Shown: piece by piece, positions 1 through 64,000 of the stretch | Position numbering within the stretch: the stretch's first letter is position 1 | Layout of the letters: each line of letters starts with the position of its first letter | Source of the DNA: an uncultured Oscillospiraceae bacterium | Lineage (GTDB): Bacteria; Bacillota; Clostridia; Oscillospirales; Ruminococcaceae | Assembly: GCA_900547455.1 (NCBI GenBank) | Contig: URGV01000003.1 | Coordinates: forward strand, 1 to 64,000 | Reading direction: 5' to 3' | DNA: 64,000 bases | The notes under the pieces: generated by a model | Told to the model about the DNA's origin: nothing | What the model saw: only the letters and a program-made list of their open reading frames with translations | The model's database searches: none | Made by a program: the position numbers and the translations under genes

Positions 1-240
1 GCCCTTGGCGCGCCTTTGGTGACTTTCCCCGCGTCGGGAAAGTCCCCCGGGGTGGAGGGGCGGAGCGCCCTCCTCACAGGGGAGTGCAGAGGGGGCTGCG
101 CCCCCTCGCATCGTCAGGCCCGGGGTCGGAGGGGCGGAGCGCCCTCCTCATTGGGAACAGGGACTGCCGTCCCGCAAAAACCCCAGGGTGAAGGGGCGCA
201 GCGCCCTCCAAACTGGGGAGCGCAGAGGGGCTCCCCTCAC
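1..240. repeat. GC-rich dispersed intergenic repeat cluster
   Basis: No credible gene is seen here. The stretch holds two exact copies of the 20-mer GGAGGGGCGGAGCGCCCTCC (54-73 and 128-147) and a diverged third (about 190-210). Two more exact copies occur in opposite orientation at 22218-22237 and 28283-28302. The flanking inverted gactttc/gaaagtc sequence also recurs with them, so this is an intergenic repeat family and not coding sequence. Confidence 0.7.
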
Positions 241-259
241 ATAAAAACAAAAACAATCC

Positions 260-288
260 TTGATTCCTCCGCCGGTCTGCGGTATACT
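260..288 (+). promoter_or_regulatory. Promoter of map
   Basis: A -35 box TTGATT (260-265) and a -10 box TATACT (283-288) are separated by 17 bases, about 29 bases before the map start codon. This is a near-consensus housekeeping sigma promoter. Confidence 0.6.
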
Positions 289-316
289 GAAAAAAAAGAA
301 AATAGGAGGAATCACC

Positions 317-1213
317 ATGTCCGAAAAAAAACTGGGCCGCAACGATCCCTGCTGGTGCGGCAGCCAGAAAAAATATAAACATTGCCATATGGACTTCGAT
401 GAGAAGATCGACCACTTCCGCCGCGAGGGCCACACCGTGCCCAAACGCGCGATGATCAAAACTCCCGAACAGATCGAGGGCATCCGCCAGAGCAGCAAAA
501 TCAACATCGCCGTTCTCGACCTGGTGGCACAGAAGATTCACCCCGGCATGAGCACCGGGGAGATCGACCGCATCGTCCACGACGAGACCATTCGCCTCGG
601 CGGCATCCCGGCCCCGTTAAACTATGAGGGCTTTCCCAAGAGCGTGTGCACCTCGGTCAATGAACAGGTCTGCCACGGCATTCCCTCGGACAAGATCATC
701 CTCAAGGAGGGCGACATCGTCAACGTCGACGTCTCCACCATCTACAACGGCTACTACTCCGACTCCTCCCGTATGTTCTGCATCGGGCAGGTCAGCGAGG
801 AAGCCGAAAAGCTGGTGCGGGTAGCCAAGGAGTGCGTCGAGCTCGGCCTCAAGGAGGTCAAACCCTGGGGCTTTCTGGGCGACATTGCGCAGGTAATCTC
901 CGACCATGCCCATCAAAACGGCTACACCATCGTGCGGGAGATCGGCGGCCACGGCGTGGGGCTGCAGTTCCACGAGGACCCATGGGTCGGCTACGTCGGC
1001 AAGCGGGGCACCGACATGCTGTTGGCGCCGGGGATGGTGTTCACCATCGAGCCGATGGTCAATCAAGGCAGCTACCACGTCAAGATGGATTCCAACGCCG
1101 CCACCGAGGTGGAGCGCGACTGGATTGTACTGACCAGCGACGGCAAGCTCTCCGCCCAGTGGGAGATCACCGTCGCCGTCACCGAGGACGGTGCAGAGGT
1201 ATTGACCTATTAG
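317..1213 (+). CDS. map: Methionine aminopeptidase with N-terminal SEC-C motif
   Basis: Type I methionine aminopeptidase, which removes the initiator Met from nascent proteins in the cytosol. The 298-residue protein starts with a SEC-C zinc motif (CxC...HC at about residues 12-23), as in the long clostridial/MetAP1c forms that may use it to dock at the ribosome. The five metal ligands of the fold are present at about D138, D149, H212, E245 and E283, and H119 is the usual substrate-contact His. The ATG at 317 follows AGGAGG at a good distance, whereas the in-frame start at 260 lies in the promoter. It is monocistronic, convergent with the cas operon, and ends in a strong terminator. Confidence 0.95.
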   Translation: MSEKKLGRNDPCWCGSQKKYKHCHMDFDEKIDHFRREGHTVPKRAMIKTPEQIEGIRQSSKINIAVLDLVAQKIHPGMSTGEIDRIVHDETIRLGGIPAPLNYEGFPKSVCTSVNEQVCHGIPSDKIILKEGDIVNVDVSTIYNGYYSDSSRMFCIGQVSEEAEKLVRVAKECVELGLKEVKPWGFLGDIAQVISDHAHQNGYTIVREIGGHGVGLQFHEDPWVGYVGKRGTDMLLAPGMVFTIEPMVNQGSYHVKMDSNAATEVERDWIVLTSDGKLSAQWEITVAVTEDGAEVLTY

Positions 1214-1217
1214 TTTT

Positions 1218-1251
1218 AAAAAGAGGGAGACCTTCTGGTCTCCCTCTTTTT
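1218..1251. terminator. Bidirectional terminator between map and cas7
   Basis: A 15-bp perfect hairpin with arms AAAAAGAGGGAGACC and its complement and a TTCT loop carries a T-run on both strands. It can end map on the + strand and the cas operon on the - strand. Confidence 0.9.
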
Positions 1252-1294
1252 GTTATCTCACCGGCATGGAGGAGCGGCGTTCCTGTCGGGCCGC

Positions 1295-2140
1295 TTAATA
1301 TTCGCTATAAACCTCCACTTCCAATCCGGGCAGCTCATCGCAGGTGATGGTGTAGTCCTCCACATCGCGCGGAAAATCGACCTTCTTCTCGACATGAAGC
1401 AGGCGGTGTACCTTGGCGGAGGCGTACTGGCCGTTTCTGCAATTGTGTTTCCACCAGTACAGCTGCAGCACCTCCATACTGCCGTCCGGGCGTGCCGACG
1501 AAGCGTCATTTTCAAACAAGGTGCGCAGAGCCTCCTTTAAGAGCGCGGCGTCCTCCTCACTGAATCCTGTCTTTTCCGCCAGCTGGCAGTTGATGCTGCC
1601 GAAGGTGGTGTAGAGCGCAAATCCCACCCGGTGCTTGGAGCCCATGGTGTCGCTGGATTTTTTGCTTCCGGTTATGCTGTTAACGCTCTTGGTGATTTGC
1701 AGGCTGTCAATCGTGATTGGGTCCACACTGAATGCCGGGTGGATGGACACAGGTCCCCGGATCCCCACCGAGACCTCATCGTCCTTAAAAGCAAACACCT
1801 GTCCAAAACTGCGCACGTCCATCCATGTCTCGCAGGCCGCCTTGGCATACGCTTCCCGATTCTTGGCCTTGGTGGCCGCCGACAAAGCCGGGCAGGCATC
1901 GGCTCGCTCCTTGAGACTGTGGAACCCATCGTTTCGACGGTCATCCGACTGGACAAAGACGCTGGCGCCCAGGTCCATCAGGCGGTTGCGGATCTTCCGC
2001 TTGAGACAAACGTCCGAAATTTCGCCGTATCCTTCATAGGTCTCGCGCGGGCGATTGCCGTTGAGGGGATCGCCGTTTGGGTTGGCGTGGTGCACCGCGA
2101 TTACCAGGGCAAAATCAATTTTGTTCTGCAATATTTCCAT
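1295..2140 (-). CDS. cas7: Type I-C CRISPR backbone protein Cas7 (Csd2)
   Basis: Cas7 of type I-C, the repeated backbone subunit of Cascade that coats the crRNA. The 281-residue length and the N-terminal signature (ALVIAVHHANPNGDPLNGNRP) are typical of Csd2 (the Cas7 RAMP fold with the HxNxNGDP strand). The middle carries the glycine-rich KHRVGFALYTTFGSINCQL region. The start has AAAGGAGG at 8-9 bases. It is the last gene of the operon, 14 bases after cas8c. In most I-C loci cas4-cas1-cas2 follow here; instead the sequence runs into a terminator and the convergent map gene. Confidence 0.95.
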   Translation of the reverse strand: MEILQNKIDFALVIAVHHANPNGDPLNGNRPRETYEGYGEISDVCLKRKIRNRLMDLGASVFVQSDDRRNDGFHSLKERADACPALSAATKAKNREAYAKAACETWMDVRSFGQVFAFKDDEVSVGIRGPVSIHPAFSVDPITIDSLQITKSVNSITGSKKSSDTMGSKHRVGFALYTTFGSINCQLAEKTGFSEEDAALLKEALRTLFENDASSARPDGSMEVLQLYWWKHNCRNGQYASAKVHRLLHVEKKVDFPRDVEDYTITCDELPGLEVEVYSEY

Positions 2141-2154
2141 CAGTAGCTCCTCCT

Positions 2155-2574
2155 TTATTCCTGCTCAACAGGGCTTGTCTCTGTCTCTGCTTTTTGGTCT
2201 CCCGATTTGGAAGCCGCATCTTTAAAAAAGGCCTGCCGCTGGCTGGCGTACCCCAGCAGATACAGCTCGGTCAAGGGCCGATCGTTAAACTCTTCCAGCG
2301 GAATCCGGTCAATCAATCGAAGCATCAGGTCATTCTCATCGATCTTCCCCTTTGCCTTAATCAGCGATTCCAGGTAGGGCTCCAGCTGCTTGCGCAGCAA
2401 GGCAAGCGTCCTGGCCGGATGCTTTGTATAGGCCACCTCATAGCGCAGAGCGTTGGTGGGGCGGACATTTTTTTCTCCCTTCAGGTAGGCGGCATACTGC
2501 TCCAGCTGTTCCGCGCAGGCCAGAATGCGGCCGAACAGGTAGCTGCGGTCACGACAGGTTTCGTCAAGGGCCAT
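2155..2574 (-). CDS. cas11: Internal in-frame Cas11 small subunit of cas8c
   Basis: The C-terminal 139 codons of cas8c have their own perfect ribosome site, AAGGAGG at 2583-2589, 8 bases before an ATG at 2572-2574. Type I-C (and I-D/I-B) Cas8/Cas10d genes are known to make the small Cascade subunit Cas11 by such internal initiation, and a product of about 15-16 kDa from the Cas8c C-terminus is the expected one. The product would be helical and would line the Cascade belly with two copies. The position and quality of the site are seen directly; that it is used is inferred. Confidence 0.75.
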   Translation of the reverse strand: MALDETCRDRSYLFGRILACAEQLEQYAAYLKGEKNVRPTNALRYEVAYTKHPARTLALLRKQLEPYLESLIKAKGKIDENDLMLRLIDRIPLEEFNDRPLTELYLLGYASQRQAFFKDAASKSGDQKAETETSPVEQE

Positions 2575-4272
2575 CGTATATTCCTCCTTCAAATTCCGGT
2601 GATAATATCCTCGTATCAGGGCGCAGGCGATGCTGCGGTTTTTGTTCGCCTCCCAGGGCTTCAGGGCAATGCCGTTGGAGGCCCGGTGCGCCGCCGCCAG
2701 CATAATATCCTTCGGAAACTTCCGCCGCTCGGTAATGCAGGGCATCAGGCGCTCGATGGTGTGCTGCTTGAGCTTTTTGTCCACCTTGGCGCCGTAGGCA
2801 GCCGTCACAATGTCAGCCGGCGCGGGCGCGCCTTCAAAAGCCAGGGGAGTCCATTCTTCCTTTCCGTTTTTCCAGGTTCGCAGCTTGCGGTAACGCAGCT
2901 CCCATTGGAACGTCGTATGCCAGTCGACGATGTTGTCCATCAGGCGGGAGCCCTGCAGCTCCCGATAGTAGCAAACAGACAGCCGTCCCGGCGTTGCGGA
3001 GTCCAGGATGATCACACTGATTTTACTGTACGGTGTCAGGACAGCTCGGTACCCCTGCACAACCTTGTTGAACGCCGCGGCAAATTTCTCCCTCGTCCTG
3101 GGAATCCCCTCAACCACGCTGTCAACGCTCTCTTGCAGATTTTCCTCTTGGTCCAGGTTGTCGGCATCTGCATCCTCTGCGTTCTCGCCGTTGTATCCTC
3201 TCTCCGTTTCCGCATTCCCCTGATCCGGCTCGCTGCATGTGCGCTCCTCCTGGCTGTCGTAATCTTCCTCCATGCCATCCATACCCTTCAGGCTTTTGCG
3301 GCCGCAGGCAATGAAGTCGCAGGTATCGGTCTCAACCGGCGGGACAGGCTCGTTCTCGGTTCCCCAAACCAGGATGGACTGGCTGCCGTTTTGCACTCCC
3401 TGCCGCCCTATCAGCCAGCGAAGGGCACTGTGCGCCTTCTGCGTTGTCTCATACCCGATGGAGAGCGCCTCCTGCGCGGTGCGGAAGCGGCCGCGGAAGG
3501 TAAAATTGTTTTTGTCATTGCTGGAAATCAGTTTCGCCCGGTCGGCAGCATTTCGGATTTTGTAGGGACTCAGCAGAGAAACCGGCATCTCTTTGCCCTG
3601 CACATAACACACCCCGACATCTTCCAAGGTGGAAAGATAATAGCCGGTATAGCTGTCCCAGACCGCCGGGTCCTCAGAAAGATCTTTGCCGCTCACCCGA
3701 AAGCGGACAAAGGTTTCAAACTGGTCGCCGTTTGTCAGGGAATGGAAAATTTCGGGCGCCTCCTCCTTTTTACCGTTCCACTTTTTGAGCAGGTGGCCCT
3801 CCTCATCCGCAAAGAGGATCCCCTCGTCGACCAGATCCCGGATCAGACGCCTTTTTTTCAGGTAGACAAGGACAGCCCGCACCGATTCTAAGCCGAACGG
3901 CGAATCGCACCAGGCCTGCAGCTGGGCGATGTACTCCTCCCACATCTGCTTTTTGCTGCCGCCCCATTCTGTGTAATCCCCTGCAATGTATTGCAGCTTG
4001 TCCACCAGCGGATGGGCAACCGCTTTGGAGGTGCGGGATAAAGACTCCTCGGTACAGGGAATCACGGTGGTCATCTCTTTGCCGCAAAGAACATTCGCTG
4101 TGAGAAATTCACCGGCCTCTGAAAGGATCAGCTCCACGTTGACCTTCTGGGTAGTATGGGCCACCGGCAGCAGCACCGGGGCATCCCACCCGTACCGTAT
4201 GGAAGCGGAGGGCTTTCCCACGTGCGGCAAATTTTTTTCATACACCTGATAGCATCGCTCAAGCCATCCCAT
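2155..4272 (-). CDS. cas8c: Type I-C Cascade large subunit Cas8c (Csd1)
   Basis: Large subunit of the type I-C Cascade, which reads the PAM and opens the target. The sequence follows the Csd1 family: N-terminal [22 protein letters not shown], a [16 protein letters not shown] strand near residue 185, [10 protein letters not shown] near 300, and a helical C-terminus that doubles as Cas11. At 705 residues it is longer than the usual 570-620. The surplus is an acidic, low-complexity stretch at about residues 332-388. The start has AGGAGGT at 8 bases and overlaps the end of cas5 by 14 bases, so the two genes are probably translationally coupled. Confidence 0.95.
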
Positions 4273-4990
4273 CCTGTTTCACCTCCTGATACAGGACGTC
4301 GCAGCCCTGCATATTTTCCCCCAGCACAAACGATTTGGTTCGCTGTTTGTGGATGGGTCGGATCACCGGACAGTCTTCCGGCCGGATAAACCGGATCACG
4401 CCGTCCTGCATGACAGGGCGCCACAGCCGCTCGCTCATCTGGCCGCTGCCGTCCTCGTCCGCATAGGTAATGCCGTGGAGCATCAATCCAAAATCGACGG
4501 GCGGCGTGCCGTCGTAAGCCCCGGGGCCTTGTCCAAATTCACAGGGCTCCACATACCCCTGGCACTCCCGTGTCCCCAGAAAAATGTCCCGCCGCCCGCC
4601 GCGCTCCAGCATCCGTTTGGCAATAAAATAGTGCTTGTTCTCGTTACGGTCGTCACTCAAATCTGCCCTGTGCAGATTCCACTCAAAGTGCGCCTTGATC
4701 TGGTAGGAGACGTCGACCAGATAGGTGTAGATCGAGAGATCGTTGCTGCCATCGTTATACCGGATAGGCCGGATGCCCTTGGATTCGGTCTCGATGGGAT
4801 TCATGACACGGATTGCGTCCGGCACCCAGATGAATGTAGGTTTCCAATACACGCTTTCCAGAATTCCCTTCACCGCCTGGTAGGTCGGAACCGGATAGCT
4901 GTGCTTCTCTCCTCCTACACGCGTTACGGGGTCGCTGAACAGAGCATACCGTCCCCAAAGACGCAGGGTAATCGTGTTGCTGTACTGCAA
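4259..4990 (-). CDS. cas5: Type I-C crRNA endonuclease Cas5d
   Basis: Cas5d (Cas5c) of type I-C. Since I-C has no Cas6, this protein cuts the repeat hairpins of pre-crRNA and stays on the 5' handle in Cascade. The 243 residues begin with the RAMP strand [16 protein letters not shown], followed by the family's [21 protein letters not shown] block and the [17 protein letters not shown] block. The start codon is TTG at 4988-4990 behind GGGGGAG; no ATG fits. It lies 46 bases after cas3 and overlaps cas8c by 14 bases. Confidence 0.93.
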
Positions 4991-5036
4991 GAGAAATCTC
5001 CCCCTTTCTTAAAAATGCGATGATGCACTGACAAAA

Positions 5037-7427
5037 TCAGTCCTGGCAGACCGGCTCAAGGGAAAGGCCCTTGTGCGCATCATAATACTTTTTCGGCAAA
5101 ACCAGCGCGGCGCCGTCCAGAACGGTATGCAGCACATTTCGCAGTTGTTTATATTCGGACTGGCTGATAGAAACTGTATAGGCCTGCAGCTCCCGCAGCA
5201 GGGCGGCATCCGCCAACCCTGACTGCAGCGCAAGCAGTTTTTCTTCTCCCTTTCCATAGGGCACAAGCACCGGAACGGTCTCGTCCGGGATGGCTGCAAA
5301 AGCCTTCTCCGCCGTACCAAAAGCCTGGCAGAGATCCTTCTGATTCTCCATCACCTTGCCGCTTCCCAGAAAGGCAGAAAGGCCCTGTCGGTTGCTCGTC
5401 AACAGATCCACCATCGTGGTGGAGATGTTGCCCTTCCCTGAAACCGGATATTTCATTTCCAATTTGTTGATTGTGAGATCATAATACCGTTTGTAATATT
5501 CCTGAATCATCTCGGGAGAGAGCAGGTCCTCCCCCTCCTTCAGCCCCGCCAGCAGCTCGCGGGTGATTCTTCGGCCCTTCTGAATCTCCGGCAGTCCGCT
5601 CAAATCTTCTCCCCTGCACTCAATCAGGTAAAGCGGGCTGCACGCTCCTTCCGCATTCCGGTTGTCGCGGCCGGCAGCCTGGACGATGCTGGGCAGGCCG
5701 GCTATGGCGCGAAGCACGCTGGAAAAGCTGAGATCGACACCCGCTTCAAACAGCTGGGTGCTGACACAGATCAGAGGCAAACCGGCGTTGAGGCGCTCGG
5801 TGATCTGCTTCAGCACATCCTCCCGGTGGCGCGAGCAAAGGCGGGTGGTCACACAGTAGAGGGCAGTTTCCTGCGGGACAAGCGGCTTGAGCGCATCGTA
5901 GAGCCTGTTGACCATCTTTTTGGTATTGAGAATGACGAGGATGCTGCGCTTTTCTTTTTGCAGGTCCACCAGAAAATTGGCAATTTCCGGGATGGTCATT
6001 CCTCCCTTCACCGCCGGCGGGATAATTCGTGTCCGCTTGAGCTCTCGGAAAAATCGCTGGTAATCCGGTACCAAATCGGCCTGGGGAGAAAAAATCAAGG
6101 GGTATTCCACCTGGGCAAGGGCAGGCTGTGTCGCTGTGCACAGAACAATCGTGCAGTCAAACAGGCGCGCGAGTGTGTTCAGCGCCAGATTGAGCAGGCA
6201 GGTGTGCTGCAAGGGCAGTGCCTGCACCTCATCCAATAAAAGTACCGAACCGGCCAGTGCAGAAAAGCGGCGGACATCCTGCAAGGGCGCTGCGAACAGG
6301 GCGTTGAGCAGCTGAACCACGGTGGTGCAAATCACCGGTTTCCCTCTCCAGCGTTCACTGCAGGCAAGCCACTTTTCCTGCTTACCCTTTTCATCCTGCT
6401 CAAACAGGACATCGGAATGATGCTCCAGGACATGCTCCTCCCCAAGTGCCTCACGAATATGGTTCGCGTTCTGGTGAACGACGGACTTGTAGGGAGCAAA
6501 GTAAAACAGGCGCTGGACGTTCAGCCGCTTGGCCATTTGGAGGCCAAACCTCACCGCAGAGTAGGTTTTTCCTCCTCCCGTTGGCACACAGAGGCGGTAG
6601 ACACCTGCCGGAAGGCTCTGTCCCGCCTGCAGACATTGATTGGAAATCTCCTGCCGCAGCAAGTCGATAGGGCGCTCCGCCTTCAGGGATTTGACAAACC
6701 TCTCCATCCGCTCTGCAAGCAGATCCCAGTTAGCCTGTCGCTGCTCATCCGAGGGAGGCGTCGGCAGCGGGATGCCATTCATAAAGCAGGCCGTATCGAC
6801 GCAGTCGGCGTCCCGCAAAGCACTCAAGAGAAACCGCTGGACCAGCCCCAGGCCAAACAGCTTCGCATCTGTGCGCTGTTTCGTCCCCACTTCTTCCGGC
6901 AGGATGAGCTCTGCTCTTTCTTCAATGCAAGAGAGTTCCTCACTCGCCTCTCGGAGAAGCTTTTCTACTTCTTCCTCACTGCAGCATTCTGAAAAGAAGG
7001 CTGCGATGCTTTCTGGATAGAGAGAGTTTGCCGGCTTTGAGTACATCTGCTCCAGCCATGGCTGCCTGCCATCCAATGATATATAATCATTGCGGCCGCT
7101 GTGGTGACAGCCGATGGCAAGGGAGATGAGCTGACCGGTCAAACGGTATTTTTCTTTACAATGCTCCCAGATGTAGCGCATGCCCGTGGAGGAGTGGTTG
7201 ACTCTTTCCTTAGTCCCCTCCTCAAGGTGGATCTGTCCCGGCTCACTGGACTTGCCCCCATCATGCGGCAAGCTAGCTACTTCTCCTGTTTTGGACAGGT
7301 TGGCAACCCGACAGTTCTCGCTGCAAAATACTGCCACATTTCTGCTGTGCTCTTTCAGCGACTGGGTCGCAATGACTTCACCAGTACTGTGATCCCTCCT
7401 AACATGGGCAATCAATTGCTTTTCCAT
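5037..7427 (-). CDS. cas3: CRISPR-associated nuclease-helicase Cas3 (type I-C)
   Basis: Cas3 degrades DNA recruited by Cascade. The 796-residue protein has an N-terminal HD nuclease domain (H26, H55-D56 in LPHDGGK, H78, H108-H109) and an SF2 helicase. The helicase shows Walker A VPTGGGKT at 281-288, DEVQ at 399-402, motif III CTATQPAL at about 430 and a motif VI-like QAAGRDNR. All catalytic residues visible are intact. An ATG at 7425-7427 follows AAGGGG by 8 bases; a TTG one codon upstream is the alternative. It is the first gene of the operon, with its own strong promoter. Confidence 0.95.
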   Translation of the reverse strand: MEKQLIAHVRRDHSTGEVIATQSLKEHSRNVAVFCSENCRVANLSKTGEVASLPHDGGKSSEPGQIHLEEGTKERVNHSSTGMRYIWEHCKEKYRLTGQLISLAIGCHHSGRNDYISLDGRQPWLEQMYSKPANSLYPESIAAFFSECCSEEEVEKLLREASEELSCIEERAELILPEEVGTKQRTDAKLFGLGLVQRFLLSALRDADCVDTACFMNGIPLPTPPSDEQRQANWDLLAERMERFVKSLKAERPIDLLRQEISNQCLQAGQSLPAGVYRLCVPTGGGKTYSAVRFGLQMAKRLNVQRLFYFAPYKSVVHQNANHIREALGEEHVLEHHSDVLFEQDEKGKQEKWLACSERWRGKPVICTTVVQLLNALFAAPLQDVRRFSALAGSVLLLDEVQALPLQHTCLLNLALNTLARLFDCTIVLCTATQPALAQVEYPLIFSPQADLVPDYQRFFRELKRTRIIPPAVKGGMTIPEIANFLVDLQKEKRSILVILNTKKMVNRLYDALKPLVPQETALYCVTTRLCSRHREDVLKQITERLNAGLPLICVSTQLFEAGVDLSFSSVLRAIAGLPSIVQAAGRDNRNAEGACSPLYLIECRGEDLSGLPEIQKGRRITRELLAGLKEGEDLLSPEMIQEYYKRYYDLTINKLEMKYPVSGKGNISTTMVDLLTSNRQGLSAFLGSGKVMENQKDLCQAFGTAEKAFAAIPDETVPVLVPYGKGEEKLLALQSGLADAALLRELQAYTVSISQSEYKQLRNVLHTVLDGAALVLPKKYYDAHKGLSLEPVCQD

Positions 7428-7450
7428 CAAGTAGGCCCCTTTTCTATTTT

Positions 7451-7465
7451 ATTTATTTAAGTGAA
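7451..7465 (+). promoter_or_regulatory. 15-base target of crRNA-like guide in cas leader
   Basis: ATTTATTTAAGTGAA here is identical to 7612-7626, the bases that directly follow the degenerate repeat handle of the divergent small RNA. The identity begins exactly at the handle boundary and is preceded by TTT (type I-C PAM is usually TTC). The site lies about 10-25 bases downstream of the predicted cas transcription start and just ahead of the cas3 ribosome site. A Cascade complex bound here would block the operon. The function is inferred. Confidence 0.5.
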
Positions 7466-7481
7466 AAATATCATCAATCCT

Positions 7482-7510
7482 ATGTTAACAAAAAGATCAT
7501 CATTTGTCAA
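7482..7510 (-). promoter_or_regulatory. Promoter of the cas operon
   Basis: Reading the minus strand, the consensus -35 TTGACA (7505-7510) and -10 TAACAT (7482-7487) have a 17-base spacer. Transcription would start near 7475, about 50 bases before the cas3 ATG. Confidence 0.75.
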
Positions 7511-7537
7511 GTCAAATAGCCTTCAATAAAAAAAGGA

Positions 7538-7566
7538 TTGAAAAAAAACTCCAAACCATGTATACT
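7538..7566 (+). promoter_or_regulatory. Divergent promoter of small RNA upstream of cas3
   Basis: A -35 TTGAAA (7538-7543) and a -10 TATACT (7561-7566) with a 17-base spacer drive rightward transcription from about 7573. That start is immediately at the degenerate CRISPR-repeat hairpin. No protein gene lies downstream within reach. Confidence 0.65.
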
Positions 7567-7572
7567 ACCAAT

Positions 7573-7685
7573 TGACATCTTCCATCACAACAAGGAGATG
7601 TGGATAGAAAAATTTATTTAAGTGAATTAGGTACTGCCCTAGCGGGAAGAAGATGCAGCAAAATGTATCTTCTTCCCGCTCTTTC
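7573..7685 (+). ncRNA. Putative crRNA-like Cas-regulating RNA (CreR-like)
   Basis: The transcript would begin with a hairpin, CATCT(T)CC (7576-7583) paired with GGAGATG (7594-7600). It is followed by TGGATAGAAAA (7601-7611), which resembles the 3' handle of type I-C repeats (TGGATTGAAAT) with 2 changes. The next 15 bases (7612-7626) match the cas leader at 7451-7465 exactly. The RNA ends in a perfect 14-bp hairpin (7641-7680). Degenerate repeat plus short guide against the cas promoter is the layout of the CreR/CreA type RNAs reported for other CRISPR types. Here it stands beside a type I-C operon with no array. Sequence features are seen; transcription, processing and repression are inferred. 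Confidence 0.5.
7641..7680 (+). terminator. Perfect 14-bp hairpin ending the small RNA
   Basis: AGCGGGAAGAAGAT (7641-7654) pairs perfectly with 7667-7680 around a 12-base loop and is followed by ctttct. The T-run is weak, so it may be a terminator, a 3'-protecting stem, or a replacement for a second repeat. Confidence 0.55.
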
Positions 7686-7762
7686 TGTAAAAGCAAAATT
7701 TTTCTCTCCCTCTCCTTTCGGTGCTACAGAAATATCCGTTCGACAAAACTCGGGGCAAAAAT

Positions 7763-7811
7763 AAAAGACCGACTTGTGCACACACATTTTAACGTGGCAA
7801 ATCGGTCTTTT
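7763..7811. repeat. Dispersed palindrome, copy 1
   Basis: Arms AAAAGACCGACTTG (7763-7776) and CAAATCGGTCTTTT (7798-7811) form a 14-bp stem with one mismatch and T-runs on both strands. The same arms recur at 28449-28497 around a different loop. It may act as a terminator, and it behaves like a REP-type intergenic element. Confidence 0.6.
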
Positions 7812-7903
7812 GTTGTGGCTTAAGGTAGCTTGGGTGCAAGCGTCAGCGAAGCACCCAATGGAATCTTCTCGTCACATCACAAAACACCTCCCCGGAGGGG
7901 AGA
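7812..7903. other. Intergenic stretch, small hairpin only
   Basis: No gene is seen. It contains an 8-bp inverted repeat TTGGGTGC/GCACCCAA (7830-7837 and 7851-7858). The GC-rich sequence before the HTH gene's terminator has no recognised function. Confidence 0.4.
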
Positions 7904-7941
7904 AAAAAAGGTGAAACTCTTCATCGAGTTTCACCTTTTTT
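7904..7941. terminator. Terminator overlapping the HTH gene stop
   Basis: A 16-bp hairpin (AAAAAGGTGAAACTC arm, loop ttcatc) carries T-runs on both strands. It overlaps the stop codon (7931-7933) of the HTH gene. Confidence 0.85.
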
Positions 7942-8422
7942 CTTCTTTATCTTTTAAAAATTTGCCATATAGAAACACGCAACAAACAGCATTTAGAAGC
8001 GAAATAGTCAAGAGCGGCCACAGCCGACTTTCAATCCAAAAATAAGGTTCCAGAAAAGAAAGAATTTCCCCTCCTGATCCCTCTCGAAGTTCGGGCTTAA
8101 AAATCGTAATCAGATAGGCCAATAGCAGGAAAATTGCTGCGCAAAAAGCGCAAATAATCGCTCCTTTTTTATATGAATTTATCGAGCATATTTCATTATT
8201 GCATATTTCTTCTTTCTGCAACTTTGTACAAGAAATATCCAACAGTTCATCTGCTGAAATTTCTAAAATTTCACATATTTTTTTCAAATTATCTAAATCC
8301 GGTTGAGCAAGATCGGTTTCCCATTTAGAAACCGCCTGTCGAGATATCCCCAGTTCTTTTGCTACCGCTTCCTGAGAAAGTCCCTTCTTTCGCCGCAATT
8401 GCCGCAATTTTTCTCCCAGCAA
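7931..8422 (-). CDS. XRE-family HTH regulator with membrane tail
   Basis: A 163-residue protein with an N-terminal Cro/CI-type helix-turn-helix (about residues 3-58, with LSQEAVAKELGISRQAVSKWE as recognition region), a short linker, and two hydrophobic segments (about 86-108 and 135-153). This architecture is common in Firmicutes for membrane-anchored transcription factors that sense the envelope. The start is probably TTG at 8420-8422 behind a GAGGGGG run that sits unusually close; no ATG is available. It stands alone between the cas locus and tspO. The target genes are unknown. AT-richer codon use than its neighbours hints at transfer. Confidence 0.75.
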   Translation of the reverse strand: MLGEKLRQLRRKKGLSQEAVAKELGISRQAVSKWETDLAQPDLDNLKKICEILEISADELLDISCTKLQKEEICNNEICSINSYKKGAIICAFCAAIFLLLAYLITIFKPELREGSGGEILSFLEPYFWIESRLWPLLTISLLNAVCCVFLYGKFLKDKEEKR

Positions 8423-8606
8423 ACCCCCTCACGCCTTTCTGTGCTTGTAAAATCTATCTTCATTAAAACATTCATTTGGATTTTTGTAAAGAACCCAGCC
8501 GTTTCCTTCACTCAACCGTTTGTTGCATTTGGTTGCACTTTTAGAATATGCTGCTTCAAAGTGTTTTTCTGTCACACGCCATTTATCCGAACAGAAACTT
8601 CCCTCT

Positions 8607-8639
8607 AAAAAAGACGAGGGACCCCGTCAGGTCCCTCGC
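8607..8639 (-). terminator. Terminator of tspO
   Basis: The minus-strand hairpin CGAGGGAC...GTCCCTCG is followed by a run of Ts (A-run at 8607-8612 on the + strand). Confidence 0.85.
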
Positions 8640-8650
8640 AAAATAATTTT

Positions 8651-8690
8651 TACAAAAACGATTATTCTTCCATCCGTTAACGGCAATCGG
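8651..8690 (-). pseudogene. Fossil copy of the aspS 3' end
   Basis: Bases 8651-8674 match 9376-9399 at 21 of 24 positions, and the similarity continues into GCAATCGG. The real copy encodes the last residues (TEMEE, stop) of aspS. The tspO gene is thus bracketed by two versions of the aspS tail, suggesting that it arrived by a duplication or insertion event at the end of aspS. Only about 40 bases remain. Confidence 0.55.
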
Positions 8691-8703
8691 TCCTCCTTTT
8701 TTC

Positions 8704-9195
8704 CTAATTGAGCGCCCAAACCCCGGCGTTCAGGTAGGCTGCAAACAGCAGCCACACCAGATAGGGAATCTGCAAAGCCCCCGCCGCAGGCAGCACCCGC
8801 CAAAAGGCGCGGACCATCCGCCAAACCAGCACGATCAGCAAAATCAGCCAGATCAGCGCGAACAGCCGCCAGCCAAACCGGAAGAAAAGCACCGGCCAGA
8901 AAAAGTTGACAGCAAGCTGCGCAAAATAAAGCAGCATCCCTTCGGAGCACAGCGCCCCCTTGATGGAGTAGCTTTGGGCCAGCGCGCGCAGCACCATCCA
9001 GGCGCTGATTGCCATCAGCGCAAACAAAATGCTCCACACAATCGGGAACACGATGCCCGGCGGCGAAAGTAGGGGCTTGGCGATGGTTTCATAGTTTTTC
9101 ATGCCCTCGCGGGTCAGCAGCGCGGAAAGCCCGCTGACCGCCCCCACCAGCAAAAAGCTCAGCAGCAGGGAGAGAATCGACTGCTTTTTGGTCAT
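8704..9195 (-). CDS. tspO: TspO/MBR family membrane protein
   Basis: A tryptophan-rich sensory protein of the TspO/peripheral benzodiazepine receptor family. It is a five-helix membrane protein that binds porphyrins and related ligands and is linked to oxidative or stress responses. The 163 residues contain the family blocks KPLLSPPGIVFPIVWSILF (about residue 41) and the C-terminal PYLVWLLFAAYLNAGVWALN. The start follows GAGGTG at 7 bases. It lies downstream of aspS on the same strand but behind the aspS terminator, and has its own terminator. Its physiological ligand here is unknown. Confidence 0.92.
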   Translation of the reverse strand: MTKKQSILSLLLSFLLVGAVSGLSALLTREGMKNYETIAKPLLSPPGIVFPIVWSILFALMAISAWMVLRALAQSYSIKGALCSEGMLLYFAQLAVNFFWPVLFFRFGWRLFALIWLILLIVLVWRMVRAFWRVLPAAGALQIPYLVWLLFAAYLNAGVWALN

Positions 9196-9349
9196 CCATT
9201 TTCACCTCGCAAAAAGATTCATCTTCTTTTTCGATTCTTTGCTTTTTCTTGCCTTTTATTTATACTTTTCAAAAAGAAAATTATGACAGAGTGGATGGAA
9301 AATTGAAGGCAGAGGGCTGCTCGGGTCAGGGGCCTTAAAAAAGGGCATG

Positions 9350-9378
9350 ACAAAAGGGGCCTGCAGGCCCCTTTTGTA
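9350..9378 (-). terminator. Terminator of aspS
   Basis: A perfect palindrome, ACAAAAGGGGCCTGC and its complement, ends in a T-run just after the aspS stop. Confidence 0.85.
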
Positions 9379-9385
9379 AAAATGA

Positions 9386-11167
<1,782 letters not shown>

Positions 11168-11307
11168 AATCATTCTCCTTTTATTGCAAATTTTGTGTTT
11201 TGGCTATTTTAAATTTTTTTGATAGACGTCGTAAAGGGCTGCCTCCCCTGAGAGCAAGCCGTCAGGCTTGGATTCCCTTTGAGGGGAGCGGCAACATCGC
11301 GGGAATA

Positions 11308-12294
11308 CTACTCCCCATACCACTCCAAAAACTGATACGCCATCCGGTCGCCGGAATAGTGGACGTCCTGCTCCAGCACGCCGGCGTCGCGGTAGCCGAG
11401 TCGGTGATAGAGCCGCAGTCCCGGCTCATTGCCCACCCAGGTGTCGATGCGCACACCGGCCAGATGCCGCTCGCTTGCCTGCGCAAAGCCAAAGCGCATC
11501 AGCTTTTCGCCCAGGCCCCTGCCGCGGCAGTCCGGATGCACCGCCAGCGTGTGGACGCACAGCGTCTGCTCGCTGGGGATTGGGCGGCTCCAGGGCACCC
11601 GCTCATAGCAGGGCTCGTGGTCGTTGTCGTAGGCCGCTGAGGCGATCACTTTTCTGCCGGTGGCGTCCAGCACCACATGCAGCCCGCCGCGGTCGTACAG
11701 CTCCCGGGCCGTCCACTCCTCTGGGTATTCGCCCTTCTCCCAGCCGGAGAAGTTCTGCCCTGCCGCTTCCGCCTCGGTGATATCGTCGTACAGCTGCGCG
11801 ATTTTGGGGATGTCGCTCTCCAGCGCCGGCAGAATGCAGTCCTGCAAATCAACCTCGTACTGCAATAGCTCCCGATCCCCGGCGCGGTACATCTCATGTA
11901 CCGCCGGGACAGTGACCTGCCCGCACAGCACAGCGCCCAGCCGCTCACAGGTTTTTCGGGAGGGGAGGTTATCGGGGCGGCAGGTAATCAGCACCCGCTG
12001 CATCCGGTGGCGGAAGGCCAGCCGCAGCAGCAGCCGGGCGGCCCGCAGCGCATAGTGCCGGCCACGATAGCCCATCTCGACCTCATAGCCGATGTTGCCG
12101 GCATACCGGATATTCTCCCCCTGCCCCACCCGCAGATTGCACCGGCCCACGACCATACCGTCGGCCACCATCTCGAAGTGGTAGGCGGGGACATAGCCCC
12201 TGCCCGGGTCGGCGGGGGTCGTTTTTACCAGCTCCAGGTGAAATTGTCGATTTCCAAAATATCGGTTCCCCTCCGCGGGGTCTAAAAAAGCCAT
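11308..12294 (-). CDS. Tandem GNAT acetyltransferase
   Basis: Two GNAT folds in one 328-residue chain. The N-terminal half (about 15-145) resembles RimJ/RimL-type enzymes (VGRCNLRVG..., YRGRHYALRAARLLL, RPDNLPSRKTCERLGA). The C-terminal half (about 165-320) has the acetyl-CoA loop of the family (VHPDCRGRGLGEKLM) and NEPGLRLYHRLGYRDAGV. The substrate is unknown. The start ATG at 12294 follows GGAGGG; the longer reading extends into the T-box leader and is not real. It sits between the aspartate T-box and aspS, so it is probably co-transcribed with the synthetase, perhaps acting on an aspartyl compound or on a tRNA-linked process. Confidence 0.85.
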   Translation of the reverse strand: MAFLDPAEGNRYFGNRQFHLELVKTTPADPGRGYVPAYHFEMVADGMVVGRCNLRVGQGENIRYAGNIGYEVEMGYRGRHYALRAARLLLRLAFRHRMQRVLITCRPDNLPSRKTCERLGAVLCGQVTVPAVHEMYRAGDRELLQYEVDLQDCILPALESDIPKIAQLYDDITEAEAAGQNFSGWEKGEYPEEWTARELYDRGGLHVVLDATGRKVIASAAYDNDHEPCYERVPWSRPIPSEQTLCVHTLAVHPDCRGRGLGEKLMRFGFAQASERHLAGVRIDTWVGNEPGLRLYHRLGYRDAGVLEQDVHYSGDRMAYQFLEWYGE

Positions 12295-12402
12295 TGTCTT
12301 CCCTCCGTTTCTTTTTGGGGTAAAACCTTTTGCGAGGAAGGGCAGGAACCATATCCCACAACAATCCCTGCAGGAAGTCCCCTTCTTGCGCCAGTGGACA
12401 AA

Positions 12403-12660
12403 ATAAAAAAACTCCCCGCTCCCCTGCAGCCAAACTGCAAGGGGCGAGGAGTTAAACTTTCCACGCGGTGCCACCCTGTTTTCAGACTCGCCGCCTGCGG
12501 CAAGTCCCTTTCTGCCCTTAACGCGGGCCGGACGAAAACGGTTCATCCCGATTCAGCTCAACAGGTGTCTTCGCAAGCTCCTTTTCCGGGACCCCTTTCA
12601 GCCTGTGGGAAATCCTCTCTGAAACGGACGGTGCTGCCGCTACTCCTCCTGTGTCAAACG
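12403..12660 (-). promoter_or_regulatory. T-box leader, aspartate specific
   Basis: A minus-strand T-box riboswitch. The conserved T-box AGGGTGGCACCGCG lies at 12464-12477 (reverse). Stem I elements GAGTA, AGAGAG and GGCTGAAAG are visible. The specifier loop reads GAA-GAC-ACC with GAC at 12567-12569, the Asp codon. A long terminator hairpin (12405-12454, arms CTCCTCGCCCC/GGGGAGCGGGGAG) ends in seven Ts. Uncharged tRNA-Asp should favour the antiterminator and allow the GNAT-aspS operon to be read. Confidence 0.92.
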
Positions 12661-12706
12661 CCTTTTTTATCATCACAGTTTTAAAAATTCCAGCTGGAAT
12701 ACCCTT

Positions 12707-12735
12707 ACCATACCACATCGGCGCGGCAAGGTCAA
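12707..12735 (-). promoter_or_regulatory. Promoter of the T-box operon
   Basis: A -35 TTGACC (12730-12735) and a -10 TATGGT (12707-12712) have 17-base spacing on the minus strand, about 50 bases before the T-box stem I. Confidence 0.6.
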
Positions 12736-12820
12736 GACTAAAATGTGCTTTGCATCCTCTTTTCGGGAAGTTTTTTTAATATTTCTGCCCTGCAAGGCAC
12801 TGTGCCAAACACAGCACACC

Positions 12821-12859
12821 AAAAAAGAATGCCAGTTTCCACTCCCTTCCGGCATTCTC
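12821..12859 (-). terminator. Terminator of mgsA
   Basis: The minus-strand hairpin GAATGCC...GGCATTC with a 17-base loop is followed by six Ts. Confidence 0.65.
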
Positions 12860-12920
12860 CCTCAGTTTTAGAGCCTGTTTACTTGTCTGTTTGCCCGTTT
12901 TTTATCTTCAAATGTCGGGA

Positions 12921-13325
12921 CTATACATTTGGGTTCCCGATATTTCTCCAGTCAAGGTCTCCGTGCTCCAGCGCATGGATCAGCGCCTCGGCTGTCGCAA
13001 TGTTGGTCGCCACTGGCACATTGTGCACGTCACACAATCTTAAAATATTCGCCTCGTTGAGTTCGTTTGGCTTTACAGTGATCGGGTCGCGGAACATCAG
13101 CAGAAGATCCAGTTCGTTGCAGGCGATCTTGGCAGCAATCTGCTGGTCCCCTCCCTGCGAACCGCTGAGAAAGCGAAAGACGTCTAATCCTGTCGCTTCC
13201 GCCACCAATTTTCCGGTCGTTCCGGTCGCGCACAGGTTGTGGCGGCTGAGAATACCGCAGTACGCAATGCAAAATTGTACCATCAATTCTTTTTTGGAAT
13301 CGTGCGCAATCAAACCAATATTCAT
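12921..13325 (-). CDS. mgsA: Methylglyoxal synthase
   Basis: Converts dihydroxyacetone phosphate to methylglyoxal and phosphate, a bypass of lower glycolysis used when sugar phosphates build up. The 134 residues contain the family signatures [10 protein letters not shown] at the N-terminus, CATGTTG for phosphate binding, [14 protein letters not shown] with the catalytic Asp, and LLLMFRDP. The start is the ATG at 13325, since the upstream in-frame residues lie in poorly conserved AT-rich sequence. In many clostridia mgsA follows the mre/min/rodA cluster; here it sits directly downstream of PBP2, but 374 bases away and with its own promoter. Confidence 0.93.
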
Positions 13326-13699
13326 CTGTTTTTCATTCCTTTCTGCAAATAATATCAAAACACCTCAAAGCAAGCCTTTGGATGTATCTGTCAAAAAATC
13401 TCTTTTCTGTTCCCACATCGGAAGAATTGCTGTACAGGCAGCCATTTCAGTCTAACGCTATCGCATCGACCGCTTCCACTTATAGTCTATCATTATTGCT
13501 CGGTTTTGTAAACTATTTTCAGCTCGCTTTTGTGTAATTCAATCAATAAAATCGCATTTTTTCGTAAACTTTCACATATTTTTGCCAAAATTGTCAGGCG
13601 ATTTCACACGAAGCACACCTTCCCTTTTCCAGCAATGAAAAAATCGAGCAGGACGCTGTCCAATCTTTTGCACAGCATCCCGCCCTGTCGCTTTTTTCA
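13326..13699. other. Intergenic region with mgsA promoter
   Basis: No gene is seen in these 374 AT-rich bases. On the minus strand, TTTACA (13507-13512) and TAGACT (13484-13489) with a 17-base spacer make a plausible promoter for mgsA with a leader of about 150 bases. No min genes occur here, although this is where they are often found. Confidence 0.45.
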
Positions 13700-15844
13700 T
13701 TATGGAATAAGCTGTCCGTCGGTGTTCTGCTGCTGAATATCTTCTTCGTTAAGGCCAAAATATTCGTTAAAGACAGCCCGCGCAACCGGCGCACCGCGCT
13801 GGCCGCTGTAGCCGTTTTCCACCACAACCGCCACCGCGATTTCCGGGTCGTCCGCCGGGGCATAGGCGATGAAGGTCGCGTCCAGCGCGCCTCCCGAAGC
13901 CTGCGGCGTTCCGGTCTTGGCCGCAACGGTGATGGGGTAGTCGGCAAAGTAATAGCGCGCAGAGCCGAGCGTAGCGTCGGTGGCGCAGCGGATCATGCCC
14001 TGGCGCACCTGCTCAAAGTCGTCTGCGCTGGCCTCCACCTGGTTGAGCACCTCCGGCTCGACGGTGGAGATGGTCTCCTCGAGGTTATACGACTCGATCG
14101 ACTTGACCAGATGGGAGCGCATTCTGGTTCCGTTGTTCGCCAGCGTGGCGGTGTAGTTCGCCATCTGCAGCGGGGTGTAGGCGTTGTCCAGCTGGCCGAT
14201 GGCCGACTGCAGAACGTTGCCGTAGGTCCAGGTGCTGTCGGTCTGGCCTTCGCGCGCCGACTCATAGTATTCCGGGCTGGAGACGTGGCCGGTAGCTTCC
14301 GAAAGCTCGATGCCGCTTTCGACACCCAGGCCCAGCTGCTCGGAATATTTGACAATGTTGTCAATGCCCTGCCGGGTTCCGGTCTCATAGAAGAAGTAGT
14401 TGCAGGAGACCATCAGCGCGTACTGGACGTTGATCGGTCCATGCAGTCCCAGGCAGCGCGGATTGTAAGAGGTGCCGGTCTGGTAGATCTGCTGGCAGTC
14501 GATCAGCGTGTCCGCGTCGATGACACCGGAGGCCAGTCCTCCAATCGCCACCACCGGCTTATAGATTGAACCGGGCATGTATACGCCTTGGGTGCAGTAG
14601 TTGATCAGCGGGCGCAGCGGGTCGGAGCTGAGCTCGGCGTAGTTGGTGTAGTAGTCGGAGAGGTCGTAGGTCGGGTAGTTGACCATCGCCAGGATTTCGC
14701 CGGTCTTGACGTCCTGCGCCACCACCGAGATGCGGTCGGCGCTGCCGCCCTCATCCGGCGCGTAGGTCTCGGAGACCATCTCCAGAAAATCGATACATCC
14801 CTGAATGGCCGCACGCTGCAGGTCCTTGTCGATGGTGGTGACGATGGTGTTGCCCGGCACCGCCTGCTTGATGATCTCGCTGCTGAGCACGTTGCCCTGG
14901 GCGTCGGTGGTGATCAGGCGCTGGCCGCGCTCGCCGCGCAGCTCGTCCTCCATGGCGTACTCCAGGCCGCTCTTGCCGATGATGTCGCTGTAGCCGTAGC
15001 GCTGCAGCTGGTACTCCTCATCGATCTGTTCCTCGGTCCAGTCGGGGTGCTCCTCCTTGATCTGCTCCAGAATGGCCTCGTTGTAGGCGGTGTACTCCTC
15101 CGCTGTGATCGAGCCGACCACGCCCACCGCGTGGGGCGCCAGCGAACCGTCGACATAGCGGCGGCTGGTGGTCTCCTTGATCTCGATGCCCGGCATCTGC
15201 TGGCTGTACTCCTTGATCTTGACCACCACATCGATCGGGATGTCCTGCGAGAAGGTGTATGGGGTGGAGTCGTTGGAGCCGTAGACCTCCATCTGGTAGC
15301 GCACGCCCGCAATCTTGCGGGCCATCACCTTGTCCTCCATCTGGTCAAGGTCATATTTCTCCAGGAGGTTTTCCAGCGTGGTCTGGGCGTCGGCGTCCAG
15401 GTTGATCCTGTTTTCGGTCTTGATCTGCTCCAGCTGATTTTGCTGGCTCTCGGTCTCGTCCAAAAAGGTGAACGGCTCGGTGGTACTGATCGGCAGGGTA
15501 TCGATCCAGGTCTGACCCTCCTGCTCCATCAACAGGATAATCCGCTCGATGACAGTGTTCTTCATGTCGTTGGGCAGGTAGGCCTCGTTGATCATGATGT
15601 CATAGCTGACCTCATTGACCGCCAGCGGACGGCCATAGCGGTCCAGAATCTCGCCCCGGGCCGCATCGATGGTCTGGACGCTGGTGTAGCTTCCCTGCGC
15701 CATCTGCTGATACTCGTCCGCCTGCACAATCTGGTAGTTCATCAGTCGCAGCGAAAAAGCCACAAAGACAATCACGATCATGCCGACCAGCAAAAATACC
15801 CGTCCTCGGTTTGTTTTTTTCTCGTCGATGATGGTTCCCTCCAA
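13700..15844 (-). CDS. mrdA: Penicillin-binding protein 2, elongation transpeptidase
   Basis: Class B PBP of the rod complex, which cross-links side-wall peptidoglycan outside the membrane. The 714 residues carry one N-terminal membrane anchor (about 13-35), a PBP dimerisation domain, and the transpeptidase motifs SxxK as SIYK (about residue 427), SxN as SCN (about 483) and KTG (about 663). The start is uncertain. The only in-frame candidate at the 5' end is TTG at 15842-15844, which overlaps a GGAGGG sequence that would better serve a start some 10 bases downstream. It is the last gene of mreB-mreC-mreD-mrdA. Confidence 0.93.
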   Translation of the reverse strand: MEGTIIDEKKTNRGRVFLLVGMIVIVFVAFSLRLMNYQIVQADEYQQMAQGSYTSVQTIDAARGEILDRYGRPLAVNEVSYDIMINEAYLPNDMKNTVIERIILLMEQEGQTWIDTLPISTTEPFTFLDETESQQNQLEQIKTENRINLDADAQTTLENLLEKYDLDQMEDKVMARKIAGVRYQMEVYGSNDSTPYTFSQDIPIDVVVKIKEYSQQMPGIEIKETTSRRYVDGSLAPHAVGVVGSITAEEYTAYNEAILEQIKEEHPDWTEEQIDEEYQLQRYGYSDIIGKSGLEYAMEDELRGERGQRLITTDAQGNVLSSEIIKQAVPGNTIVTTIDKDLQRAAIQGCIDFLEMVSETYAPDEGGSADRISVVAQDVKTGEILAMVNYPTYDLSDYYTNYAELSSDPLRPLINYCTQGVYMPGSIYKPVVAIGGLASGVIDADTLIDCQQIYQTGTSYNPRCLGLHGPINVQYALMVSCNYFFYETGTRQGIDNIVKYSEQLGLGVESGIELSEATGHVSSPEYYESAREGQTDSTWTYGNVLQSAIGQLDNAYTPLQMANYTATLANNGTRMRSHLVKSIESYNLEETISTVEPEVLNQVEASADDFEQVRQGMIRCATDATLGSARYYFADYPITVAAKTGTPQASGGALDATFIAYAPADDPEIAVAVVVENGYSGQRGAPVARAVFNEYFGLNEEDIQQQNTDGQLIP

Positions 15845-15880
15845 TCTATCGTTCCCACATTCGGTTTGTCCTGTGCGCCC

Positions 15881-16399
15881 CTACTCCAGTTTTTCCTGGA
15901 AGAAACGGTGCAGCCGCCGCACCAGCAGAAACCAGAGCGGCGTCAGGGCCAGGGTGTACAGAAGGTTTGGCAGCATCCGCTGCAGCAGAATCAGATATGC
16001 GTTGTCGTACCCCCACATCGCGTAGTAGAAAAAATATTCCAGCAGCAGCCTGCCCGCAAAGCCGCAGCCGACAAAGATCAGGCTATTGGTCACCGAAGGC
16101 TGCATGAAGTAGACCACCAGCAGCCCCACCGCCGTGCAGATCAGCAGGTACAGAATCGACTGAAAGCCGAACAGCACGTTGGAGGAGGTGTCGCACAGGA
16201 TGCCCGCCAGCAGTCCGAACAGCCCGCCGGCCAGCTGGGAATCAAACATGGCGATGCACACCGCAAAGGGCAGTACCAGCACCGGCTTGACCCCGGCGAT
16301 GGCAAAGAGGTTGGGGTCGGTCTGTAGCACATACAAAATCACCATCAGCAAAACGTACAGCGCATACTTTGCAATCATGAGCTTGGTGCGTCGGTTCAT
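15881..16399 (-). CDS. mreD: Rod shape-determining protein MreD
   Basis: A 172-residue integral membrane protein with about five hydrophobic helices, the membrane component of the MreBCD elongation complex. Sequence conservation is low, as usual for MreD, but the length, topology and position between mreC and PBP2 leave little doubt. The start ATG at 16399 follows AAGGAG at 7 bases. Spacing is 18 bases to mreC and 36 to PBP2, consistent with one transcript. Confidence 0.9.
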   Translation of the reverse strand: MNRRTKLMIAKYALYVLLMVILYVLQTDPNLFAIAGVKPVLVLPFAVCIAMFDSQLAGGLFGLLAGILCDTSSNVLFGFQSILYLLICTAVGLLVVYFMQPSVTNSLIFVGCGFAGRLLLEYFFYYAMWGYDNAYLILLQRMLPNLLYTLALTPLWFLLVRRLHRFFQEKLE

Positions 16400-16417
16400 G
16401 CTCCGTCTCCTTCCCGC

Positions 16418-17359
16418 TTACTCCGCAGCCGCTTCATCGGTTGTTGTTTCGTCGGCAGTGGATTCTTCGTCCGCGGTCTGCCCGCCGGTCAGGCTGTCCT
16501 GCTCAAAGCTGGACAAGCTACTGCCCTGGCCCTTAAAGGAGGTGATGATGACCACGTCCTTGACCGTCTCGATGTCGCTGGACGGCTCCACCACCGCGTA
16601 CATCATGGTACCGCTGGGCTCATAGCCGACGTCGCTGACCCGGCCGATCACAATGCCCTGCGGATACAGCCCCGAGGTGCCCGCCGTCTGGATGATGTCC
16701 CCCTTGGCGATGCCGCTCTCGCGGGGGATCAGCGACATGCGGCACTGGCCGTTCTGCGCAAGCTCGATGTCGCCGGAGACGGTCGCCACATCCTGGGTGC
16801 GCACATCCTGGCAGGCCACGTTCAGCCGCACGTCCAGGATGGTGGTCACCTTGGCAAACACCGGTCCCACCTCCGAGACGATGCCCACCAGCCCGTCCGC
16901 GGTGATGACCGGATCCTGATAGGAGACACCGTCCAGCGTCCCCTTATCGATGGTGAAGGAATAAAACTGGTCGGAGGGGTCCCGCCCAATCACCGAGGCG
17001 GTCATCGTTTCCCACTCCGGGTTGTCCTCCTGAATCTGCAGCTGCTCCTTTAAGCTCTCGTTCTCGTTTTTGTAGTTTTCATAGTCCACCATCTGCTCGA
17101 TGAGCTGGCGGTTTTCCTCCTTCAGGCGCTCGTTCTCCTCCGCAATCTCCTGCGCGTGCAGAAACTGGTCCAAAAAGCCGGTAACCGACCCGCTCAGCGA
17201 GGCGCTCAGCGACTGCAGCGGGGCGGTGACGGTGCCTACAATCTGCTCGACGACGGTGGAAAAACCCATGGTCAGCGTGGCCCGCAGCAAAAAGGCGAAC
17301 ATCACAACCACCAGCGCCATCAGCACCTTAAAGACCCAGCTGTGAAAAAACTCTTTCAC
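16418..17359 (-). CDS. mreC: Rod shape-determining protein MreC
   Basis: Bitopic protein linking cytoplasmic MreB to the extracytoplasmic PBP2. The 313 residues have a membrane anchor (about 8-28), a coiled coil (about 55-105, rich in E/N/K) and a beta-barrel MreC domain (about 110-275, with ASVIGRDP and GIVIGRVSDVG). A low-complexity acidic Thr/Ala tail follows. The start is probably GTG at 17359, behind GGGAG; the longer in-frame reading adds 15 unconserved residues. Confidence 0.92.
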   Translation of the reverse strand: MKEFFHSWVFKVLMALVVVMFAFLLRATLTMGFSTVVEQIVGTVTAPLQSLSASLSGSVTGFLDQFLHAQEIAEENERLKEENRQLIEQMVDYENYKNENESLKEQLQIQEDNPEWETMTASVIGRDPSDQFYSFTIDKGTLDGVSYQDPVITADGLVGIVSEVGPVFAKVTTILDVRLNVACQDVRTQDVATVSGDIELAQNGQCRMSLIPRESGIAKGDIIQTAGTSGLYPQGIVIGRVSDVGYEPSGTMMYAVVEPSSDIETVKDVVIITSFKGQGSSLSSFEQDSLTGGQTADEESTADETTTDEAAAE

Positions 17360-17497
17360 GGATTCACATTCTCCCTTCAGGGCAGGAAGGCGGCCTGCCC
17401 TCACTGTTTTTCTTCACTTAGAAAAAGCAGAAGGCCGCCGGCGCAGCTTTCTGAAAAAGCCAGAAATGATCGCCGGCAGCCAACCTGAAAAGGCTTT

Positions 17498-18514
17498 TTA
17501 ATATTTGGAATCGTCGTCGGAGAGCAGCTCCTTCATGGTGCTCATGTTTTCCAGCAGCTTGCCGGTGCCGGCCGCGACGCAGTCCAGCGGATTTTCCGCC
17601 ACCTGAACCGGCATGCCGGTCTCCTTGGAAACCAGCTGGTCCAGACCGCGCAGCAGCGCGCCGCCGCCGGTCAGGGTGATGCCGTGGTCGATGATGTCGG
17701 CCGAGAGCTCCGGCGGGGTGCGCTCCAGGGTGGTGCGGATGGCGTCCAGCACCGAGGTGATGGAATCAGCCAGCGCCTCGCGCACCTCTTCCGGATAGAG
17801 CATCATGTTCTTTGGCAGGCCGTCCACCAGGTTGCGGCCCTTGATCTCCATCGGCTGCTCGTCCTCATACGGATAGGCCGAGCCGATCTCGATCTTGATA
17901 TTCTCGGCGGTGCGGTCGCCGATCAGGAGGTTATATTTTTTCTTGACATACTGGATGATGGCCGAGTCAAACTCGTCGCCACCCACTCTGACCGAGCGGG
18001 ACGCAACGATGCCGCCCAGCGAGATAACCGCGACCTCGCTGGTGCCGCCGCCGATATCGACAACCATGCTGCCGGTAGCTTCCGCAACCGGCAGGCCTGC
18101 GCCAATAGCAGCTGCCATCGGCTCCTCGATGATGGCGACATAGCGGGCTCCTGCCTTGAGCGAGGCTTCCTTAACCGCGCGGCGCTCAACGGCGGTGACG
18201 CCGGAGGGGATGCAGATGACCACCCTCGGGCGGGCAAAGATCGAGTTGTTGCAGGCTTTTTTGATGAAGATCTGCAGCATGCTGGCAGCGATGTCAAAGT
18301 CCGCGATGACGCCGTCCTTCAAGGGTCTGACCGCCACAATCGAGCCGGGGGTTCTGCCGATGACGTCCTTGGCTTCCTGTCCGACATATTTGACGGTATA
18401 GTTGCGGGTGTCCACCGCGACCACCGAAGGTTCCCGCATGATGATGCCCTTGCCCTTCATAAAGACCAAGGTGTTTGCCGTACCCAAATCGATTCCAATA
18501 TCTTTTCCGAACAT
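17498..18514 (-). CDS. mreB: Rod shape-determining protein MreB
   Basis: Bacterial actin that forms filaments under the membrane and guides side-wall synthesis. The 338 residues begin [20 protein letters not shown] (phosphate 1) and contain the connect and phosphate 2 motifs ([18 protein letters not shown]) and the adenosine motif [14 protein letters not shown]. The length is typical. The ATG at 18514 has a perfect AGGAGG at 7 bases; the longer reading with an Ala/Gly-rich head is not real. It is the first gene of the mre operon, with a leader of roughly 250 bases. Confidence 0.97.
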
Positions 18515-18926
18515 ATTTTTTCCTCCTGCCAGAATGAAAGCGGCTGCATTTCCCGCAGAGCCTGCCCCCGCCGCCTTGCCTATCTTTTTATTTCTACCCA
18601 CGCCCCTCCGGGGCCATGTACGATTGCCTTTTTGATGTCTGCCGCGCCGTTTTGAAGCTTTTCGTCCCAGCTGTTTTTCCGATGAAATCCGTTTGTCCAG
18701 GCAGCTTTTTCATTTCCTTTTCCCGCATGTCTATCCAAAAAAGAGAAAAGGGGCGCATTATCTTATATATTATAACCTGAACGTCATGCAATCTCAACAG
18801 GAATTTTTGAATTTTTTTTCAGAGTCGAAAAATTACGATATTTGTACCAAAGCAGCTTGGTTGTCAGCTGTTTCTCTGTCTAAAATCCCCAATAAAGCCG
18901 CCCGCCGCGCCGCTCTTTTCCAGTTT
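18515..18926. other. mreB leader and intergenic region
   Basis: No gene is seen. On the minus strand, a consensus promoter (-35 TTGAGA at 18792-18797, -10 TATAAT at 18769-18774, 17-base spacer) drives mreBCD-mrdA. This leaves an untranslated leader of about 250 bases in which no known riboswitch motif is recognised. Confidence 0.6.
18769..18797 (-). promoter_or_regulatory. Promoter of mreBCD operon
   Basis: TTGAGA (18792-18797) and TATAAT (18769-18774) lie on the minus strand with a 17-base spacer. Confidence 0.7.
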
Positions 18927-19535
18927 TTAACAGTCTTTTTTTTCCGCCTTGGGGAGGCTGAGCACCCCCAGCGAAAGCAGTCTGCGGCGCAGGCTCGCCA
19001 CCGGCAGGCCCATCACGTTAAAGTAATCTCCGCAGATGCCCTCGACCAGCAGGCTGCCGTAGCCCTGAATGCCGTAGGCGCCGGCCTTGTCGTAAGGCTC
19101 GTCGAGCGAGGCGTACCAGTTGATTTCCTCGTCGCTCAACTGGAGGAAGCGCACCGCCGTCCTCTCATAAAACGATTCTGTCCGGCCGTCCACTACAACC
19201 GCCACGCCGGTATAGACCGCATGTTCCCGTCCGGAGAGGGCAGAGAGCATCCGCACGCAGTCGGCGCGGTCTTTGGGTTTTCCCATAATCTGGTGATCGA
19301 GCGCCACCACCGTGTCCGCCCCGATGACGGCAAAGCGCTGTGCAGGCTGTTCGAGCCTCAGCTCCTGCGCCACCGCCTCGGCCTTGATTTTGGCAAGGTG
19401 CATGACCACTTCCTGCGGCTGTAGGCTGGCGGGAACAACTTCTTCGACGTGGCTGACGCGGACGTCGAAGTCGCTGACGACGCGCGAAAGCAGTTCTTTG
19501 CGTCTTGGCGACTGCGAGGCCAGGATGAATTTCAT
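18927..19535 (-). CDS. maf: Maf-like nucleoside triphosphate pyrophosphatase
   Basis: A Maf/YhdE-type enzyme that hydrolyses non-canonical or excess dTTP/UTP. The 202 residues open with the diagnostic FILASQSPRRKELL. They contain the ADTVVALDHQIMGKP block with its metal/base contacts (about residue 68) and YTGVAVV, then EPYDKAGAYGIQGYGSLLVEGICGDYFNVMGLPV at the C-terminus. The start ATG lies at 19535. It lies between dut and the mre operon, a common clostridial order, and is probably co-transcribed with dut. Confidence 0.93.
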   Translation of the reverse strand: MKFILASQSPRRKELLSRVVSDFDVRVSHVEEVVPASLQPQEVVMHLAKIKAEAVAQELRLEQPAQRFAVIGADTVVALDHQIMGKPKDRADCVRMLSALSGREHAVYTGVAVVVDGRTESFYERTAVRFLQLSDEEINWYASLDEPYDKAGAYGIQGYGSLLVEGICGDYFNVMGLPVASLRRRLLSLGVLSLPKAEKKDC

Positions 19536-19575
19536 AAAGGCATTTCTCCTCTTTGTTTTGATGTTCTCTTTTCTC

Positions 19576-20016
19576 CTACTTCCCGGTGGAACCAAATCCT
19601 CCTTCGCCGCGAACGGTGTCGGAAAGCTGTTCCACCTCCTGCACCTCCGGCAGCGCCACCGGCATCACCAAGAGCTGCGCCACCCGGTCCTGTGGCTGTA
19701 CGGTGTAGGGGGCGTCCGAATAGTTGCGCAGAAAGATGCAGACCTCGCCGCGGTAGTCCGAGTCGATCACCCCGACCGCGTTGGCCGGGCAAACCCCATG
19801 CTTGACCCCCATTGAGCTGCGCGCAAAGATAAGCGCGACGTGGTGCTCATCCGCAAGTTCGATGGCAAGCCCGGTCGGGATCTTCCGCACCTGCCCCGGC
19901 TCGATCACCATCGGCTGCTCGATGCAGGCGCGCAGGTCATAGCCCGCGCTGCCCGCTGTGGCGCGCTCCGGCAGCCGCGCCTTTTCGTTTAAGCGTTTTA
20001 CCTTCAAAACCGACAT
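19576..20016 (-). CDS. dut: dUTP diphosphatase
   Basis: Trimeric dUTPase, which removes dUTP and supplies dUMP for dTMP synthesis. The 146 residues carry the five family motifs: AGYDLRA (motif 1), ARSSMGVKHG (motif 2), GVIDSDYRGEV (motif 3, catalytic Asp), VQPQDRVAQLLV (motif 4) and GEGGFGSTGK (motif 5, P-loop-like). Two ATGs are close; the second, at 20016, sits 8 bases from AGGAGG and is preferred. It is encoded 18 bases after the U32 peptidase gene. Confidence 0.96.
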   Translation of the reverse strand: MSVLKVKRLNEKARLPERATAGSAGYDLRACIEQPMVIEPGQVRKIPTGLAIELADEHHVALIFARSSMGVKHGVCPANAVGVIDSDYRGEVCIFLRNYSDAPYTVQPQDRVAQLLVMPVALPEVQEVEQLSDTVRGEGGFGSTGK

Positions 20017-20040
20017 CCTCATTTCCTCCTGTATGGCAAG

Positions 20041-22125
20041 TTACTTGACATTTCTCCAATAAAGCCCGCGGGTGATGCCCTCCATCGGCTCGTGGGTCTC
20101 CGCGTAGCGCGCGAGCACCTTGTCCACCTGCTTTGGCCCCTCGCTGGTAAAGTAGAGCAAGCCGTAGTCAAAGCCGTCCAGCTCCTCCATCCGGTCGCCG
20201 AGGTAGAGCGGCTTGCTGTTAAAAATTTCCGAATACTTCCGTTCGGTGCAGCGCACCTCAAAGACCTCCCGCTTGCGGTCGGTCAGGGTGCCAAAGCCCT
20301 TGCAATCCTTGCAGCCGGCCAGGCGGATCGGACAGTTGCGGGTGACCATCAGCGGCAGCCGGCCATAGATCAGCAGCCCGCGCGGCAGCGTCCCGCCGAT
20401 TGCCCGCGCCCTTGCCAGCGACAGCTCGAAGGAGAGCAGACAGTCCTGCACCCCCAGCCGCTCATATTCTACAAGGCAGCCGCTGCTGGCGATGTTGAGC
20501 CCATACTCCCCATGCACGGTGAAGCCGAGCTTTCTGCCCAGATACACCCCGCCCAGATTGCCGGTCGAAAGGTGCTGGACGCCCAGCTCCCGGCAGCGCA
20601 GCAGCTTTTCGGTAAGCTCCTTCTCGTCATCGCCAAACACCACCCGCGGCAGCGAAACGGCCACCTTGCGCAGCACGGCGCGGCTGAGCCCTCCCGCCCC
20701 ACGCAGCAGCTCGTCCAGAGGGACGATCAGCAGCTCGCATTTGCCGCACAGATTTTCGGTCAGCTGAGAGACGGATCGCACCTGCGCGCGCAGTGGCAAG
20801 TGCTCCCCATCCTGCTGCCAGGCTGGCTGATGCTTTGGCACGGGGATATGCTGCGGCCGGGAAAACGGCTTTGGCAAAATTTGTCCGCGCTGTTCGGTCA
20901 GCTCGTCCAGCGTCTGGCGGCGCAGGGCGTTGAGCTGGGAGGCCGGGCAGATCAGGCCCTCGTCCAGCTCGGCGGTGAGGGAGTTCAGATAGTAAAAGGT
21001 GCCGCCGGTCTTTTCGAGGCTTCTGCGCACCAGCTCCTCGTTGGTCGGGGCTTTGAGCGCAGCCTGCGGCGGCTCTCCCTGCACCGTTGCCCGATGCCCT
21101 TCCCCATCGCTGGCGGTCAGGGTGACCGGCTCATCCGCCTTCATCGAAAAGGCAAAGTCCACCCCAACCCGCGGAACATCCTTTCCGGCTAGATCGCTCA
21201 AAGATTTGAGCACCTTCTGCCCGGCCAGCACGTCCTCCTTCTGGCGGGTGCCAAACATCTCCGGCCCCAATTTGCCGTCAAAGTACCCTTGGGTAAAGCC
21301 GCTGCGGGAAAAGACCGCCGCCATCAGGTCGAGGTCGGCCTGCTCCCCGCGCAGCGCCTGCTTGAACTGGCTGACTGCCGCCGCCACATATTCCGGGCGC
21401 TTCATGCGGCCCTCAATCTTAAAGGAGTCGACCCCCAGCTCGCTTAGCTCCCGCACCCGGCGGGCAAGGCTGAGGTCTTTGAGCGAAAGCGCATAGCCGC
21501 TGTCCCCCTTCCTGCCGCTGGCAAAAGGCAGGCGGCAGGGCTGGGCGCAGAGCCCGCGGTTGCCGCTGCGTTCCCCGATGACCGAGCTCATGTAGCACTG
21601 TCCCGAGACGCACATGCACAGCGCCCCATGGACAAAGACTTCGGTCTCGATGGGCACGGTGCGGGTGATGGCGGCGATCTCGCTGCGGCTCATCTCGCGG
21701 GCCAACACCACCCGGGAAAAGCCCAGCTCCTTGGCCTGCCAGGCGCCGGAGAGGTTGTGGACTGTCAGCTGGGTGGATGCGTGCAGCGGCATCTCGGGGG
21801 CGGCCCTGCGCACCAGCGTCGCTACACCCAGGTCCTGCACGATCAGCGCATCGATGCCGTACTTGCAGGCGATCTCCAGCGTGCGCAGCACCGCCTCATA
21901 CTCGCGGTCATAGACCATGGTGTTGACCGTCATGTGCATCTTGACCCCACGCTCCTTACAGATGCGGGAGGCCTCCGCCAGCGACTGCTCGTCGAAATTT
22001 TTGGCGTTGCGCCGGGCGTTTAGTTCGCCATATCCAAAATAGACTGCGTCCGCGCCGCTGTGTACCGCGGCCAGCAGGCTTTCCAGATTGCCCGCCGGAG
22101 CAAGCAGCTCGATTTTCTGTTTCAT
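20041..22125 (-). CDS. U32 family peptidase-like protein (RlhA type)
   Basis: A long (694-residue) U32 protein. The N-terminal TIM-barrel-like half begins IELLAPAGNLESLLAAVHSGADAVYFG and carries the cysteine cluster CMCVSGQCYM...GNRGLCAQPCRLPF (about 170-200). The C-terminal half adds a second cysteine set (CPIRLAGCKDCKGFG). Members such as RlhA and TrhP hydroxylate RNA using an Fe-S cluster and prephenate, so an RNA-modifying role is more likely than proteolysis. It is in line with zapA upstream, a frequent pairing in Clostridia, and with dut downstream. Confidence 0.88.
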   Translation of the reverse strand: MKQKIELLAPAGNLESLLAAVHSGADAVYFGYGELNARRNAKNFDEQSLAEASRICKERGVKMHMTVNTMVYDREYEAVLRTLEIACKYGIDALIVQDLGVATLVRRAAPEMPLHASTQLTVHNLSGAWQAKELGFSRVVLAREMSRSEIAAITRTVPIETEVFVHGALCMCVSGQCYMSSVIGERSGNRGLCAQPCRLPFASGRKGDSGYALSLKDLSLARRVRELSELGVDSFKIEGRMKRPEYVAAAVSQFKQALRGEQADLDLMAAVFSRSGFTQGYFDGKLGPEMFGTRQKEDVLAGQKVLKSLSDLAGKDVPRVGVDFAFSMKADEPVTLTASDGEGHRATVQGEPPQAALKAPTNEELVRRSLEKTGGTFYYLNSLTAELDEGLICPASQLNALRRQTLDELTEQRGQILPKPFSRPQHIPVPKHQPAWQQDGEHLPLRAQVRSVSQLTENLCGKCELLIVPLDELLRGAGGLSRAVLRKVAVSLPRVVFGDDEKELTEKLLRCRELGVQHLSTGNLGGVYLGRKLGFTVHGEYGLNIASSGCLVEYERLGVQDCLLSFELSLARARAIGGTLPRGLLIYGRLPLMVTRNCPIRLAGCKDCKGFGTLTDRKREVFEVRCTERKYSEIFNSKPLYLGDRMEELDGFDYGLLYFTSEGPKQVDKVLARYAETHEPMEGITRGLYWRNVK

Positions 22126-22460
22126 CTTTCTTCTCCTATCGTCTGTCGTGCGTTTCTTTTTTATTTTTTGGCTTCCCTCGGGAGTAAATCGTCAGACTTG
22201 GCTTCTCCCCCCACCTGGAGGGCGCTCCGCCCCTCCACCCCGGGTGACTTTCTTATGAGGAAAGTAGCAGCATAAATGCTGCCAAAGACTCACCAGGGAC
22301 CTCCTCGTCCTAGACTTCGAAGAAGTCTTGACCCCCAGCGAAGGGGGCGTAGCCCCCTTTGATCCCCCAAGTTTCTGCCCTAGCGGTATTGGTTGTGGAA
22401 ATATAGAAACTGCGGCATCCTCAGGGGGAAAGAAAAGGGGGAGACGTTTCTCCCCCTTTT
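22126..22460. repeat. Intergenic repeat stretch with terminator
   Basis: No gene is seen. It contains an exact copy (22218-22237, reverse) of the GGAGGGGCGGAGCGCCCTCC repeat with its ACCCCGGGTGACTTTC flank. Short inverted GC-rich repeats follow, then a terminator hairpin. Confidence 0.65.
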
Positions 22461-22461
22461 T
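22433..22461 (-). terminator. Terminator of the GNAT gene
   Basis: An AAGGGGGAGA arm pairs with TCTCCCCCTT around cgtt. The perfect stem ends against the stop codon region, with an A-run/T-run on both sides. Confidence 0.75.
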
Positions 22462-22958
22462 TAATCCAGTTTCTTCTCGCGCTTGATGCCCTCGTACTCG
22501 CCCTCGACCATCGGCCCGGCATACTCGTACCCCAGGCTCTCATAAAAATCGTTGAGCTTCCGGTTCCCCAGCTGGCAGTCCAGCCGCACCACCTCGCGGC
22601 CTTCCTGGCGGGAAAGCTCCTCACAAAAGCGCAGCAAGGCCTTGCCCGCGCCCTTGGCAGCTGTCCTGGCCGCCAGGTGGTGGACATAGTAGCAGTTTTT
22701 CGGCTCACTGCCCTCCCATCTGGGGTCCTCGGTCAGCAGCGCCATGATGCCCGCCGGCTTCTCCTGCTCATCGAACGCCAGATAAAATTCCCCGGCCATC
22801 ACCCGCTGCAGAAAATATTCCCGCGGATAGCGCTGCATATAATGGGTCTTGTTCCACTGGTAAAGGCCCTGCCGGTCCATCCAGTCGATCCGCTCCTGAA
22901 TGATGTCGATAATGCTGTCCACATCTGCCGGCTGCGCGCGGCGAAAGCGGTAGTTCAT
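22461..22958 (-). CDS. GNAT family N-acetyltransferase
   Basis: A 165-residue single-domain acetyltransferase. It shows the N-terminal FRRAQPADVDSIIDIIQERIDWM helix, a mid-domain YYVHHLAARTAAKGAGKALLRF (acetyl-CoA pyrophosphate loop, degenerate R/QxxGxG/A as KGAGKA) and the C-terminal NRKLNDFYESLGYEYAGP. The substrate is unknown. The start ATG lies at 22958. It follows zapA on the same strand. A protein of similar type commonly acetylates small amines or N-termini; nothing here narrows it further. Confidence 0.85.
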   Translation of the reverse strand: MNYRFRRAQPADVDSIIDIIQERIDWMDRQGLYQWNKTHYMQRYPREYFLQRVMAGEFYLAFDEQEKPAGIMALLTEDPRWEGSEPKNCYYVHHLAARTAAKGAGKALLRFCEELSRQEGREVVRLDCQLGNRKLNDFYESLGYEYAGPMVEGEYEGIKREKKLD

Positions 22959-23000
22959 GCTCGCTCGTTCCCTTCTGTTTGAGGCCAAAGCGCTGGGGCA

Positions 23001-23111
23001 TCAGCCGTCATACTCATATTCGTCCTCGCCGTAATCGTCGCTCACTTCCTGCTCCGGCTCAAAGAGGAATCTGTCCATCGTGGCAAATTCCGCCTGATCC
23101 AGAGGGGTCCT
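23001..23111 (-). other. In-frame acidic tail after the zapA stop
   Basis: Directly after the UGA of zapA (23112-23114) the same frame stays open for 36 codons, ending FEPEQEVSDDYGEDEYEYDG. The strongly acidic composition and good codon use look like a real protein C-terminus. It could be the lost end of ZapA beyond a nonsense change, a read-through extension, or a separate 25-residue peptide from the internal ATG. No ribosome site precedes that ATG. Confidence 0.45.
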
Positions 23112-23468
23112 TCACGGCTCGCGCCCGATGTTCTGGCGCAGGATGTCAATCTCCTTTTTGAGCCGCTCGTTCTCGCGCTTATACTGGTCGATCTCCAGCT
23201 TTGCCCGGGTGGAATCCTCCAGGTACTCGGTCAGCTGGCTGCGGATGTGGTCGGCGTTCTGCTCGCTCTTTTCATACAGATCCGCATAGCTGAGCAGCGC
23301 CAGAAAGTAGGCGTCGGTCAGCGTGACGTTCGGACTGGAATCCATATAGGTTTTGACCTTGCTTTCGATTGTGTTTGCCAGGCGTTTGACATACTCCACC
23401 GGCTCGTTGGAGGAGACGACATATCTCGACCCGCAGATTTCTACCCTGACTTTATTTTGTCCCGCCAT
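23112..23468 (-). CDS. zapA: Cell division protein ZapA
   Basis: Small FtsZ-ring stabiliser. The 118 residues have the ZapA globular head (KVRVEICGSRYVVSSNEPVEYVKRLANTIESKV), a helical segment with LLSYADLYEKS, and a C-terminal coiled coil (about 75-115). The ATG at 23468 with AAAGGA upstream is the best start. It lies upstream of the U32 gene set on the same strand. The reading frame continues past the UGA stop for another 36 acidic codons, so the gene may be truncated by a nonsense mutation. Confidence 0.88.
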   Translation of the reverse strand: MAGQNKVRVEICGSRYVVSSNEPVEYVKRLANTIESKVKTYMDSSPNVTLTDAYFLALLSYADLYEKSEQNADHIRSQLTEYLEDSTRAKLEIDQYKRENERLKKEIDILRQNIGREP

Positions 23469-23848
23469 GCAGACCATCCTTTCTCTTGTTTCCCCCTCCC
23501 CAAATTCCGGGCAGGGTTCCATTTCCTTTTCCCTATTATATATGATTTTGCGGTAGAAAGTAAAGAGCCGCCGGGCAGTTGCAGGCAGAAATCTTTCCCC
23601 ACCGACGGCAAAATCGAAAATCCTCCCCGGATCAGGCTGCCTTTTTCTGGAAATCTTACCACAAATTCTCGATTTATCCCTGTCATGGCCTTGTTTTCAG
23701 GGGTTAAATATACTATAATTTTGTTGTATAGTCCTGTTAAAAATGGGTTATCATTGACCAAGAATCTTTTGCCCTTTTTGGCGGTTTCTCCAGTCCGCAC
23801 CTGGGAACGCCTGCCTTTATTTTTTGTGCGGAGAAATGGCGGTTACTT
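23469..23848. other. Divergent promoter region zapA / glgP
   Basis: No gene is seen. On the + strand, TTGTTT (23691-23696) and TATAAT (23714-23719) with a 17-base spacer fit a glgP promoter. On the - strand, TTTACT (23559-23564) and TATAAT (23535-23540) with an 18-base spacer fit a zapA promoter. Confidence 0.55.
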
Positions 23849-26302
23849 ATGCAAAACGAAAAAAACCTGACCCCGGAAGAAGTCCGGTCGGTCATCACCT
23901 CACGCGAAAGAAAACTGACCCCCGCCCAGATTAAATCCCTGCTGACCACCCAGCTGCAGTCGATGGGCTTTACCCCGGACACCGCTCCGGATGACGTCTA
24001 CTATAAAGCCTGCGCCAGCATCGTGCGCCGCATCCTCAAGGAAAAGCGCCGGCACTTCATGGCCGACTGCAAGGCCAAGGGCCGCAAGCAGACCTACTAT
24101 CTGTGCATGGAGTTTCTGCTGGGCCGCTCCTTAAAGAACTCGATCTACAACCTCAACCTTTCCTCCGAGTTTTCTCAGGCGCTCAAGGAGATGGGCGTCA
24201 AGATGGAAAACCTGTTTGAGCTGGAACCGGACGCTGGTCTTGGCAACGGCGGACTCGGACGCCTTGCCGCCTGCTTTATGGACGCGCTGGCCACCTGCGG
24301 CTACCCGGCAATGGGCTACTCCATCCTGTACGAATTCGGCATCTTCAAGCAGAAGATCATCGACGGCTGGCAGACCGAGCTGCCCGACGAGTGGCTGCCC
24401 GGCGGCGAAATCTGGCTGGAGCGCATCCCCGAACACGCGGTGGACGTCAACTTCGGCGGCCGCGTCGAGGAGTTCTGGGACTACGGCTACCACCATGTCC
24501 TCTACAAAGACTACACCACCGTCAAGGCGGTGCCATACGACATCATGATCTCCGGCTATGACGGCAAGGGCGTCAGCCTGCTGCGCGTCTGGAGCGCCCA
24601 GAGCTCGGCCATCGATATGGACGCCTTCAACCGCGGCGACTACACCAAGGCCTTTGGCCAGGACTCCAACGCCGAGGCCATCAGCAAGGTGCTTTACCCC
24701 AACGACAACCATCCGGCGGGCAAAAACCTGCGCCTGCGCCAGCAGTACTTCCTGGTTGCGGCCTCCATCTCGGACATCGTGCGCCGCCACATGGAGCTCT
24801 ACGGCACGCTGGAAAACTTTGCCGAGAAAAACGCCATCCACATCAACGACACCCATCCGGCGCTGGCCATCCCGGAGCTGATGCGCATCCTGCTGGACGA
24901 GTGCGGCTACCCGTGGGATAAGGCCTGGACCATCGTCAGCAACACTTTCGCCTACACCAACCACACCGTCATGCCCGAGGCGCTGGAAACCTGGAACGAG
25001 GATATGTTCCGCACCCTGCTGCCCCGCATCTACCAGATTGTGGTGGAGATCAACAACCGCTTCTGCCGCCAGCTGACCGACCAGTTCCACCTGGACGGCT
25101 ACACCGTCTCCCGCATGGCGATTGTAAACGGCCACTCGATCCGCATGGCAAACCTGTCCATCGTCGGCTCGCACAGCGTCAACGGCGTCTCCACCCTGCA
25201 CAGCAACATCCTCAAGGATTCGCTGTTCCACGATTTTTACAAGATTCAGCCATACAAGTTCCACAATGTCACCAACGGCATCGCCTCCAGACGCTGGCTG
25301 TACCAGTCCAACCCGCGGCTCAACAACTACATCAAGGAGCTGATCGGCGACGGCTTCATGCACGACATGACCCAGCTGCAAAAGCTGATGGACTACAAGG
25401 ACGACAAGCAGGTACACGAGCAGCTGGCCAAGATAAAGCTTGCCAACAAGCAGGACTTTGCCGCCTACATCAAGGAGCATACCGGCCAGGTCATCGACCC
25501 GAACTCGATGTTCGACGTCCAGGTCAAGCGCCTGCACGAGTATAAGCGCCAGCACCTGAACGCCCTGCACATCCTGGCGCTGTACAATGAGATTAAACAC
25601 AATCCTAACCATAACATCCAGCCCACCACCTTCATCTTCGGCGCCAAGGCAGCGCCCGGCTACTACATGGCAAAGCAGATCATCAAGTTTATCTGCAGCC
25701 TGGGCCAGATGATCGAAAACGATCCGCAGGCGCGCGACATCCTCAAGATTGTCTACCTCGAGGACTACCGCGTCACCCTGTCCGAGCTGCTGATGCCGGC
25801 AAGTGAAGTTTCCGAGCAGATTTCGCTGGCGGGCACCGAGGCCTCCGGCACCGGCAACATGAAGCTGATGCTCAACGGAGCCATCACCCTGGGCACCTGG
25901 GACGGCGCCAACGTCGAGATCGGCCAGGCAGTCGGCCCGGACAACATCTTTGTCTTTGGCATGCGCACCGAGGAGGTCGAGCAGCTCAAACAGACCGGCT
26001 ACTACCCCAACGAGCTGTACCTGAGCAACCCGGTGCTCAAGGAGGCCATCGACATGATCGGCAGCGGCATCGGCGGCGACAGCTTCGACCAGATTGCAAA
26101 CTCGCTCAAGAACAACGACCCCTACATGGTGCTGCGCGACTTTGACTCCTATGACCAGCAGCGCAAGAACCTGATGCGCACCTACCGCACCGACCCGGAT
26201 CGCTGGCAGCGGATGTCGCTTGTCAACATCGCTCAGTCCGGCTACTTCTGCGCTGACCGCGCCATCCACGAGTACGCGCGCGACATCTGGCACCTAGACT
26301 AA
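23849..26302 (+). CDS. glgP: Glycogen/starch/alpha-glucan phosphorylase
   Basis: PLP-dependent phosphorylase that releases glucose 1-phosphate from alpha-1,4-glucans. The 817 residues match GT35 along their whole length: GNGGLGRLAACFMDALAT (about 132), the central AIHINDTHPALAIPELMR and the PLP lysine in GTEASGTGNMKLMLNGAITLGTWDGANVEI (about 665). The ribosome site is weak (GGCGG, 6 bases). It is followed after 27 bases by a GH13 enzyme, so the pair likely degrades stored or imported glucans together. Confidence 0.97.
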   Translation: MQNEKNLTPEEVRSVITSRERKLTPAQIKSLLTTQLQSMGFTPDTAPDDVYYKACASIVRRILKEKRRHFMADCKAKGRKQTYYLCMEFLLGRSLKNSIYNLNLSSEFSQALKEMGVKMENLFELEPDAGLGNGGLGRLAACFMDALATCGYPAMGYSILYEFGIFKQKIIDGWQTELPDEWLPGGEIWLERIPEHAVDVNFGGRVEEFWDYGYHHVLYKDYTTVKAVPYDIMISGYDGKGVSLLRVWSAQSSAIDMDAFNRGDYTKAFGQDSNAEAISKVLYPNDNHPAGKNLRLRQQYFLVAASISDIVRRHMELYGTLENFAEKNAIHINDTHPALAIPELMRILLDECGYPWDKAWTIVSNTFAYTNHTVMPEALETWNEDMFRTLLPRIYQIVVEINNRFCRQLTDQFHLDGYTVSRMAIVNGHSIRMANLSIVGSHSVNGVSTLHSNILKDSLFHDFYKIQPYKFHNVTNGIASRRWLYQSNPRLNNYIKELIGDGFMHDMTQLQKLMDYKDDKQVHEQLAKIKLANKQDFAAYIKEHTGQVIDPNSMFDVQVKRLHEYKRQHLNALHILALYNEIKHNPNHNIQPTTFIFGAKAAPGYYMAKQIIKFICSLGQMIENDPQARDILKIVYLEDYRVTLSELLMPASEVSEQISLAGTEASGTGNMKLMLNGAITLGTWDGANVEIGQAVGPDNIFVFGMRTEEVEQLKQTGYYPNELYLSNPVLKEAIDMIGSGIGGDSFDQIANSLKNNDPYMVLRDFDSYDQQRKNLMRTYRTDPDRWQRMSLVNIAQSGYFCADRAIHEYARDIWHLD

Positions 26303-26329
26303 TTCCAGCCTTTGGAAAGGACCCACGTT

Positions 26330-28219
26330 ATGGATTTCTGCATCTATGACAGCCGCCTGACCGACTTTAAAGAGCCTTTTGGCGCGGTGCCTGCCGGCAC
26401 TGCCGTGCGCTTTTGTGTGCACCTGCCCAAGGAGCTCTGCCCGCGCTCGGTGGAGTTTGTGCTGTGCAGCGACGGCGAAGCCGACCGCTTCTTCGCGATG
26501 GAGCTGGACGAATGCACCCTGCGCTACAACTGCTACCGCTTCACCTTTACCCCGCCGCGCCCCAAGCTCTACTTTTATTACTTTCAGGTGACCGGCGAAA
26601 ACGGCGTCTGCCACCTCATCCAGGCCAACCAGCAGATGCTTGGGGAGCTGGGGCTGCACTCCGACCGCTACTGGCAGCTGACCGTCTATGACCCGCAGGC
26701 TCGCCGCCCCGCAGCCTTTGGCAGCGGCATCCTCTACCAGATTTTCCCCGACCGCTTCTGCAATTCGGGGGAGAAAAAACAGGATGTCCCCGCCGACCGC
26801 ATTCTGCGCTCCGACTGGGGCAACCTGCCGGTCTACCTGCCGGACAAAAACGGTGAGATCACAAACTCCGACTATTTTGGCGGGGACCTGAAAGGCATCA
26901 CCCAGCACCTGGACTACCTGCAAGCGCTGGGGGTAACCTGCCTTTACCTCAACCCCATCTTTGAAGCGCACTCCAACCACCGCTACAACACCGCCAACTA
27001 TCTGCGCGTCGACCCGCTGCTGGGCACCGAGGAGGATTTTGCCGAGCTGTGCGCCAGGGCCAAAGAGCGCGGCATCGCGGTGATTTTGGACGGGGTGTTC
27101 AGCCACACCGGCAGCGACAGCGTCTACTTTAACCGCAACGGCCGCTATGGTGAGCACACCGGCGCCTACCGCGACCCGAACAGCCCCTACCGCGAGTGGT
27201 ATTCCTTCCGCCGCTACCCCGACGACTATGAGAGCTGGTGGGGCTTTATCACCCTGCCAAACGTGCGGGAAAACAACCCGCAGTATGTTGACTTTATCTG
27301 CAACCCCAAGACCGGCGTGCTGGCGCACTGGCTGCGCCTGGGCGCCTCCGGCTTCCGGCTGGATGTGGCCGACGAGCTGCCCGACGCCTTTCTGGACCGG
27401 GTGTACCAGACGGTCAAATCTTTCGGTGAGGACAAGATCATCATCGGCGAGGTCTGGGAGGACGCCTCCAACAAGGTCAGCTACGGCAACCGCCGCCGCT
27501 ACCTGCTGGGCAGCCAGATGGACGGGGTGATGAACTATCCGTTCCGCAACGCGGTGCTGGGCTACCTGCTCACCGGGGACGCGGACGACTTTTTAAACGG
27601 TGTGCTGTCCATTGTGGAAAACTACCCGCCGCCGGCGATGAGCTCGATGATGAACTCGCTCTCCACCCACGACACCCCGCGCGCCATCACCACGCTGGCG
27701 GGCGAATCGATGGAGGGCAAGGACCGCACCTGGCAAGCCAACCACCACTATCTGCCGATGGACGCCTACCGCCACGGGCAGGTGCTGCTGAAGATGGCAA
27801 GCGTCCTGCAGTACTTCCTGCCGGGCATCCCCTGTCTGTACTACGGGGACGAGGCGGGCTTGAGCGGCTACGCCGACCCGTTCAACCGCTGCTGCTATCC
27901 CTGGGGATATGAGAACCAGGAGCTGGTGGAGTGGTTCCAGCAGCTCGGCCAGCTGCGGCTGTCGATGCCGTTTTTGACCGACGCCGCCTTCACGCCGCTG
28001 ATGGTGGACGGCGACCTGTGCGCCTATCTGCGGCACAAGGGAAATCAGCGGCTGCTGGTGGCCATCAACCGCGCCTACCATCCCAAGACCCTGACGCTGC
28101 CGCCGGAGTTTGCGGCGGCGCAGCCACAGGTTTTGCTGGGCGATTTTCAGGAGGGCAAGCTTGCCCCCGAGAGCGCGGTGATCTTTTTTGCGGGGGACGC
28201 TTCCCCCGCCGCCCTCTAG
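26330..28219 (+). CDS. GH13 alpha-glucan hydrolase (neopullulanase/cyclomaltodextrinase type)
   Basis: A 629-residue GH13 enzyme with an N-terminal beta domain (about 1-110) and a TIM barrel. All four conserved regions are present: DGVFSHTG (region I), GFRLDVADELP with the nucleophile Asp (II), IIGEVWED with the acid/base Glu (III), and SLSTHDTPR (IV). No signal peptide is seen, so it acts in the cytosol on short maltodextrins. The ATG at 26330 has GGAAAGGA at 8 bases. It probably forms an operon with glgP. Confidence 0.93.
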   Translation: MDFCIYDSRLTDFKEPFGAVPAGTAVRFCVHLPKELCPRSVEFVLCSDGEADRFFAMELDECTLRYNCYRFTFTPPRPKLYFYYFQVTGENGVCHLIQANQQMLGELGLHSDRYWQLTVYDPQARRPAAFGSGILYQIFPDRFCNSGEKKQDVPADRILRSDWGNLPVYLPDKNGEITNSDYFGGDLKGITQHLDYLQALGVTCLYLNPIFEAHSNHRYNTANYLRVDPLLGTEEDFAELCARAKERGIAVILDGVFSHTGSDSVYFNRNGRYGEHTGAYRDPNSPYREWYSFRRYPDDYESWWGFITLPNVRENNPQYVDFICNPKTGVLAHWLRLGASGFRLDVADELPDAFLDRVYQTVKSFGEDKIIIGEVWEDASNKVSYGNRRRYLLGSQMDGVMNYPFRNAVLGYLLTGDADDFLNGVLSIVENYPPPAMSSMMNSLSTHDTPRAITTLAGESMEGKDRTWQANHHYLPMDAYRHGQVLLKMASVLQYFLPGIPCLYYGDEAGLSGYADPFNRCCYPWGYENQELVEWFQQLGQLRLSMPFLTDAAFTPLMVDGDLCAYLRHKGNQRLLVAINRAYHPKTLTLPPEFAAAQPQVLLGDFQEGKLAPESAVIFFAGDASPAAL

Positions 28220-28827
28220 TTTTCCTCTTTTCCAGTTTCTGCAAAACCGATGTGAGGGGGCGCTGCCCCCTCGACCCCCAGAGGAGGGCGCTCCGCCCCT
28301 CCACCCCGGGTGACTTTCTCCCCGATGAGAAAGTCACCAAAGAATCTCCCAGAGGGGAAAACCCCTCTGGGTACTCCCCTAAGGGGGACGCTTCGCTCCC
28401 CCTGCAGCACATTGTGCTGCTACCCCCTCAAAAGGGTTTGTGCCACAAAAATAGACCGATTTGCCACTTTAAGCTGAGTGGGCAAATCGGTCTTATTTTT
28501 TCCTTTGGTTCCCTCGAGGAAACACTCTCTGTTTTCAATCCGTGGCGCGGCAGATTTGGTTTCGAGGATGCTTAAGACTTTAAGCTATCACAGCCAATAC
28601 CGCTAGGGCACAGGCCGGGGGAATCCAAGGGGGTCCACCCCCTTGTGCTGGGGGTCCAGGGACCAGGAGGTCCCTGGCGTATCTTTGCCTACTTTCTCTA
28701 CGTGAGAAAGTAGGCCGGGGCTTGGGGCGGAGCGCCCAAAAAGGTAGGTGCAGGGACTGCCGTCCCGTATAAACTCCCGGGCCGCCGAGCATGGCAGAGC
28801 CATGCTCTTGCAGAACACCCCGACAAT
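28220..28827. repeat. Non-coding repeat-filled intergenic region
   Basis: There is no credible gene in about 600 bases. It contains an exact copy of the GGAGGGGCGGAGCGCCCTCC repeat (28283-28302, reverse), several short GC-rich inverted repeats with gactttc/gaaagtc arms, the second copy of the dispersed palindrome, and a related block (28680-28780) with ctttctctacgtgagaaag. The repeats explain the open frames across it. Confidence 0.65.
28449..28497. repeat. Dispersed palindrome, copy 2
   Basis: The AGACCGATTTGCCACT arm pairs with AGTGGGCAAATCGGTCT around a short loop. The stem shares GGCAAATCGGTCTT with the element at 7763-7811. A T-run follows on the + strand, so it could end the glgP operon. 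Confidence 0.6.
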
Positions 28828-30714
28828 TTAAATAAAGGCGATAAAGCCCTCCTCCAGGGCTTTAAACTCCTTCGGATTCTGGCTGTCGTAGACGACCTCC
28901 ATCCCCTTGTTGAGCACGATCAGCCGCCGTCCCGCCGGGACCTCCGGCAGCTTCTCCAGCTTGGATGTCAGGCGGAAGACGTCGTTGTATTCGCTCTGTG
29001 CCAGCTCGCCAAAGCTCTGGCCCTCGTAGCCGGCCACCGCGCTTTCCTCCTTGTACAGGTAGGAGAGCATCCAGCAGTACTCCACGCCGTCCCTGGTGAA
29101 GAAGTACGGGTCCACCAGGTCGCGGCTGCCGTTGGACGGCGTCTGCAAAATGCCCCGGCCGGTGTTGTCGTCGCAGGGCACAAAGCTGCCCTCAAAGCGG
29201 CCGTAAATCTCCCCGTCCGGCACCGAGGTAAAGGAGGCAATCATCACGCCCTCATAGCCCGGCAGCATCTTGATGGTCATGCCGTTCATCATCTCGCCGC
29301 AGGCCATGTCCTGCTCGCTGGCGTTGATGAGCAGGTAGCGCTTGCCCACACGCTCCTTCCACGCCGCGCTGACCGCCGGGTAATCCTCGGCCTTCTGCGC
29401 GCTGGGGATGACCTTGCCGCGCATGGTGGAGAAGAAGAACTTGCCCTTGGGCGACTCGCGGAAGAAATAGTGCTCGCCGGTCTGGTCCACAAAGTCCTTG
29501 CCGTTAAATTTAAGGTTCTTGTAGACCGCGGTGTGCTCCCCATAGGTGCTGTCGCTGGTGATGGTCAGGTCGGTGCCGAAGAAGTGGGTGTTGTAGATGC
29601 GGCTCGGTACCAGATAGGTGCCGTCAAACTTCTCAATCAGCTCCTGCGGGATAACCTGATACTGCTTGTAGATGTTGATGCCCTTGGCCTCCAGCAGGTA
29701 CAGCGCGAACAGGCGGAAGATTTCGGTGATGGTGTCGATCTTGCAGTCGTGGGTCTCGCTGATGGTTAAGACGGCGTTGTATTTGGGGACGATGTACAGC
29801 TTGCTGGTGAACTGGAAGCTGTTGCCGCCCTTCATCAGCACGCCCTGGCCGAGGTCAAATTCCGGGTCCTCCACCCGCACGTTGTCCCAGCCAAGACCGA
29901 AGCGGGTGGCGGCGGTGTCCTCCGGCAGGAAGGTAGCGCCCTGCATCCTGGCCATCTCCGCCTTGCTCTCCTCGCTGATGATGTCGTTTTGGGTGAGGAA
30001 CAGGTTTCCGAACTTGCACAGGTCGGTCATGGTGGTGGTGAAGCCGCCGCAGCCCTGCAGGTAGAAGTGCTCGGCCGGCTTGCCAGATTCGCGCACCAGC
30101 GGATAATCCGGGTTCTGGGTGGTGGAGACACGGGTGGAGTGCGCGCCGATCGGCTCGGTGATGTACTTTTCGCAGAACTCGCCGAAGTTCATCCCCGACA
30201 CCTTGGCGACCAGCATCTCGGCCAGGGTGAAGCCGTCGTTGCAGTAGGTGGAATACTCGCCGGGGTTGGCTTTCAGATGGCACTTGGAGAGGTAGTTGTA
30301 GACCTCCTGATAGTACTCCTCGTTGTCGGCCGCGCCCACATGGGTGGCAGAGAAGTGTTTCCACTGGGTGCCTGGCAGGCCGCTGGCGTGGTTTAAGCAG
30401 TGGCGAACGGTGATCTGGCGGTAGCGCGGGTCGAGCATGGTGAACTGCGGCAGGTACTCGCAGATCGGGGTGTCGAGGTTGACCTTGCCCTGCTCCACCA
30501 GCTTCATCACCGCGACGGTGCAGAAGATTTTGGAGATCGAGCAGACGTTGTAGGTGTGGTTTAAGGTAACCGGATTCTTCTCCTTGGTGCCGTCGTGGCC
30601 CAGCGCGTCGGCGGCGACAATCTCCCCATCGATCATAATCGCGTAGGAAACCGAGGTCGCCTTTGGGGCCAGATTGAGGCGCAGAACATCCGAGAGTTTT
30701 TTAGTCATATCCAC
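28828..30714 (-). CDS. Serine hydrolase, beta-lactamase class C family
   Basis: A 628-residue protein whose N-terminal half (about 1-370) is a class C beta-lactamase/DD-peptidase fold: SxxK as SISK (about 61), YxN as YCN (about 161), and a GCGG-type region near 225. The C-terminal half (about 380-628) is beta-rich and unassigned. No signal peptide is seen, so a cytosolic esterase or peptidase role is more likely than cell-wall work. GTG at 30714 lies 9 bases from GGAG; the ATG two codons later is the alternative. It is a single gene with its own promoter. Confidence 0.85.
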   Translation of the reverse strand: MDMTKKLSDVLRLNLAPKATSVSYAIMIDGEIVAADALGHDGTKEKNPVTLNHTYNVCSISKIFCTVAVMKLVEQGKVNLDTPICEYLPQFTMLDPRYRQITVRHCLNHASGLPGTQWKHFSATHVGAADNEEYYQEVYNYLSKCHLKANPGEYSTYCNDGFTLAEMLVAKVSGMNFGEFCEKYITEPIGAHSTRVSTTQNPDYPLVRESGKPAEHFYLQGCGGFTTTMTDLCKFGNLFLTQNDIISEESKAEMARMQGATFLPEDTAATRFGLGWDNVRVEDPEFDLGQGVLMKGGNSFQFTSKLYIVPKYNAVLTISETHDCKIDTITEIFRLFALYLLEAKGINIYKQYQVIPQELIEKFDGTYLVPSRIYNTHFFGTDLTITSDSTYGEHTAVYKNLKFNGKDFVDQTGEHYFFRESPKGKFFFSTMRGKVIPSAQKAEDYPAVSAAWKERVGKRYLLINASEQDMACGEMMNGMTIKMLPGYEGVMIASFTSVPDGEIYGRFEGSFVPCDDNTGRGILQTPSNGSRDLVDPYFFTRDGVEYCWMLSYLYKEESAVAGYEGQSFGELAQSEYNDVFRLTSKLEKLPEVPAGRRLIVLNKGMEVVYDSQNPKEFKALEEGFIAFI

Positions 30715-31020
30715 ATGAATTCGCTCCTTTTTTGTCAATTTCTTGGCGGTTTTATCCTTCCAAAGATAGAATAGCACAACCCTTCTTCCCTGTCAATTCT
30801 GCCTGAAGCCAAACCGCGCTTTGGTTTTGAGGGAAGGGCTGACTTGCGCACACAAAAAGTTGTTGTGTGCTAACAAAAACACTGCGCCTTTCCTCTTGTC
30901 CGCAAGCAGAGAACAAAACCCTAAAGAATCTTCCGCACAAAACCGGATGCCGGCTGAGCCTGCTGCGCATATACTGTACCAGGGCCACCCAGTGCCCAAA
31001 ACATCAAAGGAGAAATGACA
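30715..31020. other. Divergent promoter region
   Basis: No gene is seen. On the minus strand, TTGACA (30791-30796) and TATTCT (30768-30773) with 17 bases between fit the serine hydrolase. A TATACT at 30970-30975 on the + strand could be the -10 of the VWA gene, but its -35 is poor. Confidence 0.5.
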
Positions 31021-32421
31021 ATGGGACTGAATAACTCGAATAAGACCATCAGCATCGACCGGATCGACTGCTCCGGCTCCTTAAAGGTGACGCTGGCGCT
31101 GTCCGCCTCCCCGGACATCAGCAGCACCCCCACCGACATCGTGCTGGTGCTGGACCGCTCCGGCAGCATGTCCGGCAGCCCGCTGACCAACATGAAAAAC
31201 GGCGCGAAAAAATTTATCGACATCATCGACGAGGCCACCGACAGCTCGCAGGACGGCCAGATCGGCTCCGGCAGCCGGATCGGCATCGTCAGCTTTGCCG
31301 ACACCGCCACCCAGAATACCCAGCTGATCACCTCGGTGGACACGCTGAAAACGGCGGTGGACAGCCTGAGTGCCGGCGGCTCGACCAACCACGCCGACGC
31401 CTTCACCAAGGCCGCCGCCATGTTTGACCCCAACTCGACCAACGGCAAGGTCATCGTCATGTTCACCGACGGCAAGACAACCGCAGGCGTCAACCCCAGC
31501 CCGGTCGCTGCGGCAGCCCGCGCCTCCGGCATCATCATCTATTGCATCGGTCTGGTCGGTGCGGACGGCATCGACCCGGACGTCCTCAACGACTGGGCAA
31601 CCGATCCGGACGCTTCGCACGTCGCCATCACCCCGGACGACTCCGAGCTGGAGGACCTGTTCGAGGACCTGGCGGAGAACATCTCCAAGCCCGGCGCTAC
31701 CAACATTGTGATCAACGAGGCGCTCAACCCCGACTTCACCATCACCAGCATCTCGATGCCGACCAAGGGCGCCGCCACCATGATTAACCAGACCTCCCTG
31801 CGCTGGACCATCGACCAACTCGGCGTCACCGCCAACGAGGGCGCTTCGCTGGAATTCTGGATCAAGCACGTCGGCAACAGCTCGGGCAACAAGCTGGTCA
31901 ACCAGTCGATCACCTACACCGACAACGAGAACAACCAGGCCATCTTCCCCACCCCGTCGGTGATGGTCGACTGCGGCATTGTGGTGATGCCGGAACCCTG
32001 CCCGGAACCGGTCGACATCACCGTCGGCAGGTGCCAGGACTCGCTGGTTTATGACGCGGGCGACGTCTCGCTGGAATCGCTCGGCCGCATTTTGCAGCTG
32101 GACGTCAACCTGAAAAGCGTCTGCCCCGGCAAGCGCACCGCGCTCGGCGTTGTGCTGACCGAGGTTGACCAGGAAGGCAACGAGCATCAGCGCGGCATGA
32201 AGACCATGACCATCCCCGCGCACAACTCCCCAACCTGCCGGGACGTGCTGGTCAAATGCATCAAGTTTGTCCTGCCCGAGGACATGGATGTCTCCGGCGA
32301 GAACCCGCCCGCCATCTGCAACGCCAGAAACTTTAAGGCGCGGTTTATCGCCCACTATATCGACTCCGACTTCCGGTGCTGCGAACTGGAGGAGCCGAAC
32401 AGCAACTCCTCCACGATGTAA
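31021..32421 (+). CDS. VWA domain-containing protein
   Basis: A 466-residue protein with a von Willebrand A domain at about 35-215. The MIDAS site is complete (DRSGS near 45, the GGSTNHADA Thr loop near 118, and FTDG near 148), so it should bind a metal and a partner. An antiparallel beta region (about 220-320) follows. The C-terminal domain (about 325-455) has spaced cysteines (VDCGI, PCPEPV, GRC, VCPG, TCRD, KCIKF, ICN, RCCELEE). No signal peptide or anchor is seen. The partner and function are unknown. The second ATG (31021) has the better spacing from GGAG. Confidence 0.85.
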   Translation: MGLNNSNKTISIDRIDCSGSLKVTLALSASPDISSTPTDIVLVLDRSGSMSGSPLTNMKNGAKKFIDIIDEATDSSQDGQIGSGSRIGIVSFADTATQNTQLITSVDTLKTAVDSLSAGGSTNHADAFTKAAAMFDPNSTNGKVIVMFTDGKTTAGVNPSPVAAAARASGIIIYCIGLVGADGIDPDVLNDWATDPDASHVAITPDDSELEDLFEDLAENISKPGATNIVINEALNPDFTITSISMPTKGAATMINQTSLRWTIDQLGVTANEGASLEFWIKHVGNSSGNKLVNQSITYTDNENNQAIFPTPSVMVDCGIVVMPEPCPEPVDITVGRCQDSLVYDAGDVSLESLGRILQLDVNLKSVCPGKRTALGVVLTEVDQEGNEHQRGMKTMTIPAHNSPTCRDVLVKCIKFVLPEDMDVSGENPPAICNARNFKARFIAHYIDSDFRCCELEEPNSNSSTM

Positions 32422-32440
32422 AAAGATCGCAGAGCACCTG

Positions 32441-32468
32441 AAAAAGGGTCTCCCAAAGCGGGAGGCCC
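32441..32468 (-). terminator. Terminator of the CHAP gene
   Basis: The minus-strand hairpin GGGCCTCCC...GGGAGACCC is followed by five Ts. Confidence 0.65.
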
Positions 32469-32486
32469 TCTCCGTACATGATACCG

Positions 32487-33023
32487 CTATGTCTCGCTAT
32501 CCTCCTCATACCGGTAGCCGTCCGGGATGCGGATATAGGCGCGGATGTGTTCATCCCGTCTGCGGCGCACCAGACCGGAGCAGTTTTTCCCCGGCACATT
32601 TCCTTCCGCCGCCACCAGGCCGCTGTCAGAAGCCTCCAGCACCACCCCTATATGATCGTGCTCCTGTCCGTTAAAAACACGGTCGTACAGGACAATATCT
32701 CCGGCCTGCGGGACAAAACCCTGCTCTTCCCGGCGGTGGTAGGCAATCTGGCTGTCGCCCAGCGCAAACTCCTCCCAGCCGCCGCATCCCGCCAGACTGC
32801 AGCTGACGCAGGAACTGGGGCTGTAAGGAAAGTCAAAGCCCGCCAACAGACAACAGTAGTAAACAAAGGCGGCACACCAGAGTCCATCCGCCTGCTGGAC
32901 ACTCCACTTTGGAAACAAGCTGATGATGGGCTCCAGGTTTGACTCCTCGCCCTGCAGACAACCGTGAAAAGGCTGCAGGGCTGCCCGGCGAGCCGCTTCT
33001 GCCAGATCTTTTCTTGTTCTCAT
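32487..33023 (-). CDS. CHAP-domain amidase/peptidase
   Basis: A 178-residue NlpC/P60-CHAP type protein. The catalytic Cys is in WCAAFVYYCC (about 49) and the His in EHDHIGVVLE (about 122), with GDIVLYDR before it as usual. Such domains cut peptidoglycan peptides or act on gamma-glutamyl bonds. There is no signal peptide or wall-binding domain, so export is not apparent. The ATG has GGGGAGAAGG upstream. It is convergent with the VWA gene, and the tRNA-Ser locus lies upstream. Confidence 0.85.
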   Translation of the reverse strand: MRTRKDLAEAARRAALQPFHGCLQGEESNLEPIISLFPKWSVQQADGLWCAAFVYYCCLLAGFDFPYSPSSCVSCSLAGCGGWEEFALGDSQIAYHRREEQGFVPQAGDIVLYDRVFNGQEHDHIGVVLEASDSGLVAAEGNVPGKNCSGLVRRRRDEHIRAYIRIPDGYRYEEDSET

Positions 33024-33136
33024 CGCTACCTTCTCCCCTTTTTTAGGATTGGATAAAAAAGTCCGAACAGAAATCGTGTCGAACTTAACTTTTCAATTCA
33101 TAAAAAATGGCCCTACTGGGTGAGATCACTTTTTAC

Positions 33137-33247
33137 GGAAAGAGAGGGCTTCACTCCGTTACCCCTCGCCTAAAAACAGTCCACCGGACTGTTTTTGCGG
33201 CAGAAACTTCGTTTCTGCTGCCGGCTCATTCGAATCCCTCTCTTTCC
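33137..33247 (-). ncRNA. tRNA-tailed structured element 2
   Basis: A 111-base element. A 16-bp closing stem (GGAAAGAGAGGGATTC with its partner ending CTCTTTCC) encloses two hairpins, CAGCAGAAAC.../...GTTTCTG and AAAAACAGTCC/GGACTGTTTTT. The 3' flank is GTA instead of GCCA, so this copy has lost the CCA end. Confidence 0.5.
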
Positions 33248-33289
33248 AATTCATAAAAAAAGTGACCCCACTGGGTGGGATCACTTTTT

Positions 33290-33404
33290 TGGCGGAAAGA
33301 GAGGGATTCACTCCGTTACCCCTCGCCTAAAAACAGTCCACCGGACTGTTTTTACAGCAGAATCTCCGCTTCTGCTGCCGGCTCATTCGAATCCCCCTCT
33401 TTCC
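33290..33404 (-). ncRNA. tRNA-tailed structured element 1
   Basis: Same fold as the neighbouring element: a 16-bp closing stem with one G-U pair, hairpins CAGCAGAA/TTCTGCTG and AAAAACAGTCC/GGACTGTTTTT, and a 3' end CTCTTTCC-GCCA identical to that of tRNA-Ser. It could be a tRNA-like RNA or a mobile tRNA-derived repeat. No anticodon arm is recognisable. Confidence 0.55.
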
Positions 33405-33407
33405 AAT

Positions 33408-33444
33408 TCAAAAAAAGTGACCCCACCGTGTGGGATCACTTTTT
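33408..33444 (-). terminator. Terminator of tRNA-Ser
   Basis: The hairpin GTGATCCCACAC...GTGGGGTCAC is flanked by A/T runs directly after the tRNA CCA end. Near-identical copies follow each tandem element (33253-33289 and 33101-33135). Confidence 0.85.
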
Positions 33445-33536
33445 TGGCGGAAAGAGAGGGATTCGAACCCTCGGTGCCTTTATAGGGCACACACGATTTC
33501 CAGTCGTGCGCCTTAGACCAGCTCAGCCATCTTTCC
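33445..33536 (-). tRNA. tRNA-Ser(GGA)
   Basis: A 92-base class II tRNA. The acceptor is GGAAAGA/TCTTTCC, the D-arm is GGCTGAGCTGGTCTAAGGC, and the anticodon loop CTGGAAA carries GGA. There is a long variable arm and a T-loop GGTTCGAATCC; discriminator G and CCA are encoded. The decodable codons are UCC and UCU. Its 3' end is copied in the tandem repeats that follow. Confidence 0.97.
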
Positions 33537-33667
33537 ATAACGGTTCTTGCTGTGTACACTCAACTCGCAAGTGCCTTATTATTATATCAGGCCGCTCGAA
33601 AAAAGTCAAGCATTTTTTGGAAAAAAACGGAGAAATTTTTTGGCGGGTCGATGGACAGCCCAAAGTA

Positions 33668-33676
33668 TGATATAAT
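33668..33676 (+). promoter_or_regulatory. Extended -10 promoter of small ORF
   Basis: TGaTATAAT, an extended -10, with no good -35, about 33 bases before the start codon of the 103-residue gene. Confidence 0.45.
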
Positions 33677-33708
33677 TAGGAAAAGCGAAAACGAAGGGAG
33701 CGAAAAAC

Positions 33709-34020
33709 ATGAAGGTTACCTGGCAGCAGCCGCCTGCGCGCGGCCTTGGCCCCACCGTGCTGGTGGAGACAGAGGGGACAGTGTCCCGCTTTGTACTCAA
33801 ACCCCACAAAGACAATATCTATCTGCTGGAGGATGTCCGGCTGGACAAAGATTTGGCGTCAGCGGCGCGTGAAGCGGTCTGGGAGGGCTTTTGCGACTGG
33901 ATGAAAAAGGAACAGCTCCTTCTGCTTTTGGGCTGCAGGGCTGCGCAGAGCTGGTTTGGCGCGCACCCGGAACACGCGGAGCTCATCGCCCAAAAGGTCA
34001 AGACCAAACCCGGATTCTGA
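33709..34020 (+). CDS. Hypothetical protein, 103 residues
   Basis: A short protein with a good ribosome site (AAGGGAG, 8 bases). The sequence starts MKVTWQQPPARGLGPTVLVETEG and has a middle predicted as helical (ASAAREAVWEGFCDWMKKEQLLLLLGCRAAQSWF). No membrane segment, signal peptide or known motif is seen. GC skew and codon use match the neighbours, so it is probably real. It has no partner in an operon, and its function is not recognised. Confidence 0.6.
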   Translation: MKVTWQQPPARGLGPTVLVETEGTVSRFVLKPHKDNIYLLEDVRLDKDLASAAREAVWEGFCDWMKKEQLLLLLGCRAAQSWFGAHPEHAELIAQKVKTKPGF

Positions 34021-34053
34021 TAAGAGAAAGGCCGGACAGGTAGTCCGGAGAAG

Positions 34054-34569
34054 TTACCGGCAAACGGCGGGCAGCTGCTCTTTGGCCGCGCGGCAATATT
34101 CCGCGGCGGAGGCGCGGTTGTGCTCGATTTCTTCCTCGGTTAAGGCACGCTTTACCTTGGCGGGGGAGCCGAGGATCAGGCTGCCCGGCGGGACAATGGT
34201 GTTTTTGGTGACCAGCGCTCCTGCGCCGACGATGCTGTTTTCCCCGATGACGGCGCCGTTGAGCACGATGGCGCCCATGCCGATGGTGCAGTTGTTTTCC
34301 ACCGTGCAGGCGTGCAGAATGGCGCCATGCCCCACCGTGACGCCCTCCCCGACCCGGCAGGGCTGGCCGCAGTCGGTGTGGACGATGCAGCCGTCCTGCA
34401 AATTGGTGCGGGGGCCGACCAGGATGGGTGCGTTGTCCGCACGCAGGACGGCGTTGTACCAGATGTTTGCCTCAGCGCCGAGATGAACGCCGCCGATGAT
34501 TCTGGCGCCGTCGGCGATGTAGGCGGTTCCCTCCAGCTGGGGAGCGGTTTGGCCGACAGAATAAAACAT
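34054..34569 (-). CDS. Gamma-carbonic anhydrase family protein
   Basis: A left-handed beta-helix protein of 171 residues built of hexapeptide repeats (LEGTAYIADGARIIGGVHLGAEANIWYNAVLRAD, then IGENSIVGAGALVTKNTIVPPG). The metal-binding histidines are at HTD (about 65), GHG (about 82) and HACTV (about 87), as in the YrdA/PaaY/CaiE group. It may be a carbonic anhydrase or an acyl-carrier-type hydrolase; the group is functionally mixed. The ATG at 34569 has AAAGGAG at 7 bases. Confidence 0.9.
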   Translation of the reverse strand: MFYSVGQTAPQLEGTAYIADGARIIGGVHLGAEANIWYNAVLRADNAPILVGPRTNLQDGCIVHTDCGQPCRVGEGVTVGHGAILHACTVENNCTIGMGAIVLNGAVIGENSIVGAGALVTKNTIVPPGSLILGSPAKVKRALTEEEIEHNRASAAEYCRAAKEQLPAVCR

Positions 34570-34611
34570 GAAAAAACTCCTTTCAAAATGCGGTGGCAAA
34601 AGAGGGAAAGA

Positions 34612-34648
34612 AAAAAACATCACCCCTTACCCGGTGGCAGAGGTGATG
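34612..34648 (-). terminator. Terminator of the 224-residue hypothetical gene
   Basis: The minus-strand hairpin CATCACC...GGTGATG is followed by seven Ts. Confidence 0.65.
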
Positions 34649-34660
34649 CGCAAAACGGTA

Positions 34661-35335
34661 TTACACAGCTTGAAACGAAACGCCCAGCAGCTGCTCTTCA
34701 CAGCGCTCCTTCATCAACAGGTACAGCCGCTTGCCGGTCTGGCAGAGCGCGTCGTTTTCCTTGTCTCCGGCCATCTGTGCCCAGCAGCAGCCGATTCGCC
34801 GGGCCTTCTGATCCAGCGGGGAATCCTGCTCCTCCTCCAAACACATCTTGTAGACGGTGTAGGCCCGGTACTGGACAAGGTTGTTGTAAAAGTGCGGGCG
34901 CTGCACCGAGATAGTGTCGTTGATCTGGGAGAGGATCAGCTTGGACAAAATCAGGTCGGGGACAAAGTGGCGGACGCAGTCCTCGGTGACAAACAGATAC
35001 AGCATCCGAGCGTGGAAAAGTTCCTTGTCGGTTAAAAAGATGCCGCCAAAGCCGGAGCACAGCGAGAGGATGCTCTCCCCAAGTTTGGTGCCCAGCTGCC
35101 GTGCGCGGTCCAGATTGTGGCAGCGCTTGTGCTTAAAGTAGAGCTCGATCTCCTCGGCGGAAGGTTCCAGCGCATCCTTTGCAGATGCCTTTGTTCCCGG
35201 GAAAGGGGCCAGCTTCATGTCGCTGTCGCTTTCCGCCATCCACGCAAAGCGGCTGCGCACCGGCAGGGCAGCCTGCAGCAGAAAAATAAAGAACAGCGCC
35301 GCAAGGCCGTATGCGGCGAAAATCCAACAGCTCAT
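34661..35335 (-). CDS. Hypothetical membrane-anchored protein
   Basis: A 224-residue protein with one N-terminal membrane segment (about 5-22, FAAYGLAALFFIFLLQA), then a soluble, mostly helical domain rich in Leu, Cys and charged residues. That domain has ELYFKHKRCHNLDRARQLGTKLGESIL at about 64-90 and a tail QLLGVSFQAV. No catalytic motif is recognised. The start is ATG at 35335, 9 bases from AAGGAGG (GTG one codon earlier is possible). It is followed by a terminator; the upstream neighbour is the TSCPD gene on the same strand. Confidence 0.7.
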   Translation of the reverse strand: MSCWIFAAYGLAALFFIFLLQAALPVRSRFAWMAESDSDMKLAPFPGTKASAKDALEPSAEEIELYFKHKRCHNLDRARQLGTKLGESILSLCSGFGGIFLTDKELFHARMLYLFVTEDCVRHFVPDLILSKLILSQINDTISVQRPHFYNNLVQYRAYTVYKMCLEEEQDSPLDQKARRIGCCWAQMAGDKENDALCQTGKRLYLLMKERCEEQLLGVSFQAV

Positions 35336-35377
35336 CACAAAGCGCCTCCTTCCGTTTTCAGGTTTCAGATGAGCTTT

Positions 35378-35629
35378 TTATCTTTGATTCAGGTAGGCCT
35401 GCAGCGCATAGGCCAGCTGGTCCGGGCAGGAGGTCGGCTTGGAGCCGCAGTGGATTCCTCTGACGCGCGCGATGACGTCCTGCGCCTTCTGGCCGCGCAC
35501 CAGCGAACGGATGCCTTTGAGGTTGCCATCGCAGCCGCCGATAAACTCCACGTCCTTGATGATGTCTCCATCCATCTCCAGGATGATGTTGCGGGAGCAG
35601 GTCCCGCGGGTCTTGTATAAAAATGCCAT
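35378..35629 (-). CDS. TSCPD domain-containing protein
   Basis: An 83-residue protein matching the small TSCPD family. Its signature Cys-containing loops are GGCDGNLKGI and the terminal TSCPDQLAYAL that names the domain. Related modules occur at the end of vitamin B12-dependent ribonucleotide reductases, where they may bind metal or nucleic acid; the free-standing version has no proven role. It has an AAGGA ribosome site and stands between the membrane-anchored hypothetical and the PHP gene. Confidence 0.88.
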   Translation of the reverse strand: MAFLYKTRGTCSRNIILEMDGDIIKDVEFIGGCDGNLKGIRSLVRGQKAQDVIARVRGIHCGSKPTSCPDQLAYALQAYLNQR

Positions 35630-35680
35630 GTTGATCAGTTCCTTCTATTTCATAAATTTTGTGCTTTCATTGTATCAGAT

Positions 35681-36529
35681 TTAGCGGCCGCCTGCAAGTT
35701 CTTTTGCGCGCGCAAACAATTTTTTCAGGTTTGCCGCGTCGGTCACGCAGGTGCCCAGCGGGTTTGCCTTGCGGGAAGCGTAGCTTCCGTGAAAATCGGT
35801 GCCGCCGGTGACGATCAGGTCATGCTGCCGGCACAGTTCCAGCAGCTCCTGCTGGTCCTCCGGCCGGTTGCGCGGGTGGTAGACCTCAATGCCGTCGATG
35901 AGGCCGCTGGGGGCAAGCTGCCGCACCAGCTCCATCGACTGGTAGACGCTGGGGTGAGCAAAAACCGCCACGCCGCGCGCCTGGCGCACCGCCTGTAGCA
36001 CCTCCTCCAGCTGGGGGTAGGCGGTTTTCTCGATGCAGCTGCCGCCGTGGTCGGAGAACAGCTGCTGGTAGAGCGGGCCGTAGATGGCGGTGTCGTACCC
36101 CAGGTCGAGCAGCGCCTGCATGATGTGCACCTTATAGATCGAGTTGCTGGCCGCGGAGTAGCGCAGGACGTGCTCGCGGGTGACCGGATAGTAGCGGGAG
36201 ACATTTTCGATCATCCGCTCGCCCGAGCGCCGGCGCTCCTCCAGGGTGCGCTCAAGCAGCCCGGCCAGCGCGTCGGACTTGTGCGGCAGGTAGCACAGGA
36301 TGTGCACCCTCCGGCTGGTGTTTGGGTCGAAGGTGGAGATCTCCACCCCGGGGATGACGGTGAGGCCGTAGCGCCGGCCCAAAATCTCGGCGCGGGGCAC
36401 ACCGGACATGGTGTCGTGGTCGGTGATGGCCAAAGCGTCCAGACCGGCGCGCTTGGCGTAAAAGACGATGTCGTCCAGGCCGGTGGAGCCGTCGGAAAGT
36501 TTGCTGTGGCAATGTAAATCGCCTATCAT
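35681..36529 (-). CDS. PHP domain phosphoesterase
   Basis: A 282-residue PHP-family metal-dependent phosphoesterase. It shows DLHCHSKLSDGS at the start (metal His ligands), ITDHDTM (about 40), PGVEIST (about 67), CYLPHKSD (about 80), AVFAHP (about 195) and GTDFHGSY near the C-terminus. The closest type is the YciV/RNase AM group, which hydrolyses 3',5'-nucleotide bisphosphates and trims RNA 5' ends. The start at 36529 has AAAGGAGG. A promoter (TGGACA-17-TATAAT, 36634-36662) lies just upstream, divergent to the dnaD operon. Confidence 0.9.
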   Translation of the reverse strand: MIGDLHCHSKLSDGSTGLDDIVFYAKRAGLDALAITDHDTMSGVPRAEILGRRYGLTVIPGVEISTFDPNTSRRVHILCYLPHKSDALAGLLERTLEERRRSGERMIENVSRYYPVTREHVLRYSAASNSIYKVHIMQALLDLGYDTAIYGPLYQQLFSDHGGSCIEKTAYPQLEEVLQAVRQARGVAVFAHPSVYQSMELVRQLAPSGLIDGIEVYHPRNRPEDQQELLELCRQHDLIVTGGTDFHGSYASRKANPLGTCVTDAANLKKLFARAKELAGGR

Positions 36530-36633
36530 GGCGGGAACCTCCTTTAATTTGAATTGTCCAAAAAGCGGGAGTGCCGGATGGCTTCCCACAAAAAGCCGCA
36601 GGCGCAGCCGCTTTGTCGGCGGACGTTGGCTTT

Positions 36634-36662
36634 ATTATATACCAAATCCGAAATCTTGTCCA
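36634..36662 (-). promoter_or_regulatory. Promoter of the PHP gene
   Basis: TGGACA (36657-36662) and TATAAT (36634-36639) lie on the minus strand, 17 bases apart. Confidence 0.65.
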
Positions 36663-36716
36663 TCCGCCCCGCGCCCGGAATGGGAGGGGCGGGCGAAACA
36701 AAAAGGAAGCGGCATC

Positions 36717-36745
36717 TTAACAAAGCTTTTTTTTTCTGATATAAT
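36717..36745 (+). promoter_or_regulatory. Promoter of the dnaD-dnaI operon
   Basis: TTAACA (36717-36722) and TATAAT (36740-36745) are 17 bases apart, with a TG extension of the -10. Confidence 0.65.
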
Positions 36746-36786
36746 AAGACAACAAGGCTATCATCAAAACAGGGGAATGGGTTTTT

Positions 36787-37782
36787 ATGCGTTATCAGAT
36801 TGATTATACCAAATTTTCGTCCGTCTTTGCGGTGCCGTCGCTCTCTGAGCAGCTGCTCTGCACCGCATCGCGCGAGGCGCTGCAGGTGCTGCTCTACCTG
36901 ATGCAGCATCAGCAGCAGCCGGTGGACCCGGGGTATCTGGCAAACCGGCTGATGCTCCCGCAGGAAAAGGCGCTGCAGGCGCTGGACTACTGGGTGGAGC
37001 AGGGTTTCCTGACCGGGAAAGAGCATGCGCAGCCAGCGCAGCAACCGGAAGCGCAGACTGCATACCGGCCCGAGCCCTCTCAGCAGTCCCGGGTTCAGGT
37101 GGGGCTGCAGGCACAGAAGCGGACGATGGCGATCGATGAGATCCACACCCTCTCCCAAAACGACGCCAGCATTTCCCAACTGGTGGAGGCGGTGCAGGCG
37201 CAGATGGGCAAGGTGCTCACCCGCAGCGAGATCGAGACGCTGGTCTCCTTCTACACCTACGCGGGCCTGCCGCCGGAATATATCCTGCTGGCCGCCGCCC
37301 ACTGCTGCGCCAAAAACATGCCGAACATGCGCGCTCTCTCCAAGCTGCTTACCGATATGATGTCCGAAAACATCTACACTTATGAACAGGCCGAGCAGTA
37401 CCTCAGCCGCCGCCAGCAGCAGGACACCGCGCAGGGACAGGTGCGGTCGGCCTTCGGCATCCACGACCGGGCGCTGACCCGCCAGGAGTGCAAGTACATC
37501 GACACCTGGTTTTTGGACTACCACTTTGACATCGCGATGGTGAAGCTGGCCTATGAGCGCGCCATCGACCAGATTGGAAAGGTCTCGTTTGCCTACATCA
37601 ACAAAATCTTGTCCAGCTGGCACGACAAGGGAATCACCACCACCCAGCAGGCCGCTCAGGAGCGCCAGAGCGCCAAGGCGATGCAGAAGAGCGAGCAGTC
37701 CTCAATCGACTTTGACCAGATTCAGCAGTACATCACCTATGGCGGACAGGCGCCGGGCAGGACCAACCACAACCGGAATTGA
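36787..37782 (+). CDS. dnaD: DnaD domain protein
   Basis: A replication-restart/initiation protein of the Firmicutes primosome. The 331 residues have an N-terminal winged-helix region (about 20-80) and a Gln/Pro linker. A first DnaD helical block (SQLVEAVQAQMGKVLTRSEIETLVSFYTYAGLPPEYILLAAAHC) and a second DnaD_2-like block (LTRQECKYIDTWFLDYHFDIAMVKLAYERAI...YINKILSSWHDKG) follow, ending in a disordered Gln-rich tail. The ribosome site is weak (GGGG at 11 bases). It is the first gene of the run leading to dnaI. Confidence 0.92.
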   Translation: MRYQIDYTKFSSVFAVPSLSEQLLCTASREALQVLLYLMQHQQQPVDPGYLANRLMLPQEKALQALDYWVEQGFLTGKEHAQPAQQPEAQTAYRPEPSQQSRVQVGLQAQKRTMAIDEIHTLSQNDASISQLVEAVQAQMGKVLTRSEIETLVSFYTYAGLPPEYILLAAAHCCAKNMPNMRALSKLLTDMMSENIYTYEQAEQYLSRRQQQDTAQGQVRSAFGIHDRALTRQECKYIDTWFLDYHFDIAMVKLAYERAIDQIGKVSFAYINKILSSWHDKGITTTQQAAQERQSAKAMQKSEQSSIDFDQIQQYITYGGQAPGRTNHNRN

Positions 37783-37799
37783 GACGATAAGGAGAAGCG

Positions 37800-38549
37800 A
37801 TGAAACAAGGCTACGGCGTATTCGGCAAGGCGTACGAGGTCATGCTGCGCAGCGACCTGCACGCGTCCGGCTCCATCGACCACCAGCTGATGGAGCAGAT
37901 GATTTTGCTGGAGGAGGATTCCCTGCCGCTGTTGTACGGTGGGGTTCCGGCGGTCAATCCCGCGATGAAGGAGCACGCGCTCTATCCCTTCACCCGGCAG
38001 TTTGTGGGAAAAAGCGCGGTGGAAACAATCGACAACCTGCTGCGCCTGACCGCCGGCATCGCGCAAAGCTGCGACCTTCCGTTTGAGCAGATGCGCTTTG
38101 GCGGAACCGAGCAGCAGATTTTGCAGCGCGGCACCGACTGGTGCGCCGACCTTGCCCGGGTGGGGGTGGCGCTGCTCAACTGCGCGGGCATCCCGGCCAG
38201 GATCGGGCATCTGGTCAACCCGGACAGGCCCTACAACGGGCATGTGGTGGTCGAGGCGCACTATGACGGGAGGTTTGGCGTGCTGGATTTTGTGTACGGC
38301 AGCCGCTTTGGCGCAGAAGCGCCGCTGAGCCTCTGGGAACTGCACCGCCGCCCGCAGCAGATTCGGGAACAGATCGAGCCGTCGCTGTGGGACTACTACG
38401 AGGGCCTATACAGGATGGTTGCGGTGAGCGACTACGACCCGGCCGACCCCGCAAACGACTACACCGTCTCCACACCGAACGAATACTACAGGAAACTGAT
38501 GAGCGAAAACCAACAGGATGGCCGGTGGCTGATGGGCGAGGACCGGTAG
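37800..38549 (+). CDS. Transglutaminase-like domain protein
   Basis: A 249-residue protein with a transglutaminase-like cysteine protease fold. The catalytic triad is visible as Cys in GTDWCADLARVGVALLNCAGIPAR (about 117), His in NGHVVVEAHY (about 147) and Asp in GVLDFVYG (about 161). Such folds include papain-like amidases and inactive scaffolds. There is no signal peptide. It sits between dnaD and dnaI with AAGGAG at 5 bases, 17 bases after dnaD and 24 before dnaI. A role linked to replication is only suggested by position. Confidence 0.85.
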   Translation: MKQGYGVFGKAYEVMLRSDLHASGSIDHQLMEQMILLEEDSLPLLYGGVPAVNPAMKEHALYPFTRQFVGKSAVETIDNLLRLTAGIAQSCDLPFEQMRFGGTEQQILQRGTDWCADLARVGVALLNCAGIPARIGHLVNPDRPYNGHVVVEAHYDGRFGVLDFVYGSRFGAEAPLSLWELHRRPQQIREQIEPSLWDYYEGLYRMVAVSDYDPADPANDYTVSTPNEYYRKLMSENQQDGRWLMGEDR

Positions 38550-38573
38550 AAAACCGAAGGAGGGAAGAAACAA

Positions 38574-39584
38574 ATGGGCTTTCCAAAAGAGATCTATGAC
38601 CGCGCGGCGGCGGTGCTGGCCGACCGGAGACAGCGCGCCAGGGAGCAGAGCCAGCGGCACCGGCAGGAGATTTACCGCCTGCTGCCGCAGATCGAGCAGA
38701 TCGACAGCCAGCTGCGGCAGGTGGGGATGAAGACCATCCAGGCGGTGGCGGGCGCGCCGGACAATCTGGAGCAGATCATCGAGCGGCTCAAGACCCAGAG
38801 CCTTGCGCTGCAAAAGCAGCGGGACGACCTGCTGGAGGCGGCGGGGCTGCTGGAAATTTACCGCGACGACGGCTACACCTGCAAAAAGTGTCAGGACACC
38901 GGCTATATCGGCGCACAGAAATGCGAGTGCTTCCAGAAGCTGCTGCGGCAGGCGGCGTTCGACGCGCTGGGGGCGGCGCACCCGCAGGACTGCCGGTTTT
39001 CCAACTTCTCGCTGGACTATTACAGCGTCCAGCCGCTGCCCAACGGGGTGGTGCCGCGGGAAAAGATGGCGATGGTCAAAAACTACTGCGCCGCCTATGC
39101 ACGGGATTTTCTGATCGACCGCTATCGCCGCACCGCGCCGCCCAGCCTGCTCTTTCTGGGCAACACCGGCCTTGGCAAGACCCACCTGTCGCTGGCCATC
39201 GCCGGACAGGTGATCGAAAAGGGCTACGGCGTGGTGTACGGCTCGGCGCAGAACCTGCTGGGCAAGCTGGAAAAGGAGAAGTTCAGCTTCAACACCCAGG
39301 ACGAGGACCAGCAGAGCTACCTGTCGCTGGTGCTGGAGTGCGATCTTTTGATTTTAGACGACCTTGGAACAGAATTTTTGAGCCAATTCGTCACCTCCAT
39401 GCTGTATAATATTATCAATACACGTCTTCTGGAAGGGCGGCCGACCATCATCAGCACCAACCTCACCTTCCAGGAGATCAGCAAGCGCTACACCGACCGG
39501 CTGGCGTCCAGACTGTTTGGCGGCTATGAACAGTTTGAGTTTGTCGGGCGGGATGTCCGGATCCAGAGCAAGATTAGGGGATGA
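38574..39584 (+). CDS. dnaI: Primosomal ATPase, DnaI/DnaC family
   Basis: Helicase loader that places DnaB-type helicase on DNA. The 336 residues start with a coiled-coil region (about 10-90) and a zinc ribbon (C103, C106, C117, C119). A AAA+ core follows with Walker A GNTGLGKT at 196-203, Walker B LLILDDLGTEF (about 262) and sensor region ISTNLTFQEI. The ribosome site GGAGGG fits. It ends with the TGA directly against the start of the next gene, so the two are coupled. Confidence 0.93.
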   Translation: MGFPKEIYDRAAAVLADRRQRAREQSQRHRQEIYRLLPQIEQIDSQLRQVGMKTIQAVAGAPDNLEQIIERLKTQSLALQKQRDDLLEAAGLLEIYRDDGYTCKKCQDTGYIGAQKCECFQKLLRQAAFDALGAAHPQDCRFSNFSLDYYSVQPLPNGVVPREKMAMVKNYCAAYARDFLIDRYRRTAPPSLLFLGNTGLGKTHLSLAIAGQVIEKGYGVVYGSAQNLLGKLEKEKFSFNTQDEDQQSYLSLVLECDLLILDDLGTEFLSQFVTSMLYNIINTRLLEGRPTIISTNLTFQEISKRYTDRLASRLFGGYEQFEFVGRDVRIQSKIRG

Positions 39585-40358
39585 GTGATTGTTATGTATA
39601 CTGAGAAGGAGCGGGCCAAGCTGCTCATTCAGGCGGCGACGGCGGTCTCCACCTATCCCGAGGTGGAGGGGATTGTGCAGGTGGGCTCCGGGGTGGATGG
39701 TTTTGGGGACCAATATTCCGACATCGACCTGATCTTTTCCACCTTTTCCGCCGACCAGCTTGCCTCCCTGCGCACCCGGGTGGAGAGGATGTTTTCCGAT
39801 GCGGTCTACATCCGTCCAAAACCGCTGCCGGCGGGCGTTTTTCTGTATGTCTTTTTAAAAAACGGGCTGGAATTTGACATCGTGCTGCTGCCCACCCGGG
39901 CGCTGCAGGTGCGCTCCTCCCACTGGAAGATTCTGACCGACAAGACCGGCCAGGTGCTGCAGCGGATGCACTCCTCCCAGCTGGAGGAAATGGACCAGCA
40001 GACCTTCCGCGGCACGCTGGTGGAGTGGGAGTTTGAGATTATCTATGCGCTGCGGAGCATCTTGTTTGAGATTCAGCGGGAAAACTTTCTGTACGTCCTT
40101 TCCCGGATGGAGTTTGTGCGGGACAAGCTGGTGCGGCTGCAGTGCTACTATGAGAAGAAGGAGACCCACCAGTTTAAGGATTACCGGACGCTGGACGAGG
40201 ACTTTCAGCTGCGGCTGCGGGGCACCTATCCTTTGGAGCTTGCCCGACAGCCGATGCTCAGCTGTACCCAGCGGCTGCTGCAGCTGTTTTTAAAGCAGCA
40301 CAGCGACAATCAGGTCTGGGAGATCGACAGCCGGATGCTGGACATCCTCAAGGTTTAG
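39585..40358 (+). CDS. Nucleotidyltransferase domain protein
   Basis: A 257-residue protein of the DNA polymerase beta superfamily. The signature VGSGVDGFGDQYSDIDLIF (about residues 32-50) gives the GS...DxD metal site used by aminoglycoside adenylyltransferases, tRNA nucleotidyltransferases and HEPN-linked toxins. The C-terminal half is helical, without a recognised domain. No nearby HEPN partner is seen. GTG at 39585 follows the dnaI stop immediately; ATG at 39594 is an equal candidate. The substrate is unknown. Confidence 0.8.
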   Translation: MIVMYTEKERAKLLIQAATAVSTYPEVEGIVQVGSGVDGFGDQYSDIDLIFSTFSADQLASLRTRVERMFSDAVYIRPKPLPAGVFLYVFLKNGLEFDIVLLPTRALQVRSSHWKILTDKTGQVLQRMHSSQLEEMDQQTFRGTLVEWEFEIIYALRSILFEIQRENFLYVLSRMEFVRDKLVRLQCYYEKKETHQFKDYRTLDEDFQLRLRGTYPLELARQPMLSCTQRLLQLFLKQHSDNQVWEIDSRMLDILKV

Positions 40359-40382
40359 GTCCGGCGCAGGAAAGGAGCGGGC

Positions 40383-41441
40383 ATGAGGACATTGTTTTTG
40401 CAGATCGAGCAGCAGGATCTGGTGCAGGAGGTGGCGACGGTGAGCGGCCAGTTCCGACAAAATCTGGAGGAGCTGGTTGAGGGAATTATCCAGAACCGCG
40501 GCAACATTTTGTGGGGCCTGTTTTTGATTATCGTCGTTGTACTGCTGGCAAAGATTTCGCTGAAGGTGGTGTCCTGGGCGACCGGCCACACCTTAAAGTC
40601 GCCCAAATATCAGGGCGAGACTGCCACGGCCAAGCGGACGCGCACCCTGATGACCCTGCTGCGCAGCGTGGCGCGGTACATCATCTACTTCATCGCCCTT
40701 TTGATTGTGCTGAGCATCCTGGGGATGGGCGAGCCGCTGAGCAACCTGCTCATCACCGCGGGCGTCGGCAGCCTTGCCATCGGCTTTGGCGCGCAGAGCC
40801 TGGTCAAGGACGTCATCTCGGGAATGTTCATGATTTTTGAAAACCAGTTTTCGGTCGGGGATTATATCAAGATCGACGACGTGGAGGGGACGGTGGAGGC
40901 CACCGCCATGCGGGTAACCTATCTGCGCTCGGCCAAGGGCGACCAGATCATCATTCCCAACGGCAGCATCACCCGGGTCATCAACTACAACAAGGGAAAC
41001 GCGGTGGCGTCGGTGACGCTGCCGATCTCCTATGAGGCGGACACCGCCAAGGTGCTGGATTTAATCGACCTGGCGGTGACCGAGTACGCGCGCCAGCACC
41101 CGGACCTGACCGAGGAAAAGCCGCAGGTGCTGGGGGTGACTGCCATGAAGGAGTCGAACATGGAGGTCAACATCACCTGCAAGGTGAAGCCGATGAAGCA
41201 GTGGGCGGTGGAGCGCGGCATCCGCTTGGCGGTCAAGGAGATGTTCGACCGCAGCGGCGTGCCCTACCCCTATCCGCGGGTGGTGACGGTGCCGTATGAG
41301 AAGCCGGGGGAGCTGGTCAGCCGGGAGGACATCTTTGTCGCGCCGGACAGCAAGGCAAAAATGCCGGCAAAAATGCCGGCAAAGGCGCCGGCCAAGCCCT
41401 CGCTTTGGGATGAGGTGGACCCGGAAGAACTGGAGGACTGA
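40383..41441 (+). CDS. mscS: Small-conductance mechanosensitive channel (MscS family)
   Basis: Opens under membrane tension during osmotic downshock. The 352 residues have an N-terminal amphipathic region, membrane helices at about 42-58 and 93-118, and the pore helix with NLLITAGVGSLAIGFGAQSLVKDVISG (about 118-144). The MscS signature FENQFSVGDYIKI and the cytoplasmic vestibule follow. The tail carries a short AKMP/AKAP repeat and ends acidic (DEVDPEELED). It has GGAG 5 bases upstream and lies 24 bases after the nucleotidyltransferase. Confidence 0.94.
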   Translation: MRTLFLQIEQQDLVQEVATVSGQFRQNLEELVEGIIQNRGNILWGLFLIIVVVLLAKISLKVVSWATGHTLKSPKYQGETATAKRTRTLMTLLRSVARYIIYFIALLIVLSILGMGEPLSNLLITAGVGSLAIGFGAQSLVKDVISGMFMIFENQFSVGDYIKIDDVEGTVEATAMRVTYLRSAKGDQIIIPNGSITRVINYNKGNAVASVTLPISYEADTAKVLDLIDLAVTEYARQHPDLTEEKPQVLGVTAMKESNMEVNITCKVKPMKQWAVERGIRLAVKEMFDRSGVPYPYPRVVTVPYEKPGELVSREDIFVAPDSKAKMPAKMPAKAPAKPSLWDEVDPEELED

Positions 41442-41467
41442 TGGAAAATCCATCAGTCCTCTTTTTT
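41433..41467 (+). terminator. Terminator of mscS
   Basis: GAGGACTGATGG pairs perfectly with its complement around aaaat, followed by six Ts. The left arm overlaps the mscS stop. Confidence 0.9.
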
Positions 41468-41479
41468 GCGCAAAATCGT

Positions 41480-43951
<2,472 letters not shown>

Positions 43952-44267
43952 GGGAGTACCATCCTTTCGTTTTTTTGACAAAGGAAGTTTGGGGCGCGGG
44001 TGGGTGCACACAAAATCCCTGCCGCGCTTATACTGGTAATGAACAGCGGCAGAAAAACAAAAACGCCTTTTTGCCGGCCCGGTGGGGAAAAGAAAAAACA
44101 CAAATCACGAGCGCCCCATCACAGCAGAATATTGGAGCAGCGCCGGCGTTTATACCGCAGCCGCGCAAAAATATCGATGCACTTCGGCCGGAGCCAAAAG
44201 GACGGGAACCATTTTTCTGAGCTCTTCATAGTATAGTCCGAAATCAATTATCAGGAGGTACTTATCT
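43952..44267. other. Intergenic region between clpC and the Cys-rich gene
   Basis: No gene is seen in about 315 bases. A TATAGT at about 44231 may be the -10 of the Cys-rich gene; no clear -35 is present. No direct copies of a CtsR operator heptad are recognised. Confidence 0.4.
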
Positions 44268-44480
44268 ATGTACAACAATAACTGGTGGATTATCATTCTC
44301 ATTCTCCTCTTCTTCGGCTGCGGCAACTACAGTTTTAATGGCTGCTGTGGAAACAGCTGCGGCAACAACTGCGGCTGTGGCTGCGGCTGCAACAACAGCT
44401 GCGGCAACAACTGCAACTGCGGCAGCAATAGCTGCAACAACAGCTGCAACAACTGTGGCTGCAACTGCTGCTGCGACTAA
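44268..44480 (+). CDS. Small cysteine/asparagine-rich membrane peptide
   Basis: A 70-residue protein: MYNNNWW, a hydrophobic segment (about 8-17, IIILILLFFG), then a tail of almost only Cys, Gly, Asn and Ser with 18 cysteines. The AGGAGGT ribosome site at 8 bases and a strong terminator show that it is a real gene, though too short and biased for most predictors. The layout (short membrane anchor plus low-complexity tail) recalls YjcZ-type and chorion-like high-cysteine peptides of sporulating Firmicutes. A role in a spore coat or metal binding is conceivable but unproven. Confidence 0.75.
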   Translation: MYNNNWWIIILILLFFGCGNYSFNGCCGNSCGNNCGCGCGCNNSCGNNCNCGSNSCNNSCNNCGCNCCCD

Positions 44481-44502
44481 TCGCAGAGGGACAGAACACC
44501 AG

Positions 44503-44533
44503 AAAAAAGGGAGGCCAGAGGCCTCCTTTTTTT
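44503..44533 (+). terminator. Terminator of the Cys-rich gene
   Basis: The AAAGGGAGGCC arm, loop aga, GGCCTCC and a run of seven Ts. Confidence 0.88.
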
Positions 44534-44647
44534 CTGTGCGCAAAGCAGGAAAAAGAAGCATTTTTTGTACAGATTTTACTTACATTTGCAGGATATGCTG
44601 TAAAATATGTACAATAATAACTTTCTGTAAAGAAGTGAATAGAATAA

Positions 44648-44676
44648 TTGCACAGCAATTTTTTTTGTGTTATGAT
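44648..44676 (+). promoter_or_regulatory. Promoter of ftsH
   Basis: TTGCAC (44648-44653) and TATGAT (44671-44676) are 17 bases apart, about 45 bases before the ftsH start. Confidence 0.65.
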
Positions 44677-44720
44677 ACAAAATATGAGAAGAAGGATATT
44701 GTCCCAGAAGGAGAATGACC

Positions 44721-46577
44721 ATGAATGAGGTAAAAAACAACAATGCCAGAAAACCTTTAATTTATTACTACATCATTGCACTGCTCATCATGATGCTGCT
44801 CAATTTCCTGCTTTTCCCCTCCGTTTTGCGGCGGCAGGAGGTGCAGGTGGATTACAGCACCTTTATGAGCGACCTGGAAGACGGAAAGATTTCCCAGGTT
44901 GAGGTGCAGGATCAGCAGATTGAGTACCTGCTCAAGGACGAAAACAACGACTGGACGGTCTACATCACCGGCAACATGGGCGACCCGGAGCTGGTCAACC
45001 GCCTGGAGGAGGCCGACGTCACCTACGGCAAGGAGATTGAGGAGCCGATGTCCCCGCTGATGTACCTGTTTATCAGCGTCGGCATTCCAATTCTGATCTT
45101 TGTCGTGGTCGGCCAGCTGCTCTCCCGCTCGCTGCAGAAACGGATGGGCGGCGCGAACTCGATGATGTTCGGCAAGAGCAACGCCAAGGTTTATGTCGAG
45201 GCGCAGACCGGCAAGACCTTCGCCGACGTTGCGGGCGAGGACGAGGCCAAGGAGGCCCTCAAGGAGATTGTGGATTTTCTGCACAACCCGCAGAAGTATG
45301 AGTCGATCGGCGCGCAGATGCCCAAGGGCGTCCTGCTGCAGGGCCCTCCCGGAACCGGTAAAACCCTGCTGGCCAAGGCCGTTGCGGGCGAGGCAAACGT
45401 TCCGTTCTTCTCCATCTCCGGCTCGGAGTTTGTGGAGATGTTTGTCGGCGCCGGCGCTGCGCGTGTGCGCGACCTGTTCAATCAGGCGCAGGAGAAGGCC
45501 CCCTGCATCGTCTTTATCGACGAGATCGACACCATCGGCAAAAAGCGCGACGGTTCCCTGGGCGGCAACGACGAGCGTGAGCAGACCTTAAACCAGCTGC
45601 TGACCGAGATGGACGGCTTTGACGGCAAGAAGGGCGTCGTCATCCTGGCGGCCACCAACCGCCCCGATTCGCTGGACCCGGCGCTGCTGCGTCCCGGACG
45701 GTTTGACCGGCGCGTTCCGGTTGAGCTGCCGGACCTGCAGGGCAGAGAGGCCATCCTGCGGGTACATGCGCAGGACAAGCAGATGGCGGACAACATCGAC
45801 TACCGGGTAATTGCCAGAGCTACCGCCGGCGCTTCCGGCGCGGAGCTTGCCAACATCGTCAACGAGGCGGCGCTGCGCGCGGTGCGCAACGGCCGTTCCA
45901 GAGTGGAGCAGGAGGACCTGGAGGAATCGGTCGAGACGGTCATCGCGGGCTATCAGCGCAAGGGCGCTGTCGTCTCCGAGAAGGACAAGAAGATTGTGGC
46001 CTACCACGAGACCGGCCACGCGCTGGTTGCGGCGATGCAGAAGCACTCCGCTCCGGTGCATAAGATCACCATCGTTCCCCGCACCTCCGGCGCGCTGGGC
46101 TACACCATGCAGGTGGAGGAGCAGGATACCCTGCTGATGAGCAAGGAGGAGGCGCTGGACAAGATCGCCACCTACACCGGCGGCCGGGTGGCGGAGGAGC
46201 TGATCTTCGGCTCGATCACCTCCGGTGCGTCCAACGACATCGAGCAGGCCACCAAGCTGGCCCGTGCCATGGTCACGCGGCTGGGCATGAGCGACAATTT
46301 CGGCATGGTGGCGATGGAGACGGTGAGCAACCAATATCTGGGCGGCGACACCTCGCTGGCCTGCTCGGAGCAGACAGCGGCCAAGATCGACGAGGAGGTC
46401 CGCCAGATTATCGAACAGTGCCACGACCGCGCCAAGAAGATCCTTTCGGACAATCTGCCAAAGCTGCATGAGCTGGCGCAGTACCTGCTGGAGAAGGAGA
46501 CCATCACCGGCGAAGAATTTATGGAAATCCTCAACCGCCCGCTGGCGGCAGAGCCCAAAGCAATCGAGGAAAAGTAA
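44721..46577 (+). CDS. ftsH: ATP-dependent zinc metalloprotease FtsH
   Basis: Membrane-bound AAA+ protease for quality control of membrane and regulatory proteins. The 618 residues have two N-terminal membrane helices (about 14-34 and 109-129) around a small extracytoplasmic domain. They carry Walker A GPPGTGKT (about 209), Walker [14 protein letters not shown], the SRH region [20 protein letters not shown] and the zinc site HETGH (about 430). The second ATG (44721) is 7 bases from AAGGAG and is preferred. It stands alone with its own promoter and terminator. Confidence 0.97.
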
Positions 46578-46589
46578 CATTTACCCAAT

Positions 46590-46622
46590 AAAAAAGGGAA
46601 GGCGTCATGCCTTCCCTTTTTT
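46590..46622. terminator. Bidirectional terminator ftsH / fchA
   Basis: AAAAAGGGAAGGC pairs with GCCTTCCCTTTTT, with T-runs both ways. It serves ftsH and the hut operon. Confidence 0.9.
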
Positions 46623-46631
46623 GCTGCCTGT

Positions 46632-47258
46632 TTACAGGCTCTTTAAGATGTCGTTGTAGATTTCGTCGGCCAGCGGCAGCGCCTCGGCCAGAATCGCCTC
46701 GCCCTTGGACTTGTACTCGGCCACAAAAGCCTCGTCCTTGATGCCGGCCAGGTTAATCAGCACGTTGAGCCACGCGCCCTGGACGGCGGATTTTAAGTTG
46801 AGCGACGCTACACCCAGATCGCTGGCGGCGCTGGTGTTGGTTTTTCCGACGCCGAGCTTGACCACCTTGAGCGACTGCAGGCAGAGTTCCATCGTCTCGT
46901 AGGGGACCAGGGTGGCCTCCTTGAGCGCCTTCTGCATCGCTTCCTTGCGGGCGGCCTTCTCCTCGTCGGTGCTCTTTGGCATCGCAAAGACGGCGGAAAC
47001 CCCGTCAAAGGCCTCGGTGTCGCGGTCGATGGCGGCGGTGAGCTTTTCGGTCAGCGAGCCCGCCTTGGAGAGAATCTCCTGCACGGTGTCCTCATGCTCG
47101 GCATATTTTGCCTTGCCGGTGGTCAGCGCGGCCACCATCTTGGACAGGCCGACGCCCATCGCGCCCGCCAGAGCGGAAGCGGAGCCGCCGCCCGGCGCCG
47201 GAGCGTCGGAGGCCAGCAGATCGATAAAGTCGTTGACCTTCATCTCGGTCAGTTTCAT
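46632..47258 (-). CDS. fchA: Formimidoyltetrahydrofolate cyclodeaminase family
   Basis: Cyclodeaminase that turns 5-formimino-THF into 5,10-methenyl-THF and ammonia, finishing the transfer of the histidine C2 carbon to folate. The 208 residues are helical with VNDFIDLLASDAPAPGGGSASALAGAMGVGLSKMVAALT at the start, the family's glycine-rich folate loop, and NTSAASDLGVASLNLKSAVQGAWLNVLINL near the C-terminus. It has AAGGAAGGA upstream and is the last gene of the hut operon, 43 bases after hutI. Confidence 0.93.
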   Translation of the reverse strand: MKLTEMKVNDFIDLLASDAPAPGGGSASALAGAMGVGLSKMVAALTTGKAKYAEHEDTVQEILSKAGSLTEKLTAAIDRDTEAFDGVSAVFAMPKSTDEEKAARKEAMQKALKEATLVPYETMELCLQSLKVVKLGVGKTNTSAASDLGVASLNLKSAVQGAWLNVLINLAGIKDEAFVAEYKSKGEAILAEALPLADEIYNDILKSL

Positions 47259-47301
47259 GGGAATCCTTCCTTTCCTGATTTTCTAGCCAGAAGATGGCAG
47301 G

Positions 47302-48546
47302 CTAGTTTTGCTTGACAACCTGGCCGGCCTTGATGACCGTCTTGACCAGGTTGGAGCCGTAGCGGTAGAAGATGTAGTTGAGGTTGTCCGCATCCCAGAG
47401 CAGCAGGTCGGCCTGCTTGCCGGTCTCGACGGTGCCGACCCTGTTCGCGCGGCCGATGGCTGCGGCGGCGTTCAAGGTGGCGGCGGTGAGGGTCTCCTCC
47501 GGGGTCATGCGGTAGCGGTAGCAGGCAATATTCATCGCCAGCTGCAGCGAGAGGTTCGGGGTGGAGCCGGGGTTAAAGTCGGTGGCGATGGCAACCGGAA
47601 CCCCCGCCTCGATCATCTTTTTGGCCGGCGCAAAGGTGGCGCCCAGATAGAAGGAGGTGGCCGGCAGCAGGCAGGCGATGGTGCCGCCCTTTGCCATCGA
47701 GGCGATGCCCTCGTCCGGGCAGACAATCAGGTGCTCGGACGACACCGCGCCGATCTGACCGGCAAGCTGGGAGCCGCCGATGGGGTCGATCTCGTCGGCG
47801 TGGATTTTGGCCCCGAGCCCCAGCTTCTGCGCCGCAGTCAGGATGCGCTGCGATTCCGCAGGGGTAAAGACGCCGGTCTCGCAGAAGACGTCGCAGTATT
47901 CGGCGAGCTTGTGCTCCGCCACATAGGGCAGCATCCGGTCGATGATGAGCGCAAGGTAGCCCTCGCGGTTGTCTTTATACTCCTCCGGCAGGGCGTGGGC
48001 CGCCATGAAGGTGGAGATAAGCTCCACCGGCTGCCCCTCATTCAGGCGATGGACGACCCGCAGCTGCTTGAGCTCGTTTTCCATGTCCAGCCCGTAGCCG
48101 CTCTTGGCCTCGCAGGTGGTGGTGCCGTAGGAGAGCATGGTGTCCAGGGCCTTGGCGGTCTTGTCATACAGCTCGTCCTCGCTGGCCTTGCGGGTGGCGC
48201 GCACGGTGGAGAGGATGCCGCCGCCCTGCGCCAGGATGTCCAGGTACGGCACGCCGTGCAGCTTTAAGGCCAGCTCGTCCTCGCGCCAGCCGCCGAAAAC
48301 AAGGTGGGTGTGCGCGTCCACAAGGCCCGCGGTGAGCAGTTTGCCCTGCGCGTCGATCAGGGTACAGCTCTCGGTCAGAAGTGCCTGGGGGAAGGCGCCT
48401 TCCCCCACAGCGGTGATGGTATCGTCCTGCACCGCGACATAGGCGTTGCGCAGGATGCAGATTTCGCCCTGCGCCGCCCCGGCCTTTGCAGCGGAGCCGG
48501 TGGCGGTGGCGAGCATGCCGATATTGTGGATCAACAGGGAAGCCAT
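47302..48546 (-). CDS. hutI: Imidazolonepropionase
   Basis: Amidohydrolase that opens imidazolonepropionate to formiminoglutamate. The 414 residues show the metal-binding LVDAHTHLVFGGWREDE (about 77), the CEAKSGYGLD block (about 140), KIHADEID (about 243), and ATDFNPGSTPNLSLQLAMNIAC (about 320) with the metal Asp. The ribosome site AAAGGAG fits at 10 bases. It is the third gene of the histidine-degradation operon, between glutamate formimidoyltransferase and the cyclodeaminase. Confidence 0.96.
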   Translation of the reverse strand: MASLLIHNIGMLATATGSAAKAGAAQGEICILRNAYVAVQDDTITAVGEGAFPQALLTESCTLIDAQGKLLTAGLVDAHTHLVFGGWREDELALKLHGVPYLDILAQGGGILSTVRATRKASEDELYDKTAKALDTMLSYGTTTCEAKSGYGLDMENELKQLRVVHRLNEGQPVELISTFMAAHALPEEYKDNREGYLALIIDRMLPYVAEHKLAEYCDVFCETGVFTPAESQRILTAAQKLGLGAKIHADEIDPIGGSQLAGQIGAVSSEHLIVCPDEGIASMAKGGTIACLLPATSFYLGATFAPAKKMIEAGVPVAIATDFNPGSTPNLSLQLAMNIACYRYRMTPEETLTAATLNAAAAIGRANRVGTVETGKQADLLLWDADNLNYIFYRYGSNLVKTVIKAGQVVKQN

Positions 48547-48586
48547 AGCGTTGATTCTCCTTTCGGGTTTGGGTGGGGGAAGAATT

Positions 48587-49483
48587 TTACAGCAGGTGCT
48601 TCTCCATGACCTGGTTGTCCTTGTCGAAGTTTTCCAGCTTGAGGTAGTACTCCGCCGTCTCGACCAGGGCGTCCATCGGGACGATGCCGATCAGCTCCGA
48701 GCCGATGATCTGCACGCCGTAGCGGGCGGCCTCGAAGCGGACCGTCTCATAGACGCGGTAGATCGGGGTCTTGGTGTAGTTGGTCATGTTGATCGAAACC
48801 TGGGCGGTGTTGCGCTCCTCGAGCATGACGCCGATCGATTTGACCCAGCGCATGCCGCCGGAGGACTCGCGGATGGTCTTGGCGATCTTGTTGGCGATCT
48901 CGACATCGGAGGTGGAGAGGTTGATGTTGAAGGCGACCAGCGGGAAGCGCGCGCCGACGGCGACGATGCCGGCGGTCGGGTGAATCTCATGGTTGCCGTA
49001 GTCCGGGTACCATTTTGGATCCTGCAGCTTCTCCGGCATGCCCTCAAACTGACCCTTGCGGATGGCGGCCAGGTTGCGGCGGTGCGGAGCGGTGGCCGAT
49101 TCCTCGTACAGGGTGACCGGCATCTTCAGCTCCTCCCAGATGCGCTGGCCGACCTTTTTGGACAGCTCGACGCACTCCTCCATGCTGACGTCCTTGACCG
49201 GGGTGAAGGGGATGACGTCCACCGCGCCCATGCGGGGATGCTCGCCGTGGTGCTTGGTCATGTCGATCTTCTCAACGCAGGCTTTGGCAAAGCGGAAGGC
49301 CGCCTCACTCATCTGGTCGGGGTCGCCGACGATGGTGAAGACGCTGCGGTTGTGGTTTTCGTCGGAGGAGTAGTCCATCAGCGCGACGCCCGGCACGCTG
49401 CGCACCGCGTCGGCGATGTACTCGATGACCTCTTTGTTTCTGCCCTCGGAGCAGTTTGGAACGCATTCGATAATTCTTGCCAT
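48587..49483 (-). CDS. ftcD: Glutamate formimidoyltransferase
   Basis: Moves the formimino group of formiminoglutamate onto tetrahydrofolate, releasing glutamate. The 298 residues start MARIIECVPNCSEGRN and contain DYSSDENHNRSVFTIVGDP and HHGEHPRMGAVDVIPFTP (folate and catalytic His region), then the C-terminal GSELIGIVPMDALVETAEYYL. It corresponds to the transferase half of the bifunctional animal FTCD, with the cyclodeaminase made by a separate gene in this operon. AGGAGGT lies at 8 bases. Confidence 0.96.
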   Translation of the reverse strand: MARIIECVPNCSEGRNKEVIEYIADAVRSVPGVALMDYSSDENHNRSVFTIVGDPDQMSEAAFRFAKACVEKIDMTKHHGEHPRMGAVDVIPFTPVKDVSMEECVELSKKVGQRIWEELKMPVTLYEESATAPHRRNLAAIRKGQFEGMPEKLQDPKWYPDYGNHEIHPTAGIVAVGARFPLVAFNINLSTSDVEIANKIAKTIRESSGGMRWVKSIGVMLEERNTAQVSINMTNYTKTPIYRVYETVRFEAARYGVQIIGSELIGIVPMDALVETAEYYLKLENFDKDNQVMEKHLL

Positions 49484-49564
49484 AGGAAATAACCTCCTGA
49501 TTGTTGATAAAGAAAGGGCCCGCCCGGCTGTGGACGGGCCTTATTATATGTTGAAAAAACGATG

Positions 49565-51586
49565 TTATTTGTTTTCCACCGCTGCCAGCGCTTCCTTGAT
49601 AACCTCGTCGTCCGCGATGTACGGCAGGGTGACGTGGTACTGGCCCGGGTGGGACTGGTTAAACTCGACGCAGGTTTCGATCGAGTGCTCGTTGCGCGCC
49701 CAGCTGCGGCGGGCAACACCACTCATGACGTCCCAGATCATCGAGACCTTGAGGATCTCGTCGACCCGCTCGGAGCCGTCCAGCACCATGCCGAAGCCGC
49801 CGTTGATGGCCTTGCCGATGCCGACGCCGCCGCCGTTGTGCAGGGCAACCAGGCTCATGCCGCGGGCGCAGTTGCCGGCGAAGCACTGCACCGCCATATC
49901 CGCCATGATGTTGGAGCCGTCCTTGATGTTGGAGGTCTCACGGAAGGTGGAGTCGGTGCCGGAGGTGTCGTGGTGGTCGCGACCGAGCATGACCGGTCCG
50001 ATCTTGCCCTGGCGGACCATCTCGTTAAACTTGAGCGCGATCTTGGTTCTGCCGTAGGCGTCCTGATAGAGGATGCGGCACTGGGTGCCGACGACCAGCT
50101 TGTTCTTCTTGGCGTCGCGGACCCACAGCCAGTTGTCGCGGTCCTGATAGCGGGCGTTGGGGTCGATGCACTCCATCGCCGCGGCGTCGGTGGCGTCCAG
50201 GTCCTCCGGCTTGCCGGACAGGCAGCACCAGCGGAACGGGCCGTAGCCGTAGTCGAACAGGCAGGGGCCGAGGATGTCCTCGACGTAGGACGGGAAGATG
50301 AAGCCGTCCAGCTCGTCGTGGCCGTTCTTGCAGATCTGCGGAACGCCGGCGTCAAAGACCGCCTTCATAAAGCTGTTGCCGTAGTCGAAGAAGTAGGTGC
50401 CCTGGTCGTGCAGCTTGCAGATCAGCTCGAAGTGGTGGCGCAGCGTCTTGTTGACCAGCTCCTTGAAGCCCTCGGGGTCCTTGTCCAGCATCTCGGTGCG
50501 CTGCTCAAAGGTCAGTCCCTGCGGGCAGTAGCCGCCGTCGTACGGGACGTGGCAGGAGGTCTGGTCGGAGAGCAGGTCGATGTGGACGTTTTTCTCGATC
50601 AGGTACTCCAGCAGGTCGACGACGTTGCCGTGGTAAGCGACCGCGCACGGCTCGCCGGCCTTCTGCGCCGCCTGCGCCCACTCCAGCGCCTGATCGAGGC
50701 TGTCGGTGTACTTGTCGACCCAGCCCTGGGTGTAGCGGGTCATGATGCGGGAGATGTCGACCTCGGCGATGATCGAGGCTGCGCCCGCGATGTCGGCCGC
50801 CTTGCCCTGTGCGCCGGACATGCCGCCAAGGCCGGAGGTGACATAGAGCTTGCCGGCGAGGTTGCCCTCCTTCGGGATGCCCAGCACCAGACGTCCGGCG
50901 TTGAGAAGGGTGTTGAAGGTGCCGTGGACGATGCCCTGCGGGCCGATGTACATCCAGCCGCCGGCGGTCATCTGGCCGTAGTTGGCGACGCCCAGAGCGG
51001 CGGCGCGGTTGAAGGATTCCTGATTGTCGAACATGCCGATCATCAGGCCATTGGTGATGATGACGCGCGGGGAGGTCTTGTGGGATTTGAACAGGCCCAG
51101 CGGGTGGCCGGATTCGACGACGAGGGTCTGGTCGTCGGTGAGCACCTCGAGGTATTTTTTGATCAGGCGGTACTGCATCCAGTTCTGGCAGACCTGGCCG
51201 GTCTCGCCGTAGGTGGTCAGCTCATAGGGGTAGAGGGCGACGTCGAAGTCGAGGTTGTTGTCGATCATGACCTGGAAGGCCTTGCCCTCGATGCAGTTGC
51301 CCTTGTACTGGTCGATCGGTTTGCCGTGGATTTCCCCCTGCGGGCGGAAGCGGTAGCCGTAGATGCGGCCGTGCTCCTCCAGCTCCTGCGCGAACTCCTT
51401 GGCCATCTGTTTGTGGTGGTCGGGGTGGATGTAGCGCAGGGCGTTTTTGATGGCGAGCTCCTTATCGGCCTGGGTGAGGTGGGATTCGCGGTGCGGCGCA
51501 CGGCGGATGCCCTCGACGAAGGTCGGGTATTCGGGAAGCTCATAGTCCAGTTTAATCATCATTGCTTCTTCCGGTTTGTAGTCCAT
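49565..51586 (-). CDS. hutU: Urocanate hydratase
   Basis: NAD-dependent urocanase, converting urocanate to imidazolonepropionate. The 673-residue length is the long form found in Firmicutes. Family blocks seen include GGWMYIGPQGIVHGTFNTLLNAG (about 215), YVTSGLGGMSGAQGKAADIAGA (about 255), the cysteine region QTSCHVPYDGGYCPQGLTFEQR (about 345) and VMLGRDHHDTSGTDSTFRETSNIKDGSN (about 530). The ATG at 51586 has AGGAGGT at 7 bases; the longer frame is non-coding. It is the first gene of the operon. No histidine ammonia-lyase (hutH) is present nearby. Confidence 0.96.
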   Translation of the reverse strand: MDYKPEEAMMIKLDYELPEYPTFVEGIRRAPHRESHLTQADKELAIKNALRYIHPDHHKQMAKEFAQELEEHGRIYGYRFRPQGEIHGKPIDQYKGNCIEGKAFQVMIDNNLDFDVALYPYELTTYGETGQVCQNWMQYRLIKKYLEVLTDDQTLVVESGHPLGLFKSHKTSPRVIITNGLMIGMFDNQESFNRAAALGVANYGQMTAGGWMYIGPQGIVHGTFNTLLNAGRLVLGIPKEGNLAGKLYVTSGLGGMSGAQGKAADIAGAASIIAEVDISRIMTRYTQGWVDKYTDSLDQALEWAQAAQKAGEPCAVAYHGNVVDLLEYLIEKNVHIDLLSDQTSCHVPYDGGYCPQGLTFEQRTEMLDKDPEGFKELVNKTLRHHFELICKLHDQGTYFFDYGNSFMKAVFDAGVPQICKNGHDELDGFIFPSYVEDILGPCLFDYGYGPFRWCCLSGKPEDLDATDAAAMECIDPNARYQDRDNWLWVRDAKKNKLVVGTQCRILYQDAYGRTKIALKFNEMVRQGKIGPVMLGRDHHDTSGTDSTFRETSNIKDGSNIMADMAVQCFAGNCARGMSLVALHNGGGVGIGKAINGGFGMVLDGSERVDEILKVSMIWDVMSGVARRSWARNEHSIETCVEFNQSHPGQYHVTLPYIADDEVIKEALAAVENK

Positions 51587-51639
51587 AAGGTTTACCTCCT
51601 GTTTTATTTTTTCTATTGAAAGTGGGTTTTGGTTTACAT

Positions 51640-51727
51640 TTGGTTGGGGGTTCCCAGGGGGGATTTTGCAGGGGCGGGTGGCCCCTGCGTGGCCCAATAT
51701 GCGAGGGGCGTTGCCCCTCTGCACTCC
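51640..51727. repeat. GC-rich short inverted repeats upstream of hutU
   Basis: Short GC-rich complementary pairs (GCAGGGGC...GCCCCTGC and GAGGGGC...GCCCCTC) lie between hutU and the ZIP promoter. They are similar in style to the other intergenic repeats of the window. Confidence 0.45.
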
Positions 51728-51729
51728 CC

Positions 51730-51758
51730 TTGACTTTTGGAGAGCAATCGAGTATACT
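51730..51758 (+). promoter_or_regulatory. Promoter of the ZIP gene
   Basis: TTGACT (51730-51735) and TATACT (51753-51758) are 17 bases apart. Confidence 0.7.
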
Positions 51759-51768
51759 ATAACTGAAA

Positions 51769-51784
51769 GTTAGCAAATGCTAAC
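51769..51784 (+). promoter_or_regulatory. Palindromic metal-type operator, ZIP gene
   Basis: GTTAGCAAATGCTAAC, an inverted repeat of 7-base arms around AA, sits just downstream of the -10 box. The feoA promoter has GTTAGCCTATGCTTAC at the matching place. The TTAGC...GCTAA form resembles DtxR-family sites. The regulator itself is not in the window. Confidence 0.6.
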
Positions 51785-51807
51785 CTAAATGGAAGGAGAG
51801 GATTTCT

Positions 51808-52599
51808 TTGACAAATGCACTTCTCTGGGCCCTGACCGGCACCGGTTTTACCTTTCTGATGACAACGCTGGGTGCGGCGATGGTCTTTTTCTTTAAAAAG
51901 CAGGTCAGCGCCAATATTCAAAAAATCTTTCTGGGCTTTGCCGCCGGGGTGATGATCGCCGCCTCGGTCTGGAGCCTGCTGATTCCCGCCATGGAGGAGG
52001 CAGAAGCCGCCGGTACCCCCGGCTGGCTGCCGGCGGCGGGCGGGTTTATCCTCGGCATCGCCTTTTTGATGCTGCTGGACAGCCTGCTGCCCCATCTGCA
52101 CCCCGGCGCGCAGGTGGCGGAGGGCATTTCCAGCAACTGGAAGCGCACCACCATGCTGATGCTGGCGGTCACGCTGCACAATATCCCCGAGGGCATGGCG
52201 GTCGGCCTTGCCTTCGCCCTGGCGGCCCAACATTCGCAGCAGGCCGGCTACACCGCGGCGCTGGCTCTGGCGCTGGGCATCGGCATCCAGAACTTCCCCG
52301 AGGGCGCGGCTATCTCGCTGCCGCTGCGGCAGGAGGGCTTTAGCCGGTTCCGCAGCTTTGTCTACGGGATGCTTTCCGGCATCGTGGAGCCGGTGTTCGG
52401 CATCCTGGTGGTGCTGGCGGCGGGCAGCATCCAGCCGCTGATGCCGTGGCTGCTCAGTTTTGCGGCGGGCGCGATGATGTATGTGGTGGTCGAGGAGCTG
52501 ATCCCCGAGGCGCACCTGGGCGAGCACTCCAACGTCGGCACCCTCGGCGTGATGGGCGGCTTTCTGGTGATGATGGTGCTGGACGTGGCGCTGGGATAA
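51808..52599 (+). CDS. ZIP family metal transporter
   Basis: A 263-residue zinc/iron permease with eight hydrophobic helices. The metal-binding helix IV reads HNIPEGMAVGLAFAL (about 125) and helix V has IQNFPEGAAISLPL (about 157), the paired HNxPEG and NFPEG signatures of the GufA-like group. The start is TTG at 51808, behind AAGGAGAGG at 6 bases. Its promoter carries an operator matching that of feoAB, so it probably brings in iron, manganese or zinc under metal shortage. Confidence 0.92.
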   Translation: MTNALLWALTGTGFTFLMTTLGAAMVFFFKKQVSANIQKIFLGFAAGVMIAASVWSLLIPAMEEAEAAGTPGWLPAAGGFILGIAFLMLLDSLLPHLHPGAQVAEGISSNWKRTTMLMLAVTLHNIPEGMAVGLAFALAAQHSQQAGYTAALALALGIGIQNFPEGAAISLPLRQEGFSRFRSFVYGMLSGIVEPVFGILVVLAAGSIQPLMPWLLSFAAGAMMYVVVEELIPEAHLGEHSNVGTLGVMGGFLVMMVLDVALG

Positions 52600-52619
52600 T
52601 CGGAAATAAAATTCCATCG

Positions 52620-52675
52620 AAAAAAACAGGCGCAGCCGCTGTCAAAAGTGGCTGCGCCTGTTGTCTGTTTTTTTA
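52620..52675. terminator. Bidirectional terminator ZIP / feoB
   Basis: CAGGCGCAGCC (52627-52637) pairs with GGCTGCGCCTG (52650-52660). A-runs on the left and T-runs on the right serve both strands. Confidence 0.8.
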
Positions 52676-54685
52676 AAAGATCAGCGAACCGACCTGGAAG
52701 ATGATGGTGCCCACGATGTAGGCCGCCAGCGTCTGGTAGGCAGCGGTGAGGATGGCCTCCTTCATCGAGCCGAGCTCCCGGCGGGAAGCGGCGAAGGCCG
52801 CCACGCACGGCATGTACAGGATGGTGAAGGCCAGGAAGCTGAAGGCGCTCAGCGGGGTGAAGATCTGCGCGAGCGCGGCGCTCAGCTGGGCGTCGGTGGT
52901 GGAGCCGGTGAGGATGGTCAGGGTGCTGACCACCGATTCCTTGGCAGTGAAGCCGGTGATGAGGGCGGTGGAGGCGCGCCAGTCGTTGAAGCCAAGCGGC
53001 GAAAAGACCGGTGCAATCACCGAGCCGATCGAGGCCAGGATGCTGTCGGCGCTGTCTGCCACCATATTGAGCCGCCAGTCAAAGCTCTGCAAAAACCAGA
53101 TGACAATCGAGGCGATGAAGATGATGGTGAAGGCCTTGTGCAAAAAGTCCTTGGCCTTTTCCCACATGTGGAGCAGCACGCTCTTGGCGTCGGGCAGGCG
53201 GTAGGCCGGCAGCTCCATGACAAAGGGCACCGAATTGCCCTGGAAGATGGTCTTTTTCAGCAGCAGCCCCGAGAGGATAGCAACCACAATGCCCAGCACA
53301 TACAGCGACACCATCACCAGCGCGGCGTGGTCGGGGAAGAAGGCCGCGGTGATCATGCCGTAGATCGGCAGCTTCGCGCTGCAGGACATGAACGGGGTGA
53401 GCACAATGGTCATCTTGCGGTCGCGGTCGCTGGAGAGTGTGCGGGTGGCCATGATGGCCGGCACGCTGCACCCAAAGCCGATCAGCATCGGCACAAAGCT
53501 GCGGCCGGAAAGGCCGATCTTGCGCAGCAGCTTATCCATGACAAAGGCAACCCTCGCCATGTAGCCGCTGTCTTCCAGCAGCGACAGGAAGAAGAAGAGC
53601 AGCACGATGATCGGCAAGAAGGAGAGGACGCTGCCCACGCCCGCGCACACACCGTCGATGATGAGCGAAACAAGCCACGGGGTGACCTGCATCCCGGTGA
53701 GGGTGGCGGAGAGCCAGGCGGTGAACTGGTCGATCCAGGCGCCCAGCAGGTCCTGCAGCGGCGCGCCGATGACCGAGAAGGTCAGCCAGAAGATGACGAG
53801 CATGATGAGCAGGAAAACCGGGATGCCGAGATACTTGCTGGTCAGCACCTGGTCGATCTTTTCGGAGCGCAGCTGCTCGCGGGTTTCCTGATGCTTGACC
53901 ACGCACTGGGCGCACAGATCCTCGATGTAGCTGTAGCGCATGTCGGCCAGGGCCGCTTCGCGGTCGGTGCCCAGCTCCTCCTCCATCTGCTCGACGATGT
54001 GGTCGATGATGTGGATGTCGCCCATGTCCAGATCCAGCGCCTTAAACATCGGCTCATCGCCCTCCACCAGCTTGGTGGCGGCAAAGCGAGTCGGGTAGCC
54101 GGCAGCCTGGGCGTGGTCCTCAATGATGTGCGCGATTGAATGGATGGCGCGGTGGACAGCGCCCTGACAGAAGTCCATTTTCTGGGTGGGCTTTTTGTCG
54201 TGGACGGTCTTGATGACGACGTCCAGCAGGTCGGAGATGCCCTCCCCCTTGGCGGCGGAGATCGGGATGACCGGGATACCCAGCCGCTCCGAGAGCTTTT
54301 TGATGTGGATGCTGTTGCCGCTGGCGCGCACCTCGTCCATCATATTCAGCGCCAGGATCATCGGGATGTTCAGCTCCATCAGCTGCAGGGTCAGGTAGAG
54401 GTTGCGTTCCAGGTTGGTGGCGTCGACGATGTTGATGATGGCGTCGGGATGTTCCTTGATTAAAAAGTCCCGGGTGACCACCTCCTCGGAGGTGTAGGGG
54501 GACAGCGAATAGATGCCGGGCAGGTCGACCAGCACCGCATCCTTATATTTGCGGATGGGGCCCTCCTTTTTCTCGACGGTGACGCCGGGGAAGTTGCCGA
54601 CATGCTGGTTGCTGCCGGTCAGGGCGTTGAAGAGGGTGGTTTTTCCGCAGTTCTGGTTGCCGGCCAACGCGAGAAGGTAGCTCAT
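52673..54685 (-). CDS. feoB: Ferrous iron transporter FeoB
   Basis: GTPase-coupled Fe(II) permease. The 670 residues start with the G-domain (G1 GNQNCGKTT, G3 DLPGIYSL, G4 NMMD) and an acidic helical linker with DLCAQCVVKHQE. The two Gate repeats of the membrane part follow, each with cysteine-containing segments (GFGCSVPAIMATRTL, MSCSAKLPIYG). No FeoC gene is present. It overlaps feoA by 4 bases, so the two are coupled, and is transcribed from the feoA promoter. Confidence 0.96.
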   Translation of the reverse strand: MSYLLALAGNQNCGKTTLFNALTGSNQHVGNFPGVTVEKKEGPIRKYKDAVLVDLPGIYSLSPYTSEEVVTRDFLIKEHPDAIINIVDATNLERNLYLTLQLMELNIPMILALNMMDEVRASGNSIHIKKLSERLGIPVIPISAAKGEGISDLLDVVIKTVHDKKPTQKMDFCQGAVHRAIHSIAHIIEDHAQAAGYPTRFAATKLVEGDEPMFKALDLDMGDIHIIDHIVEQMEEELGTDREAALADMRYSYIEDLCAQCVVKHQETREQLRSEKIDQVLTSKYLGIPVFLLIMLVIFWLTFSVIGAPLQDLLGAWIDQFTAWLSATLTGMQVTPWLVSLIIDGVCAGVGSVLSFLPIIVLLFFFLSLLEDSGYMARVAFVMDKLLRKIGLSGRSFVPMLIGFGCSVPAIMATRTLSSDRDRKMTIVLTPFMSCSAKLPIYGMITAAFFPDHAALVMVSLYVLGIVVAILSGLLLKKTIFQGNSVPFVMELPAYRLPDAKSVLLHMWEKAKDFLHKAFTIIFIASIVIWFLQSFDWRLNMVADSADSILASIGSVIAPVFSPLGFNDWRASTALITGFTAKESVVSTLTILTGSTTDAQLSAALAQIFTPLSAFSFLAFTILYMPCVAAFAASRRELGSMKEAILTAAYQTLAAYIVGTIIFQVGSLIF

Positions 54686-54915
54686 TGTACCGAATCCTCC
54701 TCGATCTCAATTTTTGCCGCGTCCTCGGCGCGGATGGTCAGCACATAGCCGCGCAGGTACAGCTCGATGGGGTCGCCCATCGGCGCCACCTTGCGGACCA
54801 TCACCTTGGTCTTGGGGGTCAGCCCCATGTCCAGCAGCCTGCGGCGCAGCGCGCCATCCCCGCCCACAACGGTGATGATGCCGCCCTGTCCGGGTTTCAC
54901 ACAGTCCAATGTCAT
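54682..54915 (-). CDS. feoA: Ferrous iron transport protein FeoA
   Basis: A 77-residue SH3-like partner of FeoB. The sequence MTLDCVKPGQGGIITVVGG, RRRLLDMGLTPKTKVMVRKVAPMGDPIELYLRGYVLTIRAEDAAKIEI follows the family throughout. The ATG at 54915 has GGGAGG at 7 bases. Its promoter carries the same palindrome type as the ZIP gene. Confidence 0.96.
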   Translation of the reverse strand: MTLDCVKPGQGGIITVVGGDGALRRRLLDMGLTPKTKVMVRKVAPMGDPIELYLRGYVLTIRAEDAAKIEIEEDSVQ

Positions 54916-54940
54916 AATCAATCCTCCCAATTACACAGTT

Positions 54941-54956
54941 GTTAGCCTATGCTTAC
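54941..54956 (-). promoter_or_regulatory. Palindromic metal-type operator, feoA
   Basis: GTTAGCCTATGCTTAC directly abuts the -10 box. It agrees with the ZIP operator at 13 of 16 positions, including GTTAGC and ATGCT. Confidence 0.6.
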
Positions 54957-54985
54957 ATTTTAATCATTTCCAAAGATGTTGTCAA
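54957..54985 (-). promoter_or_regulatory. Promoter of feoAB
   Basis: TTGACA (54980-54985) and TAAAAT (54957-54962) lie on the minus strand, 17 bases apart. Confidence 0.7.
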
Positions 54986-55046
54986 TAGCTAACGGGCCGG
55001 TTTTGGAGGGCAAAGAGCGATTCATTTTGGGCAGATTGCAGGGTGC

Positions 55047-55075
55047 TGGACTTTTTGAGACATTTCTGCTAGACT
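55047..55075 (+). promoter_or_regulatory. Promoter of methyltransferase gene
   Basis: TGGACT (55047-55052) and TAGACT (55070-55075) are 17 bases apart, followed by an AAAGGGGGAGGG ribosome site. Confidence 0.5.
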
Positions 55076-55101
55076 GAAAGAGAAAGGGGGAGGGAGAACA
55101 A

Positions 55102-55896
55102 ATGATCCGTTTTGAACAAACTTTCGATGCGGCCGCGCTGGACTATGACAGCAGCCGACCGCTCTATCCCGCCGCGCTGTATACCGATCTGCTGCGCCAT
55201 GTGCCGCTGACCGCGCAGAGCCGCGTTCTGGAGATTGGCCTTGGAACCGGGAAGGCTTCGGAGCCGATTCTGCGGACAGGCTGTTCCTTAACCGGGCTGG
55301 AACCGGGGAGCAATCTGGCGGCGCTGGCAGCCGAGCGGCTAAAAGGATACGCTAACCTCTCTCTGCTCAACTGCACCCTGCAGGACTATGCGGGGGAGGG
55401 CGCGCCCTTTGATCTGATCTACGCGGCCACCGCCTTCCACTGGATCCCGGAAGAATACGGCTACTGCCGGGTGTTTGAGCTGCTGCGGGAGGGCGGCAGC
55501 TTTGCCCGCTTTGCCTACCACGCGGGCAGCGACCGGAGCAGGCCGCGGCTGGCGCAGGAGATAGAAAGGCTTTACCAGCAATATATGCGCAAGGGGGACA
55601 AACCATCCCCGCCCCCAAAAGAATTTGGCAGGGAGGACGCCGAGGCGCTCGCCGCTGTCGCGCTGCGGTATGGATTTGTCGAGCCGCGCAGTTTTCTCTA
55701 TCAGATGACAAAGGATTTTTCGGCAGAGGAATATCTGGCGCTACTGCGCACCTATCCCGACCATATGGCTCTTCCGGAGCAGAAGCGGGAGGGGCTGTTT
55801 GCAGGGATTGCCAACGTCATCCAACAACACGGCGGTACCCTGACCGTTTTCTACACGGTGGATATGGAGCTGGCGCAAAAGCCGGAGAAATATTAG
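55102..55896 (+). CDS. Class I SAM-dependent methyltransferase
   Basis: A 264-residue Rossmann methyltransferase. Motif I is VLEIGLGTGKASEPIL (about 44-59), the motif II acid lies in GLEPGSN, and DLIYAATAFHWIPEE serves as motif IV (about 103-117), followed by a poorly conserved C-terminal substrate region. The FHWxxxE pattern occurs in small-molecule methyltransferases. The substrate is unknown. A single gene with a shared terminator against ptsI. Confidence 0.88.
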   Translation: MIRFEQTFDAAALDYDSSRPLYPAALYTDLLRHVPLTAQSRVLEIGLGTGKASEPILRTGCSLTGLEPGSNLAALAAERLKGYANLSLLNCTLQDYAGEGAPFDLIYAATAFHWIPEEYGYCRVFELLREGGSFARFAYHAGSDRSRPRLAQEIERLYQQYMRKGDKPSPPPKEFGREDAEALAAVALRYGFVEPRSFLYQMTKDFSAEEYLALLRTYPDHMALPEQKREGLFAGIANVIQQHGGTLTVFYTVDMELAQKPEKY

Positions 55897-55903
55897 AGCA
55901 ACG

Positions 55904-55938
55904 AAAAAAAGAGTGTGGGTTTTCCCACACTCTTTTTT
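55904..55938. terminator. Bidirectional terminator methyltransferase / ptsI
   Basis: AAAAAGAGTGTGGG pairs with CCCACACTCTTTTT, with T-runs on both strands. Confidence 0.9.
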
Positions 55939-57617
55939 TATCCTTCGTTGAGGTCGAGGTTTCTGACCTTGCGGCGCAGCGGCAGAACACTTGCAGCCGA
56001 GACGTTGATTCCGTCCACGCCGGAGCGGATGAACCATCCCAGCAGGCTCTCGTCGTCGGCCATGTCGCCGCTGATGGTCACCTGGATGCCTGCCTCGTGC
56101 GCGGCGGCAATCACCATCTGGATCATCCGCATGACGGCGGGATGATGGGTGTTGTAGTAGCGGGTGACCCGCGGATTCTGCCGGTCCACTGCCAGAGTGT
56201 ACTGCACCAGGTCGTTGGTGTCGATGTGGAAGAAGTTGACCTTCTGTGCAAGCTCCGGGCTGAGGATGACCGATGCCGGCGTCTCGATGACAAGGCCGAT
56301 GCCGACCTTCGGATCAAACGGCAGCGCGTCGCGCACCAGTGACTCCTGGGCCTTGTGCACATGGGAGAGGATCTGCTCGAGCTGCTCGACGCTGTCCACC
56401 ATCGGGAAGAGGATGCTTACCGGGCCGTACACCGAGGCGCGGTAGATGGCGCGCAGCTGGGTTTGGAACATCTCGGGTTTTGCCAGGCAGATGCGGATGG
56501 AGCGGAAGCCCATCGAGGGGTTGACTTCCGGCTTCTGTTTGAGCTGCAGCGGGAAGCGGTGCGGCTCCTGCTGATTGGGGCTGATGGACTGCTCGGTCAG
56601 CTTGCGCGCGCCAAAATCCAGCGTGCGGATGACGGTGCGCTTGCCGTTCATCTGGCGGATGACTTCACGGTAGGCGTTGACCTGCTCCTCCTCGCTGGGC
56701 AGGTCCGGGCGCTTGAGGTACAAAAATTCGCTGCGCATCAGTCCCAGACCGTCCGCGTCGCTGCGGATGACCTGCTCGATGTCCAGCGGCTCGGTGATGC
56801 TGGCGTAGATGTGGATCTCCCGCCCGTCGATAGTGCGGTTCGGTTTGCCGATCAGGTAGCTCAAGCCGCGCAGCTTCTCCTCCTCGCGGCGCTTTTTCTC
56901 GCGCAGGCGGCGCAGGGTCAGCTCGTCCGGGTCGATATAAAGTCTGCCCGCATAGGTGTCCACCGCCGCCACATGTCCCTGCAGCTGGCGGTGCAGCTGT
57001 TCGCCCACGCCCAGCAGATAGGGGATGTTGCGGTCCTTGGTGATGATGGCCGCGTGGGAGGTCTCGGAACCGGAGCGGGTGACAAAGGCCAGCACCTTTT
57101 CACGGGGGATCTGAATCACCTCGCTGGGCACCAGTTCCTCCGAGGCCAGAATGGAGGGCTCCGACGGTTCAAAGTGTTCCACCTTGCCGTAGGTCAGAAT
57201 GGAGATCAGGCGGTGGGAGACGTCCAGAATGTCCGCCGCCCGCTGCTGCAGATAGGGGTCCGGCAGCGCCGAAAAAACCTCATAGAAGGAGCGGGCGGTC
57301 TGCTGCACCGCGTACTCGGCGTTTGCCTGCTGGTTTCTGATGATGTCCAACACGTAGTTGTTGAAATCCTGGTCCTCCAGCATCATGTGATGGGCCTGAA
57401 AGATGGCGGCGTTTTCACTGGAGACCTCCCGCTTGGCCAGCTCGTGCAGCGCCTGCACCTGCAGCAGCGCCTGCTCCTTGGCGCGCAGGTAGCGGAGCAT
57501 CTCCTCACCGGCGTCCTGAACTGCTTCCTTCTGAATCTGGAAGGGCTCCCGTTCGTAAAAGACCAGCCGTCCCACCACAATGTCCTGAAAGACACCCGTT
57601 CCCTTCAGCGATACCAT
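55938..57617 (-). CDS. ptsI: PTS enzyme I (phosphoenolpyruvate-protein phosphotransferase)
   Basis: Enzyme I of the sugar phosphotransferase system, normally passing phosphate from PEP to HPr. The 559 residues have the helical HPr-binding region, the phospho-His in GSETSHAAIIT (about 186) and the PEP barrel (RTLDFGARK, NPSMGFRSIRICL, ILFPMVDSVEQL, FHIDTNDLVQYTLAVDR). The active-site Cys (MCGE in E. coli) is replaced by Ser in TISGDMADDE (residue 516). No ptsH is beside it. The ATG at 57617 has GGAGG at 7 bases. Confidence 0.9.
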   Translation of the reverse strand: MVSLKGTGVFQDIVVGRLVFYEREPFQIQKEAVQDAGEEMLRYLRAKEQALLQVQALHELAKREVSSENAAIFQAHHMMLEDQDFNNYVLDIIRNQQANAEYAVQQTARSFYEVFSALPDPYLQQRAADILDVSHRLISILTYGKVEHFEPSEPSILASEELVPSEVIQIPREKVLAFVTRSGSETSHAAIITKDRNIPYLLGVGEQLHRQLQGHVAAVDTYAGRLYIDPDELTLRRLREKKRREEEKLRGLSYLIGKPNRTIDGREIHIYASITEPLDIEQVIRSDADGLGLMRSEFLYLKRPDLPSEEEQVNAYREVIRQMNGKRTVIRTLDFGARKLTEQSISPNQQEPHRFPLQLKQKPEVNPSMGFRSIRICLAKPEMFQTQLRAIYRASVYGPVSILFPMVDSVEQLEQILSHVHKAQESLVRDALPFDPKVGIGLVIETPASVILSPELAQKVNFFHIDTNDLVQYTLAVDRQNPRVTRYYNTHHPAVMRMIQMVIAAAHEAGIQVTISGDMADDESLLGWFIRSGVDGINVSAASVLPLRRKVRNLDLNEG

Positions 57618-57930
57618 TTCGTTTCCTCCTTCCTTTTCTTTTTCCTGTATAATTTTATTAAACCCCTTTTTCATCAAAAGCGCAAGGGGATTTGCGACCT
57701 TTCATAAAAACAGTATAATTCTGTGGGCTGGATTTGGGAATTTCTGCCTTTTTCCGCCTGGCTCTGAGGGAAAAAGCGTCACGCAAAATCAAAATTTTGC
57801 AAAGGAAAGAAAGCGAACGCTCCCAAAATGATTCATTTTTACAACAAAAAAATCTTATTCTTCATTGACAAAAAAGGCTTGCGGTCGTACAATGATTTTG
57901 GACAAAATTTTAAATTTGGAGGGATTTGTC
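57618..57930. other. Intergenic region ptsI / dipeptidase
   Basis: No gene is seen in 313 AT-rich bases apart from the dipeptidase promoter. A TATAAT-like box near 57715 has no good partner. Confidence 0.45.
57865..57893 (+). promoter_or_regulatory. Promoter of dipeptidase gene
   Basis: Consensus TTGACA (57865-57870) and TACAAT (57888-57893) with a 17-base spacer. Confidence 0.75.
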
Positions 57931-58911
57931 TTGAAACTGATCGATATGCACTGCGATACCCTGCTGGGCACCGCCTACGGAGAAAAGGTGGACCTGTACG
58001 AAAACAAGAAGGCCGTCGACTTTAAGCGCATGAAGGCTGCGGGATTTTCCGCGCAGTTTTTTGCCATGTGCCTGATGCCGGAGCAGAGCTTTGCGGAAAA
58101 GGGCCTGCAGAAGCCGGACGACATGGAGTTTATGACCGCACTGTCCGACTGTCTGTACCAGAATCTGGAAAAATACAGCGACGTCGCCGCCTTTGCCGGC
58201 AACCGCGACGACCTTGTCCGCAACGAGCGGGAGGGAAAACTTTCCTGCTTTTTGACTGCGGAGGACGGCAACGGCATCGGCGGTAAGCGCGAGGGCCTGG
58301 AAAAGATGTACCAGATGGGTGTGCGTCTGATCTCCATCACCTGGAACATGGAGAACTGCCTAGGTTATCCCAACTCCTTCGATCCGGAAAAGATGGCGCT
58401 GCCGCTCAAACCATTTGGCTGTGAGATGATCGATGCGATGAATAAGATGGGCGTTATCGTCGACGTTTCCCACCTGTCGGACGGCGGCTTCTGGGATGTT
58501 GTTCGCATCTGCAAGGAGAACCACAAACCGTTTGTGGCTTCCCACTCGGCCTGCCGCGCCCTTACCCCCCATTCCCGCAACCTCACCGATGAGATGATCC
58601 GCGCCATCGCCGAGTGCGGCGGCACCATCGGCTTAAACTACTCCGCCGGATTTATTTCACCGGACATCCACTCCCACACCAGCCGCATCGACGACATGGT
58701 TCGCCACATGAAGCACCTGTATCAGGTCGGCGGAATCGAATGCATGGCGCTGGGCGGCGACCTGGACGGCATCCGCGGCGACTTGGAGATCGACTCGACC
58801 GACAAGACCCTCTGGCTGCTGGAGCGCCTGAAGAAGGAGGGCTTCACCGAAAGTCAGATCGACAAGATCGCCTACGACAATATGTTTAGGCTGATTGGGG
58901 AGACGCTGTAA
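57931..58911 (+). CDS. Dipeptidase, peptidase family M19
   Basis: A 326-residue zinc enzyme of the renal/membrane dipeptidase family, which cuts dipeptides including D-residue forms. Metal ligands appear in LIDMHCDT (residues 3-10), the central EDGNG...E (about 108), HLSDGGFWDV (about 180) and VASHSACRALTPHSRNLTD (about 202). GGDLDG lies near 272. The start is TTG at 57931 behind GGAGGG at 7 bases; the longer frame would begin inside the promoter. No signal peptide, so cytosolic. Confidence 0.93.
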   Translation: MKLIDMHCDTLLGTAYGEKVDLYENKKAVDFKRMKAAGFSAQFFAMCLMPEQSFAEKGLQKPDDMEFMTALSDCLYQNLEKYSDVAAFAGNRDDLVRNEREGKLSCFLTAEDGNGIGGKREGLEKMYQMGVRLISITWNMENCLGYPNSFDPEKMALPLKPFGCEMIDAMNKMGVIVDVSHLSDGGFWDVVRICKENHKPFVASHSACRALTPHSRNLTDEMIRAIAECGGTIGLNYSAGFISPDIHSHTSRIDDMVRHMKHLYQVGGIECMALGGDLDGIRGDLEIDSTDKTLWLLERLKKEGFTESQIDKIAYDNMFRLIGETL

Positions 58912-58946
58912 GCCACCGATTAGAAAGAAATATTTTATCCGCGATG

Positions 58947-58980
58947 AAAAAACAGCCGGCTCATCGCCGGCTGTTTTTTT
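58947..58980. terminator. Bidirectional terminator dipeptidase / HTH
   Basis: AAAAAACAGCCGGC pairs with GCCGGCTGTTTTTT around tcatc. Confidence 0.9.
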
Positions 58981-58991
58981 CATCGCTTTTG

Positions 58992-59255
58992 CTAAATTTT
59001 CTCCTCCCATTCCTCCAATCCTAGCAGCACGTCCGCACGGATATGAAAGAAGCGGCAGAAGACGCAGAGCTCGATGTCGGTGACAAAGCGCTGGCCTGAC
59101 TCGATGCGCTGGATGGCGTTTTTATCCAGGTCCAGTCCCAAAAGCTGCAGCTGGTCGGCCAGCGCGCGCTGGGACAGCCGCTGCTGCTTGCGCAAAGCGG
59201 TGATCCGGGGGCCGCACAGATTGTTTTTTCCATCCTTTGTCTTGTTGATGAACAT
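58992..59255 (-). CDS. Small XRE-family HTH regulator
   Basis: An 87-residue single-domain Cro/CI-type protein (helix-turn-helix at about 15-70: ITALRKQQRLSQRALADQLQLLGLDLDKNAIQRIESGQRFVTDIEL). The ATG at 59255 has GGAGGT at 5 bases. It is divergent from a TM2 gene, and the space between them holds two palindromes, so it likely represses itself and that gene. Confidence 0.85.
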   Translation of the reverse strand: MFINKTKDGKNNLCGPRITALRKQQRLSQRALADQLQLLGLDLDKNAIQRIESGQRFVTDIELCVFCRFFHIRADVLLGLEEWEEKI

Positions 59256-59266
59256 AAAACACCTCC

Positions 59267-59295
59267 TAAAATGACATTTGGTGCTTGTCATTTTA
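59267..59295. promoter_or_regulatory. Palindromic operator 1 over TM2 promoter
   Basis: TAAAATGACA (59267-59276) and TGTCATTTTA (59286-59295) form a perfect 10-base inverted repeat. It covers the -35 TTGTCA (59285-59290) of a + strand promoter whose -10 TATAAT is at 59308-59313 (17-base spacer). It lies directly before the HTH gene's ribosome site. Confidence 0.65.
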
Positions 59296-59324
59296 GGTAT
59301 TTTATGCTATAATGCCTCTTAGAA

Positions 59325-59343
59325 TGACATTCACTAAATGTCA
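59325..59343. promoter_or_regulatory. Palindromic operator 2 downstream of TM2 promoter
   Basis: TGACATT (59325-59331) and AATGTCA (59337-59343) share the TGACA/TGTCA half-sites of operator 1 and lie just after the predicted transcription start. Confidence 0.55.
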
Positions 59344-59359
59344 AAAAGGAGGAGTATTG

Positions 59360-59798
59360 ATGGCAAAAATTGTTTTGGTCGAACAGGATAAAGTTTCGAT
59401 CGGGATGGATGACGGCGCAATCAAGGAAGTGCGGACGGACGACCTGAATTTTGTCCCCCATGTTGGGGATGAGGTGGAGGTGTTTGAGACCGAAAGCCGG
59501 ACCATCATCAGCAAGAAAGAACAGAAAAAGGATGGTGTGCCGGAAGGAGGAATTCACATCAATCTGTCCAATGCACAGAACATCGGCGCCGGGCAAGGTG
59601 GTCAAAAAACTGGTCTATTGCCTGTTGGCTTTCTTTTTGGGTTGGGCAGGCATCCATAAATTTTATGCGGGGCGCATCGGTGCCGGTATCGTTTACCTGC
59701 TGTTCTGCTGGACAGGAATTCCGGCGATTATCGCTTTTATCGAGTTTATCATCGGCCTGTGCAAAAAGGCGGATGCAGCAGGAAATATTGTGGTCTAA
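59360..59798 (+). pseudogene. TM2 domain protein gene, frameshifted
   Basis: Two overlapping frames make up one protein. The first (ATG at 59360 behind AGGAGG) gives MAKIVLVEQDKVSIGMDDGAIKEV... to about IHINLSNAQNIG. The second frame then supplies KVVKKLVYCLLAFFLGWAGIHKFYAGRIGAGIVYLLFCWTG and a second helix, the full TM2 domain, ending at 59798. The switch lies around 59580-59605 and needs a +1 (or -2) shift. A deletion in the linker or a sequencing error is the simplest cause; programmed shifting is not excluded. Intact, it would be a cytosolic N-domain plus a two-helix membrane tail of unknown role. Confidence 0.75.
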
Positions 59799-59800
59799 AC

Positions 59801-59829
59801 AAAAAAGCTCTCCGTTCGGAGAGCTTTTT
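59801..59829. terminator. Bidirectional terminator TM2 / MFS
   Basis: AAAAAGCTCTCC pairs with GGAGAGCTTTTT around gttc. Confidence 0.88.
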
Positions 59830-59847
59830 CTCTGTCTATGAAATTAT

Positions 59848-61071
59848 CTATTTTACCTCCGGCACCTTGCGCAGCAGGACGTAGCCGATGATGAACAGCA
59901 CCAGCAGCGCCAGGATGCCGTAGGTGGAGGAGCTCAGCGCCAGCGCGCAGAAGGACATGATGAGCGGACCGAAGAAATCGGCGAATTTGCCGAAGATATC
60001 GAAGAAGCCGAAGTACTCGTTGGATTCCTCTTTGGGAATGATGCGGCCATAGAAGGAGCGGGACAGCGACTGGATGCCGCCCTGCGCCATGCCGACAATC
60101 ACCGCCAGCACCCAGAACTCCCAGCTCTGATCCAGCTGATAGCCGAAGATGCAGATGCCGCAGTAGATCAAAATCGAGATGCGGATGACCTTGAGGGTGC
60201 CGATCTTTTCAGCCAGCCTTCCGGCAAAGATGGCGCAGGGGAAGGCCACAAACTGGGTCAGCAGCAGCGCCAGAATCATGCTGGTGTCGCTGATGCCCAC
60301 CTCGCCGCCGTAGGTGGTTGCCATCGAGATGATGGTGTACACGCCGTCGATGTAGCAGAAGTAGGCGAGGATAAAATAAAAGATGACCGGCTTCTGGCGG
60401 ATTTTTTTCAGCGTCTGCCCCACGCGGGAAAAGGCGTGCTTGACCTGGTTTTCCCGGCGCTCCAGATAGTGGGTCTGCTGCACGTTTTTGAGCAGCGGGA
60501 TGGTCAGCGCAGCCCACCACAGGGCGGTGATGACAAAGGAAATCTGGGTGGCGGTCTGGGTGGAGAGGCCGAATGGGCGCACCAAAATCAGCAGGATGCC
60601 GATGACAAAGGGGATGCAGCTGCCGATGTAGCCCAGCGCGTAGCCGTAGGAGGAGACGCGGTCCATCCGCTCGTCGCTGGTGACGTCGACCAGCATCGAG
60701 TCATAGAAGATGTTGCAGGCGCTGTAGCACAGACGGGTCAGCACAAACACCAGCATATAGGAGATCCAGCTGCCGGTGAAGGAGAGAATCAGCAGCCCGG
60801 CAATGCCCAGCACCAGAAAGACCGAGAACATCCGTTTTTTCATGCCGCGGTAGTCGGCCAGAGCTCCCAGAAAGGGGGAGAGGACCGCCAGAATGAGCAC
60901 AGCGGCAGAGGTGGCCAATCCCCAGATGCCCGAGGCGGTCGCCTCCGAGACCTGCTGCTCGGCCAGCGAGCGGAAGAAGATGGGGATGGTGGTGGAGATC
61001 AGCATAGTAAAGGCGGAGTTTGCCACGTCGTATAAGACCCAGCTCTTCTCCGCTTTAGAAAGCTTTGACAT
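59848..61071 (-). CDS. MFS transporter, UMF1 type
   Basis: A 407-residue permease with about 12 membrane helices. The N-terminus (SWVLYDVANSAFTMLISTTIPIFF) is the mark of the Atg22/UMF1 branch of the major facilitator superfamily, found in yeast vacuoles for amino acids and in many bacteria with unknown substrate. A second typical block is GMAQGGIQSLSRSFYGRIIPKEESNEYFGFFDI (about 335). AGGAGG lies at 6 bases; it has its own promoter at 61120-61148. Confidence 0.92.
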   Translation of the reverse strand: MSKLSKAEKSWVLYDVANSAFTMLISTTIPIFFRSLAEQQVSEATASGIWGLATSAAVLILAVLSPFLGALADYRGMKKRMFSVFLVLGIAGLLILSFTGSWISYMLVFVLTRLCYSACNIFYDSMLVDVTSDERMDRVSSYGYALGYIGSCIPFVIGILLILVRPFGLSTQTATQISFVITALWWAALTIPLLKNVQQTHYLERRENQVKHAFSRVGQTLKKIRQKPVIFYFILAYFCYIDGVYTIISMATTYGGEVGISDTSMILALLLTQFVAFPCAIFAGRLAEKIGTLKVIRISILIYCGICIFGYQLDQSWEFWVLAVIVGMAQGGIQSLSRSFYGRIIPKEESNEYFGFFDIFGKFADFFGPLIMSFCALALSSSTYGILALLVLFIIGYVLLRKVPEVK

Positions 61072-61119
61072 AAGACGCCTCCTGTTCTGTATCAAACAAA
61101 TAAAGATTTTCCGTACCTT

Positions 61120-61148
61120 AAAATACCGGATTTTTCCCCCTCTGTCAA
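61120..61148 (-). promoter_or_regulatory. Promoter of MFS gene
   Basis: TTGACA (61143-61148) and TATTTT (61120-61125) lie on the minus strand, 17 bases apart. Confidence 0.6.
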
Positions 61149-61363
61149 GAAAAACCGCGTATCAGAATGGTTAAATTTGCGCTTTCTCTGCTCTTCCATA
61201 TGCCCCTCCTGACAATCTTTCCAAAGAAATGATCAAAAATTTGTGTTAAATTTTGACGAAATTGTATAAAAAACCTCTTCCCTTCCGGTGGCTGCGGTGC
61301 TACAATAAAGGCAAATACCGGAGTTTTGACAAAACTTCCGGAAAAAAAGGAGGCAGCTTTTTT

Positions 61364-62206
61364 ATGAAACTTTACATCTCGGTCGACATGGAGGGCCTGG
61401 CAGGCATCACCAACTGGAAGGACGAAACCGAGGATCAGGTGCGTTTCCGCAAGGCGATGAACGAACAGGTGGAGTGGGTGCTGGAAGGCATCGCCAAATC
61501 CAAGCGCAACAAGGAGATCACCCACATCTACATTGCGGATTCTCACGGCGGCGGACAGAACCTTTCCTACGACGGGCTCAACGAGAAGGACTCCCGCGTA
61601 TGGCTCGTGAGCGGCAGCCCGCGCCCGCAGTACATGATGCCGGCGATGGACGACAGCTTTGACCTCGCCTTTTTTGTCGGCTACCACGGCGGAGCAGGCG
61701 AGCGCGCAAGCTCGATGGACCACACTTATTCCGGCGCCTCGGTACAGAATGTCTACATCAACGGCAAGCTGATGAACGAGGCGACCATCAACGCCGCCTA
61801 TGCCGGTATTGTCAATCACGTCCCGGTTGGCCTGGTCATCGGCGATTCCGGCCTGGAGAAGCAGCTCAAGGGCGACGGCATGATGCCATGGGTCGAGTTT
61901 GTCTGCACCAAGCAGTCGCTGGCGCGGTTTGCGGCGGTGTATAAGCCGAAGCAGATTATCCACGACGAGACCATCGAGGCGGTCAAGAAGGTGCTGGACG
62001 GCGACTGCAAGAGCACCCCGCTCTACCTGTTCGGCGCGCCGTACCACTGCCGGATGGATCTGACCAACACCGCCAAGTGCGACTATGTCCAGCAGATGCC
62101 GGGCATCCACCGCACCGGAGGCAGAACCGTCGAGTTTGAGAGCAGCAGCTTCACCGAGATCTTCAACGCCATCCACGGTGTGGCCAACATGGCCCGTCTG
62201 GGATAA
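61364..62206 (+). CDS. M55 D-aminopeptidase, DppA family
   Basis: A 280-residue zinc aminopeptidase like DppA of Bacillus, which removes N-terminal D-amino acids. Zinc and active-site motifs are present: ISVDMEGLAGI at the start, ADSHGGGQN (about 62), FFVGYHGGAGERASSMDHTYSG (about 104) and NEATINAAYAG (about 138). The ATG at 61364 has AAGGAGG at 10 bases; the longer frame is non-coding. It is followed 17 bases later by an isochorismatase-like gene, probably in one operon. Confidence 0.93.
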   Translation: MKLYISVDMEGLAGITNWKDETEDQVRFRKAMNEQVEWVLEGIAKSKRNKEITHIYIADSHGGGQNLSYDGLNEKDSRVWLVSGSPRPQYMMPAMDDSFDLAFFVGYHGGAGERASSMDHTYSGASVQNVYINGKLMNEATINAAYAGIVNHVPVGLVIGDSGLEKQLKGDGMMPWVEFVCTKQSLARFAAVYKPKQIIHDETIEAVKKVLDGDCKSTPLYLFGAPYHCRMDLTNTAKCDYVQQMPGIHRTGGRTVEFESSSFTEIFNAIHGVANMARLG

Positions 62207-62223
62207 GGACAGGAGGAATCGGG

Positions 62224-62751
62224 ATGAAGCAGGCTCTGATTGTGGTCGATTATCAAAACGACTTTGTCGACGGCGCGCTCGGCTTTCCAAAGGCAAAGGA
62301 GCTGGAGGAGCCGATCTGCCAAAAGATTGAGCAGGCCCGCAAAGAGGGCGCGGAGGTGATCTTCACCTTCGACACCCACGGCGCGGATTACCTCTCCACC
62401 CAGGAGGGCAGAAAGCTGCCCGTCCCGCACTGTATGAAAAACAGCGAAGGCTGGCAGCTCTACGGCAGGGTAGCGGCGCTCAAAGAGGAGGGCGACCGGT
62501 GCTTTGACAAGCCCTGCTTTGGCTCCTGGGAGCTGGGCGAGTACGCCCGCCAGCGGCAGTTTGACAAGATCGAGCTGTGCGGCGTGGTCTCCAACATCTG
62601 CGTGCTCTCCAACGCGGTGCTGCTCAAGGCGGCGCTGCCGGAGGCCCAGCTGGTGGTGGACGCCCGCTGCGTGGCCAGCAACGACGACAAGGCTAATGAG
62701 GAGGCCCTCGATATGCTGCAGAGCGTGCAGGTCGAGGTCGTGGGTCGATAA
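62224..62751 (+). CDS. Isochorismatase-family cysteine hydrolase
   Basis: A 175-residue nicotinamidase/isochorismatase-type enzyme. The catalytic Asp is in VVDYQNDFVDGALGF, the Lys in DKPCFGSW (about 97) and the nucleophile Cys in GVVSNICVLSNAVLLK (about 123). The fold is that of PncA and related amidases that hydrolyse nicotinamide or carbamoyl compounds. The residues after the first Asp (ALGFPKAKELEE) match the nicotinamidase-like subgroup of clostridia. AGGAGG lies at 7 bases. Confidence 0.9.
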   Translation: MKQALIVVDYQNDFVDGALGFPKAKELEEPICQKIEQARKEGAEVIFTFDTHGADYLSTQEGRKLPVPHCMKNSEGWQLYGRVAALKEEGDRCFDKPCFGSWELGEYARQRQFDKIELCGVVSNICVLSNAVLLKAALPEAQLVVDARCVASNDDKANEEALDMLQSVQVEVVGR

Positions 62752-62795
62752 TTTGGAATATTGATCCTAAAAAATACAATGTGTAATAAAATAAA

Positions 62796-62830
62796 GCACA
62801 AGGGGTGGGCATTGTGCCCACCCCTTGTGC
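62796..62830 (+). terminator. Perfect 15-bp hairpin before the aldolase gene
   Basis: GCACAAGGGGTGGGC pairs perfectly with GCCCACCCCTTGTGC around attgt. There is no T-run. The stem ends directly before the GGAGG ribosome site of the next gene, so it may be an RNA stabiliser or translational control element instead of a terminator. Confidence 0.5.
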
Positions 62831-62845
62831 AGGGAGGATACAGCA

Positions 62846-63880
62846 ATGATTTACTTTAACTGCGATTATCTGGAGGGCGGACACCCGAAGATTCTGGAAA
62901 GAATGATGGAGACCAACATGGAGCAGCTGACCGGCTACAGCACCGACCATTACTGCGACAGTGCGCGGGAGAAGATTCGCCGCGCCTGCGGCCGGGAGGA
63001 CGCCGACGTGCATTTTCTGGTAGGCGGCACCCAGACCAACCTTATCGCCATCGCGTCGATCCTCAAGCCCTACCAGGGCGTGCTGGCGGCGCACGACGGA
63101 CACATCGCCTGCCACGAGACCGGCGCGATTGAGGCCACCGGCCACAAGGTGCTGCCGGTTCCCTGCGTGGACGGCAAGATTACCGGCGACGAGGTCAGAC
63201 AGTACTGCAGCGCGCACGCCACTGACACCATGCGCGAGCACACTGTCCAGCCGGGCATGGTCTACATCTCCTTCCCGACCGAGATCGGCAGCCTGTACAC
63301 CAAGGCCGAACTGACCGACCTGAGCAACGCCTGCCGCGAGTGCGGCATCCCGCTGTACATCGACGGCGCGCGCATGGGCTACGGCCTGATGAGCCCCGAG
63401 GCGGACATCACCCTGCCGGAGCTTGCCAACCTGTGCGATATGTTCTACATCGGCGGCACCAAGTGCGGCGCCATCATGGGCGAGGCGCTGGTCATCCTCA
63501 ACCCGGCGCTCAAAGAGGGCTTCCGCTATATCGTCAAGCAGCACGGCGGCCTGCTTGCCAAGGGAAGATTTTTGGGGCTGCAGTTTGACACGCTGTTCGA
63601 GGACAACCTCTATTTCAAGATCTGCAAAAAGGCGGTCGATCAGGCCATCTCCATCCGCCATGCCTTTGAGCAAAAGGGCATTGAGATGGACGGTGACTCG
63701 ATGACCAACCAGCAGTTTGCGGTTTTGACCCAGGAGCAGATGGAAAAACTGGGCCAGAAGTACGCCTATGAGATTTGGGAGCGCCATGAGGACGGACGGG
63801 ATGTCGTCCGCTTCTGCACCAGCTGGGCGACCAAAGACGAGAATGTCCAGGCGCTGCTGGCGGATATCGCAGCACTGTAA
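62846..63880 (+). CDS. Threonine aldolase-type PLP enzyme
   Basis: A 344-residue fold-type I PLP enzyme of the beta-eliminating lyase/threonine aldolase group. It contains FLVGGTQTNLIAI (about 55), DGHIACHETGAIEATGHKV (about 80), the Asp of the pyridine ring contact in PLYIDGARMGYGL (about 172) and the Schiff-base Lys in FYIGGTKCGAIMGEALV (about 205). It would cleave L-threonine (or allo-threonine) to glycine and acetaldehyde; some members act on other beta-hydroxy amino acids. The ATG at 62846 follows GGAGG. Confidence 0.9.
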   Translation: MIYFNCDYLEGGHPKILERMMETNMEQLTGYSTDHYCDSAREKIRRACGREDADVHFLVGGTQTNLIAIASILKPYQGVLAAHDGHIACHETGAIEATGHKVLPVPCVDGKITGDEVRQYCSAHATDTMREHTVQPGMVYISFPTEIGSLYTKAELTDLSNACRECGIPLYIDGARMGYGLMSPEADITLPELANLCDMFYIGGTKCGAIMGEALVILNPALKEGFRYIVKQHGGLLAKGRFLGLQFDTLFEDNLYFKICKKAVDQAISIRHAFEQKGIEMDGDSMTNQQFAVLTQEQMEKLGQKYAYEIWERHEDGRDVVRFCTSWATKDENVQALLADIAAL

Positions 63881-63915
63881 ATCAGAGCGATTTCATGCAG
63901 AAAGGAGGCGAGCGG

Positions 63916-64000
63916 ATGAGCGAGAAGATGCGGCATCTTTACATTGCCAGCAACGTGACGGTGGGGGTGAGCTTCGTGCTCAGCCTGTTGCTGCACTTTC
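63916..64000 (+). CDS. Membrane protein, 5' end only
   Basis: An open frame from ATG at 63916 with AGGAGG upstream runs off the window. The 28 visible residues include NVTVGVSFVLSLLLHF, the start of a membrane helix. Too little is present to name it. Confidence 0.6.
   Translation, partial: MSEKMRHLYIASNVTVGVSFVLSLLLHF

Follow-up and report, generated by a model that had tools for sequence, protein, structure and literature searches.

Standalone repeats lying near cas loci, mostly of type I, and provided with guides that partly match cas promoters were reportedly described by Shmakov et al. in 2023, and the tracr-L RNA of Cas9 systems is said (Workman et al. 2021) to be a natural guide RNA with which the effector represses its own operon. 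In the more recent literature, autorepression by CreR is reported for types I-B, I-E and V-A (PMC13131331) and a review places CreR in type I and V-A systems (PMC12737573). An account of CreA (PMC8501985) describes for H. hispanica a one-repeat form with a terminator, the two-repeat form being commoner there, and states that a second repeat added to CreA made the RNA more abundant. An autorepressor of type I-C is described in none of the titles and abstract openings that we searched, mostly from non-subscription sources, and may sit in the supplements of the 2023 papers by Liu or Shmakov. Here we describe a gene at 7538-7685 in a 64-kb stretch of DNA (the window, meaning the whole stretch analysed) which, as judged from sequence and its comparison among relatives, very probably encodes a crRNA-like RNA of the CreR kind, which would likely direct the operon's own Cascade to repress the cas promoter.

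The cas genes of the window are arranged on the reverse strand as cas3 (5037-7430 (-); HD and helicase, an open frame of 797 aa whose listed start is TTG, with an ATG one codon further in), cas5c (4259-4990 (-)), cas8c or Csd1 (2155-4272 (-)) and cas7 or Csd2, the last gene of the operon (1295-2140 (-)). All were recognised by NCBIfam and PADLOC models: the NCBIfam cut-offs were passed with the Cas5c, Cas8c and Cas7c models and with two Cas3 models, and PADLOC named the products Cas3c, Cas5c, Cas8c and Cas7c. All four frames are open, and cas3-cas5c-cas8c-cas7 constitute a type I-C effector operon. A hairpin visible by eye follows directly 3' of cas7, and then map, the methionine aminopeptidase gene; neither the gene list nor the region past cas7 contains cas4, cas1 or cas2 beside the operon. 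The first-pass annotation of this DNA had spoken of an operon with no array nearby, and this holds for the 64 kb as a whole, in which no CRISPR array was found and only one repeat is present, where a canonical array would have at least two near-identical repeats with spacers. A complete type I-C system, with cas4-cas1-cas2 and an array, is found neither beside the operon nor within the window. The closest cas3 among named genomes (best 80 of 262 relatives) is about 60% identical, with 63% over part of the protein in L007, and one further protein is 96% identical to the cas3 of the window. For aspS, matching proteins reached up to 93% over the full length and those of Oscillospiraceae about 75%, and of three genomes from the genus of L001 two gave aspS matches, these being partial. 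The Cas8c encoded at 2155-4272 (-) comprises 705 aa against 588 positions of the family model and has an acidic insertion at about residues 340-390. At Rfam gathering cut-offs the sole match in the window was a tRNA at 33448-33536 (-), overlapped by a tandem repeat at 33089-33464 (157-bp units, 2.4 copies).

Our promoter scan retrieved four promoter-like sites in 7350-7800 against 0.9 expected, and predicted a cas promoter (TTGACA-17-TAACAT with TG before it, 7482-7510 (-)) and a small RNA promoter (TTGAAA-17-TATACT, 7538-7566 (+)), which are divergent and both upstream of cas3. The transcript predicted from the latter would open with GAC and the hairpin CATCT(T)CC/GGAGATG, continue through the handle TGGATAGAAAA into ATTTATTTAAGTGAA and finish in a terminator with 17-nt arms. 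Its repeat portion, 7574-7611 (+), is a degenerate type I-C repeat in which GAC is followed by the hairpin at 7576-7583/7594-7600 and by the 11-nt handle at 7601-7611, and the RNA is closed by an intrinsic terminator at 7641-7685 (+) with arms at 7641-7657/7664-7680. Folding of the free RNA predicts the repeat hairpin (z = -7.4, the terminator contributing much), with handle and guide partly paired as well. The arrays of seven close relatives (L002, L003, L004, L008, L010, L012 and L015) end in TGGATAGAAAT, so that the handle of the window differs from the native one in its last base only; TGGATAGAAA is the repeat ending by which an array of the host would be recognised. Set against 7574-7611, as the first-pass annotation had proposed, the real I-C repeat of the clade has the hairpin layout and the handle in common. 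The element is therefore, as in CreR, a degenerate repeat with a near-native handle outside any array. The reading made from the letters had anticipated much of this anatomy: the divergent second promoter was recovered by the scan, the repeat hairpin is present, and the likeness of the handle to type I-C turned out to be even closer than supposed. A perfect 14-bp closing hairpin had also been claimed, of which the hairpin itself stands and the length and perfection do not, the arms being of 17 nt and 94% complementary.

A second, solitary repeat-like unit lies at 18591-18617 (-), upstream of an mreB-like gene (17498-18601 (-)), and consists of GCCCC-GGA-GGGGC and then GTGGGTAGAAAT; its form closely resembles that of the relatives' I-C repeats, a TGGGTAGAAAT handle being also present in L001, and for the 17 nt past it the window offers no target above chance. 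TGGATTGAAA is found at 8029-8038 (-), inside the XRE-type gene 7931-8422 and without a preceding hairpin, and is probably a coding coincidence.

The 15 nt that come straight after the handle, 7612-7626 (+), are identical to 7451-7465 and constitute the longest direct repeat found in 7200-8200, the unmatched guide running on to about 7640. The target (7448-7465 (+)) is situated in the cas leader, with the flank TTT at 7448-7450 and the protospacer at 7451-7465, just inside the predicted cas transcript. The exact 15-base identity in this register, the PAM-like TTT and the placing of the target on the cas side are all as the first-pass annotation had them. Searching the whole window for TTY plus guide retrieved one perfect site, 7448-7465 (0 expected, 100 shuffles), and allowing up to three mismatches added nothing else than the guide's own copy, which is without the flank. 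Limited complementarity of a guide to the cas promoter region beside a PAM, here 15 nt behind TTT, is what characterises CreR; a match to a toxin gene promoter, as in CreA, was not found in the window, its only flanked match being the cas leader. Since the guide matches the start of the very operon beside it, the RNA would likely steer the CRISPR complex onto the operon's own promoter and turn it down.

Relatives of the locus were gathered via cas3, resulting in 78 named-genome loci (from the best 80 of 262) plus further loci. From 157 stretches with a cas3 match, 139 distinct upstream regions were kept, the dropped ones starting after cas3 residue 40, scoring below 200 bits, having fewer than 150 bases upstream or being duplicates. 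Handle-like sites were sought on both strands of the 139 regions, and the guide behind each was tested against the region it came from, a match being at least 12 of 15 (positions 1-17 minus 6 and 12) with a TTC, TTT or CTC flank. The 77 handle-like sites yielded a handle plus guide matching the own cas leader in 32 of the 139 regions, the window included and each another locus, against a chance expectation of 0.2 (20 shuffles for each of the 77 candidate guides, the null being single-base shuffling of the guide); the loci are related, so counts across them are not independent. Fourteen named-genome loci (among the best 80 of 262) have a cas3 at least 44% identical, and 12 of these, all except L003 and L007, have usable upstream DNA. 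The matched RNA is present in eight of the 12 (L001, L004, L005, L006, L009, L011, L013 and L015); L008 and L012 retain repeat hairpin and handle upstream of cas3 with a guide that fits the leader at 8/15 only, reflecting either decayed autorepression or a target elsewhere, and in the remaining two, L002 and L010, the DNA upstream of cas3 lacks such an RNA. The leader of L010 resembles that of its relative L005 and is without the guide RNA, a natural deletion for comparison. More widely, the matched RNA was found in 18 of 66 loci with a cas8c match (named-genome loci, best 80 of 262, plus the window) and in 10/64 of the further regions beyond the named-genome loci. The guide RNA of L025, the locus of the gut isolate Longicatena caecimuris DSM 29481, and those of L138, L149 and L016 are on the cas3 strand, not divergent from it. 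Viral contigs contained no cas3 relative and no copy of handle plus guide.

The first-pass annotation had proposed to look for co-variation of guide and target in related loci, and both indeed change together. The guides are spelled differently from locus to locus, and for 30 of the 32 the own leader is the best fit when compared with every other leader of the set; the 990 cross comparisons of guides with foreign leaders, from which the L006-L009 pair was excluded, reached a maximum of 13/15. Sites were also selected by simply counting the matches at 17 positions, regardless of the flank and with all positions weighted equally, the cut-off being at least 13/17. The 34 sites that reached it have, at positions 1 to 17, 0, 2, 1, 0, 0, 15, 2, 1, 3, 3, 0, 19, 2, 3, 3, 7 and 14 mismatches, and 24, 25 and 21 at positions 18-20, which is near chance. 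Positions 6 and 12 together account for 34 mismatches in 68 cells, as against 20 in 442 for the other positions 1-15 (Fisher p ~2e-20, a value too small as the loci are related), and a TTC or TTT flank, unasked for, accompanies 27 of the 34 sites; six carry flanks besides TTC, TTT and CTC and may be chance matches. Positions 6 and 12 are those reported as non-pairing in the CreA guide (PMC8501985). The pair of the window is perfect even at these two positions; the periodic mismatch pattern thus comes from its relatives only, and the pair of the window may be young. When guide-target pairs were searched irrespective of the handle, 78 were found, of which 21 have handles with 0-1 mismatches and 57 handles with at least 4, none having 2 or 3; among the 57 with a poor handle many resemble the arms of hairpins or known pairs taken in reverse.

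The matched loci also share their anatomy. Leaving out L009, a near-duplicate of L006 that is counted in the 32, 29 of 31 loci have a promoter (at least 8/12) ahead of the repeat, as against 25% of random places, and 28/31 have a terminator-like hairpin past the guide, as against 44% of random places, beginning a median of 29 nt from the guide start, and the handle-side stem averages 7.2 bp in the 32 loci versus 3.5 at random places. The usual form is therefore a promoter, one degenerate repeat, a short guide and a terminator. Relative to the best predicted cas promoter, the targets of 19/31 loci fall into two groups, namely 11 antisense-strand targets whose first guide base falls at +1 to +29 and 8 sense-strand targets for which it falls at -50 to -60; in both groups the flank lies distally and the complete Cascade footprint runs into the promoter. 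Taking this footprint as the flank plus 34 nt and the promoters as consensus predictions, it covers at least part of the interval between -35 box and start site in 20 of 31 loci, the chosen promoter being left untouched in 11, the promoter choice depending on the rule applied in ten loci (L016, L019, L023, L037, L088, L120, L142, L147, L148 and L149). Where the promoter score is at least 10 there is overlap in 18 of 26 loci, and the footprint overlaps more than its own mirror image in 18 and less in 3 (sign test, 7e-4). Footprints running into promoters suggest promoter occlusion by bound Cascade as the mechanism. In the window the footprint would span about 7448-7484 and so reach beyond the predicted start site onto the edge of the -10 box.

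The circuit can be pictured as follows. Cas5c, Cas5 being the processing enzyme of type I-C according to PMC10651486, would cleave the repeat so that the 11-nt handle remains, and Cascade would form around the RNA from Cas7, Cas8c and Cas5c. The complex would then read TTT at 7448-7450, pair over the 15 nt and, its body reaching to about 7484, occlude the predicted promoter elements. In the light of type I work, a 15-nt match would be too short to license Cas3 cutting. By analogy with the CreR reports, a shortage of Cascade, its occupation by other crRNAs or its inhibition by an anti-CRISPR would ease the repression.

The same two copies can be read otherwise. Identical 15-nt sites flank both promoters and a helix-turn-helix gene is next door (7931-8422); they could thus be paired operators of a DNA-binding regulator, such as this XRE-type protein, the likeness to handle and repeat being due to chance. 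However, the sequence of the pair changes in relatives and what stays is the register after the handle, the flank at one copy and the mismatches at 6 and 12, for whose piling up neither an operator site nor a chance repeat gives a reason, and some relatives have their target on the opposite strand from the guide copy; we hold this explanation to be highly improbable. The layout of the RNA, on the other hand, is that of the one-repeat CreA of H. hispanica (PMC8501985), which brings up an antitoxin RNA repressing not cas but some small toxin gene concealed in the interval between the promoters. Against this, no flanked match other than the cas leader occurs in the 64 kb, and this site is inside the predicted cas3 transcript; an antitoxin role of the RNA appears extremely unlikely.

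It could also be argued that the element is the remnant of a decayed array whose last spacer derives by accident from the cas leader and has no regulatory role now, since L001 has a decaying array with divergent repeats past cas7 and the window is without adaptation genes and array. Nonetheless every part, from promoter and hairpin through handle and guide fit to terminator, is kept both in the window and in loci with full arrays; the element is upstream of cas3, whereas the arrays of close relatives lie after the cas genes; and the mismatch pattern looks like selection. A mere remnant is therefore very unlikely in our opinion. The crRNA-like guide put forward by the first-pass annotation is in turn supported by features that recur from locus to locus, namely guide and target changing together, the TTC/TTT flank, the short match and the footprint aimed at the promoter.

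If the RNA is a guide for its own Cascade, the missing array deserves attention. Searches with TIGR03640 identified cas1 in 14 of 20 genomes and gave no match in the assemblies of L001 and L013; both are metagenome assemblies, so that this absence counts for little. In L001, whose terminator stem resembles that of the window, 7970-8420 past cas7 contains a stub of the frame that elsewhere follows cas7, which from gene order and a motif we take to be Cas4 in the many other loci, and then about five divergent repeats. The adaptation genes of L001 have apparently been deleted, cas3, cas5c, cas8c, cas7 and the guide RNA remaining. In L013 a short array closely follows cas7; past cas7 of the window there is nothing array-like, making it further reduced than both. 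Either an array exists elsewhere in the genome or the repressor RNA is the only guide left. The latter would make the operon an effector without memory, whose only guide is the RNA repressing it, a sensor and borrower of foreign guides; we put this forward as a speculation that is itself unlikely. Were it true, Cascade would hold the operon down in a closed loop until something takes Cascade away, be it an anti-CRISPR or an array or repeat of foreign origin that a plasmid or phage carries in, with a burst of Cascade and Cas3 as the outcome; the operon would not be an adaptive immune system and L001 and L013 would be steps on the same road. An intact effector operon with the RNA and no array at hand makes the purpose of such operons testable. 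Beyond this, the natural guide-target pairs provide a ready data set on which guide positions Cascade ignores (6 and 12), on the length of a repressing match, which fades to chance past about 16-17 nt, and on the way the complex is aimed, tending to have its body pointing into the promoter.

Among the systems described to date, tracr-L resembles the locus in that a natural guide makes the effector repress its own operon, and differs from it in the effector class and the origin of the RNA. The crRNA-like elements of Shmakov et al. 2023 (NAR gkad495) reportedly have in common with it a standalone repeat near a cas locus and a guide to the cas promoter. Solitary I-C repeat units outside arrays are also known as Racr RNA anti-CRISPRs, including RacrIC1 for type I-C; these are carried by viruses and inhibit the host (PMC10651486), whereas the RNA of the window adjoins the cas operon and its guide matches the cas leader, and its neighbours such as map and aspS, the genes viewed in this respect, look chromosomal. 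The CreA RNA of CreTA (PMC8501985) shares the degenerate repeat, a short guide whose target is flanked by TTC, the guide positions 6 and 12 left unread and the one-repeat form with terminator, but represses a toxin RNA, while here the guide matches the cas leader and the interval between the promoters shows no toxin gene. CreR (Liu et al. 2023, Cell Host Microbe 31:1481, as described in PMC13131331, PMC12737573 and PMC12948488) is reported for I-B, I-E and V-A, unlike the present type I-C RNA with one repeat and a terminator, whose operon lacks array and adaptation genes in the window; the two are alike in being crRNA-like RNAs with a partial match to the cas promoter region and in the autorepression by Cascade proposed for them. 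The comparative evidence from some thirty loci would extend RNA-guided cas autorepression to type I-C.
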